Part shown: in pieces, positions 1 to 31,403 of the stretch
How positions within the stretch are numbered: position 1 is the first letter of the stretch
Layout of the letters: each line of letters starts with the position of its first letter
From: a virus
Length of the DNA stretch: 31,403 nucleotides
Strand: one strand, 5' to 3'
IMG/VR virus record: IMGVR_UViG_3300032665_000132
Location: 1 to 31,403 of that record
The notes under the pieces: generated by a model
What the model was told of the DNA's origin: nothing
Databases searched by the model: none
What the model saw: only the letters and a program-made list of their open reading frames with translations
Position numbers and translations under genes: made by a program

Positions 1-352
1 TTGCTTCCTCCAGACAACCTGGTTCATCACAAATACCATTCATATCGTCAGCAATAAAGCCTTCCTTTTTCATTATCTTCCGGAATTCTTCATCTACTGT
101 CTGATAAGGGCCAGAGCAATACCAATCCATGTAATCACCTTGACCACGAATTTCTGCTATTATTATCCCTGCAGCACGAAAAGAGTATGAGCATATTATC
201 AACTGTTGACTTTTTATATAATACCAATCAACATTGGCCAAAGATGACCAAATACGAGTGCACAATGCTTCATCAGTTTTCATGCGCTCACCCAGGTACT
301 TGCTTATAGTATCTTCAAAGTGATCGTATATAGTTTCTTGAGTAACAGTCAC
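1..352 (-). CDS. Unknown protein, C-terminus cut by window edge
   Basis: A leftward reading frame stays open from a GTG at 352 to the window edge, about 117 codons, with no stop visible. A ribosome site AAAGGTG lies 7 bases upstream of the GTG, and the preceding gene ends at 370, so it is probably the last visible member of the leftward operon. The protein starts MTVTQETIYDHFEDTISKYL and is acidic with a Trp/Tyr-rich middle (VDWYYIK, DYMDWYC). It has no signal peptide or obvious catalytic motif. I do not recognise the family. Confidence 0.6.
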   Translation of the reverse strand, partial: MTVTQETIYDHFEDTISKYLGERMKTDEALCTRIWSSLANVDWYYIKSQQLIICSYSFRAAGIIIAEIRGQGDYMDWYCSGPYQTVDEEFRKIMKKEGFIADDMNGICDEPGCLEEA

Positions 353-369
353 TGCTTTGCACCTTTGTT

Positions 370-567
370 TTATCCATATTGCATATCAATTATAGCGCCA
401 TTCTTATCAATGGCTCTGGCTTTCTTAGTCTTAGACGCTAATTGTGTTTTAAGAGCATTAAGAAGCCCCTGCCTGATAGACTGAGGATAGTTCGATGTGG
501 TCGTGTAGTTATTCCAACGACCATACATATCTTGTATCTGAATTTGGATCACATCTGCCTCATGCAT
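370..567 (-). CDS. Small unknown protein (65 aa)
   Basis: I chose the ATG at 567 (MHEADVIQIQIQDMYG) because it overlaps the stop of the upstream membrane-protein gene by 8 bases, the usual arrangement for translational coupling. A longer TTG start at 585 would overlap further and looks less likely. The protein has a Gln/Ile-rich start, then a Tyr/Thr/Asn-rich stretch and a basic segment (LASKTKKARAIDKNG). No domain is recognised. It lies in the leftward operon between a two-helix membrane protein and an unknown gene. Confidence 0.55.
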   Translation of the reverse strand: MHEADVIQIQIQDMYGRWNNYTTTSNYPQSIRQGLLNALKTQLASKTKKARAIDKNGAIIDMQYG

Positions 568-766
568 AACCAAGGATAACACCAAACGGAGCTACAACAA
601 CACCAACAATCCTGAGTATCATCTCAGTTGTAAGAGGGTCGTTGAAATGTCTGAATATTTTGACAATGTTGAGAATATATCCTACAGTTGTAATTGCGGA
701 TAATGCAAATATTCCCGCAACATACAGAGAAAACCAATAAGCTGGTATACGATTCTTATTTCTCAT
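560..766 (-). CDS. Small membrane protein, two predicted TM helices
   Basis: The 68-residue protein begins MRNKNRIPAYWFSLYVAG. It has two hydrophobic segments, roughly residues 9-35 and 47-66, joined by a short polar loop with KIFRHFNDPLTTE. The basic N-terminus would favour an inside location by the positive-inside rule. The start overlaps the upstream stop as TAATG, so translation is probably coupled. Small two-helix proteins of this kind are common in early regions of T4-like phages, but this sequence does not identify a role. A holin-like activity is possible but unsupported. Confidence 0.6.
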   Translation of the reverse strand: MRNKNRIPAYWFSLYVAGIFALSAITTVGYILNIVKIFRHFNDPLTTEMILRIVGVVVAPFGVILGYA

Positions 767-972
767 TATTCAGCGACCTGAAATTGAGTTTGATATTGCT
801 CGATCAATTCAATCAACTCAGCCATTTCGTCGGAGATCCGATCAAAGTAAGGCTTTTCATATTCATTAAGATCCAAAGGCTCATTATCATCAATGGCATA
901 TCCTACCATTGCTTTCAGCTGACTTAGCTCTGAACATGTATTCTCAAACGCACAGTAAGACATTGAAGGCAT
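766..972 (-). CDS. Small acidic unknown protein (68 aa)
   Basis: The start is set at the ATG at 972 (MPSMSYCAFENTCSELSQLK), 7 bases after a GAGAGGA ribosome site and about 25 bases after a consensus -10 box. A longer frame would begin inside the -35 element and is rejected. The protein is strongly acidic in its second half (DDNEPLDLNEYEKPYFD, then DEMAELIELIEQ) and probably helical. No known domain is visible. It is the first gene after its own promoter and is coupled by TAATG to the membrane-protein gene downstream. Confidence 0.6.
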   Translation of the reverse strand: MPSMSYCAFENTCSELSQLKAMVGYAIDDNEPLDLNEYEKPYFDRISDEMAELIELIEQYQTQFQVAE

Positions 973-997
973 AACAATTCCTCTCAAGTATATGTAC

Positions 998-1026
998 ATT
1001 ATATCCCGGAACGGATATTTTGTCAA
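998..1026 (-). promoter_or_regulatory. Consensus sigma-70-type promoter, leftward
   Basis: On the minus strand TTGACA (1026-1021) and TATAAT (1003-998) are both perfect consensus hexamers separated by 17 bases. The predicted transcript begins about 7 bases on and has a short leader before the GAGAGGA ribosome site of the gene at 766-972. This would give the distal leftward genes a strong early promoter in addition to the one at 1725-1753. Confidence 0.85.
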
Positions 1027-1032
1027 CCATTA

Positions 1033-1188
1033 TTAAGCAAAAGGTTTCCGATCTCTGAATTCCACACGGTATTCAAAGCCGATCAGATTCTCAATTCGAT
1101 CTAGAAGTTCTAGAGCATCAAGATAGTCATCTCGGTGATGCCGCTCGACAATCTTCCGACCTTTTTTAATAGTGATTTCGTATCGCAT
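1033..1188 (-). CDS. Small basic unknown protein (51 aa)
   Basis: The ATG at 1188 is preceded by AGGAAATAAG. The frame MRYEITIKKGRKIVERHHRD continues through DYLDALELLDRIENLIGFEYRVEFRD to a stop at 1033. The pattern is a basic beta strand, a helix, then another beta strand, suggesting a compact alpha/beta fold. It fits exactly between the upstream gene (ending at 1197) and the promoter at 1026, supporting a real gene. Function unknown. Confidence 0.6.
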   Translation of the reverse strand: MRYEITIKKGRKIVERHHRDDYLDALELLDRIENLIGFEYRVEFRDRKPFA

Positions 1189-1196
1189 CTTATTTC

Positions 1197-1403
1197 CTAT
1201 TCGTTAACAATTCCGGTGGGGTCGAACTCATCCTCAAGTTTAAAATCAAATGTTTCAATGTCGATTTCGTATGCCTCACACATTTTCTTGACATCAGCCT
1301 CACTCATCCAGAGAAGGAAGGATTCAATCAGCCAATCTCGATCCACTATGCCTTCTTGGACTGCTTCGAGCAACTTATTGGTATATTCACGAACCGGTAC
1401 CAT
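1197..1403 (-). CDS. Unknown protein, mostly helical (68 aa)
   Basis: It starts MVPVREYTNKLLEAVQEG with a strong ribosome site (TAGGAGA, 8 bases before the ATG). The sequence is rich in amphipathic helix (LLEAVQEGIVDRDWLIESFLLWMSEADVKKMCEAYE) and ends acidic (DFKLEDEFDPTGIVNE). Small helical acidic proteins of this type recur in T4-like phage early regions. I do not recognise a named family. It is the second gene of the leftward operon. Confidence 0.65.
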   Translation of the reverse strand: MVPVREYTNKLLEAVQEGIVDRDWLIESFLLWMSEADVKKMCEAYEIDIETFDFKLEDEFDPTGIVNE

Positions 1404-1414
1404 GTTTATATCTC

Positions 1415-1696
1415 CTAGTAATAGTGAACACGAGTTGTGTCGGTATTATGGAAGCGAGCATCGTAGTCTTCCATGTGCTGCCCGTCGACGGGGCTGATGT
1501 TGACACCTGGCCGATGGCCGGGAGGCACCTCACTTTCTGTCAGATACCCAAAGCCACGATAATTCCCGGTCGATAACAGCACAGACTCAAGTACCGTTAT
1601 CATACCCCGCCGTTGTTCCGGGCCGAGAGTACTCTCGGAAAGCATCTTGTTAACCGAAGCGGTTAGCTCCGCAATATTAATAGTTTTCCTAGCCAT
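1415..1696 (-). CDS. Unknown protein, first gene of leftward operon (93 aa)
   Basis: The ATG at 1696 follows GGAGAGGGATTCTC and lies about 30 bases downstream of the leftward promoter at 1725-1753. The N-terminal 45 residues (MARKTINIAELTASVNKMLS, then LGPEQRRGMITVLESVLLSTG) look helical. The C-terminal half is Gly/Pro/His-rich (GYLTESEVPPGHRPGVNISP, ending DTTRVHYY). I recall similar small proteins in unrelated phages but cannot name the family. Confidence 0.65.
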   Translation of the reverse strand: MARKTINIAELTASVNKMLSESTLGPEQRRGMITVLESVLLSTGNYRGFGYLTESEVPPGHRPGVNISPVDGQHMEDYDARFHNTDTTRVHYY

Positions 1697-1710
1697 GAGA
1701 ATCCCTCTCC

Positions 1711-1858
1711 ATCATCATATATGCATCTTATACCAATTAAAGAAAAAAGTCAAACTAATCATATCAATAGGTTAGCGCTAACCTATTGATTTCCTTACAA
1801 ATAAAAAAGTAAGTTTCTTAAACTTTTTTCGTTCTAATAGAATCAATGGGTTATGTGA
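1711..1858. repeat. Left arm of large imperfect inverted repeat
   Basis: Read on the minus strand, this arm matches 2042-2197 in the same order: iteron, a 34-bp block, a second iteron cluster, then the promoter. The 34-bp block is identical in inverted orientation (1814-1847 versus 2051-2084). A 28-bp perfect palindrome at 1763-1790 is made of two abutting iterons. The rest of the arm is diverged, with small insertions and deletions. Confidence 0.85.
1725..1753 (-). promoter_or_regulatory. Leftward early promoter, conserved type
   Basis: On the minus strand TTGACT (1753-1748) is followed after 17 bases by TAAGAT (1730-1725). It runs directly into GCATATATGATG and a GGAGA ribosome site. The same string occurs at 2157-2197 and 2432-2472 on the other strand. 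An alternative -10 is TATAAG preceded by TGG with 15-bp spacing, but only TAAGAT is conserved in all three copies. It should drive the leftward genes 1696 to 1. Confidence 0.75.
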
Positions 1859-2147
1859 GAGACGATGCTAAGGCTGTCAGGGTGGTATAAACCCACCTCT
1901 AGTGCTGCTTAGTTCGGCATTTTTAGCTAACGTATTGATAAGATTGGTATTTTTTCCAAACGTGCCTAGGCCTAACCCATTGATTTCATTAGGTTTTGGC
2001 AAGTAGAATCCTCATAAGAACGTCTGGTCCCAGGCCTTCTAAGCTAACGTATTGATTCTATTAGAACGAAAAAAGTTTAAGAAAACCTACTTTTTTATGT
2101 TCAATCATATCAATGGGTTAGGCACCTTACCTGGCTAACGTATTGAT
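1763..2147. repeat. Iteron array (eight 14-bp copies), origin- or operator-like
   Basis: The element GCTAACGTATTGAT and close variants occur forward at 1777, 1926, 1971, 2043 and 2134. It is inverted at 1763-1776, 1842-1855 and 2109-2122. ATTGAT is invariant; the two bases after TAAC vary (CT, GT or CC). Copies at 1763 and 1777 form a perfect palindrome; copies at 2109 and 2134 form a spaced inverted pair. In both arms a pair sits just upstream of the promoter. This is the layout of a regulator-binding array or a replication origin; the sequence alone does not decide. There is no gene in 1697-2212. Confidence 0.8.
1865..1924 (+). other. Large hairpin at centre of the control region
   Basis: ATGC (1865) can pair with GCAT (1917-1920), TAAG with CTTA inside it, and GGTGG (1881-1885) with CCACC (1893-1897) at the apex. 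Five T residues follow at 1920-1924, so in RNA it could act as a terminator. It is the main single-copy feature between the inverted arms. An origin-associated structure or a small RNA are alternatives. Confidence 0.4.
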
Positions 2148-2197
2148 TTCCTTGGTTTGACTTTTTTAAGCATTTGGTATAAGATGCATATATGATG
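2042..2197. repeat. Right arm of large imperfect inverted repeat
   Basis: This arm mirrors 1711-1858. It contains iterons at 2043, 2109 and 2134, a 34-bp block identical to the inverted left block, and the rightward promoter at 2157-2185. The block is followed in both arms by an ACTTTTTTAT-like string and a pair of iterons. Divergence between the arms lies mainly in spacer sequence, suggesting that the iterons, the block and the promoter are the conserved functional parts. Confidence 0.85.
2157..2185 (+). promoter_or_regulatory. Rightward early promoter, conserved type
   Basis: TTGACT (2157-2162), a 17-base spacer and TAAGAT (2180-2185) are followed by GCATATATGATG. It is the mirror image of the leftward promoter at 1725-1753. 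TGG immediately before the overlapping TATAAG (2178-2183) could also act as an extended -10. Two iterons lie within 50 bases upstream, so binding there would be placed to control it. Confidence 0.75.
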
Positions 2198-2212
2198 TTA
2201 ATGGAGATAGGT

Positions 2213-2428
2213 GTGACCGATTATTCTGACGGTGTTAAAGCTTTGGCCGATGCTACTTTGAAAGCAATTCGGGATGCCGATGCTGTTATCAAAGATTATA
2301 ACGATATTATAGATTATCTCGACCAAACCATGGAAATAATCCAGCCGTCAGGGTCGGATGAAATTCTTGGCGATTACATGTATATCGAGGCATGGGATAT
2401 GATTGCCCGCGAATTGGGTGTAAAATAG
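2213..2428 (+). CDS. Small acidic helical protein (71 aa)
   Basis: I place the start at GTG 2213 (residues VTDYSDGVKALADATLKAIR), six bases after GGAG. An ATG at 2192 lies inside the conserved promoter-proximal motif and has no ribosome site. The protein is acidic and probably helical, with a DYNDIIDYLDQTMEII stretch. It is the first rightward gene of the divergent control region. No family recognised. Confidence 0.6.
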   Translation: MTDYSDGVKALADATLKAIRDADAVIKDYNDIIDYLDQTMEIIQPSGSDEILGDYMYIEAWDMIARELGVK

Positions 2429-2431
2429 GTA

Positions 2432-2460
2432 TTGACTTATTTTTAAAAATAGGTTAAGAT
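2432..2460 (+). promoter_or_regulatory. Third copy of the TTGACT/TAAGAT early promoter
   Basis: TTGACT (2432-2437) and TAAGAT (2455-2460) are separated by 17 bases and followed by the same GCATATATGATG string as the two divergent promoters. The upstream TATA seen in those copies is absent here, which supports TAAGAT as the true -10. It sits between two genes and should boost the SprT-like gene. Confidence 0.7.
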
Positions 2461-2484
2461 GCATATATGATGGTGGAGATAGAT

Positions 2485-2964
2485 ATGTTGCTCAAACTAG
2501 TCAGATTGCCCGATAGGCTCAAGGCCCATCGGTCTGATATTCGGTCGGCGCTAAAATTCTATTCCACCATCTTGCTTGGCCCGCGGCTGACAGAGAATAT
2601 TGAACTTGATGTCGAGTTCGATCCGACTCTTCACGAACGCGCTAGCGAATATGCATTTATGAACCCAGAGGATGACGGACGGTCGCCGCGTTGGTTTACG
2701 ATCACTGTTGACGCCAATATGGAATTTGACACTTTACTTAAGACGCTTGCCCATGAAATGGTGCATGTCAAACAGTATGCCAGGAATGAACTCAGACATG
2801 TTGCAAAAGGTGGCGGTCGTCTTCACAAATGGTTCAATGAAACTATTGATGACGAAAAGGTAAACTATTGGGATCTTCCCTGGGAAATTGAGGCTTTTGG
2901 TCGCGAACAAGGGCTCTTTGTTCGGTATATCGAATCGAAAGGTGAAACCGATGTACATAATTAA
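2485..2964 (+). CDS. SprT-like zinc metallopeptidase
   Basis: The 159-residue protein (ATG at 2485, six bases after GGAG) contains HEMVH at residues 90-94, a classic HExxH zinc site, within LLKTLAHEMVHVKQYAR. E134 in LPWEIEAFGRE is a plausible third ligand. This arrangement resembles SprT/Spartan-like and related phage peptidases, which cleave proteins, sometimes DNA-bound ones. No signal peptide is present, so it should act in the cytoplasm. It has its own promoter and overlaps the next gene by 14 bases. The fold call is good; the substrate is unknown. Confidence 0.75.
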   Translation: MLLKLVRLPDRLKAHRSDIRSALKFYSTILLGPRLTENIELDVEFDPTLHERASEYAFMNPEDDGRSPRWFTITVDANMEFDTLLKTLAHEMVHVKQYARNELRHVAKGGGRLHKWFNETIDDEKVNYWDLPWEIEAFGREQGLFVRYIESKGETDVHN

Positions 2965-3136
2965 ACACGTGAACAAGAATATAAGAATTACGGCAAATTC
3001 TTTTGAGGAATGCCAACGTGATTATTATTACCAATTCCGTGAGCAAGATGGATCAATTCCTTGGGAAATGTTTTATCTTCCGTCATTTGATGGTATTATG
3101 ATCCACGTGGATCCTGTTACTGGCACAATGCTTTAA
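2951..3136 (+). CDS. Small unknown protein (61 aa)
   Basis: The start MYIIKHVNKNIRITANSFEE overlaps the end of the peptidase gene and follows AAAGGTG. The pattern is a short basic strand, a helix (FEECQRDYYYQF) and a C-terminal strand-rich part (FDGIMIHVDPVTGTML). No motif is recognised. Overlap and shared strand place it in the same transcript as the peptidase. Confidence 0.55.
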   Translation: MYIIKHVNKNIRITANSFEECQRDYYYQFREQDGSIPWEMFYLPSFDGIMIHVDPVTGTML

Positions 3137-3150
3137 AAAGGAATACTAAG

Positions 3151-3387
3151 ATGGCTCGAATTAATATCTGGAACTTGGTCGATGTAAATCAGATCGACGA
3201 TATTATGCTTGATAAAATTCTACGATATTCTGGTTATGGATGTGATTTCATCTCGTCATCATTTTCATATATTGATGACTCAGGTGTTGCTGTTTTTAAT
3301 ATAGAAGTAGAAGAAGATAAACAATATCTTTTGGAACGGGTGTATATCAAGCTCGATGAGATTGGTAACCTTGTTGCTAAATTCTGA
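3151..3387 (+). CDS. Unknown protein (78 aa)
   Basis: The ATG follows AAAAGGAATACTAAG. The sequence starts MARINIWNLVDVNQIDDIML and ends in two strand-like acidic segments (VAVFNIEVEEDKQYL, RVYIKLDEIGNLVAKF). It ends the rightward operon before the tRNA-cluster promoter. Function unknown. Confidence 0.55.
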   Translation: MARINIWNLVDVNQIDDIMLDKILRYSGYGCDFISSSFSYIDDSGVAVFNIEVEEDKQYLLERVYIKLDEIGNLVAKF

Positions 3388-3456
3388 GAAGGGAATGATT
3401 GGCATACCAAATTGATGGTAGGTAAACCTGGGCTTCATATTAGCTAAACTTTTTAA

Positions 3457-3484
3457 TTGACATACATGAGAAATGTGATATAGT
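3457..3484 (+). promoter_or_regulatory. Sigma-70-type promoter of the tRNA cluster
   Basis: TTGACA (3457-3462) and TATAGT (3479-3484) are 16 bases apart, with TGA just before the -10 as an extended element. It lies 27 bases before the first tRNA-like sequence and is the only clear promoter seen upstream of the tRNA genes. Confidence 0.7.
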
Positions 3485-3510
3485 CTAAAAATGATGAAAT
3501 GATACATCAA

Positions 3511-3716
3511 GTGTCCTTAGCTCAGTTGGATAGAGCAACAACTAAAAAATTTAGTTATTCTATCTAGTTTAGAAGAAATAAAACAGTTTGCTCTTATGGT
3601 GAAATAGGATATCACACGGGTCTTCTAAACCCAGATTCTAGGTTCGAGTCCTAGTGAGAGCGCCAACCTATCTTCTAAGCTGTGGGCCGGTGGTTCGAAT
3701 CCCCTACGGGATACCA
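3511..3716 (+). pseudogene. Interrupted tRNA-Arg(UCU) relic
   Basis: The 5' end (3511-3542) has a tRNA acceptor/D-arm signature, CTTAGCTCAGTTGGATAGAG. The matching 3' half (about 3670-3716) has an anticodon-like CTTCTAA, a T-loop TTCGAAT and a terminal CCA. Between them lies about 130 bp, including a complete tRNA-Arg of the same anticodon. The acceptor strands pair poorly (GTCCT against ACGGGAT) and the T-stem has a mismatch, so the split copy looks decayed. The insert starts with a hairpin AACTAAA/TTTAGTT. Confidence 0.6.
3590..3665 (+). tRNA. tRNA-Arg (anticodon UCU)
   Basis: The acceptor GCTCTTA pairs with TGAGAGC, followed by G and an encoded CCA. The D-stem GTGA/TCAC and the anticodon loop CTTCTAA give anticodon TCT, reading AGA. 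The T-arm TAGG-TTCGAGT-CCTA is canonical. It lies inside the interrupted tRNA-Arg relic of the same specificity. An extra AGA reader would suit this AT-rich genome. Confidence 0.85.
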
Positions 3717-3742
3717 ACTTAAACTTATGTGGAGAATACAAT

Positions 3743-3964
3743 ATGAATAAGCCTGCTACTGATCGTGTGTTTGCTCTTTTGGAACGTGGACAATCCTTGA
3801 CGGCCGAACAAATTTCAAACCGTTTTAATGTAAGTAACCCATATCATGTTGTATATTCATTGCGAAATCGTGGTCTAAATATTATTACTACACCTCATAC
3901 TATTCGTGGTAAGACGGTATCTAAGTATAGTTATATTGCGCCACGATCTAGGAAGAAGATGTAA
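3743..3964 (+). CDS. Small winged-helix-like DNA-binding protein (73 aa)
   Basis: The protein begins MNKPATDRVFALLERGQSLT after GGAGAATACAAT. Residues 8-45 (LLERGQSLTAEQISNRF, then NVSNPYHVVYSLRNRG) fit a helix-turn-helix with a recognition helix. A wing-like strand pair follows (LNIITTPHTIRGKTVSKYSY) and the tail is basic (PRSRKKM). Proteins of this pattern are common in T4-like phages near tRNA genes. It could bind DNA as a small regulator; no target is known. The next tRNA starts 10 bases after its stop. Confidence 0.6.
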   Translation: MNKPATDRVFALLERGQSLTAEQISNRFNVSNPYHVVYSLRNRGLNIITTPHTIRGKTVSKYSYIAPRSRKKM

Positions 3965-3973
3965 AACAAGTTT

Positions 3974-4048
3974 TCGGGTGTAGCTCAGTGGTAGAGCAAT
4001 CGGCTGTTAACCGATCGGTCGTAAGTTCGAATCTTACCACCCGAGCCA
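3974..4048 (+). tRNA. tRNA-Asn (anticodon GUU)
   Basis: The acceptor TCGGGTG pairs perfectly with CACCCGA, followed by G and CCA. The D-arm is GCTC...GAGC. The anticodon stem ATCGG/CCGAT encloses CTGTTAA, giving GTT. The T-arm is GTAAG-TTCGAAT-CTTAC. All arms are intact. Confidence 0.93.
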
Positions 4049-4206
4049 GTTTGCCGGATTAGTAACAAGCGGTTCCTAGGTCTGCTTGGGTCTGTACCGG
4101 TAGAGGATCCCGACACCTCTATAAAAACGCGGAGGTTTGCCCCTCAAGGGGAATAACCGGTCACTCCGGTTCGAGCTGGGCGATCTCGTGAAACTGCCCT
4201 AGCCAG
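4049..4206 (+). ncRNA. Structured non-tRNA segment in the tRNA cluster
   Basis: This stretch between tRNA-Asn and tRNA-Thr folds by eye into successive hairpins. TAGAGG (4101) pairs with CCTCTA (4116). CCCC-TCAA-GGGG lies at 4140-4151. ACCGG-TCACT-CCGGT lies at 4156-4170. GGGC (4178) pairs with GCCC (4196), and CTAGG near 4076 can pair with CCTAG near 4198. It is bounded by a direct repeat CCAGTTTGCCGGATTAG at 4046 and 4203, the second copy being the start of tRNA-Thr. It has CCA at its 3' end but no tRNA fold. T4 makes stable RNAs C and D from its tRNA region; this may be comparable, but no homology is shown. Confidence 0.5.
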
Positions 4207-4209
4207 TTT

Positions 4210-4284
4210 GCCGGATTAGCACAGTGGTAGTGCAGCGGTTTTGTAAACCGAAGGTCGGGAGTTCAAATCTCTCATCCGGCACCA
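4210..4284 (+). tRNA. tRNA-Thr (anticodon UGU)
   Basis: The acceptor GCCGGAT pairs with ATCCGGC, then A and CCA. The D-arm is GCAC...GTGC. The anticodon arm is GCGGT-TTTGTAA-ACCGA, giving TGT and reading ACA. The T-arm is GGGAG-TTCAAAT-CTCTC. The first bases are also present in the direct repeat before the structured segment upstream. Confidence 0.92.
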
Positions 4285-4291
4285 AATTGTT

Positions 4292-4378
4292 GGGGATGCG
4301 GCACAGTTGGAGAGGTGCGGCAGACTGTAAATCTGTTCCTTAATTGGTGAGTTAGTTCGAATCTGACGATCCCCACCA
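4292..4378 (+). tRNA. tRNA-Tyr (anticodon GUA)
   Basis: The acceptor GGGGATG pairs with GATCCCC (one mismatch at the base), then A and CCA. The anticodon arm CAGA-CTGTAAA-TCTG gives GTA. A long variable arm (about 15 bases) precedes the T-arm GTTAG-TTCGAAT-CTGAC, as expected of a bacterial class II tRNA-Tyr. Confidence 0.9.
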
Positions 4379-4389
4379 AATAAGTTTGA

Positions 4390-4466
4390 TCTAGATACGA
4401 TTGGGAAGTCTCTGGTCGTCGCGATGCTAGACAACATTCAGGCCAAGTCGTGCGGCCTAGTTTTAT
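4390..4466 (+). ncRNA. Structured spacer between tRNA-Tyr and tRNA-Ser
   Basis: TCTAG (4390-4394) can pair with CTAGA (4427-4431), and AGGCC (4440) pairs with GGCCT (4454-4458), followed by AGTTTTAT. The second hairpin may act as a processing signal or weak terminator within the tRNA transcript. No tRNA fold is visible. It may be a stable RNA or only a structured spacer. Confidence 0.3.
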
Positions 4467-4472
4467 AATAAA

Positions 4473-4564
4473 GGAAGTGTGACCGAGAGGCCTATGGTAG
4501 CGGTTTGCTAAACCGCCGAACTCTACTAGGGGTTCCGAGGGTTCGAATCCCTCCTCTTCCGCCA
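4473..4564 (+). tRNA. tRNA-Ser (anticodon GCU)
   Basis: The acceptor GGAAGTG pairs with CTCTTCC (one mismatch), followed by G and CCA. The anticodon arm GCGGT-TTGCTAA-ACCGC gives GCT. A long variable arm and a perfect T-arm GAGGG-TTCGAAT-CCCTC complete a class II tRNA-Ser. Confidence 0.92.
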
Positions 4565-4569
4565 ATTAT

Positions 4570-4646
4570 CAGGGAATAGCTCAATCTGGCAGAGCATTGC
4601 GTTTGGGACGCAAAGGTTGCAAGTTCAATTCTTGCTTCCCTGACCA
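4570..4646 (+). tRNA. tRNA-Pro (anticodon UGG)
   Basis: The acceptor CAGGGAA pairs with TTCCCTG, then A and CCA. The D-arm is GCTC...GAGC. The anticodon arm TTGCG-TTTGGGA-CGCAA gives TGG, reading CCA. The T-arm is GCAAG-TTCAATT-CTTGC. It is the last tRNA gene in the cluster. Confidence 0.93.
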
Positions 4647-4661
4647 TTCGGGATATATTCA

Positions 4662-4823
4662 ATGAAAAGTATCGAAGAAGAAATAGAAACCAAAGAGTTT
4701 AATGATGCATTCTGGATTTGGTTTGATGAACTATCTCCAGAAACAAAGAAGCTTTTCAATGAATATAAATCAGATATGGCAAAGATTAATTTTTATAATT
4801 CCATATGGAAACGTATTAGATGA
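4662..4823 (+). CDS. Small acidic unknown protein (53 aa)
   Basis: The frame from ATG 4662 reads MKSIEEEIETKEFNDAFWIW and ends KINFYNSIWKRIR. Its TGA overlaps the ATG of speD as ATGA, which argues that it is translated and coupled. It is rich in aromatic and acidic residues and probably helical. The ribosome site is weak. No family recognised. Confidence 0.55.
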   Translation: MKSIEEEIETKEFNDAFWIWFDELSPETKKLFNEYKSDMAKINFYNSIWKRIR

Positions 4824-5218
4824 TTAGCAAACTATTAACTCTTTTAAAACTTAAAGAACAAGAAACAAATAAGTTTCTTGGGAGACATGTGATATTAGAT
4901 ATATGGGGAACTGAAAATTCAGAAGTTTTTCTTGATATATCAGCCGCTTCTAAGGTTTTAAAAGAAATTGCCATCAATGCCGGTGCAACTGTTCTTGATG
5001 AGAGATGGCATCATTTTGGTGAAGGGAATGGTTATACGGGTGTTATCATTTTAGCAGAAAGTCATATCTCCGTTCATACTTGGCCTGAATATGGTCATGC
5101 CGCAGTTGATATTTTTATGTGTGGGGAACCAGACCCAAGGACTACTGTTAAACCTATAGTTTCTTATTTTAAAGCAAACAAATATTCTATTCTTATTTCT
5201 CAAAGGGGACAGATGTGA
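4820..5218 (+). CDS. speD: S-adenosylmethionine decarboxylase (SpeD)
   Basis: This enzyme decarboxylates AdoMet to supply the aminopropyl donor for spermidine synthesis, using a pyruvoyl group made by self-cleavage. The 132-residue protein has the diagnostic block LAESHISVHTWPEYGHAAVD. Ser81 is the expected cleavage/pyruvoyl serine, with His86 and Cys101 at the same spacing as the catalytic residues of the Thermotoga enzyme. The length is right for the prokaryotic class 1B form. Upstream and downstream genes overlap it by 4 bases, so translation is coupled. No spermidine synthase gene is visible here, so the host enzyme would have to use the product. Polyamines neutralise DNA and may aid packaging or host takeover. 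Confidence 0.93.
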   Translation: MISKLLTLLKLKEQETNKFLGRHVILDIWGTENSEVFLDISAASKVLKEIAINAGATVLDERWHHFGEGNGYTGVIILAESHISVHTWPEYGHAAVDIFMCGEPDPRTTVKPIVSYFKANKYSILISQRGQM

Positions 5219-5400
5219 TAGAAGCAGAAATTTATGTTCTTAAAGATGAATATTGGTGTAAATTAAAAACCAGACAAACTATTACAGAAGAATCTTTAAA
5301 AAATTATGAATTTATAGCTTTTAAATATTCTCAAGAAAATAAGAAGGTTGCGGTTTACCACCATAAAAATATGTTGACAAATCCTACTCCTGTGGTATAA
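5215..5400 (+). CDS. Small unknown protein coupled to speD (61 aa)
   Basis: The start is GTG at 5215 after AAAGGGGACAGAT, overlapping the speD stop (GTGA). It reads MIEAEIYVLKDEYWCKLKTR and ends with KKVAVYHHKNMLTNPTPVV. The pattern suggests a small beta-rich fold. Its end overlaps the next promoter. A link to polyamine metabolism is only contextual. Confidence 0.55.
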   Translation: MIEAEIYVLKDEYWCKLKTRQTITEESLKNYEFIAFKYSQENKKVAVYHHKNMLTNPTPVV

Positions 5401-5401
5401 T
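5374..5401 (+). promoter_or_regulatory. Sigma-70-type promoter with extended -10
   Basis: TTGACA (5374-5379) and TATAAT (5396-5401) are both consensus, 16 bases apart, with TGG before the -10. The CTGTGGTATAA string recurs at the Hsp20 promoter (6819-6829). It drives the gene at 5426. Confidence 0.82.
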
Positions 5402-5425
5402 ACACCTATAAGTAGAGGTGATAAT

Positions 5426-5755
5426 ATGTCTGCGCGATTGGACCAGAAAAAAGCAGAGCATGAAAAGTGGCTCCGAAAGATGGGTGTTCATCCTGAACAA
5501 CTAAAAAAAGCAAAAAAATACAAAATTCCTTTGCCTTCTTATAAAACAGAAAAAGTAAAACTTAGCAATACCATTCTTGATGGTGGTAGAGCCAATGGAA
5601 TTATGGCCAATCTCCATAAGGAATCTGCTGCTACTCGAGCGGCAATCCTTGAAAAGGCAAGTCGTGTAGTTCCCCTATATAATAAGGGTGGCTTACAGGT
5701 TGCCTTGCCTAATGAAGATATGTCTAAGATCGGCAGTCTTTCACGGCGTAACTGA
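5426..5755 (+). CDS. Basic unknown protein (109 aa)
   Basis: It starts MSARLDQKKAEHEKWLRKMG after GAGGTGATAAT and its own promoter. The N-terminal 40 residues form a basic helix (HPEQLKKAKKYKIPLPSYKT). The centre has a Gly/Asn motif (TILDGGRANGIMANLHKESA), and the end is VALPNEDMSKIGSLSRRN. The high Lys/Arg content suggests contact with nucleic acid. I have no family name. A strong promoter suggests early, abundant expression. Confidence 0.6.
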   Translation: MSARLDQKKAEHEKWLRKMGVHPEQLKKAKKYKIPLPSYKTEKVKLSNTILDGGRANGIMANLHKESAATRAAILEKASRVVPLYNKGGLQVALPNEDMSKIGSLSRRN

Positions 5756-5765
5756 GGAGAAAGAT

Positions 5766-5936
5766 ATGTATAAGATTGTGTACGATGTTCGGGTCATGGA
5801 AGCAGGTTCTAAGATTGCTAGAATTATTCCTAAAACCAAGAAGATGAAAACGTTTGCTGCGGCTGTAGATTTTGCCAAGAAGATTGCTAATACCAATCCT
5901 AATATTTTTGGTAAACCTTACATCGAAGAAATCTAA
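5766..5936 (+). CDS. Small basic unknown protein (56 aa)
   Basis: The ATG at 5766 follows GAGGAGAAAGAT, 10 bases after the previous stop. The sequence MYKIVYDVRVMEAGSKIARI then KTKKMKTFAAAVDFAKKIAN looks like a beta hairpin followed by a helix. A longer upstream frame overlapping the preceding gene is rejected. It ends one base before the convergent spanin gene. Confidence 0.6.
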   Translation: MYKIVYDVRVMEAGSKIARIIPKTKKMKTFAAAVDFAKKIANTNPNIFGKPYIEEI

Positions 5937-6212
5937 TTACTTACTTTCAATCTTCTGGGAATCTTCCAGAAACTTTTGAATAGCACCGATATTGGTATGG
6001 CAAGTCATGTTATTTTTAAAAAGTTGAACTAACAACTTTGCTACTCCAACATCTGTAAGTTTAGAGGTATCTGGAAAATTCTCGATGATTGGGCAATCAA
6101 ATAAGGACTGATCTGGCATTATTACGGTCTGCTTTGTATCAGTAATAACTTCTTTTTGTGGTGCTGAACAAGCAGATACAAGAATTAGACTTCCAACTAA
6201 TATCTTTTTCAT
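5937..6212 (-). CDS. Outer-membrane lipoprotein spanin (o-spanin, Rz1-like)
   Basis: The 91-residue protein begins MKKILVGSLILVSACSAPQK, a short signal peptide ending in a lipobox with Cys15 as the likely lipidated residue. The mature part has two further cysteines. It overlaps the upstream coiled-coil membrane protein gene by 4 bases (ATGA). That pairing defines a two-component spanin, which bridges inner and outer membranes and fuses them at lysis after the endolysin has cut the wall. It implies a Gram-negative host. It is longer than lambda Rz1, and the call rests on the pairing and architecture rather than conserved residues. Confidence 0.8.
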   Translation of the reverse strand: MKKILVGSLILVSACSAPQKEVITDTKQTVIMPDQSLFDCPIIENFPDTSKLTDVGVAKLLVQLFKNNMTCHTNIGAIQKFLEDSQKIESK

Positions 6213-6577
6213 TTCACATTTCCTTCTTGAAGTTCTTGTATTGTATTTCTAAGAATATCCGAACTTGGCTTGTCTTCTTTTTTAACTGTATCTGAATTCA
6301 AATATGTTGTGATAGATTCAATTCTTTGATTAAGAGCTTGATTATCTGCCGTGGCTTTTTTAATAGTTGCTTCCTGATCATCAAGAATTTGTTTCTGTTT
6401 TGCTATTTCTTCTTGTTGGGCTTTAATGATTTGTTTTAATTGGTTTTCATTTTGCTCAGCTATGGCCGCATTTTCAATTCCGGTTTTCCAAACAATATAA
6501 ATAGTTGACACAGCGCCTAAAAATGCCATTCCGGCCACTATGTATATCACTAATTTATTTCCTATTAGGGCAAACAT
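6209..6577 (-). CDS. Inner-membrane spanin (i-spanin, Rz-like)
   Basis: The 122-residue protein has one N-terminal transmembrane segment (about residues 7-29, KLVIYIVAGMAFLGAVSTIY). A long Gln/Glu/Lys-rich periplasmic coiled coil follows, through about residue 95. This is the i-spanin layout. A GGAG ribosome site lies about 8 bases before the ATG. The ATG abuts the start codon of the rightward gene at 6578 (CATATG), so each gene's leader lies in the other's coding sequence. Unlike the other lysis genes here, the pair is transcribed leftward. Confidence 0.82.
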   Translation of the reverse strand: MFALIGNKLVIYIVAGMAFLGAVSTIYIVWKTGIENAAIAEQNENQLKQIIKAQQEEIAKQKQILDDQEATIKKATADNQALNQRIESITTYLNSDTVKKEDKPSSDILRNTIQELQEGNVK

Positions 6578-6799
6578 ATGGGTATCTCCAATAATTCAGG
6601 TTCAGGTTTGGTAGTTTTAAATGAGGAATATATCAAATATAATGAAAGCTTATATGCTAAGCCCAATGAGTATACATATTTATTAGAAGAAGTTGAACCA
6701 TATAAGAAGGCCGAATTGACACCCATATTTTTATGGGATGAAGATTTAAGTTGTTTCTATATTACGTCTGTAGAAAATTTGAGCAAAAAAGGTCATTAA
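6578..6799 (+). CDS. Acidic unknown protein (73 aa)
   Basis: It starts MGISNNSGSGLVVLNEEYIK, with AGGG eight bases before the ATG inside the divergent spanin gene. It is rich in Tyr and Glu (YLLEEVEPYKKAELTPIFLW, DEDLSCFYITSVENL) and probably a small beta-rich fold. No family recognised. A T4-late-like TATAAATA lies 75 bases upstream (6496) but may be chance. Confidence 0.5.
   Translation: MGISNNSGSGLVVLNEEYIKYNESLYAKPNEYTYLLEEVEPYKKAELTPIFLWDEDLSCFYITSVENLSKKGH
6677..6685 (-). promoter_or_regulatory. Possible late promoter for the spanin genes
   Basis: On the minus strand this reads TAATAAATA, one base off the T4 late octamer TATAAATA in its last eight bases. It is about 100 bases upstream of the i-spanin start. 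Spanins are normally late genes, so a late promoter is expected nearby. The match is short and could be chance. Confidence 0.3.
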
Positions 6800-6801
6800 T
6801 A

Positions 6802-6832
6802 TTGACATTTCATTGAACCTGTGGTATAAATA
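6802..6832 (+). promoter_or_regulatory. Overlapping sigma-70 and T4-late promoters before hsp20
   Basis: TTGACA (6802-6807), 17 bases, then TATAAA (6825-6830) preceded by TGG forms a near-consensus host promoter. The same -10 extends to TATAAATA (6825-6832), the exact T4 late octamer. Both would start transcription just before a leader hairpin at 6838-6852 with a UUCG loop, so the gene could be expressed both early and late. Confidence 0.7.
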
Positions 6833-6890
6833 AACTTGTCGCCTTCGGGGACAAACAACATCTAACTCTCGCTTAATTAGGAGAACATAT

Positions 6891-7367
6891 ATGACATATC
6901 TAACTACATTCCCATCCTTTTGGGATAAGAACTTTGATAAGTTTTTCATTGGTTCTGATCATCTTGCCAAGACTGTCAAGCATATGACTGATACTATGGC
7001 AAACACTTCAATCGCAAATTTTCCTCCATATAATATTGTCAAACTAGAAGAAAACAAGTATGTAATTGAAATTGCAGTTGCTGGTTTTGGCAAGCAGGAT
7101 CTTGAGATTACTCTTGAAGATAAGAAGCTCATTATTAAGGGTTCGGTGAAGGCAGATACACAGCAAAATTATCTATTTAAAGGTATTGCTGATCGAGCAT
7201 TCACGCGTGAATTTACTCTATATGATAATGTTGAACTTCAGAATGCTGAACTTTTCAACGGTATGTTAAAGCTCTGGCTGGAGCATATTATTCCAGATTC
7301 CAAGAAGCCACGGAAGGTTGAAATTTCAGAGACAGGCACTGAAAAGCACAAGAAGCTTTCGGTATAA
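6891..7367 (+). CDS. Small heat-shock protein, Hsp20/IbpA family
   Basis: The 158-residue protein has an alpha-crystallin domain from about residue 46 to 145. Visible hallmarks are FPPYNIVKLEENKYVIEIAV at its start, the strand motif GIADRAFTREFTLYD, and a late NGMLKLWLEHIIPDSKKP block ending KPRKVEI. Hsp20 proteins hold unfolding proteins in an ATP-independent way, and homologues occur in many T4-like phages, where a role in virion assembly or stress protection is suggested. The ATG follows AGGAG. It heads an operon with two overlapping small genes and a strong terminator. Confidence 0.92.
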   Translation: MTYLTTFPSFWDKNFDKFFIGSDHLAKTVKHMTDTMANTSIANFPPYNIVKLEENKYVIEIAVAGFGKQDLEITLEDKKLIIKGSVKADTQQNYLFKGIADRAFTREFTLYDNVELQNAELFNGMLKLWLEHIIPDSKKPRKVEISETGTEKHKKLSV

Positions 7368-7546
7368 TGATAATGGGTATAATCAACCACCTTAAAAAGT
7401 GGGTCAAATCCGTTCGTGTCTATAATGACACATTCCGTGATTTAAGTATTATGTCATGTCGAGAACTCAACGATCTTGGTATTCATAAGAGTGACATTTA
7501 TTTCCATGCTCAGAGAGCATATCAAGAAAGTATGAAAAATGCTTAA
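7367..7546 (+). CDS. DUF1127 (YjiS-like) small protein
   Basis: The 59-residue frame starts MIMGIINHLKKWVKSVRVYN and overlaps the Hsp20 stop as TAATG. Its core LSIMSCRELNDLGIHKSDIY matches the DUF1127 signature (L-x-x-M-S-x-R-E-L-x-D-L-G-I-x-R-x-D-I). DUF1127 proteins are short, Arg/Lys-rich and found mainly in Alpha- and Gammaproteobacteria, where some bind RNA and influence sRNA processing and stress responses. The C-terminus (HAQRAYQESMKNA) is less basic than usual. Its place after a chaperone gene suggests a stress-related or host-modulating role, which is inference. Confidence 0.82.
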   Translation: MIMGIINHLKKWVKSVRVYNDTFRDLSIMSCRELNDLGIHKSDIYFHAQRAYQESMKNA

Positions 7547-7667
7547 AACTTTTATCAATAGACTTGTTAGCTTTTTCAGAGAACGATCCACAAAGTTGGA
7601 TTCATGCTCTGATTATAAACAACTAAGATTTAAACTACACGAGCTTAAATCATTACATCTACTCTAA
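7539..7667 (+). CDS. Small basic protein (42 aa) after DUF1127 gene
   Basis: The frame from ATG 7539 overlaps the DUF1127 gene by 8 bases. It reads MLKTFINRLVSFFRERSTKL then ends FKLHELKSLHLL. It is amphipathic and basic, resembling the N-terminal half of DUF1127-type proteins. It ends directly before the terminator. Expression is likely by coupling but unproven. Confidence 0.5.
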   Translation: MLKTFINRLVSFFRERSTKLDSCSDYKQLRFKLHELKSLHLL

Positions 7668-7668
7668 A

Positions 7669-7697
7669 TAGAGGGGCTTCGGCCCCTCTACTCTTTT
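7669..7697 (+). terminator. Strong rho-independent terminator
   Basis: TAGAGGGGC (7669-7677) pairs perfectly with GCCCCTCTA (7682-7690) around a TTCG loop, followed by CTCTTTT. It closes the Hsp20 operon 2 bases after the last stop codon and separates it from the endolysin gene. Confidence 0.95.
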
Positions 7698-7709
7698 AAG
7701 GAATATGTT

Positions 7710-8327
7710 ATGGAAATTACACTTGTACAACTACAAAGCATGTTTGAAACAACAAATGAAACTATACTCAATTCATATATTCCTCCGCTGAATAAGTTTC
7801 TAGAAGGTGGAAATATCAACACCGAACTTCGTGTTGCAATGTTTATTGCACAAGTTGGTCATGAATCTGGTGGTTTCACATATACTCGTGAAAATCTGAA
7901 TTATTCCGCACAGAGACTTCTAGAAGTATTTCCATCACATTTTACAGAAACAAATGTTTCTCTTTATGCGCACAACCCAGAGAAAATTGGAAATAGAATA
8001 TATTCTAATAGAATGGGAAATGGAAATGAAGAATCTGGTGATGGATATCTCTTTAGAGGTAGAGGTCTAATTCAGCTAACAGGAAGATCCCTTTATACTG
8101 AATTTGCAACCAGTATTAATGCTGATGTTACTTCTGCTGTCTCTTATCTTGAAACACCAGAAGGTGCAGTGGAATCTGCTGTATGGTATTGGAACAAATA
8201 TAATCTCAATAAAGATGCCGATGCACAAGATATAATTAAAGCTACCATCACCATCAACGGGAATAAGCTTGGTTTAAATGAAAGAGAACGGCTATATGAT
8301 AAAGCTCTGAGTGTATTTGGTTGTTGA
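7710..8327 (+). CDS. Endolysin, GH19 chitinase-like family
   Basis: The 205-residue protein matches GH19-type phage lysins, which cut cell-wall polysaccharide. Visible blocks are MFIAQVGHESGGFTYTRENL (catalytic Glu in the GHESG motif), GYLFRGRGLIQLTGRSLY, SAVWYWNKYNLN and ITINGNKLGLNERERLYDKA. Length is normal for a single-domain lysin. No signal peptide is visible, so a holin is needed for export; a candidate holin is at 21875 and the spanins are at 5937-6577. An AAGGA site precedes the ATG. Muramidase versus chitinase specificity is not decided by sequence. Confidence 0.92.
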   Translation: MEITLVQLQSMFETTNETILNSYIPPLNKFLEGGNINTELRVAMFIAQVGHESGGFTYTRENLNYSAQRLLEVFPSHFTETNVSLYAHNPEKIGNRIYSNRMGNGNEESGDGYLFRGRGLIQLTGRSLYTEFATSINADVTSAVSYLETPEGAVESAVWYWNKYNLNKDADAQDIIKATITINGNKLGLNERERLYDKALSVFGC

Positions 8328-8352
8328 CAATTTCCTACAAACGTGATATAAT
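8324..8352 (+). promoter_or_regulatory. Sigma-70-type promoter of the polymerase gene
   Basis: TTGACA (8324-8329) and TATAAT (8347-8352) are both consensus, 17 bases apart, with TGA before the -10. The -35 overlaps the endolysin stop codon. It should express DNA polymerase early. Confidence 0.87.
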
Positions 8353-8378
8353 AATAGTATTAGTAGGAGACTTGCATT

Positions 8379-10880
8379 TTGAAATTTTACACAAATGTAT
8401 ATCAGCGTGGAAATAAAATCTATCTCCGCGGTTATAATGGAACTGAAAGAGTTTCAAAAGTAATCAACTACAAGCCTTATATGTTTCTCCCGGCCAAGAA
8501 GAATGCTCAAACGGAATTCCATACACTCGATGGGAAACCGGTTGAAAAACTTTTGTTCGATTCTATCTCTGATGCCCGTGACTTTGTAAAGCGCTATGAT
8601 GATGTAGCCAACTTTGAAGTCTATGGCCTGAATGACTTTAAATATCTTTTTATCTATGATGAATATCATGGAGATATTCAGTACGATCCTAGTAAGATCA
8701 ATATTATTTCATTAGATATTGAGACCGATTCTAGCGGTGGATTTCCAGATATTCTTAAGGCCGATAAAGAGGTAACTGCTATCACCATTTCTCGACGTGG
8801 TGAAAAGGTTGTATTTGGTTTGAAGCCATACAAACCTAAGTCTGATAAAATCACTTATATTCATTGCAAAGATGAATATGAATTGCTATCGAAATTTCTA
8901 CATGTTTGGCAGTCTGGTCGGTTTTCCCCTGATATTGTTACTGGCTGGAATATTGAATTCTTTGATATTCCATATCTAGTAAATCGTATCACAAATGTTC
9001 TTGGTGTTAAAGATGCTGAAAAGTTATCACCTTGGGGAATTCTCATCGAAAATTCGGTGGAAATTCGTGGTAAAACAAACCAGACATTTACACCTGCTGG
9101 CATCAATGTTCTAGATTACTATCATCTGTATCGTAAGTTTTCATTCTCAAACCATGAAAATTACAAGTTGGATACTATTGCAGAAGAGGAACTTGGTGTC
9201 AAGAAACTTGATTATTCACAATATGGATCACTGAATGATTTATATGTGAAAAATTTTGAACTGTTTATCGACTACAACATTCGAGATGTTGAATTGATTG
9301 ACATGTTCGAGGAAAAATTAAAATTCATTGAACTTGTTGTGGCTCTGGCATATCGAGCAAAAGTCAATTATAATGATATGTTTACAACAGTAAGACCTTG
9401 GGATGTTATTATTCACAACTATCTGCTTGATCGAGCAATAGTCATTCATCAATTCAAGAAAGGTAAGTCACTCCAATCATTGATGGGTGGTCACGTAAAA
9501 GATGTAAAGACTGGAATGAATCGTTGGGTAGTTTCATTCGATCTTGACAGTCTTTATCCTCATTTGATTATGGGCTATAATATCTCCCCTGATACGTATG
9601 TGATGCGCAAGGAATCATCTCCTTCCATAGATGCTATTCTCAATGGCAAGTTATCTTTTACGGATGACTATACATATGCTGCTAATGGTACTCGGTATCG
9701 ACGTGATAAACAAGGATTCCTTGCTGCTCTCATGGAATCCATTTATAACGAACGTGTAGAATTTAAACAGAAAATGCTTGATGCCAAGAAACAACTTGAG
9801 ACTATTCCAGAAACTGAAAATGAAAAACGGAGACTAGTTTCAAACGAAATTTCACGGTATCACAATCGACAACTTGCCATGAAAATTCTTCTAAACTCTG
9901 CTTATGGTGCTCTGGCAAATGAATATTTCCGTTGGTTTGATTTCAATCTTGCCGAGGCAATTACATCATCTGGCCAGCTAACCATTCGTTGGATCGAGAT
10001 GAAGATCAATGGCTATTTGAATAAAGTTCTAAACACATCAAATGTAGACTATGTAATTGCTTCTGATACTGATTCGGCCTATATTGAAATGAATAATCTT
10101 GTGCAAACTCTTGATGAAACGGATCCTGTCAGGATCACTAAAATTCTTGATGCATTCTGTGAAAGGAAAATCAAACCTTTTATGGATAAAGCATATCAGG
10201 AATTGGCAGACTATGTAAATGCATATCAACAAAAAATGAGGATGAAACGAGAGACCATTGCTGATAAAGGAATATGGAAAGCCAAAAAAATGTATATTCT
10301 CAATGCATGGAACATTGAGGGTGTGCAATACTCTGAACCCAAGTTAAAAATTCAAGGTATTGAGGCAGTTCGGTCATCAACACCAAAGGTATGTCGGAAG
10401 AATATTAAAACTGTTCTTGAAATGATTATGAATAAGGATGAAGAATCCGTGCAGCAATATATTTCAGATTTCAAGAAATATTTTATTACTCTTCCTTTCG
10501 AGGAGGTTGCATTTCCTCGGGGTATGAATAATATTGATAAGTATACCGATAAAAATAGTATCTATGCTTCTGGGACACCCATTCAAGTTCGTGGTGCTCT
10601 TCTTTTCAATAATCTCCTCAAGGAAAAAAATCTGCTTGATAAGTATATGACTATTGGTGATGGTGATAAGATCAAGTTTGCTTATCTAAAAGTGCCAAAT
10701 CCAATTCGTGAAAATGTCATAGCAGTACTTGATGATTTGCCCAAGGAGTTTGGTCTTGAAAAATACATCGACTATGACACACAGTTTGAAAAGACCTTTG
10801 TGGAACCAATCAAAGGTATTCTCGACGTAATTGGATGGTCAGTTGAAAAACGAAACACATTGATGAATTTCTTTGGTTGA
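8379..10880 (+). CDS. 43: Replicative DNA polymerase, family B (T4 gp43-like)
   Basis: This is the phage's replicative polymerase with 3'-5' proofreading. The exonuclease sites are DIET (D113, E115), NIEFFDIPYL (N191, D196) and YNIRD (Y299, D303). Polymerase motif A is SFDLDSLYPHLI (D388), motif B is KILLNSAYGAL (K502 to G510) and motif C is SDTDSAY (D563, D565). At 833 residues it is shorter than T4 gp43 (898). The start is TTG at 8379, with TAGGAG about 10 bases upstream; no in-frame ATG is nearby. It is followed by uvsX and helicase. Confidence 0.97.
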   Translation: MKFYTNVYQRGNKIYLRGYNGTERVSKVINYKPYMFLPAKKNAQTEFHTLDGKPVEKLLFDSISDARDFVKRYDDVANFEVYGLNDFKYLFIYDEYHGDIQYDPSKINIISLDIETDSSGGFPDILKADKEVTAITISRRGEKVVFGLKPYKPKSDKITYIHCKDEYELLSKFLHVWQSGRFSPDIVTGWNIEFFDIPYLVNRITNVLGVKDAEKLSPWGILIENSVEIRGKTNQTFTPAGINVLDYYHLYRKFSFSNHENYKLDTIAEEELGVKKLDYSQYGSLNDLYVKNFELFIDYNIRDVELIDMFEEKLKFIELVVALAYRAKVNYNDMFTTVRPWDVIIHNYLLDRAIVIHQFKKGKSLQSLMGGHVKDVKTGMNRWVVSFDLDSLYPHLIMGYNISPDTYVMRKESSPSIDAILNGKLSFTDDYTYAANGTRYRRDKQGFLAALMESIYNERVEFKQKMLDAKKQLETIPETENEKRRLVSNEISRYHNRQLAMKILLNSAYGALANEYFRWFDFNLAEAITSSGQLTIRWIEMKINGYLNKVLNTSNVDYVIASDTDSAYIEMNNLVQTLDETDPVRITKILDAFCERKIKPFMDKAYQELADYVNAYQQKMRMKRETIADKGIWKAKKMYILNAWNIEGVQYSEPKLKIQGIEAVRSSTPKVCRKNIKTVLEMIMNKDEESVQQYISDFKKYFITLPFEEVAFPRGMNNIDKYTDKNSIYASGTPIQVRGALLFNNLLKEKNLLDKYMTIGDGDKIKFAYLKVPNPIRENVIAVLDDLPKEFGLEKYIDYDTQFEKTFVEPIKGILDVIGWSVEKRNTLMNFFG

Positions 10881-10904
10881 TAATCCAAACTAAAGTGATA
10901 TAGT
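10877..10904 (+). promoter_or_regulatory. Sigma-70-type promoter before uvsX
   Basis: TTGATA (10877-10882) and TATAGT (10899-10904) are 16 bases apart with TGA before the -10. This is close in form to the tRNA-cluster promoter. The -35 overlaps the polymerase stop codon. Confidence 0.65.
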
Positions 10905-10926
10905 ATAAAAAATCTGGAGAACAAAT

Positions 10927-11970
10927 ATGTCTGATATAAAAGCACGTCTTATTAAGAATTCAACGATTGATGCAACTGCAACTCTTACGGACAGTAAGGT
11001 ATACGGCAAGAAGGATATGATTCCAACTACTGTTCCGCTGATTAATGTTGCCCTTTCCGGTTCCATTGATGGTGGTCTCATGCCAGGTCTTACTGTTCTT
11101 GCAGCACCATCAAAGCACTTCAAGACTGCTTTTTCTCTTTTGATGGCCTCTGCTTTCCTTAAGAAATATAAGGATGGAATTATTCTATTTTATGATTCAG
11201 AATTTGGAACACCTGAATCATATTTCTCATCATTTGATATTGATATGAATTCTGTTGTTCATACTCCTATTACGGATATTGAGGAACTTAAGTTTGATAT
11301 TATGAGACAACTTAAGGAAATCAAGCGTGAAGATCGTGTGATGATTGTTGTTGATTCCGTTGGCAATCTTGCATCAAAGAAGGAAGTAGATGATGCTGAG
11401 GCAGGTAAATCTGCCGCAGATATGACTCGTGCTAAGCAACTTAAGTCGCTATTCCGTATGGTGACACCACATCTTACCTTAAAAGATATTCCTATGGTTG
11501 TGGTCAATCATATCTATATGACACAAGAGATGTATTCTAAACCAATTGTGTCAGGCGGAACTGGAGTATACTACTCTGCAAATGATATTTGGATTATCGG
11601 TCGTCAACAAGATAAGGATGATAAGGATCTTTTAGGGTATCATTTTATTATCAATATTGAAAAGTCTCGGCTTGTTCGTGAAAAGTCTAAGATTCCAATT
11701 ACAGTAAATTTTGATTCTGGTATCAATCGTTGGTCTGGTCTTCTTGATCTAGCGCTAGAAGGTGGATATATTGCAAAGCCCAAGAATGGTTGGTATTGCA
11801 AGGTCGATAGGACTACGGGTGAACTTGGATCAAATATGAGAGCAGGAGACTTCATTAACAATTCAGAATTCTGGAAGGATATTTTATCAACTACCGATTT
11901 TGCAACGTGGATCAAAAATAAGTATTCTTTCTCTGATAAGAAAATTATGAATACAGAAGAAACTTTCTGA
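10927..11970 (+). CDS. uvsX: UvsX recombinase (RecA/Rad51 family)
   Basis: UvsX coats single-stranded DNA and drives strand exchange for recombination-dependent replication. The Walker A region is LTVLAAPSKHFKTAFSLL (residues 55-72), matching the T4-type GPSKSFKS form except that the first Gly is Ala. The Walker B region is VMIVVDSVGNLAS. DNA-binding loop candidates lie around KSAADMTRAKQLKSLFR and VSGGTGVYYSANDIWII. At 347 residues it is shorter than T4 UvsX (391). A GGAG site precedes the ATG; the helicase gene follows after 16 bases. Confidence 0.93.
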   Translation: MSDIKARLIKNSTIDATATLTDSKVYGKKDMIPTTVPLINVALSGSIDGGLMPGLTVLAAPSKHFKTAFSLLMASAFLKKYKDGIILFYDSEFGTPESYFSSFDIDMNSVVHTPITDIEELKFDIMRQLKEIKREDRVMIVVDSVGNLASKKEVDDAEAGKSAADMTRAKQLKSLFRMVTPHLTLKDIPMVVVNHIYMTQEMYSKPIVSGGTGVYYSANDIWIIGRQQDKDDKDLLGYHFIINIEKSRLVREKSKIPITVNFDSGINRWSGLLDLALEGGYIAKPKNGWYCKVDRTTGELGSNMRAGDFINNSEFWKDILSTTDFATWIKNKYSFSDKKIMNTEETF

Positions 11971-11986
11971 CACAGAAAGGTTTTAA

Positions 11987-13390
11987 ATGAATATAGAACG
12001 AGTAGTACTTAGTAATCTGGTCTTCCGAGAAGATTATGGTCGTAAAGTAATTCCTTTTCTAAAGTCTGAGTATTTTCTTGATAATTTTGAAAAGACTTGT
12101 TTTGGGCTAATTGAAGCATATGTTCAAAAGTATAATTCATTCCCAACACAAGAAGTACTTCAGATTGAACTTAGAAACAAGGATAAAATTGACGAAACAA
12201 CCTATAAAAATTGTAAGGAAATAATTGAAAAATTTGAATTTGATCCTGAAACAAATTTAGAATGGCTTACAGAATCCACCGAAAAGTGGGTTCAAGAAAA
12301 GGCCGTATATAATGCAATTATGGCTTCAATTCAAATTCTAGATAATCAAGATAAAATCAAATCAAAAGGTTCTATTCCTCAACTTCTTTCTGATGCTTTG
12401 GCAGTAAGTTTTGATTCTTCCATTGGTCATAACTGGGATGAGGATTCTGATGCTCGATATGAATTTTATCATCGTGTAGAAAATAAAATTCCATTTGATC
12501 TAGAATATTTTAATTTAATAACAAAAGGTGGTCTATCAAATAAAACACTTAATGTTATACTTGGTGGCACTGGTGTTGGTAAGACACTAGTGATGTGTCA
12601 TTTTGCTGCATCACATCTTTTGAAAGGTAAAAATGTTCTTTATATCACGATGGAAATGAGTGAAGAACGAATTGCAGAACGAATTGATGCTAATCTTCTT
12701 GATGTAACTATGGACGATCTTTCAGTTCTTACAAAAGAAGCATATGACAAAAAGATCAAAAGAATTTGTTCCAAGACCCCTGGAAAACTTATCATCAAGG
12801 AATATCCAACTGCTTCTGCAGGTTCTGCAAATTTCAGGTATCTTTTAAATGAATTGAAAATTAAAAAGAACTTTAAACCAGACATCATCTATATTGATTA
12901 TCTAAACATCTGTGCCTCATCTCGATTGAAATATACATCAAATGTAAACACATACATGTATGTGAAAGCGATTGCAGAAGAACTTAGAGGTCTGGCCGTA
13001 GAGTTTGATGTGCCTATTGTCTCTGCTACTCAGACTACTCGTAGTGGTTACTCCAGTTCGGATGTTGATCTAGGTGACACTTCAGAATCATTTGGACTCC
13101 CTGCAACTGCCGATCTAATGTTTGCTATTATGACAAATGAAGAATTGGCAGCATTAAATCAATATATGGTGAAACAACTTAAGAATCGTTACAATGATCT
13201 AAATTTCAACAAACGGTTTGTTATAGGTGTTGATAAACCTAAAATGAAACTGTATGATGTTGAACAATCTGCTCAAGAAGATATTATGGATGATAAGCCT
13301 ATATTTGACAACTCTGGCTTTGGACACGAAGATTCAGAACGAGGGAAGAAGAAATCTAAGTTTTCACGAGATTTTAGGGATTTTAAATAA
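11987..13390 (+). CDS. 41: Replicative DNA helicase (DnaB-like, T4 gp41-type)
   Basis: The 467-residue protein has a DnaB-type C-terminal motor. Walker A is ILGGTGVGKT (residues 191-200, K199). The catalytic-Glu region is LYITMEMSEERIAERI. Walker B is PDIIYIDYLN (D304), and the sensor-like block is PIVSATQTTRSGY. The N-terminal 130 residues are the helical domain expected for hexamer assembly and primase binding. The size is close to T4 gp41 (475). It unwinds DNA at the fork with the gp61-like primase encoded at 23203. It overlaps the next gene by one base (TAATG). Confidence 0.95.
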   Translation: MNIERVVLSNLVFREDYGRKVIPFLKSEYFLDNFEKTCFGLIEAYVQKYNSFPTQEVLQIELRNKDKIDETTYKNCKEIIEKFEFDPETNLEWLTESTEKWVQEKAVYNAIMASIQILDNQDKIKSKGSIPQLLSDALAVSFDSSIGHNWDEDSDARYEFYHRVENKIPFDLEYFNLITKGGLSNKTLNVILGGTGVGKTLVMCHFAASHLLKGKNVLYITMEMSEERIAERIDANLLDVTMDDLSVLTKEAYDKKIKRICSKTPGKLIIKEYPTASAGSANFRYLLNELKIKKNFKPDIIYIDYLNICASSRLKYTSNVNTYMYVKAIAEELRGLAVEFDVPIVSATQTTRSGYSSSDVDLGDTSESFGLPATADLMFAIMTNEELAALNQYMVKQLKNRYNDLNFNKRFVIGVDKPKMKLYDVEQSAQEDIMDDKPIFDNSGFGHEDSERGKKKSKFSRDFRDFK

Positions 13391-13599
13391 TGGTAGACAG
13401 AGAAAGATTGTCAAAACTAATTTCATGTGCTATTCAAGATGAAATTGAAGATTTTGAAGGAGTACTTATTAGGCAAGTAACATGTGATAGAGCAGCATAT
13501 CGTGTTCTTGAAGTCATCAGAAAGGAAAATTTGAATATTGTAAGATTAAATCCTGGTAACCGTGATGACCGATATAAAGATTACAAAGCTATTGAATAA
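13390..13599 (+). CDS. Small unknown protein after helicase (69 aa)
   Basis: It begins MVDRERLSKLISCAIQDEIE, overlapping the helicase stop by one base, and ends in a polar tail (LNPGNRDDRYKDYKAIE). The first half is helical and the middle has VTCDRAAYRVLEVIRKENLN. No family recognised. Coupling suggests co-expression with helicase. Confidence 0.6.
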   Translation: MVDRERLSKLISCAIQDEIEDFEGVLIRQVTCDRAAYRVLEVIRKENLNIVRLNPGNRDDRYKDYKAIE

Positions 13600-13635
13600 A
13601 AAAAATATTATTTTAAAATAATAACAATTTTATTG

Positions 13636-13643
13636 TATAAATA
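13636..13643 (+). promoter_or_regulatory. T4-type late promoter
   Basis: This is an exact TATAAATA octamer, the T4 late promoter core recognised by a gp55-like sigma factor. It lies downstream of an AT-only palindrome (13607-13622) and just upstream of a structured segment and terminator, with no protein gene between. This suggests it drives a small RNA. Confidence 0.7.
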
Positions 13644-13649
13644 AATTCA

Positions 13650-13790
13650 CATGAGCATACATTATGCGCTTCATGAAGCGTAAGAGGCACAGAGACTATA
13701 ATAGCAAAGGAACAGTCGGGGATCATAGGTGGGGTTCCTCCCGGCATTGTATGCTTTTAAAGAAGGTCGGCTCGAAAGGGTCGACCTTTC
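13650..13790 (+). ncRNA. Structured late RNA candidate
   Basis: About 140 bases between a late promoter and a terminator fold strongly by eye. AGCATACA (13654-13661) pairs perfectly with TGTATGCT (13748-13755), closing a domain of roughly 100 bases. Inside are a perfect hairpin CGCTTCATGAAGCG and a stem GTCGGG/CCCGGC with inner AGG/CCT. An alternative local hairpin GCATA-CAT-TATGC overlaps the closing strand, so two folds compete. A short reading frame crosses it but looks unconvincing. The function is unknown. Confidence 0.6.
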
Positions 13791-13795
13791 TTTTT
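13763..13795 (+). terminator. Rho-independent terminator before the late operon
   Basis: AAGGTCG (13763-13769) pairs with CGACCTT (13782-13788), followed by TTCTTTTT. The T run merges directly into the next TATAAATA late promoter, so an upstream transcript ends where the next starts. Confidence 0.88.
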
Positions 13796-13802
13796 ATAAA
13801 TA
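13795..13802 (+). promoter_or_regulatory. T4-type late promoter of the head-protein operon
   Basis: This exact TATAAATA lies 36 bases before the ATG at 13838. It directly follows a terminator, so transcription of the operon beginning at 13838 can be controlled independently of the replication block. Confidence 0.82.
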
Positions 13803-13837
13803 GATCAAAATTCCTTTTATTGCTTAGGATGTAATTT

Positions 13838-14605
13838 ATGCTAACATTCTCTAAATTAAAAAATATTCTTTCTGAAGAATTGACACCAGATCAAAGAGAG
13901 CATTTTAATTCAATTAAAAGAGATCCTAATGCAGTTGCAGCAACTGCTCATTTTTTTGGCAAAGGTAATGATGTTGTATCAAAAGAACTTGAAGCTTATT
14001 TTGAAGAATCAGTGCAAAAAACTGCTCATTTTTTTGATGTTGACGAGACACTATTTGCACATGATCCGAAAAAATTAAGAATCCATGTTCGTGATTCAAA
14101 TGGCAATATTGTAAAAAGTTTGTCTAATCAACAATTTAATAAAAATAAATTAAATCCGGGTGAACGATACGATTTCAAGGATTTTAAATCATCTAAGAAA
14201 TTTGCAAGCACTGCTAAACCAATTCCAAAAATGATCAATTTATTAAATAGATTGAAAAATTCTGGTCATAATACTTCAATACTTACTGCTCGATCAGATC
14301 TTGATGATAAGCAAAAATTTGCTCATACGATGAAAAAATATGGTATAGATATATCTAAAACACATGTATACAGAGCAGGGAATGTTGAAGGTACTTCTAC
14401 AGGTGATAGAAAAAGAAAAGTATTATCAGATCTTATAAAGAAACATGGTTATAATGAAATTCATCTTTATGATGATGATTTGGGGAATCATGAACATTTT
14501 GCTAAACTCAAAGAAGATCATCCAGGTGTTAGACTATATTCACATATAGTTACACATAATGATCACACAGGCCAAACAACAATTAAAACTATCAGACATC
14601 AATAG
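13838..14605 (+). CDS. HAD-superfamily phosphatase with capsid-targeting-like N-terminus
   Basis: The 255-residue protein starts MLTFSKLKNILSEEL, resembling the T4 internal-protein capsid-targeting peptide (IPIII begins MKTYQEFIAEA). The HAD sites are FFDVDETLF (D67 nucleophile, D69), NTSILTARSD (motif II Thr) and IHLYDDDLGNHEH (acidic motif III/IV). TAHFF occurs twice, at about 36 and 62. This fits a phosphatase acting on a small molecule or a nucleic-acid end, as in the 3'-phosphatase domain of T4 Pnkp, but the substrate is unknown. It is the first gene after a late promoter. If cleaved by a gp21-like protease after Glu 13 or 14, it would be delivered with the DNA. Confidence 0.8.
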   Translation: MLTFSKLKNILSEELTPDQREHFNSIKRDPNAVAATAHFFGKGNDVVSKELEAYFEESVQKTAHFFDVDETLFAHDPKKLRIHVRDSNGNIVKSLSNQQFNKNKLNPGERYDFKDFKSSKKFASTAKPIPKMINLLNRLKNSGHNTSILTARSDLDDKQKFAHTMKKYGIDISKTHVYRAGNVEGTSTGDRKRKVLSDLIKKHGYNEIHLYDDDLGNHEHFAKLKEDHPGVRLYSHIVTHNDHTGQTTIKTIRHQ

Positions 14606-14618
14606 GGATTGAAAATAG

Positions 14619-15614
14619 ATGTTAAAATTTACTGAATTTCAAATCATTGCAGAATCTAAAATGACGGCTTCTGGTTTTGTAGGCAATCGTCATTTTGAAA
14701 AATATGTAAAACCATATTTGTCCGGAGCTGCTAAGCATTCAAAGCAAGGCACACATATTATGGCCTCAAAACATGATGATTTAAATGTAGGTGAACAAGT
14801 AACATTACATTCTCATCATATTGATGATAAAGGTGTCCATCATGTAACAGTAAGTCGACCTGGCTCAAGAAAAAAAATTACTGTGCCTATTTCAAAGTTA
14901 GATAAGCCTGGGGCCCAAACAGAAAATGAAGGCCATAAGTATGAAAAACATTTTTTTAATAGATGTAGAAATATAGGTCTTGTACCTCCCGGCCATAATC
15001 CTGCAGGTTCTACAGCTGGAACAGATGTCCCATTTTTAAATAAAAAGAAAGGAACAATTCATAAAGGCCGGGCTATATATAATGGTGAAGTAAAGCTAAA
15101 CGAAACCGCGGCACTTGGACAAGGTACAATTAAATTTGGAAAACATCCTAAAACAGGTAAGGTGGGATGGCATATTCCCGATGAATTACGAGATGCAAGA
15201 CCAGAATATGCTAAAGCAATAGAAGAAAGAGGTATTTTAGAATATATGAATAAACATCATCCGGATCCGGATGCAGTTGAAACTACTGCTTCAGGTAGAG
15301 CAAGAAGCATTACAATGCCACACCCGGATTTATCACCAGCTGAAGCGTATTTGAAAGATCATGATGCTGATGTTGTTCACATAGGTGAAGGTCATGGAAC
15401 ATATAGAGTAGGAAGTAAAGATAAAACTGGTTTTGGACTCCCAAGATTAAAAGGAAAAGGAAAATGGACCATTCGTCAAAAGCAAGAAGGTAATAAAAGA
15501 TCCAGAACTGTTATGTTTCAAATTCATGGAAAACACGGTTTAATTAGAAGTCCTATAAATTTAGATCGTGATGACCATTTACAAGATTTTGCAAAACATT
15601 TAGGACATTCATAA
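14619..15614 (+). CDS. Putative PD-(D/E)xK nuclease with capsid-targeting-like N-terminus
   Basis: The 331-residue protein starts MLKFTEFQIIAESK, which fits the capsid-targeting pattern. A nuclease-like core is suggested by EGHKYEKHFFNRC (Glu104/Glu109 helix), TAGTDVPFL (D136) and YNGEVKLNE (E157 and K159), the order and spacing of a PD-(D/E)xK fold. The remainder is His/Gly/Lys-rich and basic, suiting DNA binding. No methyltransferase is nearby. It could cut host DNA or process phage DNA. It is co-transcribed with the HAD gene. The fold call is moderate. Confidence 0.6.
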   Translation: MLKFTEFQIIAESKMTASGFVGNRHFEKYVKPYLSGAAKHSKQGTHIMASKHDDLNVGEQVTLHSHHIDDKGVHHVTVSRPGSRKKITVPISKLDKPGAQTENEGHKYEKHFFNRCRNIGLVPPGHNPAGSTAGTDVPFLNKKKGTIHKGRAIYNGEVKLNETAALGQGTIKFGKHPKTGKVGWHIPDELRDARPEYAKAIEERGILEYMNKHHPDPDAVETTASGRARSITMPHPDLSPAEAYLKDHDADVVHIGEGHGTYRVGSKDKTGFGLPRLKGKGKWTIRQKQEGNKRSRTVMFQIHGKHGLIRSPINLDRDDHLQDFAKHLGHS

Positions 15615-15615
15615 A

Positions 15616-16845
15616 ATGTTAACATTTAGAAATTTTCTTATAGAGAATGAAGAATCTGCTACAGGTAAACCTCTCACTCATCTTCGTCATCTAGAAGATA
15701 ATATTCTTTATGATGGTCATGAAGGTGTAAGAAGAGCATCAAAATTTTTAGATGATGCGCACAATCATCTTCTTGGGAAAGAAACATCAACTCATATTTC
15801 AACAAAATATGATGGTGCTCCAAGTATAGTATATGGAACACATCCAGAAACTGGAAAATTCTTTGTAGCTTCCAAATCTGCTTTTAATAAAAATCCAAAA
15901 ATCAATTATACAAATGAAGATATTGAACGAAACCATGGTCATGCCCCAGGTTTGGTGTCAAAACTCAAAGAAGCACTATATCATCTTCCAAAAATTATGC
16001 CAAAGACTGGTGGTGTTTTTCAAGGTGATATGATGCATGGAAAGGGTGATATTAAGAAAAATGGTGGAAAGATTAGTTTTACTCCAAATACAATTACATA
16101 TTCTACTGATAAAAATTCTGCTGAAGGAAGAAAAGTAACAAATTCAAAAATCGGTGTTGTAATGCATACAGAATATAAAGGTAAAGGGCCTTTACAGAAT
16201 ATGTCGGCAACACCTTTGAGTGCCAAAAGAAGAGCTGAATTCATAGATCATCCGGATGTTAATAATATTGATCCTACTCAAAAGGTGAATACAAACAATT
16301 ATACTCCAGAAGAACAAAAGAAATTTGCTATGCATAAAGAAGCAATTAGAAAAACATATCAGAGTATGAAGCCTGAAGCATTTGAGGCAATTCATGGTCA
16401 TGAAGCGGCTTTGGAATCTCATGTAAATGATCAAGTACGAAAAGGTGGTAAACCTTCTACTGAAGGTTATATGAATTTCCTAAAAGATCGACATGAAAAG
16501 GAAATTTCTAAACTTAAAACACAAGCAGCGATTGATAGAAAGAAACAAGATTTCTCTAAGAAATTAGATCACGTGAATGCCAACAAAGAACATTTCAAGA
16601 AAATACTTGATCTTCATCATCATTTCCAAGAAGCCAAAAATATTCTTACTGGTGTAATGGCCAAAAATAGTAAGTTTGAGAATAGCATCAATGGAAAACC
16701 TACTTTACCTGAAGGTGCTGTTGCGGTTGATAAAGAAGGTAATATGACCAAGTTTGTAAATCGTGGTGAAGGTGGGTTTGCTCAGGCCAATTTGACTGGT
16801 TCTGGTGCATTTCAGAAGAAAGGGACTTCTGATGCTTCTAAGTAG
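15616..16845 (+). CDS. Ligase-like nucleotidyltransferase (DUF6267-like), head-targeted
   Basis: The 409-residue protein starts MLTFRNFLIENEES, another capsid-targeting-like peptide. STKYDGAPS (K64, D66, G67) matches the KxDG active site of ATP-dependent RNA/DNA ligases. In the expected order follow GGVFQGDMM (motif III-like, 132-140), KIGVVMHTEYKG (IIIa-like), and near the C-terminus PEGAVAV (IV-like EGxV) and TKFVNRGE (V-like). A His/Lys-rich helical insert of about 150 residues separates IIIa from IV. I recall this protein type as a T4-like phage family of unknown function (DUF6267). Ligase activity is inference. It overlaps the next gene by 14 bases. Confidence 0.7.
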   Translation: MLTFRNFLIENEESATGKPLTHLRHLEDNILYDGHEGVRRASKFLDDAHNHLLGKETSTHISTKYDGAPSIVYGTHPETGKFFVASKSAFNKNPKINYTNEDIERNHGHAPGLVSKLKEALYHLPKIMPKTGGVFQGDMMHGKGDIKKNGGKISFTPNTITYSTDKNSAEGRKVTNSKIGVVMHTEYKGKGPLQNMSATPLSAKRRAEFIDHPDVNNIDPTQKVNTNNYTPEEQKKFAMHKEAIRKTYQSMKPEAFEAIHGHEAALESHVNDQVRKGGKPSTEGYMNFLKDRHEKEISKLKTQAAIDRKKQDFSKKLDHVNANKEHFKKILDLHHHFQEAKNILTGVMAKNSKFENSINGKPTLPEGAVAVDKEGNMTKFVNRGEGGFAQANLTGSGAFQKKGTSDASK

Positions 16846-17470
16846 AATTAAAAGGATCATTTTTGAATCATATGAAAAGCATCATGTAACTGCTCCTTCC
16901 GTCCGATTCCAACCTCCTACGGAAGGTCATGGAGAAGTTATTGATACAGTAAAGAGTGAAGCAAAAAAAGTTGGTGGTAGTCATTCAATAGTACTATCAC
17001 ATTCTCATGATGCTAAAAATCCACTCACACCTGAACAAAAACTCAAACATGCCAAAAGAGCATGGCCAGATATGAATATATCTACATCATCTGTTGAACA
17101 ACCAACTTTGCTTCATCATCTTGCAAATCTTCACAAACAAGGTGTAACACATGTAACTGTTGTTGGTGGTCAAGATAGAGTGGAAGGATTCCGGAATCTC
17201 ATACACAAGTATAATGGACAAACTGGTGCCCATGGCTATTATAATTTTAAAGGGATCAATGTTGTATCGGCAGGTGAAAGAGATCCAGACGCGGAAGATG
17301 TAACAGGTATTTCCGGAACCAAAATGAGAGCCGCGGCAGAAAGGGGTGATAAAGAAACATTTCATGCTGGAGCACCATCAAATATGACACCAGATCAAAA
17401 AGATGAAATGATGAGAGATGTTCAGAATGGTATGAAAAAGTTTGAAAAGAAAAAAATAAGTAAAAAATAG
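16832..17470 (+). CDS. TxGH nucleotidylyltransferase-like protein, head-targeted
   Basis: The start is ATG 16832 after AAAGGGACTTCTG (MLLSRIKRIIFESYEK), again like a capsid-targeting peptide. The enzyme body shows VRFQPPTEGHGEVI (T30-x-G-H33, the HxGH-type site). THVTVVGGQDRVEGF and TGISGTKMRAAAERGD (the SxTxxR-type site) follow. These define the nucleotidylyltransferase superfamily of NMN and phosphopantetheine adenylyltransferases. The substrate cannot be read from the sequence; NMN is one possibility. The 212-residue length fits a single domain with a basic tail. It overlaps the ligase-like gene. Confidence 0.75.
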   Translation: MLLSRIKRIIFESYEKHHVTAPSVRFQPPTEGHGEVIDTVKSEAKKVGGSHSIVLSHSHDAKNPLTPEQKLKHAKRAWPDMNISTSSVEQPTLLHHLANLHKQGVTHVTVVGGQDRVEGFRNLIHKYNGQTGAHGYYNFKGINVVSAGERDPDAEDVTGISGTKMRAAAERGDKETFHAGAPSNMTPDQKDEMMRDVQNGMKKFEKKKISKK

Positions 17471-17477
17471 GGGAAAG

Positions 17478-18059
17478 ATGATGACGGAAGAAAGAAAAGG
17501 CCTTTGGTATAATATTCATGCAAAACGTGAACGTATTAAACATGGATCTGGGGAACATATGAGAAAACCAGGCTCCAAGGGTGCACCTACACAAGCCGAT
17601 TTTAAAAATTCACAAACAGAAGAAACAAAAAAACCAGAAACTTCTGATCATGCTCATGCATCTTCAAAGCATATTAAAACACCTCAGGATAGTGAAAAAC
17701 AATCTGTAAATTCATCTGATGCAGATTCAAGATTTGACGGTTCAACATCTCTTGCAAATACTTATAAATCAGAAACACCTGGTCAAATCGTCAAAAGAGT
17801 AGTTAAAGAAGCACTTTATCACGGGAAAGAAGTTCCCCTAAATAAGCCGATGAAAGGCGACGTTAAAAAGTCTAAGGTATATGTCAAAGATCCTGAAACT
17901 GGTAACGTCAAAAAAGTGAACTTTGGTGATAAACATCTCAGTATTAAGAAGGATATTCCTGCTCGGAAACGATCATATTGTGCTAGATCATCTGGACAAG
18001 GAAATTTAACAAAGAAAACAAGTGCTAACTATTGGTCGAGAAGGGCATGGAATTGTTAA
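17478..18059 (+). CDS. Late protein with two small conserved phage domains (193 aa)
   Basis: The N-terminal domain KGLWYNIHAKRERIKHGSGE followed by HMRKPGSKGAPT is a short module I recall from many phages and some large viruses (DUF5872-like). A Ser/Thr/Lys-rich linker covers residues 40-110. The C-terminal module KVYVKDPETGNVKKVNFGD with KRSYCARSSGQGNLTKKTSA and YWSRRAWNC is Cys/Arg-rich and also widespread in viruses. It contains VKRVVKEALYHGKE. Both modules look suited to nucleic-acid or zinc binding. The function is unknown. ATGATG at 17478 follows AGGGGAAAG; the second ATG is equally possible. Confidence 0.7.
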   Translation: MMTEERKGLWYNIHAKRERIKHGSGEHMRKPGSKGAPTQADFKNSQTEETKKPETSDHAHASSKHIKTPQDSEKQSVNSSDADSRFDGSTSLANTYKSETPGQIVKRVVKEALYHGKEVPLNKPMKGDVKKSKVYVKDPETGNVKKVNFGDKHLSIKKDIPARKRSYCARSSGQGNLTKKTSANYWSRRAWNC

Positions 18060-18208
18060 AATTCAAAGAGTTTATTACTGAACTCAAAGTTAGAGAAGCT
18101 GATGGCACCGAAATGATTATTCATAAAGTGCCTATTCGTATGGCCGATGGTAAAATTAAGAAGATGTATCCGGGTAAAAGCGGTAGTTCCGGAGGTGGAG
18201 GAAAATAA
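18047..18208 (+). CDS. Small head-targeted peptide (53 aa)
   Basis: The ATG at 18047 overlaps the preceding gene by 13 bases. The N-terminus MELLKFKEFITELK closely fits the capsid-targeting pattern and a protease site after ITE. The body contains GTEMIIHKVPIRMADGKIKK and a Gly/Ser-rich tail (GKSGSSGGGGK). It is likely a minor internal head peptide. Confidence 0.65.
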   Translation: MELLKFKEFITELKVREADGTEMIIHKVPIRMADGKIKKMYPGKSGSSGGGGK

Positions 18209-18230
18209 TAACTCAATAAAGGAGCATCTC

Positions 18231-18437
18231 ATGCTAAAGGGTATTTGGAAAAAAATTACAAATATGCTTGGGTGTGATGAGACTAGACTAATTGAAAATG
18301 AACCTCCAATAATAATTCAAAAGAAAAAAATAATAAATAGACCAGAGATACATATGATAAGTAAAGAACAGTTTATGCAAGAACTTGATGAATATGTAAA
18401 CCATTTACATGAACTCAAACACAAGGGACGGAAATAA
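18231..18437 (+). CDS. Small basic unknown protein (68 aa)
   Basis: The start ATG 18231 follows AAAGGAGCATCTC. It begins MLKGIWKKITNMLGCDETRL, has a basic middle (IIIQKKKIINRPEIHMISKE) and a C-terminal helix EQFMQELDEYVNHLHELKHK. No domain is recognised. It lies one base before the next gene. Confidence 0.6.
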   Translation: MLKGIWKKITNMLGCDETRLIENEPPIIIQKKKIINRPEIHMISKEQFMQELDEYVNHLHELKHKGRK

Positions 18438-18438
18438 A

Positions 18439-18621
18439 ATGGAAGTATTATACTTAGTATTAGGTGCATTGGGCGCTTGTGTGGTATATTATATGATTCG
18501 TGAATTAATTGAAAATAAGCAAACAGTGACAAAGATTGAAGAAACTGCAGTTGCAACTGCCAAGAAGGATATTGCAACTGCAGCAAATACCGTAACAACA
18601 GACGTTAAGAAGATTGTATAA
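18439..18621 (+). CDS. Single-span membrane protein (60 aa)
   Basis: MEVLYLVLGALGACVVYYMI forms one N-terminal transmembrane helix (residues 2-20). A Lys/Thr/Ala-rich amphipathic helix with TAVATAKKDIATAANTVTTD follows. The topology would leave the tail in the cytoplasm or periplasm depending on insertion. No family is recognised. Confidence 0.6.
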   Translation: MEVLYLVLGALGACVVYYMIRELIENKQTVTKIEETAVATAKKDIATAANTVTTDVKKIV

Positions 18622-18624
18622 TCT

Positions 18625-19062
18625 ATGAATGAATTAATTGAAAAGATGAAAGTTGTGCTAGCTAGCACATTTGCTTTCTATCTAAAGAGTCATGGGTTTC
18701 ATTGGAATGTTGAGGGAGTATATTTCCCTCAACTCCATTCCTTTTTTGAAACAATTTATACTGATGCATGGAAAGCAGTTGATAAAATTGCAGAAGAAAT
18801 TCGTACGTTAGATGCATATGCTCCTGGCAGTCTTTCAAGACTTCTTCAGTTGAGTGTTGTTGAAGATCAGATTAATATTCCTACAGCATTAAAAATGGTC
18901 AAAGAACTTGAAATTAATAATAATGCTTTAATCAATGAGCTTAGAACTGCTCAAAAATTAGCAGAAAAAACTGATTGTGTAGGCCTAGCAAATTTCCTCC
19001 AAGACAGGATCGACAAGCACCATAAGCATGCTTGGATGCTCCGGTCAATCACAAAGAGTTAA
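18625..19062 (+). CDS. Dps-like ferritin-family protein
   Basis: Dps proteins form 12-subunit shells that oxidise and store iron and often shield DNA. The 145-residue protein carries the family blocks KSHGFHWNVEGVYFPQLHSF and FETIYTDAWKAVDKIAEEIR, including the paired His and the acidic ferroxidase residues, then LDAYAPGSLSRLLQLS. Length and helix pattern fit one Dps subunit. There is no long basic tail, so DNA binding is not assured. It is embedded in the late operon and starts 4 bases after the previous stop. It may protect phage DNA or limit iron-driven oxidation. Confidence 0.9.
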   Translation: MNELIEKMKVVLASTFAFYLKSHGFHWNVEGVYFPQLHSFFETIYTDAWKAVDKIAEEIRTLDAYAPGSLSRLLQLSVVEDQINIPTALKMVKELEINNNALINELRTAQKLAEKTDCVGLANFLQDRIDKHHKHAWMLRSITKS

Positions 19063-19066
19063 AAAA

Positions 19067-20524
19067 ATGGAAAAATATAGATCACTAGAAAACGTTATTC
19101 GGGCTGTTGTAAAAGAAAGTGCTACTGGTTATTCCCACATGAAAGGGAATGTAACAGGCACAGATATTGGCAGTCCTATCCAGCAAGGTCCTGGTAGACC
19201 AATTGGCAGACTTCAGCATTTATCAAATATCCGTGTGCAAAATAAAGATGATGCTGCAAGAAATGCTTCTCAGAATGCAAAGAAACAACGTGAAGATACT
19301 ATTGCCGATAGAAAACATGCTGAAAAAATTCGGAAACATACTGGCAAAGTATATGCGGAAGAAGAAAAAGAAACTGATTCAGTTCCAGAAGGTACTGAAA
19401 AACGTAGAAAAGTTGAGAATGTTGCACGAGAGAATTCAGCAGAACCAACTTCAGAAAAATCAACTCTTGGAAGAAATGCAAGTATTGTATCAAAAGTTTT
19501 AGAGGAGAAACAAGCCGTGTTTTCAGATAATAAATTTGGTCTACCTACTTCAGTCATTGAAACTACCCGAGCAATTTTGGAAAAGACCATGGAATCTCAT
19601 CCTGGTGATCCAAAGAAGATTACTGCTGGTGGTAAGACTGATGTAAAGATTGAACCTTCTTTAAAGCAGTTAACTGCTAATGAAGAAGTTAAAAAGGATA
19701 ATAAGGACATTGATGGTGAGGAAAGTGGATCTGAAGAGGAAGAAAAGGAAAAATCAAAAGTAAATAAAGAAAAAAATGAACAGAAAAAGATGGCGGAAGA
19801 TGTAAACTTTTCTGATGATGAACTTGAAACACTTGAAGAATTAGCTGCTTCACTTGGTTTAAATGAAGCACCATATGGTTCAAGTGATGGCAAGCAATCA
19901 TATAACACAAATGATCAAGGCGGTTCCAGAGGACTTGGACCGACAACATCTGGTTATCTTCAGGAAAAATGCAAGAAGTGCAAAAAGAAAATGTGCACTT
20001 GCGGAATGAAAGAGGAATTATCACCAAAGCAGAAGAAAATTGCTGCACTAGCTGGTAATCCTAAGAAGATTGATGCTGAAGATTTTAAAGAACTTCGCGC
20101 ACACGGTATGAAGGAAAGCAATGAAAAAAGTTTAGAAGTTCATAACACACAAGAACATCCTGGTCGTGCAAAGGAAATTGAAAAGATTATAAAGGGTGCT
20201 ACAAAGAAAATTTTTGGTGAAGAATCAGTATTAGATGAAGGTCGCGGTCGACCACGAAAGAATCCTATTGAAAAGCCAGAAGATGATGATACGGAAGCAA
20301 ATTCTAATGTAATCAATAGAATTCGTCAAGCCCGTAATTCTATGGCTGGTGGTGCTAAAACAACACTAAAACACGAGAACGGTGAAGAAACAGTGTTGAC
20401 ACCTGATGTTGCTCGTATGCTTGATAATGCACATAATGTCAAAAGAACGCCCGCGGAAAAGGAAGCATTTGTTTCAGCTATTCGCGCTAGTCGTGCATCA
20501 ATGCTTAAAGCAATGGGTCACTAA
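19067..20524 (+). CDS. Large charged head-associated protein with AT-hook and Cys cluster
   Basis: The 485-residue protein starts MEKYRSLENVIRAVVKES, a helical leader that may be a capsid-targeting variant. It is low-complexity and charged, with a Glu/Lys run around residues 215-250. It has a cysteine cluster EKCKKCKKKMCTCGMKEE at about 307-324, followed by LSPKQKKIAALAGNPKKIDA. DEGRGRPRKNPIEKP is a textbook AT-hook that binds the minor groove of AT-rich DNA. The end is helical. A role as an internal DNA-binding head or scaffold protein is inference. It starts five bases after the dps stop. Confidence 0.6.
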   Translation: MEKYRSLENVIRAVVKESATGYSHMKGNVTGTDIGSPIQQGPGRPIGRLQHLSNIRVQNKDDAARNASQNAKKQREDTIADRKHAEKIRKHTGKVYAEEEKETDSVPEGTEKRRKVENVARENSAEPTSEKSTLGRNASIVSKVLEEKQAVFSDNKFGLPTSVIETTRAILEKTMESHPGDPKKITAGGKTDVKIEPSLKQLTANEEVKKDNKDIDGEESGSEEEEKEKSKVNKEKNEQKKMAEDVNFSDDELETLEELAASLGLNEAPYGSSDGKQSYNTNDQGGSRGLGPTTSGYLQEKCKKCKKKMCTCGMKEELSPKQKKIAALAGNPKKIDAEDFKELRAHGMKESNEKSLEVHNTQEHPGRAKEIEKIIKGATKKIFGEESVLDEGRGRPRKNPIEKPEDDDTEANSNVINRIRQARNSMAGGAKTTLKHENGEETVLTPDVARMLDNAHNVKRTPAEKEAFVSAIRASRASMLKAMGH

Positions 20525-20532
20525 TCACTTTT

Positions 20533-20540
20533 AATAAATA
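20533..20540 (+). promoter_or_regulatory. Probable late promoter before structural genes
   Basis: AATAAATA is one base from TATAAATA, 28 bases before the ATG at 20568, immediately after the preceding stop codon. The position suits a late promoter for the virion proteins. Confidence 0.5.
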
Positions 20541-20567
20541 ATAAAAAGATTCTTTAGGAGAACAAAA

Positions 20568-21560
20568 ATGCAGTGGGGACAAAACGATCAGGCAGTTACT
20601 GCCAATTCTTCAACTACAAAAGAAAGTTCAGTTGGTGCTCCAATTGGTACTTATGCTCTAGCAAAGGGCTCGGGGAATGGTATCAATCCAGTATCAATGG
20701 ATGCAAATGCTCATTTTGGCAATACATCACCAGGTTCACGTGCAAACGTAGATTATAATATGTTTGGCAATACAACTGTAGGTGCATTTATCAATAATAT
20801 GGCCGTTGGGGTTTTTGGTGTAAATGCAACAATGCTAAGCACATCAGGTGGTGGCATTGTTCTTGGTTATGTAACATTTGGTGGTTCTGGTTATCAGGCT
20901 AATGCTACTGCTACTTTGACCGTAACAAATGGTGGATCTTCAGGTGTTGTGAATGCTCATGCTAATACAACAGGGAATGCCGGTCGTATTGATTCTTTAT
21001 TACCTCAGACTGCTGGCGCTGGTTATATCACTGCACCAACAGTTGCTATTGCTGCTCCTGCTGCAATTCAGATTGGCGCCAATTCAACATATATCAATGC
21101 TTCAGCTAATACAATTCTTCTAGCTTCTGCTAATTCTTATTGGCAGGCAAATGATAGATTCTACTATGCTGTTGCTGCTGGAAATACAGCAATCGTTGGT
21201 CTAACTGCAAACACATATTATTATATTTCATTCGTGAATGCCTCTTCTCTTGCAGTTTCTGCTGCACCAGGTGGTGCTAATCTTCTACTAACGGCAAATG
21301 CTTCCTCAACTGAACATGCTGGTCATACAATCCAGGGTGATACAGCCACAGGTTATGTTGATGTTGGTTCTGTATATCCTCAGGCTACACATTCGGGTTG
21401 GGTAGTTCGTAGAGAAGGTACCGGTGGCAGAACAGGTCGTGTTACATATGAAACATTGGTTGCTATGGGTTCACTAGGTGTGAATGGTGTTACAACTACT
21501 GGTGTATATGGAACAGCAAATATTACTCAGTCCAATTCAGCAGTTGATCCAATCGCGTAA
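20568..21560 (+). CDS. Virion structural protein, fibre- or decoration-like
   Basis: The 330-residue protein starts MQWGQNDQAVTANSSTTKES, a start I recall from marine T4-like phage virion proteins. It is rich in Ala, Gly, Asn, Thr and Ser with many short beta-type repeats (FGGSGYQANATATLTVTNGG, GAGYITAPTVAI). The C-terminal block SGWVVRREGTGGRTGRVTYE is a conserved terminus in such proteins. There is no signal peptide or catalytic site. A head or tail surface protein is most likely. AGGAG precedes the ATG. Confidence 0.75.
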   Translation: MQWGQNDQAVTANSSTTKESSVGAPIGTYALAKGSGNGINPVSMDANAHFGNTSPGSRANVDYNMFGNTTVGAFINNMAVGVFGVNATMLSTSGGGIVLGYVTFGGSGYQANATATLTVTNGGSSGVVNAHANTTGNAGRIDSLLPQTAGAGYITAPTVAIAAPAAIQIGANSTYINASANTILLASANSYWQANDRFYYAVAAGNTAIVGLTANTYYYISFVNASSLAVSAAPGGANLLLTANASSTEHAGHTIQGDTATGYVDVGSVYPQATHSGWVVRREGTGGRTGRVTYETLVAMGSLGVNGVTTTGVYGTANITQSNSAVDPIA

Positions 21561-21579
21561 TTAAACGAAAGTCGATATT

Positions 21580-21873
21580 ATGGCTAATGATGCTAAAAAG
21601 ATTAGTGATTTAGTTGTTGCTAACACGATGGCTCTTACTGATAGAGTTGTCGTGTTAGTAAACGCTAACACAACTGCAAATGTTCAAACAATCACACTTC
21701 AAAATTTTGCAAATGTTCTAATTTCAACACAAAATGTATCTACATTTTCAGCAACTGTTCCTTCCAATTCCTCATCGACTGGTGTGAAGGGACAGTTTGC
21801 ATATGATGCAACACATTTTTATGTTTGTATTGCAAACAATTCATGGATTAGAACAACGATGAGTACTTTCTAA
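21580..21873 (+). CDS. Small virion/tail-fibre-type protein (97 aa)
   Basis: It begins MANDAKKISDLVVANTMALT and ends GVKGQFAYDATHFYVCIANN then SWIRTTMSTF. That last block, G-x-x-G-x-F-A-Y-D-x-x-x-x-Y-V-C-x-x-x-x-W, is a recurrent end module in phage fibre and virion proteins. It is likely a structural partner of the preceding gene. Confidence 0.65.
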   Translation: MANDAKKISDLVVANTMALTDRVVVLVNANTTANVQTITLQNFANVLISTQNVSTFSATVPSNSSSTGVKGQFAYDATHFYVCIANNSWIRTTMSTF

Positions 21874-21874
21874 T

Positions 21875-22120
21875 ATGAAAACACGTATCAACTTTAGATA
21901 TGCTATTCAGACCGCGTTTACCGGTTCAAATGACATGTCTGTTGATATTATTCGTGTTTTGACTACATTATCATTTTTTGTATTTTTTACATTGGAAGTT
22001 TATAAGGTTATGGTTATGCAAAAGGATTTCAACCCGATGGAATTTGCTGCCGCGTGTGGTACTATGTTCACCACTGCCGGTGCTTCACTTTTAATTAAAT
22101 CAAAGACCGAACCGCAATAA
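21875..22120 (+). CDS. Holin candidate, two TM helices (81 aa)
   Basis: The 81-residue protein has a basic N-terminus (MKTRINFRYAIQTAF) and two hydrophobic helices, about residues 23-46 and 55-75. They are separated by QKDFNPMEFA, and the tail is short and charged (KSKTEPQ). Phage holins of this shape, with an NPxxFA-type loop before helix 2, occur in T4-like relatives. It starts one base after a structural gene. It could release the GH19 endolysin; pore formation is not provable here. Confidence 0.55.
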   Translation: MKTRINFRYAIQTAFTGSNDMSVDIIRVLTTLSFFVFFTLEVYKVMVMQKDFNPMEFAAACGTMFTTAGASLLIKSKTEPQ

Positions 22121-22130
22121 AGATAGTAGT

Positions 22131-22532
22131 TTGACTAAATTTGAATTTTTAACTGATAGTAATTTTTTACTATATTGTGCAAAATATTATGATAATCCGC
22201 ATTGTGAATCTACCGAAGAGTTTATGGAAGATTTAAACAAGATAAGATATATCAAAAAACTTATCTTTAAGTATAAAGAATGTGGTGAACTGAAAGAACG
22301 ATTGATTCTAAATCATATTATATTGTTACGGAATGTGTTTAGAAATCACACGGTCAGAATTTTATATTTAAAATTAAAAAATGAATTTGAATATGTGAAA
22401 CCTTTTTTGGTATTACTTGATGCACTTCCTGATGTCATATATAATATCGGTGATGAAACTATAATTTATACAGATGTTATACCTATGGATTCTGGAATAA
22501 TCAAAGCACTGAGGTTAAGTATCAATGAATAA
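22131..22532 (+). CDS. Conserved T4-like phage protein of unknown function (133 aa)
   Basis: The likely start is TTG at 22131 (MTKFEFLTDSNFLLYCAKYY); no ATG lies earlier in frame. Recognisable blocks are DNPHCESTEEFMEDLNKIRY, CGELKERLILNHIILLRNVF and EYVKPFLVLLDALPDVIYNI. I recall this pattern from many T4-like phages next to structural genes, but no function is established to my knowledge. It overlaps the next small gene by 8 bases. Confidence 0.7.
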   Translation: MTKFEFLTDSNFLLYCAKYYDNPHCESTEEFMEDLNKIRYIKKLIFKYKECGELKERLILNHIILLRNVFRNHTVRILYLKLKNEFEYVKPFLVLLDALPDVIYNIGDETIIYTDVIPMDSGIIKALRLSINE

Positions 22533-22680
22533 TCTTTTATCTTTTTTGGATTTTATTGCTGAGACAGAATCGGCAGTTCCAACAAATGCTGTAGGCGCTT
22601 CTGGAATGGGCTCCACATCAGCAGGACCAATTCAAGGTTATGATCCTTTGCTTAAAAATAAGAAAAAGAAACCTTCATAG
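22525..22680 (+). CDS. Small head-targeted peptide (51 aa)
   Basis: The ATG at 22525 overlaps the previous stop by 8 bases. The N-terminus MNNLLSFLDFIAETES fits the capsid-targeting pattern with a protease site after IAE. The body NAVGASGMGSTSAGPIQGYD is Gly/Ser-rich and resembles short peptides of T4-like heads. The tail is Lys-rich. It is likely an internal head peptide. Confidence 0.65.
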   Translation: MNNLLSFLDFIAETESAVPTNAVGASGMGSTSAGPIQGYDPLLKNKKKKPS

Positions 22681-22686
22681 GAGTGT

Positions 22687-23118
22687 ATGATGGCCGTTGT
22701 ACCAATAGAACCACTTCCTATTAATGAATCTAGATTTTCAAAAATGGAAGATGCTATCGAAAAACTTACTGGAGTTGCTTCCGATCTATCAAAGCTATTA
22801 GCAGTTCAAGAACATAGAATCACACAACAAGAAAAATCAAATGATTTCATTCTAAAATTATTAGAGAAAAGAAGAGAAGATATGGACGCTCATGTTGATA
22901 AAATCTATAATACAATCGACGAACGAGATGCCAAAATTTTAGAAGAAGTCAAAGAAATGCGAAGTGAAGCAAACATTCAACATAGACTTGTAAACGACAA
23001 AATCACAAAACTTGAAAAGTTGATTTGGCTTGCAATCGGTTCTGGTGCTGTTATTGGATATATTCTTGATTATGGAATTCAAATATTTTTAAAAGTAAAT
23101 CCACTCATTATGCGTTGA
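22687..23118 (+). CDS. Coiled-coil protein with C-terminal membrane helix (143 aa)
   Basis: The protein starts MMAVVPIEPLPINESRFSKM; AGGAG lies 4 bases before the first ATG and 7 before the second, so the second may be used. Residues 18-115 form a long coiled coil (EDAIEKLTGVASDLSKLLAV through KITKLEKL). A hydrophobic helix IWLAIGSGAVIGYILDYGI follows near 116-134. The layout resembles haemolysin XhlA-type and other lysis-associated phage proteins, but function is not shown. Confidence 0.6.
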   Translation: MMAVVPIEPLPINESRFSKMEDAIEKLTGVASDLSKLLAVQEHRITQQEKSNDFILKLLEKRREDMDAHVDKIYNTIDERDAKILEEVKEMRSEANIQHRLVNDKITKLEKLIWLAIGSGAVIGYILDYGIQIFLKVNPLIMR

Positions 23119-23141
23119 TGGAATCTTCCGAAACAATTCCA

Positions 23142-23169
23142 TTGACTTTTCAATTGGATGGTGTATAAT
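23142..23169 (+). promoter_or_regulatory. Sigma-70-type promoter before primase
   Basis: TTGACT (23142-23147) and TATAAT (23164-23169) are 16 bases apart. The position, 33 bases before the primase ATG and after the late genes, suggests an early promoter restarting transcription of a replication gene. Confidence 0.75.
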
Positions 23170-23202
23170 CTCTATTGAGCTTAAAACAATAGAGTCATTA
23201 TT

Positions 23203-24225
23203 ATGAATTGGTTAGAAAACAAATATATATCTACACTGTCAAACAGACTAAGGAATTATTCCAAAAAGTCTGGAAATACCTATAACTTTTCATGTCCAAT
23301 TTGTGGTGATTCACAAGTTGATAAACGGAAAGCCAGAGCATATATTTACACCAAGCAAGGTGTGACATTGTTTCATTGTCATAATTGCACACTTACTACT
23401 TCATTTGAGAAATTTCTCAAATCTGTAGATTATCAATTATTTTCCGAATATAAATTAGAATTATTAAAAAATAAGAATGATGGTAAGGAAAGTCTAAATG
23501 CTTTCATCGAGAAGATGAAGCGGCCTGTATTCCTTCAGTCTGGGCCACTGAAAGGTCTTAAAAAAATTAGTCAACTTCCCTACGATCATCCTGCTAAAAT
23601 TTATATTTCAGAAAGGAAGATACCAAATCCATTTCATGCAAAAATATTTTGGTGTCCCAATTTCTTTGCATGGTCAAATGAACTAATTCCTTCTAAGTTT
23701 GATAAAAATGCTTTAAAACATGATGAAGGGAGAATTGTCATTCCTTTCTTTGATAAAGATAAGAGCATGCATGCTTTTCAAGGAAGATCCTTATCTCCTC
23801 TAAGTAAAACTAGATATATTACTTTAGTAAATGACGAGAGTAAACCTAAGATTTTTGGTCTAGATGAAGTAGATTTCAATAAAAAAGTATATGTTTTTGA
23901 AGGACCTTTTGATTCTATGTTTATTCCAAATTCTATTGCAACTGCAGGCGGTGATCTAGTTTCTACTATTAGCTCATTACCAAAAGAAAATCTAGTTATT
24001 TGCTATGATAATGAACCTAGAAGCCATGAAACAAAGAAAAAGATTGACAAATGCATAATTCAGGGATATAATGTATGTATATTCCCATCTAATCTTGATA
24101 TTAAAGATGTAAATGATATGGTTCTGGAAGGTCTAAGCCCTGACTTTATAAAGCACATCATTGATACAAATACTTATAGAGAATTGGCAGCCAAATTGGC
24201 TTTGGCAACTTGGAGTAAGGTGTGA
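23203..24225 (+). CDS. 61: DNA primase (T4 gp61-like)
   Basis: The primase makes RNA primers at the fork and works with the gp41-type helicase at 11987. The N-terminal zinc ribbon is CPIC (C31, C34) and CHNC (C59, C62). Around residue 230 VYVFEGPFDSMFIPNSIATA is the Toprim Glu motif, and LVICYDNEPRSHE is the Toprim acidic motif. At 340 residues it is close to T4 gp61 (342). The stop overlaps the next start by one base. Confidence 0.93.
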   Translation: MNWLENKYISTLSNRLRNYSKKSGNTYNFSCPICGDSQVDKRKARAYIYTKQGVTLFHCHNCTLTTSFEKFLKSVDYQLFSEYKLELLKNKNDGKESLNAFIEKMKRPVFLQSGPLKGLKKISQLPYDHPAKIYISERKIPNPFHAKIFWCPNFFAWSNELIPSKFDKNALKHDEGRIVIPFFDKDKSMHAFQGRSLSPLSKTRYITLVNDESKPKIFGLDEVDFNKKVYVFEGPFDSMFIPNSIATAGGDLVSTISSLPKENLVICYDNEPRSHETKKKIDKCIIQGYNVCIFPSNLDIKDVNDMVLEGLSPDFIKHIIDTNTYRELAAKLALATWSKV

Positions 24226-24467
24226 TGTTTTTTGATACATTGAAATTGATTAATCAACTAAGAGCAGAGAATTCCCTTCCGTCCTATCATAAATCACCTT
24301 CATTACTAACAGCAGCTGCATTTGAACTTGAAAAGCTCAATCAGTATCGTGATTTGGTGTTGTTCATTGCAAATGACTATAATGAATTGAGTTATGATAA
24401 GATCAAAACTCAACGTGATGAGTGGCGGAAACTTTGTCAAAATCTGATTAATAAGTTGGAGGATTAA
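24225..24467 (+). CDS. Small helical unknown protein (80 aa)
   Basis: The ATG at 24225 overlaps the primase stop (TGATG). It starts MFFDTLKLINQLRAENSLPS and continues with long helices (AAAFELEKLNQYRDLVLFIA, KIKTQRDEWRKLCQNLINKL). A GTG at 24222 is a possible alternative start. No family recognised. Confidence 0.6.
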   Translation: MFFDTLKLINQLRAENSLPSYHKSPSLLTAAAFELEKLNQYRDLVLFIANDYNELSYDKIKTQRDEWRKLCQNLINKLED

Positions 24468-24468
24468 A

Positions 24469-24741
24469 ATGAATAATGATTTAGTGAATAAATTAGTGGA
24501 ACAATGTTGGGTTTATCAAAACGAACTAGTTCAGCACGAAGATCAACCGGTCCAAGTTAGGACAACACAATTCCTCGATCCCACAAAGCTAGCTTATTTG
24601 GTTGTTCAGGAATGTATTAAGGTTTTGAATAGCAATGCTGAGTATAATGATGCAGCTGATGATTGGACTCATCCAGAATCAGAAGATTTGTTGAAGCATT
24701 TTGGTATTGAACTTCTTAATGAAGAAGATGAATGTGAGTAA
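24469..24741 (+). CDS. Small acidic phage protein (90 aa)
   Basis: It starts MNNDLVNKLVEQCWVYQNEL and contains KLAYLVVQECIKVLNSNAEY and ESEDLLKHFGIELLNEEDEC. The L-A-x-x-V-x-E-C-I-x-V-L and DLLKHFG pattern is shared with genes at 25158 and 28724 here. I recall it from many phages as a small family of unknown role. Ribosome site GGAGG precedes the ATG. Confidence 0.65.
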   Translation: MNNDLVNKLVEQCWVYQNELVQHEDQPVQVRTTQFLDPTKLAYLVVQECIKVLNSNAEYNDAADDWTHPESEDLLKHFGIELLNEEDECE

Positions 24742-24743
24742 AA

Positions 24744-25010
24744 ATGGACTATGATCAAATTGCTGACCTTTATGAACTGAAACTATGTATTCAGGATTTT
24801 TTCAATAATTATCTGGATGTTGTGGAAGTATCAGATTCTGGAAAGGAGTTTCATCCCATTACTATTTCTTGTTGTAGATCAATGAAAATAGATCCACTTA
24901 ATAAATTATTAAAGCGAATGAAAGAACTAGCAAAACAAGAATGTCCCATTGGTTGTGCACATAATTGTGGTGCTGATAACTGTAAAAATTACAAAGGTAT
25001 TGGAAAATGA
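24744..25010 (+). CDS. Small Cys-containing unknown protein (88 aa)
   Basis: It starts MDYDQIADLYELKLCIQDFF. A central block EVSDSGKEFHPITISCCRSM is conserved in small phage proteins I recall. The C-terminus has a Cys/His-rich stretch (CPIGCAHNCGADNCKNYKG) that may bind metal. It overlaps the next gene by 4 bases (ATGA). Confidence 0.6.
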   Translation: MDYDQIADLYELKLCIQDFFNNYLDVVEVSDSGKEFHPITISCCRSMKIDPLNKLLKRMKELAKQECPIGCAHNCGADNCKNYKGIGK

Positions 25011-25168
25011 CACCGCTAACGGAACGGCTTGAATTGCTTGCATTGCGATTGGATGATGAAGGCAGATATGTCGATAGTGATATTGTAGCACAAGCAGCAA
25101 CTCGTATAATATCATTATTGGAAGAAATAAACACTTTGAATAAAGAACTTTCAAAAAATGAACAATGA
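25007..25168 (+). CDS. Small helical unknown protein (53 aa)
   Basis: The frame from ATG 25007 reads MTPLTERLELLALRLDDEGR and ends EINTLNKELSKNEQ, a likely coiled coil. It overlaps both neighbours (ATGA upstream, 11 bases downstream), which supports a real coupled gene. Confidence 0.55.
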   Translation: MTPLTERLELLALRLDDEGRYVDSDIVAQAATRIISLLEEINTLNKELSKNEQ

Positions 25169-25406
25169 AATACAAAAATGTATTGACGCTGCCACCACCA
25201 AGAGACAAAGTCATTATATTGATCCTTCTATGATGGAACCGAAACCCATTTACAAACCTTCAGGAGAACCAGTTTATTATGATCACTTTGACAGAATCAA
25301 GTTTGCATTCCTGATCATTCAAAAATGCATCAATGTCATTGAGCAGTGTGAAGGTGACACTGATTGGGCAATTTATAAAATTCAGGAAATGTTTGACGGA
25401 GATTAA
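25158..25406 (+). CDS. Small unknown protein (82 aa)
   Basis: It starts MNNEIQKCIDAATTKRQSHY. The second half FDRIKFAFLIIQKCINVIEQ resembles the LAxxVxxECIxVL block of the gene at 24469, and WAIYKIQEMFD resembles its DLLKHFG end. It may be a diverged paralogue in the same small-gene run. Confidence 0.6.
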   Translation: MNNEIQKCIDAATTKRQSHYIDPSMMEPKPIYKPSGEPVYYDHFDRIKFAFLIIQKCINVIEQCEGDTDWAIYKIQEMFDGD

Positions 25407-25409
25407 ATT

Positions 25410-25613
25410 TTGCGTTATTATAGTTATGAATTGCCTGACGGTGATGTGGATACAATGTCAGAAGATGAAATCAGAAAAGATTACTATCCATTTTGGCTTG
25501 AAAAGATGTATGCCAAGTTTGGCAAAGAACATGTTGATGCCACTTATTCTTTTGAAGAATGTCTAGAAGATTGGGTTATCATTCATCATGCATGGGAAAG
25601 TACAGATGACTAA
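25410..25613 (+). CDS. Small acidic unknown protein (67 aa)
   Basis: The start is TTG at 25410, with GGAG 8 bases upstream (residues MRYYSYELPDGDVDTMSEDE). It is rich in aromatic and acidic residues (IRKDYYPFWLEKMYAKFG, YSFEECLEDWVIIHHAWE). It overlaps the next start by 8 bases. No family recognised. Confidence 0.5.
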   Translation: MRYYSYELPDGDVDTMSEDEIRKDYYPFWLEKMYAKFGKEHVDATYSFEECLEDWVIIHHAWESTDD

Positions 25614-25854
25614 TCAAGATATCGTGAATTACCAGGCTGCAAGAAAAGCATTTTCAGAAACCAATCTAGGTAAATTGTGGTTTAACTATACTTCAAGACA
25701 GCAACGTGCCGAACGATATGATGCACAAATGGAATACACAGACAGTGGATCCAATAAGAAATTGACTTTGTATTGGGATGAAGCACGAGCAGCAGAGCAA
25801 ATGCTATTGGAAGAATTGTATAAGTTAGAAAATCTTGAATATGTGAAACTTTAG
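25606..25854 (+). CDS. Small unknown protein (82 aa)
   Basis: The ATG at 25606 overlaps the previous stop, after GGAAAG. It starts MTNQDIVNYQAARKAFSETN and contains TSRQQRAERYDAQMEYTDSG and a C-terminal helix DEARAAEQMLLEELYKLENL. It is probably helical. Function unknown. Confidence 0.55.
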   Translation: MTNQDIVNYQAARKAFSETNLGKLWFNYTSRQQRAERYDAQMEYTDSGSNKKLTLYWDEARAAEQMLLEELYKLENLEYVKL

Positions 25855-25865
25855 AGGAAAATAAA

Positions 25866-26141
25866 ATGAAACAAGAAGTAGCCGAAGCCATTTTAAAATG
25901 GGACGACAATGACGAAGTTGACAATTATGAAGAAGTAACTGTAGCAAAAATTGATGGAAAATCAAGATGGACTACTTATTATTCTCAAATATATCGCAAC
26001 AAAATTGACAACACATTTTGGATGATTTCATGGGGTCGAGGTTCAACTGAAATGCAAGATAAAGGACCTGAAGATATTTCTGTTTATCAAGTTGAACCTC
26101 GAGAAAAAACCATTGTAGAATATGTGATCGTTGAAAAATAA
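25866..26141 (+). CDS. Small acidic unknown protein (91 aa)
   Basis: It starts MKQEVAEAILKWDDNDEVDN after GAGGAAAATAAA and looks beta-rich (TFWMISWGRGSTEMQDKGPE, ISVYQVEPREKTIVEYVIVE). No motif is recognised. The 47 bases after it contain nothing convincing. Confidence 0.55.
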   Translation: MKQEVAEAILKWDDNDEVDNYEEVTVAKIDGKSRWTTYYSQIYRNKIDNTFWMISWGRGSTEMQDKGPEDISVYQVEPREKTIVEYVIVEK

Positions 26142-26188
26142 TTGGATGATGAGCAAGGCACTGCCAGAGTTGTAGAAGTTGATTGAAA

Positions 26189-26581
26189 ATGTTGTGCCCA
26201 CGATGCAAAGTTGAAATGAAACAAGGGATAGGCATTAACCCCACAACTCGTGATGCTGCCAAACGCGGGTTGGGTAGCCCAGCGGGTCTAATTGACCATG
26301 CTCAATTGACGCTTGATCCTGTATGGAAGTGCCCTGAGTGTGGACACAGTGCCGATATTATGACAAAAAAAGAAAGTTTGAGACTTCATTATGATTGGTG
26401 GGGTCAGTGCCGTACCTGTATATCATGGCAAGTTTCAGATTCAACACGGTCTGACCCAGCCATTTGTAAAAATCCTGAGTCACCATTGTATAACACAGAA
26501 ACCTGGACTGGAGGACATTGTGACAAATGGGACTCTTTTGATATAGAAACTGCATTGGAATTATTGAAAAAATACAAATGA
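26189..26581 (+). CDS. Double zinc-ribbon-like protein (130 aa)
   Basis: I use ATG 26189 (MLCPRCKVEMKQGIGINPTT); a TTG at 26183 adds two residues. CPRC near the start and KCPECGHSAD in the middle form one likely zinc ribbon. QCRTCISW and GGHCDKW in the second half suggest another cysteine-bearing site. It may bind nucleic acid or act as an adaptor; no function is assignable. Its stop overlaps the next start. Confidence 0.6.
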   Translation: MLCPRCKVEMKQGIGINPTTRDAAKRGLGSPAGLIDHAQLTLDPVWKCPECGHSADIMTKKESLRLHYDWWGQCRTCISWQVSDSTRSDPAICKNPESPLYNTETWTGGHCDKWDSFDIETALELLKKYK

Positions 26582-26772
26582 AAATTAGTTGGATAGGCAT
26601 AACCTGGGGTGGACCTGATCGTGATCCACATTGGTGGTATGTGTATTGGTGGAATTGGTTAAAGCCAGAGGTGAGATACTGGGGCCGCGAAGATATGTGG
26701 TATGATGCAGGTCTCCACAAAAGTTTTGGTTTGTGGTTTATCAATATTACCTGGTGCACACCATGGTCTTAA
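26578..26772 (+). CDS. Tryptophan-rich small protein (64 aa)
   Basis: The protein has 12 Trp in 64 residues (for example DRDPHWWYVYWWNWLKPEVR and MWYDAGLHKSFGLWFINITW). The overlap ATGA with the previous gene and a normal coding frame argue that it is expressed. I recall similar Trp-rich small proteins in other phages. It has no membrane helix. Confidence 0.6.
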   Translation: MKISWIGITWGGPDRDPHWWYVYWWNWLKPEVRYWGREDMWYDAGLHKSFGLWFINITWCTPWS

Positions 26773-26785
26773 AAGAGGAATAAGA

Positions 26786-26824
26786 ATGACTCTTGATCAA
26801 GATCTTTATCAAAATGATTTTTGA
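26786..26824 (+). CDS. 12-codon leader reading frame before SGNH gene
   Basis: The frame MTLDQDLYQNDF has the better ribosome site (AGAGGAATAAG). It ends 11 bases inside the SGNH hydrolase start, whose own ATG has no clear ribosome site. Translational coupling or a leader peptide is plausible. A frameshifted former N-terminus is an alternative. Confidence 0.35.
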   Translation: MTLDQDLYQNDF

Positions 26825-27209
26825 ATGTCTTATTTTAGGTGACAGCATAGCAGTTGGCACACATCAGTATCGTGCAGAATGTGCTGTGTATGCAAGCAGT
26901 GGTATCACCAGTCATGCTTGGCTTCATCGCTATGCAAATGCAGACTTGACTGCAAAAACTGTTGTCATCAGTTTGGGCAGCAACGACTCTGAACAAGGTT
27001 CTCGACAGGATTTGGAAATGATTCGCAACCGAGTGCAAGCCGATACTGTGTTTTGGATTGTACCGGCTATCAAACCATATGTGCAGGAAATCGTTAAAAG
27101 TGTGGCCTCTGAACATCATGACAGGATAATTTATATTCCAGTAATCTCATCGGATGGTGTGCATCCCAATGCAAAAGGTTATAAAATGATAGCAGAGCAA
27201 ATACGATGA
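26814..27209 (+). CDS. SGNH-hydrolase-like protein (131 aa)
   Basis: From ATG 26814 the protein begins MIFECLILGDSIAVGTHQYR. The GDS of block I supplies the nucleophile Ser, SLGSNDSEQ gives the block III Gly-x-Asn-Asp pattern, and SSDGVHPNAKGYK gives the C-terminal Asp-x-x-His. This is the SGNH/GDSL esterase layout, at 131 residues a minimal domain. SGNH enzymes deacylate lipids or carbohydrates, and the phage role may be modification of a surface glycan. It lacks a signal peptide. Translation probably depends on the upstream mini-frame. Confidence 0.75.
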   Translation: MIFECLILGDSIAVGTHQYRAECAVYASSGITSHAWLHRYANADLTAKTVVISLGSNDSEQGSRQDLEMIRNRVQADTVFWIVPAIKPYVQEIVKSVASEHHDRIIYIPVISSDGVHPNAKGYKMIAEQIR

Positions 27210-27373
27210 TATTTCACGAGATTTGTCAAGTTGGAGGAAAGGTCTGGAATCAAGTCAGACGACAGGTCAATGATGAGGTTGTGTATCAGGTCGGTGATCA
27301 GGTCTGGAGTCGGGCCTGGAATCATGTCAAGGTTCAGGTCTGGTATCAGGGTTGGGATGATTTAAGATGGTAA
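27206..27373 (+). CDS. QV-repeat protein, copy 1 (55 aa)
   Basis: The sequence MIFHEICQVGGKVWNQVRRQ followed by VYQVGDQVWSRAWNHVKVQV is a degenerate repeat of a Q-V-x-x-Q-V-W type. It overlaps the SGNH stop by 4 bases and the next copy by 7. Repeats of this kind occur in phage and other genomes with no known function to me. The end GWDDLRW matches copy 2 (MDDLKW). Confidence 0.5.
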   Translation: MIFHEICQVGGKVWNQVRRQVNDEVVYQVGDQVWSRAWNHVKVQVWYQGWDDLRW

Positions 27374-27528
27374 AGAAAAGTATTGATAAAGTCAGGGATC
27401 AGGTCTATAATCAGGTCAGTTGGCAAGTCTGGTATCAGGCTTGGTATCAGGTTGGGTATCGGGTCTGGAATCATGTTAATCAGGTAGAAAATGGCGGTGT
27501 TCAGGCCATGGATGATCTAAAATGGTGA
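27367..27528 (+). CDS. QV-repeat protein, copy 2 (53 aa)
   Basis: It starts MVKKSIDKVRDQVYNQVSWQ and continues VWYQAWYQVGYRVWNHVNQV, the same repeat type as its upstream neighbour, and ends MDDLKW. The ATG overlaps the neighbour's end, and the downstream truncated copy repeats its start. It appears to be part of a tandem duplication. Confidence 0.5.
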   Translation: MVKKSIDKVRDQVYNQVSWQVWYQAWYQVGYRVWNHVNQVENGGVQAMDDLKW

Positions 27529-27560
27529 GGAAAAGTATTGATAAAGTCGGGAGCAGATAA
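27522..27560 (+). pseudogene. Truncated third QV-repeat copy
   Basis: The frame MVRKSIDKVGSR repeats the first residues of copy 2 (MVKKSIDKV) and then stops after 12 codons. The DNA around it duplicates 27356-27395, so it looks like the remains of another tandem unit. Confidence 0.55.
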
Positions 27561-27606
27561 AATATAATATGTTAAAATTTAACAGAAACTAGAAAAAGCA
27601 AGTGAA

Positions 27607-27813
27607 ATGACTGAAAAAAATCATTTATCCCGTTTGAAAGAAGCATTGGAATCTGCTTCGGTTGTTGTTGATCATGGTGGCATTAATCCAACTTATCTGG
27701 TTGATACACTGACCAAAACATATCCCAAAAAGCAAGTGATTGAAATGATCCAACAGGGTCTTGAAAAGAATGAAATTGCACTAAACACTGACGGAATGGT
27801 TATTTTTTTATGA
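27607..27813 (+). CDS. Small unknown protein (68 aa)
   Basis: It starts MTEKNHLSRLKEALESASVV and contains YLVDTLTKTYPKKQVIEMIQ and GLEKNEIALNTDGMVIFL. The pattern (helices then a strand) resembles a small winged-helix but is too short and divergent to assign. Confidence 0.55.
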   Translation: MTEKNHLSRLKEALESASVVVDHGGINPTYLVDTLTKTYPKKQVIEMIQQGLEKNEIALNTDGMVIFL

Positions 27814-27836
27814 ATAATATATTGGAGGATGCAATA

Positions 27837-27983
27837 ATGCAACTTTATAAAGATGAAGAAATTATCAACAGTTTGGTATATTATATCAATCGGTTGGTTG
27901 TAGGTGATGATTGTATGGAATCACTAACAGAAACCATGCAGAAATTTGGTTTTTGGGATCAAGATGGATTCATTCCCTGTTGA
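27837..27983 (+). CDS. Small acidic unknown protein (48 aa)
   Basis: I use ATG 27837, 8 bases after GGAGG, giving MQLYKDEEIINSLVYYINRL and ending FWDQDGFIPC. An in-frame ATG at 27810 overlapping the previous stop is a possible longer start. No family recognised. Confidence 0.55.
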   Translation: MQLYKDEEIINSLVYYINRLVVGDDCMESLTETMQKFGFWDQDGFIPC

Positions 27984-28012
27984 GGAAGAAGAGGAATGAT
28001 GGAGGCACCAGA

Positions 28013-28228
28013 ATGACCGAGAAACCATGCGGATGTTTGTCGTGTCAGGACAAACGCCGTCAAGAATTGCCAGAGGCTGATTTTATCACAAGTCTTACTG
28101 GTCAAGACTTATATTTTCGCTATGCGTGTGAAATTTGCGGCAACAAAAGATGTCCACATCATTCAGATCACCGGCTTGCATGCACAAACAGCAACGCAAC
28201 CGGACAGCCTGGGAGTTTTTACCAATGA
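28013..28228 (+). CDS. Small Cys/His-rich protein, likely zinc-binding (71 aa)
   Basis: From ATG 28013, with GGAGG 9 bases upstream, it reads MTEKPCGCLSCQDKRRQELP and then CEICGNKRCPHHSDHRLACT. The cysteine pairs (CGC, C, CEIC, C) and histidines suggest one or two zinc sites. Similar small proteins occur in phages; function unknown. A longer upstream start lacks a ribosome site. Confidence 0.6.
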   Translation: MTEKPCGCLSCQDKRRQELPEADFITSLTGQDLYFRYACEICGNKRCPHHSDHRLACTNSNATGQPGSFYQ

Positions 28229-28271
28229 CTTGCTTTGCTTTTGCTATTATTCATAATTAAGAGGACTTAAA

Positions 28272-28727
28272 ATGCAACTTGGATCACCAATCGAAGCAGT
28301 TCATCAATCGGTGGCTGCAGCCATTTATCGCGATCTTCCTGATATACATTATCAAGGTCGGGATTGGTCACTGTGGAGTAAAATGACTGAAACTGAGAAA
28401 AAGGAATCTATGAAAAACGATAGATTGGTTCCCAGAATAGACAAAACCAGACGCCCATATGAAAAAGACATTGAAGTGATCATGTTTCCCCAGGTGTGGG
28501 GAAACACTTCTTTGGGATATGGAGGCATGGGTGGTGCTGCAATGACACCAGCATACACAGTGATAGTTCAAACTCATACTCATGCTTGTGTGTATTTTGG
28601 ATCAAGCGGAACATTGGCTTACATGATAAATTTCACCACACAAAGTGCTGAAGGTCGTGAAAAATTCCGACAGGATATGCAATGCCACATTATGAAAGAC
28701 AAGAAAAATGCAGGTGTATATCTATGA
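28272..28727 (+). CDS. Unknown protein (151 aa)
   Basis: It starts MQLGSPIEAVHQSVAAAIYR after AGAGGACTTAAA. The middle is Gly/Met-rich (GNTSLGYGGMGGAAMTPAYT), followed by a strand-rich region (VIVQTHTHACVYFGSSGTLA). The end is basic. It looks like a single globular alpha/beta domain; no family recognised. Confidence 0.55.
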   Translation: MQLGSPIEAVHQSVAAAIYRDLPDIHYQGRDWSLWSKMTETEKKESMKNDRLVPRIDKTRRPYEKDIEVIMFPQVWGNTSLGYGGMGGAAMTPAYTVIVQTHTHACVYFGSSGTLAYMINFTTQSAEGREKFRQDMQCHIMKDKKNAGVYL

Positions 28728-28993
28728 ATAAATTTATTAAAGAATTAGCCAAAGAAGCAGGATTTGATGAATATGATGGGTCCCTTATCAAGGAAGGGCG
28801 TGACTGTGAAGTTTATGTCGATAATGAATTAGAAAAGTTTGCCGAATTAATCATTGAAATGTGTATGGAAATAGTTATAAATTCTGATCCAAGTCCCAAA
28901 ATGGTTGTTCATGAACCATACAGAACTATTGTTGAAAATATAAAAGATTACTTCTGGTATGAAGAAGATATCTTTGAAGATAAAGAGGAATAA
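28724..28993 (+). CDS. Small acidic phage protein, family shared with 24469 (89 aa)
   Basis: The ATG overlaps the previous stop (ATGA). It begins MNKFIKELAKEAGFDEYDGS and contains LEKFAELIIEMCMEIVINSD, matching the F-A-E-L-I-x-E-x-C pattern of many small phage proteins and of the gene at 24469. Function unknown. Confidence 0.65.
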   Translation: MNKFIKELAKEAGFDEYDGSLIKEGRDCEVYVDNELEKFAELIIEMCMEIVINSDPSPKMVVHEPYRTIVENIKDYFWYEEDIFEDKEE

Positions 28994-28996
28994 GTA

Positions 28997-29179
28997 ATGG
29001 ATGAATATTGGAACACTGTTAATATATTAGGGAATACTATAGGAAGATTGACAATTTCAATGCTCTGCTACGAGGTTGATGAATGTGAACCTCAAAGAAT
29101 TAGAACAGAGAAAGATATTGAATCAATAAAGCAACAAATGAGAACTTTTATTAAAATGCATAGAGGCAAACAAGTATGA
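28997..29179 (+). CDS. Small unknown protein coupled to thyX (60 aa)
   Basis: It starts MDEYWNTVNILGNTIGRLTI after AGAGGAATAAGTA and ends KQQMRTFIKMHRGKQV. Its stop overlaps the thyX ATG by 4 bases. No domain recognised. Confidence 0.55.
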   Translation: MDEYWNTVNILGNTIGRLTISMLCYEVDECEPQRIRTEKDIESIKQQMRTFIKMHRGKQV

Positions 29180-29820
29180 ATACAGCTAAAATTGTTGCAA
29201 TTACACAACCTGTGATTGACTCTGTTAATCTAACTCCAGAAGAATTTATTGCTTATTGTGCAAGAGTTTCAAATCCATCAAATCAAATGAATTCTGAAAC
29301 ATCTGATAAGTTATTAAAGTATCTTATTAAAAACAAACATTGGTCCCCGTTCGAAATGTTGTCTGTCACAATGGAAATTAATACCACTCGTGATATTGCT
29401 CGACAAATTCTTCGGCATCGCTCATTCTCTTTTCAAGAATTCTCTCAACGTTATGCCGATCCAACTAAGGATCTTGGTTTTATTACTAAAGAAGCACGCC
29501 TTCAAGATACAAAGAATAGACAAAATTCTATTGAAACGGATGATGAATTACTCAACAAGAATTGGGAGGCCATGCAAAATGTTGTGAAGAATGCAACACT
29601 TGATGCATATAAGTGGGCCATTGAACATGGTATTGCTAAGGAACAAGCTCGAGCAGTTCTTCCTGAAGGCCTCGTTCTTTCCAAGTTGTATATGGCAGGA
29701 ACTCTTCGATCGTGGATCCACTATTGTGATCTACGTAGATCAAACGGCACTCAAAAAGAACACAAGGAAGTAGCGGAATCTGCATATAAAGAGTTGACAA
29801 ACTACTTTAAGTTTATATAA
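29176..29820 (+). CDS. thyX: Flavin-dependent thymidylate synthase (ThyX)
   Basis: ThyX makes dTMP from dUMP using FAD and methylene-tetrahydrofolate, supplying DNA synthesis. The signature RHRSFSFQEFSQRY at residues 80-93 is the ThyX motif. ARAVLPEGLVLSKLYMAGTL and the RSWIHYCDLRRSNGTQKEHK region contain the substrate-binding residues. The length (214) is normal. It is followed by nrdA, giving a nucleotide-supply pair, as in many T4-like marine phages. The start overlaps the upstream gene. Confidence 0.95.
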   Translation: MNTAKIVAITQPVIDSVNLTPEEFIAYCARVSNPSNQMNSETSDKLLKYLIKNKHWSPFEMLSVTMEINTTRDIARQILRHRSFSFQEFSQRYADPTKDLGFITKEARLQDTKNRQNSIETDDELLNKNWEAMQNVVKNATLDAYKWAIEHGIAKEQARAVLPEGLVLSKLYMAGTLRSWIHYCDLRRSNGTQKEHKEVAESAYKELTNYFKFI

Positions 29821-29826
29821 TGGGTC

Positions 29827-29834
29827 TATAAATA
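29827..29834 (+). promoter_or_regulatory. T4-type late promoter after thyX
   Basis: This is an exact TATAAATA octamer, 6 bases after the thyX stop. It is followed by a structured segment and a terminator-like hairpin before nrdA, so its transcript may be a small RNA rather than nrdA mRNA. Confidence 0.6.
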
Positions 29835-29837
29835 ATT

Positions 29838-29938
29838 TACTCTATGTTAATTGCGGTGATTGGGTAGAATCTTGCACGGCCATAGTTGAGGATTATGAAA
29901 GTAATTTTAAGGTGTTTGATTACACACCTTAGTTTTAA
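29838..29938 (+). ncRNA. Structured leader or small RNA before nrdA
   Basis: CTCTATG (about 29840) can pair with CATAG and GAG near 29880, enclosing a loop with smaller pairs. AAGGTGT (29909-29915) pairs perfectly with ACACCTT (29924-29930), followed by AGTTTTAA. No protein frame covers it. A late small RNA, or an attenuator controlling nrdA, both fit. The late promoter, structure and terminator mirror 13636-13795. Confidence 0.45.
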
Positions 29939-29950
29939 TAGGATATATTA

Positions 29951-31403
29951 ATGACAATTTATGTTCAGAAAAGAAGCGGAGATCGGGAACTTCTTGATCT
30001 AAATAAATTCCATAAAATGGTAGAGCACGGGTGCCACAATGTTACCGGTGTATCAGTTTCAGAAATTGAATTAAAAACTCAAATTCAATTTTATGACGGA
30101 ATCAAATCTACTGATATTCAGGAAACTCTTATCAAAGCTGCTTCTGAACTTATTTCTGAAGAAACACCGAATTATCAATATGTAGCTTCAAGATTTATCA
30201 ATTATCAACTACGGAAGGAGGTTTATAATAATCATGAACCTCTTAATCTATATTCACACGTAAAGAATGTTGTGAAGGCAGGATATTATGATTCTGAAAT
30301 TTTAGGTCATTATACAGAGGAAGAATTTTATCAAATTGATTCTTTTATAGATCATAGGAGAGATTTCAATATTTCCTATGCAGGAATGGAGCAACTTCGC
30401 GGCAAATATCTTATCAAGGATAGAGTTACCAAGAAATATTATGAAACGCCACAAATGGCTTTTATTCTCATTCCTATGGTTCTTTTCAGAAACTATCCAA
30501 AGAATACTAGACTACAGTGGGTTCGAGATTTTTATGATTCACTCTCGAACTTTGAAATTTCACTTCCAACACCAATCATGGCTGGACTTCGTTCACCCGT
30601 CAAGCAATTTAGTTCCTGTGTTCTCATTGAAACAGATGATTCATTAAATTCAATCAATGCCACAACATCTTCGATTGTAAATTATGTTTCACAAAAAGCA
30701 GGAATTGGTATTGGTGCAGGTCGAATTCGCGCTATCAATTCAAAGATTAGAAATGGTGATACATCACATACTGGTGTAATTCCTTTTTATAAACTATTTC
30801 AGTCTGCCGTAAAGTCTTGTTCTCAGGGTGGTGTCCGTGGTGGTGCCGCAACTCTATACTATCCTTTTTGGCATCTTGAAATTGAAGATATGCTTGTTTT
30901 AAAGAACAACAAGGGTGTCGAGGAAAATCGGATCAGACATTTAGACTATGGAGTTCAATTCAATAAAGTAATGTATGAACGTCTATTGACCAATTCAAAT
31001 ATTACTTTATTTTCACCACATGATGTTCCAGAACTCTATGAAGCATTTTTTATTGATGTCGATAAGTTTAGAACTCTCTATGAGGAAGCAGAAAACAATC
31101 CGGATATTAGAAAGAAATCTGTTCCTGCTCTAGAACTTTTCACCAAGTTTATGAATGAAAGAAAAGATACAGGTCGTATCTATCTAATGAATGTCGACCA
31201 TGCAAATGATCATGGTTCCTTTATTAAAGAATTAGCTCCTATTCGTATGAGCAATTTGTGCTGCGAAATCACACTTACTACCCAACCACTTGAGTCTTTG
31301 GATGATCCCAATGGTGAAATTTCTCTCTGCACTCTTGCAGCAATCAACTGGGGAAAGATTAAGAATCCAAATGATTTTAAAAAGCCATGTGACTTAGTAG
31401 TTC
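29951..31403 (+). CDS. nrdA: Class Ia ribonucleotide reductase, large subunit (partial)
   Basis: The frame opens at ATG 29951 and continues through the window end, about 484 codons, with the C-terminus missing. The enzyme makes deoxyribonucleotides from ribonucleotides. The N-terminal 90 residues (VQKRSGDRELLDLNKFHKMV onward) look like an ATP cone. FSSCVLIETDDS holds the first redox Cys. MSNLCCEITL holds the active-site Asn-x-Cys-x-Glu. The small subunit is not in the window. It lies next to thyX. AATAGGA precedes the ATG, and the leader holds the structured segment above. Confidence 0.92.
   Translation, partial: MTIYVQKRSGDRELLDLNKFHKMVEHGCHNVTGVSVSEIELKTQIQFYDGIKSTDIQETLIKAASELISEETPNYQYVASRFINYQLRKEVYNNHEPLNLYSHVKNVVKAGYYDSEILGHYTEEEFYQIDSFIDHRRDFNISYAGMEQLRGKYLIKDRVTKKYYETPQMAFILIPMVLFRNYPKNTRLQWVRDFYDSLSNFEISLPTPIMAGLRSPVKQFSSCVLIETDDSLNSINATTSSIVNYVSQKAGIGIGAGRIRAINSKIRNGDTSHTGVIPFYKLFQSAVKSCSQGGVRGGAATLYYPFWHLEIEDMLVLKNNKGVEENRIRHLDYGVQFNKVMYERLLTNSNITLFSPHDVPELYEAFFIDVDKFRTLYEEAENNPDIRKKSVPALELFTKFMNERKDTGRIYLMNVDHANDHGSFIKELAPIRMSNLCCEITLTTQPLESLDDPNGEISLCTLAAINWGKIKNPNDFKKPCDLVV

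Follow-up and report, generated by a model that had tools for sequence, protein, structure and literature searches.

We identified an intergenic region in a contig of an uncultured T4-like phage that, as judged from its sequence, would act as a DNA-architectural control module of early transcription, in which seven to eight IHF-type sites stand in a fixed order between divergent sigma70 promoters and host IHF, or an equivalent, is the putative binder. We consider this reading moderately probable. Since related phages keep the same layout, the region looks like an early-gene control module not described before, rather than a plasmid-style origin. The contig, a virus record, is 31.4 kb long, and "the window" below means this whole stretch of 31,403 bp.

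A repeat array between mirrored promoters

The original prediction described a gene-free region with eight copies of a 14-bp element, a 28-bp perfect palindrome, a 34-bp block repeated in inverted orientation and mirrored promoters at the ends, and each of these elements was recovered. Through a pattern scan, exact copies of TAACNNATTGAT were located at eight positions, 1763 (-), 1779 (+), 1842 (-), 1928 (+), 1973 (+), 2045 (+), 2109 (-) and 2136 (+), spanning 1763-2147. The element was absent from the rest of the 31,403-bp record, a control scan with the reversed pattern gave zero matches, and none of 20,000 shuffles of the 501-bp region contained more than one copy. With one mismatch allowed, 15 matches were found in the window against 6.1 expected, seven of the 15 being scattered and chance-like. 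The palindrome occupies 1763-1790, the 34-bp block at 1814-1847 has its exact inverted copy at 2051-2084, and a longer inverted repeat with arms of 64 nt (1713-1776 and 2134-2197, 84% matching) includes both promoters. Between the start codons at 1696 (minus strand) and about 2213 (plus strand) no open frame exceeds 44 codons, and the inverted repeats fall outside the predicted transcripts. The eight sites lie within approximately 390-430 bp between the back-to-back promoters. An Rfam search of the window returned tRNAs only and no other family; six tRNA genes (Arg, Asn, Thr, Tyr, Ser and Pro) are located near the module at 3590-4646. The AT-richness of the region is the one point in favour of a chance or assembly artefact, to which we assign a negligible probability: the shuffles yielded at most one copy, and the recurrence of the same module in contigs from other samples rules this explanation out.

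The two promoters, both TTGACT-N17-TAAGAT, are mirror images within the 64-nt inverted repeat, and both are kept in the modules of relatives. The left promoter (1725-1753, minus strand) has its -35 hexamer TTGACT at 1753-1748 and TAAGAT at 1730-1725, separated by 17 bp, with a predicted transcript start GCATATATGATGATGG. It precedes the first gene of the leftward operon (1415-1696, minus strand), an ORF of 93 aa with no PHROG or Pfam match, for which inspection showed a GGAGAGG ribosome-binding site 5' of the ATG at 1696. The right promoter (2157-2185, plus strand) carries TTGACT at 2157-2162 and TAAGAT at 2180-2185, again with a 17-bp spacer, and a predicted transcript start GCATATATGATG. The first rightward gene (2192-2428, plus strand) likely starts at GTG 2213 behind a GGAG seen by inspection, which gives 71 aa, also with no PHROG or Pfam match. 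It is followed by a phrog_10499 protein (2467-2964, plus strand; likely start ATG 2485) that shows a HEMVH motif in relatives. Judged by their sigma70-like sequence and the small genes behind them, both divergent promoters would belong to the early class. A second early-type promoter, TTGACT-N17-TAAGATGCATATATGATG, was seen at 2432-2470 between the first and second rightward genes, without an upstream site. At a distance from the module, 27206-27528 and the corresponding parts of relatives encode small repetitive proteins of about 68 aa (for example with DQVKYQVRYQVWYQ runs), 36 copies of which were counted in 11 contigs.

The repeated element as a putative IHF site

Read on the opposite strand, all eight of the eight copies fit WATCAANNNNTTR, the IHF consensus, which has been given as TAAnnnnTTGATW / WATCAAnnnnTTR (PMC10380432). 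A strong IHF site has a total length of about 35 bp, and an A-tract on its left (5') side increases affinity (PMC8421141). The A/T tracts of the window measure 4-6 bp and are 8-13 bp away from the core. The description of the repeats as iterons is thus probably wrong, and the element is probably an IHF-type site.

We named the sites A1 to A8 from left to right. Site A1 (1762-1774, plus strand) is TATCAATAGGTTA and fits WATCAANNNNTTR; site A2 (1779-1791, minus strand) is AATCAATAGGTTA, with a TTTTTT A-tract on its 5' side, and these two sites, facing each other, make up the 28-bp palindrome. Site A3 (1841-1853, plus strand; AATCAATGGGTTA) has a TTTTTT tract 11 bp on its 5' side and overlaps the left copy of the 34-bp block. 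After a site-free central segment (1854-1927; GGTGGTATAAACCCACC, TGCTTAG), site A4 follows (1928-1940, minus strand; TATCAATACGTTA), whose 5' flank carries an A6 tract at a distance of 9 bp. Site A5 (1973-1985, minus strand), which is again AATCAATGGGTTA, stands in tandem with A4 at 45 bp, the distance in most relatives being 35 bp. Site A6 (2045-2057, minus strand; AATCAATACGTTA) is an additional site of the window's own subclade and overlaps the right copy of the 34-bp block. Site A7 (2108-2120, plus strand; TATCAATGGGTTA) carries a T6 tract in its 5' flank at a distance of 11 bp, and site A8 (2136-2148, minus strand), also AATCAATACGTTA, extends its 5' arm across the -35 hexamer of the right promoter. 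When 25 central segments were aligned, relatives showed a weakly conserved, dyad-like core, which resembles GGTATNATAACCC or GGTATAAACCC with CTTAG/CTAAG flanks and occurs in either orientation at 1854-1927 and in the matching segments. Two more matches to the IHF consensus (TATCAACAGTTTG and TATCAATCGGTTG), 21 bp apart, were noted in an intergenic gap at 27863-27896.

For statistics on the site we used 111 deduplicated sites from 16 phage contigs, leaving out the near-identical sister contig (G001). A homopolymer of at least four A or T was present at -20 to -7 in 88 of the 111 sites compared with 11 in the mirrored 3' window, and homopolymers of at least six numbered 28 upstream and zero in the mirrored window. 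Since the search pattern fixed positions +4 and +7, their conservation is no independent evidence. In the flanks outside the selection pattern, strict WATCAA was found in 69% of the sites. The unselected positions -4, -3, -2, -1 and +12 are restricted either to W or to S, and the two bases of a class are used with little preference, a degeneracy as would be expected of minor-groove or shape readout. Tandem spacings of 35 or 45 bp and back-to-back spacings of 64-66 bp are compatible with 35-bp footprints, and at the 15-bp facing distance two full footprints, if required, would have about 4 bp in common. Other features speak against a pure IHF site: TTTCAA replaces WATCAA in about a quarter of the sites (24%), and there is a G bias at +5, +6 and +11 beyond the known IHF consensus. 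Several cultured phages of the T4 superfamily are without the array, which also counts against the architectural reading. No phage-encoded IHF/HU protein (PF00216) was found in 22 records, many of which are fragments.

The TTTCAA variant and the G bias lend some weight to the main rival to IHF, a phage-encoded regulator on these sites. More broadly, a sequence-specific regulator of phage or host other than IHF may bind here, so that the IHF likeness would be partly coincidental, the A-tracts would be bent spacers or UP elements, and the array would be a master operator or activator cluster; we regard this as possible but less likely. Besides the TTTCAA variant and the G-biased positions, a conserved AA at -7/-6 lies outside the IHF consensus. 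The constant distance of 10-11 bp between the outermost sites and the -35 elements (see below) would also suit an activator touching sigma, and in Stenotrophomonas phage DLP6 related words stand upstream of promoters as tandem pairs 25 bp apart, which leaves no room for two IHF dimers. At 3743 the phage encodes a winged-helix protein (HTH_39), a candidate binder of the sites. However, its BLAST relatives were confined to the near-identical sister contig and two more distant, incomplete module contigs (G003 and G023), and no dedicated regulator was clearly common to all module contigs, which are fragments. Three features, moreover, are typical of IHF sites: the asymmetric A-tract on the 5' side, tandem pairs spaced by 35 bp, and the W/S degeneracy.

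Conservation of the layout in related phages

The search for the element in related phages, suggested by the original prediction, was successful: scans of IMG/VR found the module in many contigs of an uncultured T4-like clade. In the common plan, the first promoter is followed by the facing pair A1/A2 and by A3, which stands back to back with A2; beyond a site-free centre come the tandem pair A4/A5, then A6 if the module is from the window's subclade, and finally the facing pair A7/A8 and the second promoter. The modules of relatives hold seven to eight sites in the same order and orientation, and the whole plan is found in either direction with respect to the genes. Within this clade the gp43 proteins are about 65% identical and the proteins of the neighbouring phrog_10499 gene 34-44%, and the motif is retained across GC contents from 36% to 53%. 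In those relatives in which both were observed, the phrog_10499 gene has a module or motif cluster nearby. Several genomes have at least two module copies, some of them partial, and further clusters were found in G003 (three) and G004 (two), together with several single or paired sites in G020. It should be noted that the module contigs are fragments and that a tandem spacing near 35 or 45 was a criterion in selecting modules.

The arm consisting of two sites and a promoter was found in 40 viral stretches when the -35 element was set to TTGAC, and a slightly stricter arm pattern with TTGACTTT as the -35 element gave zero matches in 84,980 species genomes. A promoter-coupled pattern found 59 stretches of scattered taxonomy in bacterial genomes, where no motif clusters were seen, and we took these matches as chance. 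Megablast and blastn searches with the region gave no match among cultured phages; no array was found in cultured Melnitz, Cr30, T4, HTVC008M, phiW-14, pf16, S-PM2, KVP40, AG-345-O18 and P-SSM2, and none was among the matches listed for phiM12 and P-HM2, which are cultured T4-superfamily phages as well. A host search with the porin-like protein of a relative returned nothing in eight genomes. Our literature search, mostly without subscription papers, found neither the motif strings nor an array of this kind described.

Spacing by helical turns and anchoring to the promoters

Across 15 non-redundant modules, the spacing classes lie about one helical turn apart. Facing pairs are separated by 15 or 26 bp and tandem pairs by 35 or 45 bp; the A3-A4 distance is 85, 95-97 or 103-105 bp, the A5-A7 distance is 90, 100-102 or 111 bp, and the back-to-back A2-A3 distance is mostly 64-66 bp. 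The spacing varies in steps of about 10 bp, which preserves the helical phase. For a period of 10.5 bp, phase coherence was R = 0.91 for all classes and 0.81 for the two variable classes, with p about 5e-5 against a uniform null; this null is uniform over the range of each class and is lenient, because some spacing values dominate.

The sites are also anchored to the promoters. In 34 of 44 deduplicated arms, TTGAC of the -35 element lies 10-11 bp from the outermost TTGA, and nearly all exceptions are internal TTGAC words rather than promoters. The suggestion of a clustered operator between divergent promoters agrees well with these results: the array is conserved together with both promoters, 15 non-redundant modules being known, and nearly all arms that look like real promoters keep the fixed distance to the outermost site. 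A footprint of 35 bp reaches 20 bp in the 5' direction, and the -35 hexamer would therefore lie under IHF bound at either outermost site, A1 or A8.

Evidence bearing on a replication origin

An iteron replication origin, the other function originally proposed, was not supported as the defining role of the region. The repeat fits the IHF consensus with a 5' A-tract, motif clusters occur at two or more places in several genomes, and the phage has replication genes of the T4 type, encoding gp43 DNA polymerase, UvsX and gp41. No iteron-type Rep or initiator gene was identified among the proteins examined, which cover part of the ORFs. Direct tandem repeats at helical spacing, which characterise iterons, were not what we found: the sites stand in both orientations and are anchored to promoters.

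The region may still be a replication origin, with the repeats serving as initiator iterons or as architectural sites that aid duplex opening close to the R-loop of an early promoter, as has been suggested for T4 oriE, but we hold this to be unlikely. The statement that no such layout is known in well-studied T4 origins needs a correction. T4 oriE has been described with 'iterons' and uses an early promoter near a change of transcription direction (PMC3016281), so an origin role here is conceivable, and the present region is itself a transcription-direction switch with strong early promoters and A/T tracts. IHF also takes part in E. coli oriC (PMC10380432). On the other hand, the main repeats found at oriE are different, being coding repeats of 24-bp period in gene 5 with unrelated sequence. 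GC skew beside the module of the sister contig showed no informative switch, the bidirectional, promoter-anchored sites are unlike a tandem array, and secondary motif clusters are present in several genomes. T4 uses several origins, and several modules per genome would therefore be compatible with an origin.

Proposed control of the early promoters

Within the architectural reading, host IHF or a close functional equivalent would bind the sites and bend each of them by about 160 degrees. The facing, tandem and back-to-back sites would then fold roughly 390 bp into one compact complex joining both promoters, and the outermost sites A1 and A8, with 35-bp footprints over the -35 hexamers, would compete with RNA polymerase. 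In this way, IHF occupancy of the array would set early transcription of both operons together. Because the -35 hexamers would be occluded, repression or delay is slightly more likely as the net effect than activation, including staged activation. Part of early transcription would be independent of the array, since promoters of the same type without sites are present downstream, as at 2432.

A further extension, which we put forward as speculative and rather improbable, is an early switch of the virus that resembles a nucleosome. The level and occupancy of host IHF change with growth state and supercoiling, and through the phased array this protein would fold the divergent early promoters and keep them closed. 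The phage would in this way sense host physiology when infection begins, and the folded complex may double as a promoter-linked replication start.

T4-type early promoters are usually regarded as simple strong host promoters. If the architectural reading is true, a control layer would be added to them, and the level of a host protein would become an input to early phage transcription. The natural length variants, which differ by whole helical turns, would provide a ready-made test of DNA-looping geometry.

Comparison with known systems

Among iteron plasmid origins, those of the R6K gamma type share clustered repeats and A/T-rich DNA with the module, whereas the module's sites are bidirectional and tied to two promoters, no Rep initiator was found among the proteins examined, and some genomes have several clusters. 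T4 oriE likewise has repeats close to an early-mode promoter where the direction of transcription changes (PMC3016281), but its 24-bp periodic repeats lie inside gene 5 and are unrelated in sequence; the T4 genome contains no WATCAAYNNSTTA match. CtrA control in alphaproteobacterial phages, which reportedly places sites of a host regulator in phage promoters (PMC9437464), is similar in this respect and differs in both the protein and the motif.

In DLP6 (KU682439.2), which belongs to the T4 superfamily, AATCAACGACTTA fits the WATCAANNNNTTR frame and lies upstream of sigma70-like promoters. We found about 14 intergenic groups in this genome, mostly AATCAACGACTTA pairs 25 bp apart, and in addition one triple (loci L154-L168), for example at 45310-45347, 48053-48090 and 144740-144778, with a promoter of the TTTACT...TATAAT type downstream. 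In PMC5349666 these motifs are listed as PHIRE 'phage promoters' and shown as late promoters; to us they look like upstream elements of sigma70-type promoters. Unlike the module, they are 25-bp tandem pairs with no clear A-tract and one promoter, often with a terminator-like hairpin between, and they probably form a different complex. In six other viral contigs (L003, L014, L032, L047, L048 and L049) we observed overlapping dyads such as TAACTTATTGATTATCAACACGTTA, with two words back to back, which two IHF dimers could not share. In L003, L047 and L048, as in DLP6, similar motifs overlap or repeat every 25 bp, so either another binder would use the word in these cases or the sites would be filled singly. 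Because the layouts of DLP6 and these other groups could not fit two IHF dimers, the WATCAANNNNTTR word alone is not diagnostic, and it is the A-tract, the spacing and the promoter anchoring that single out this module.

Lambda attP and lambda cos are classic IHF clusters, and the Mu early operator forms an IHF complex. In this light we considered a recombination, packaging or segregation site, that is, an attP-, cos- or parS-like complex. Word clusters in two unrelated loci point in the same direction, one adjoining a terminase large subunit gene (L035:8864-9318) and one in a contig with tail-fibre genes (L042:1417-2250), and both are possibly cos-like IHF sites. For the module itself we judge this very unlikely: the phage is of the pol/UvsX/gp41 T4 type, its modules stand between divergent early promoters and in more than one place in some genomes, and no integrase or ParB was seen among the ORFs scanned, a part of all. 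The IHF sites of lambda attP and cos, the Mu early operator and E. coli oriC share with the module the consensus WATCAANNNNTTR and the 5' A-tract described for IHF sites (PMC8421141, PMC10380432). In these systems several sites build a bent nucleoprotein complex, as is predicted for the phage module. What sets the module apart from them is the combination of seven to eight sites in about 390 bp, two divergent early promoters of a T4-like phage, spacing in helical steps and several clusters in one genome.

Follow-up and report, generated by a model that had tools for sequence, protein, structure and literature searches.

The window analysed here is a whole IMG/VR virus record of 31.4 kb that carries T4-type replication genes: DNA polymerase gp43 (8379), UvsX (10927), the gp41 helicase (11987) and the gp61 primase (23203). 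A cluster of genes, several of whose products begin with a similar short peptide (the tag), is flanked by gp41 and gp61. In cyanophages Syn1 and S-SM1, as in Methylophilales phage Melnitz-3, the related genes occupy the same gp41-gp61 interval. The record stops short of the head genes, with the protease, scaffold and major capsid protein lying outside it. The features of the cluster and its upstream region are as follows.

13636-13643, plus strand: upstream T4-type late promoter element TATAAATA.
13654-13790, plus strand: candidate structured small RNA with an intrinsic terminator at 13762-13789, called from terminator and covariation.
13795-13802, plus strand: late promoter element TATAAATA, 43 nt 5′ of the first tagged start codon.
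13838-14605, plus strand: HAD phosphatase-like protein, 255 aa, with diverged tag MLTFSKLKNILSE at 13838-13876.
14619-15614, plus strand: 331 aa protein, possibly a PD-(D/E)XK nuclease by motif, with tag MLKFTEFQIIAE at 14619-14654.
15616-16845, plus strand: DUF6267 protein, 409 aa, putative ligase-like covalent nucleotidyltransferase, with tag MLTFRNFLIE at 15616-15645 in exact T4 register.
16832-17470, plus strand: predicted HxGH nucleotidyltransferase (cytidylyltransferase/NMNAT-like), 212 aa, with degenerate tag MLLSRIKRIIFE at 16832-16867.
17478-18059, plus strand: untagged neighbour, 193 aa, matching PHROG 16028 and 7595 (phage domains of unknown function); profile score -9.2.
18047-18208, plus strand: tagged peptide of 53 aa, with tag MELLKFKEFITE at 18047-18082 and then a basic Gly-rich tail.
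18625-19062, plus strand: Dps/ferritin-like protein (PF00210, 1.2e-22), a conserved untagged neighbour; profile score -8.8.
19067-20524, plus strand: low-complexity protein of 485 aa, tag unsupported; profile score -9.0.
22525-22680, plus strand: tagged peptide of 51 aa, with tag MNNLLSFLDFIAE at 22525-22563; profile score 15.9.

Late promoters of the form TATAAATA lie 27-47 nt 5′ of the first tagged gene at many loci, and the density of the element within 400 bp upstream is 1.83 per kb against a background of 0.23. The paired arrangement seen in the window is repeated at other loci (L002, L004, L005, L007, L011, L043 and L107). A 12-pair terminator precedes the 13795 promoter and thereby sets the cluster apart from the replication genes. 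From this position behind T4-type late promoters, the products of the cluster would be made while heads assemble.

The first-pass annotation had assigned a T4-like capsid-targeting peptide to the products of six open reading frames and, tentatively, to that of a seventh (19067), and all seven frames and their N-termini were confirmed. The peptides themselves were scored with a nine-column profile whose training set was 34 distinct N-terminal peptides from DUF6267, the family to which 15616 belongs. Three tags are clear. The product of 15616, in exact T4 register, scores 24.7, a value that is not independent because this peptide is among the training sequences. Those of 18047 (17.0) and 22525 show the same motif displaced 2-3 residues inward; relatives of the former (L026_8125, L027_10637, L107_7548) have the tag too, and in the latter it is followed by a stretch that resembles the gp23 N-arm of related phages downstream of its cleavage site. 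Two tags have diverged. In 13838 (6.6) an insert precedes the ILSE end of the tag, and orthologues in L007, L010, L011 and L077 bear clear tags; in 14619 (0.4) the peptide MLKFTEFQIIAE retains F4 and F7 with two additional residues ahead of E, and orthologues in L005, L107, L108 and L109 are tagged. The aromatics are missing from MLLSRIKRIIFE of 16832 (-3.8), and its tag convinces solely because orthologues carry textbook tags (MKKFKDFIVEE, MINFIKFLSE, MKRFKNFITE). The tentative seventh assignment, 19067, did not hold; this protein belongs to a separate family whose N-termini share an LExxIR motif. We also rejected 22131, which scores 9.1 with an N-terminus of the conserved DUF7207 type, without the Glu register.

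Loci were gathered by means of patterns for DUF6267, and one such pattern overlaps the 15616 tag; tests on other families are independent of that overlap. Among 1111 proteins of other families from the same loci, 24 N-termini scored at least 12, where 0.19 were expected from internal stretches of the tested proteins, and 38 scored at least 8, where 1.7 were expected. The exact T4 register (F/Y at residue 4, F/Y at 7, I/L/V/M at 8 and E at 10) was found in 72 of 1326 non-redundant proteins against 0.1 expected, spread over 13 unrelated cargo families, and in none of the 5567 internal stretches that begin with Met. Such numbers are far beyond what chance would give, and the motif is real. Codons at residues 4, 7, 8 and 10 vary mostly in the third position, so selection acts on the peptide, which rules out a DNA- or RNA-level leader as the cause of the conservation.

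The conserved columns are the four positions defined experimentally in T4, where targeting depends on residues 4 and 7 and processing on residues 8 and 10 (PMC9026906), and where the first ten residues of IPIII are enough for packaging (Mullaney and Black 1996, via PMC9026906). When the 211 genes of T4 were scanned blind with the profile, IPII, IPIII and IPI ranked 2, 3 and 6, and Alt was missed. The likeness to the T4 internal-protein tag drawn in the first-pass annotation is therefore borne out, by the match at the four key positions and by this blind recovery. Two other high-scoring proteins, a 2OG oxygenase of S-SM1 and a gp46-like protein of S-CREM2, are evident false positives.

What is shared with IPI, IPII and IPIII is a 10-residue N-terminal peptide with aromatic residues at 4 and 7, an aliphatic at 8 and Glu at 10, placed as one tag on unrelated cargo from late genes, together with a gp21-type protease (here in relatives). 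The cluster differs from the T4 proteins in that its cargo is mainly enzymatic and comes from a single operon adjoining replication genes, small insertions occur in several tags, the hosts are aquatic bacteria, and residue 11 is often acidic (Glu in 21 of 65 distinct tags, against Ala after the tags of IPII and IPIII).

The tag behaves as a portable module. Fusions of DUF6267 with the nucleotidyltransferase are tagged once, at the N-terminus, with no second tag where the two parts join, and where the two are split, in the clade of the window, each has its own. One uncultured phage (L109) has six consecutive tagged genes. In the structure model of DUF6267 the tag lies outside the folded domain. 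The DUF6267 proteins of cyanophages Syn1 and S-SM1 are untagged, and in one freshwater clade DUF6267 is tagged and the separate nucleotidyltransferase and HAD protein are untagged; these enzymes can thus exist without being packaged.

Such untagged orthologues, the position of the cluster between the replication genes gp41 and gp61, and a cargo that acts on nucleotides would all suit a peptide that serves as a helix for docking onto, or assembling, some other complex of the infected cell, such as a replisome or an enzyme assembly, and not as a head signal. We judge this very improbable, since it sits poorly with the late promoters upstream, with the exact agreement with the functional positions of T4, with the blind recovery of the T4 internal proteins, and with the tagged enzymes reported from purified virions.

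Those reports come from cyanophage proteomes. T4-GC190 of S-SM1, detected in purified virions (PMC3037559), begins MKKFSAFLNEA, and the NMNAT of S-SCSM1, also detected in virions (PMC9602691), begins MKSFLQFLKEA. For S-CREM2 our counts are a re-reading of published tables (PMC10665884, Table 3), not new proteomics: within the first 14 residues, exact tags occur in 3 of the 52 proteins reported from virions and in none of the other 177 (Fisher p 0.011, on a small sample). All four of the non-lysis enzymes reported there in S-CREM2 virions are tagged, namely a SAM hydrolase (MKDFDSFLEEF), a kinase (MKRFDAFLTEE), a cytidylyltransferase (MKNFSSFLTEA) and a protein annotated as Cas9 nuclease (LRFASFMAEA at residues 17-26); the virion protein ORF13 begins MKDLHSFLTEQ. 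The nucleotidyltransferases of these three phages are orthologues of 16832. The main text of the S-CREM1 proteome lists no cytidylyltransferase.

These enzymes were published as virion-detected with unclear status, and the available text of the three papers does not mention a packaging signal. The authors on S-CREM2 (PMC10665884) considered carry-over contamination possible, and those on S-SCSM1 (PMC9602691) likewise raised contamination. If the enzymes were abundant late-infection contaminants and the peptide had no connection with packaging, the T4-type tag on four of four non-lysis virion enzymes of S-CREM2, and on none of the 177 non-virion proteins within their first 14 residues, would be left without an explanation. 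A shared packaging tag counts against contamination as the source of these enzymes, and we give that account hardly any weight. The tag instead offers a mechanism, and a sequence test, for telling cargo from contamination, a distinction that the authors of recent cyanophage proteomes could not draw.

The cargo had also been said to look enzymatic. There are good grounds for this in 13838, 15616 and 16832; it stays a motif-level guess for 14619 and fails for the short peptides of 18047 and 22525. The 13838 product matches Pfam Acid_phosphat_B (2.3e-8) and PHROG 415, polynucleotide kinase (1.4e-10), and by these matches is a HAD phosphatase weakly similar to the phosphatase domains of polynucleotide kinases; a sequence search of PDB with it gave no match. 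For 16832, PF01467 is above cut-off, PHROG 3041 matches at 8.7e-56 and PHROG 395 matches too, and its TEGH and ISGTKMR fit the (H/T)xGH and ISxTxxR motifs, which identify it, at the level of sequence, as an HxGH nucleotidyltransferase, NMNAT-like as named in the literature.

The 15616 product is a clear member of DUF6267 (PF19782, 8.6e-89; PHROG 455), a family of unrecorded function for which the ligase-like assignment is made here. Residues K64, D66, G67, Q136, D138, H184, T185, E366, G367 and K379 are invariant in 24 sequences, untagged cyanophage ones included, and the motifs KxDG, QxD, HT, EG and K follow the layout of covalent nucleotidyltransferases (motif I KxDG, III, IV, V). The KxDG lysine motif and the downstream EG and K motifs, taken as the mark of the ligase superfamily, are all present. 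The structure model has a pLDDT of 87, with residues 1-21 disordered (<50) and the domain above 85, and its six best fold matches in PDB are all DNA or RNA ligases, individually weak (E 0.07-0.44). A PDB sequence search found nothing credible. The invariant motifs and the weak fold matches together suggest a ligase-like enzyme, an assignment that is partial.

In 14619 a PD-(D/E)XK-like D...EVK pattern (GTDVPF...GEVKLN...GQG) is kept in 6 of 7 aligned sequences. Pfam and PHROG gave no family match; the structure model is poor and had no fold match, so that 'nuclease' stays a guess. Elsewhere the tag was found on a RimK-type ATP-grasp protein in Melnitz-3 and on HEAT-repeat and DUF6321 proteins in other phages. 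L010_4151 was considered as an ADP-ribosyltransferase and rejected, as Pfam gives HEAT repeats only.

A gp21-family (S77) prohead protease was found in every relative searched (G001, G002, Melnitz-3, Syn1 and S-SM1). Two large related records encode a gp21-type protease, and their gp23 cleavage sites, TLTE/T and LLSE/A with the slash at the cut (FLTE/A in T4 gp23), share the form of the tag ends. The protease, these matching sites and the tagged enzymes of published virions further back the likeness to the T4 tag.

It is very likely, in our view, that these N-terminal peptides serve as T4-type capsid-targeting sequences, and that the cargo is cut free in the head, packed with the DNA and delivered to the next host. 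Targeting is strongly supported by sequence and we infer it for this phage; we likewise infer cleavage after Glu and injection. Late transcription would have the tagged proteins made during head assembly, when aromatic residues 4 and 7 would dock each in the core of the prohead. The gp21-type protease would then cut after the Glu of [LI]xE, a site like its gp23 one, and so free the cargo within the head, to be packed alongside the DNA and to enter the next host at infection.

A variant in which the tagged proteins are packaged as parts of the scaffold core or structure, and either stay in the head or leave it before maturation with no delivery to a host, seems unlikely. The core proteins of T4 are indeed packaged and then mostly degraded (PMC9026906), and such a role could suit 18047 and 22525, both short peptides and the latter like the gp23 N-arm. 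Against this, the invariant active-site motifs of DUF6267 would be needless in mere filler, and orthologues of the cargo persist in mature virions, as purified for the published proteomes.

Under delivery to the next host, the cargo would be mainly enzymes: a HAD protein of polynucleotide-phosphatase type, the ligase-like DUF6267, the NMNAT-like HxGH nucleotidyltransferase and a possible nuclease. The biochemical role of this kit is a matter of speculation; at its simplest, it may repair or protect the incoming nucleic acid at an early stage, or restore nucleotide or NAD pools against host defence, and by analogy with T4 its action probably falls within the first minutes after infection. In T4, Alt and the internal proteins are delivered by the same route, and the internal proteins block restriction enzymes. 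Alt, an encapsidated mono-ADP-ribosyltransferase packaged with the DNA and injected, is a close likeness for the enzymes here, which we would expect to be packaged and injected too. It differs in that the profile fails to recognise its propeptide, MELITELFDE, and in that no ADP-ribosyltransferase family occurs among the tagged proteins scanned.

The principle of such a tag is familiar from T4 and related coliphages. What appears to be new is that the tag extends across Kyanoviridae and uncultured relatives, that an operon of enzymes uses it, and that it matches the content of virion proteomes. Among the open-text papers found, a T4 review alone pairs capsid targeting with cyanophages, and DUF6267 is mentioned in none. 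The T4 capsid-targeting code is hereby extended to Kyanoviridae and their uncultured relatives, where the tag predicts which proteins of uncultured phages travel with the DNA. For DUF6267, a widespread family whose function is unassigned, it also opens a direct way to approach that function by experiment.

A broader reading is a serious possibility, though one we stop a little short of favouring: aquatic T4-like phages in general may package, by means of a T4-type address peptide, a modular enzyme kit that is injected to act before phage gene expression, with cargo swapped by gain or loss of the 10-residue tag. So read, the kit would take in ligase-like, phosphatase, NAD- or nucleotide-handling, nuclease, SAM hydrolase, kinase and ATP-grasp proteins, and the tag would identify the injected effectors of uncultured phages by sequence alone.

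The candidate small RNA between the two late promoters of the window is part of the leader of the cluster and stands outside the protein mechanism. A search of Rfam gave no family for it, and a scan with the pattern of this leader RNA found 69 contigs.

Directly upstream of the tagged cluster, the window genes from 13838 whose products begin with peptides resembling the T4 capsid-targeting sequence, lies a conserved structured RNA.

Window 13654-13790: structured RNA and terminator, between two late promoters

The RNA is about 100-110 nt long, the terminator being additional, and is also present in the related phage loci L002, L004-L007, L009-L018, L024-L030, L039, L043, L066, L107 and others. 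Across 16 sequences, 84% of the cells in three helices were paired, with 41 double changes; 0 of 500 shuffles reached the same level, and slid controls gave 37-43%. Two segments, GGAA and a GGTGGGGTTCC-like one, are invariant and may form a pseudoknot. An Rfam search with the RNA returned no family match, and a pattern scan found its core in 69 viral contig stretches. It looks like a late phage RNA so far undescribed.

Within the cluster, the product of window 22525-22680 contains a stretch very similar to the part of the N-arm of the major capsid protein gp23 that comes immediately past the gp23 cleavage site. Three other proteins carry such a stretch.

S-CREM2 (cyanophage): ORF160
S-SM1 (cyanophage): 152805-153353
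G002 (large related record), locus L095: 1420-1950

In each protein the stretch follows the gp23 of its own phage, as in S-CREM2, where gp23 has GFTGAAAPGGPNAGFDPVM and ORF160 has GFTGAAAPEGPVAGYDPLM; ORF160 is present in S-CREM2 virions according to the published proteome (PMC10665884). The stretch is a possible mimic that would place the protein at the inner capsid wall.

Tagged proteins also occur in other phages. The product of G001 53694-54410 (L087), whose gene lies outside the cluster, bears the exact-register tag MKPFYSYLEE; S-CREM2 ORF156, detected in virions, is 51% identical to it, with an unlike N-terminal start. The first gene in the tagged cluster of another phage (L010 4151-5884) encodes a tagged protein of 577 aa with HEAT repeats plus an N-terminal domain. 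The S-CREM2 virion protein encoded at OR473000 7704-10313, annotated as a CRISPR-Cas9 nuclease, has the tag LRFASFMAEA at residues 17-26 and, by eye, an HNH-like stretch, and is possibly an injected HNH-type protein, not Cas9.

At window 18625-19062 is an untagged Dps/ferritin-like gene, a neighbour conserved in most related loci; as a DNA-binding protein of a late cluster, its product might get into the head by another route. The window also holds a tRNA cluster.

Window 3590-4646: six tRNA genes (Arg, Asn, Thr, Tyr, Ser, Pro)
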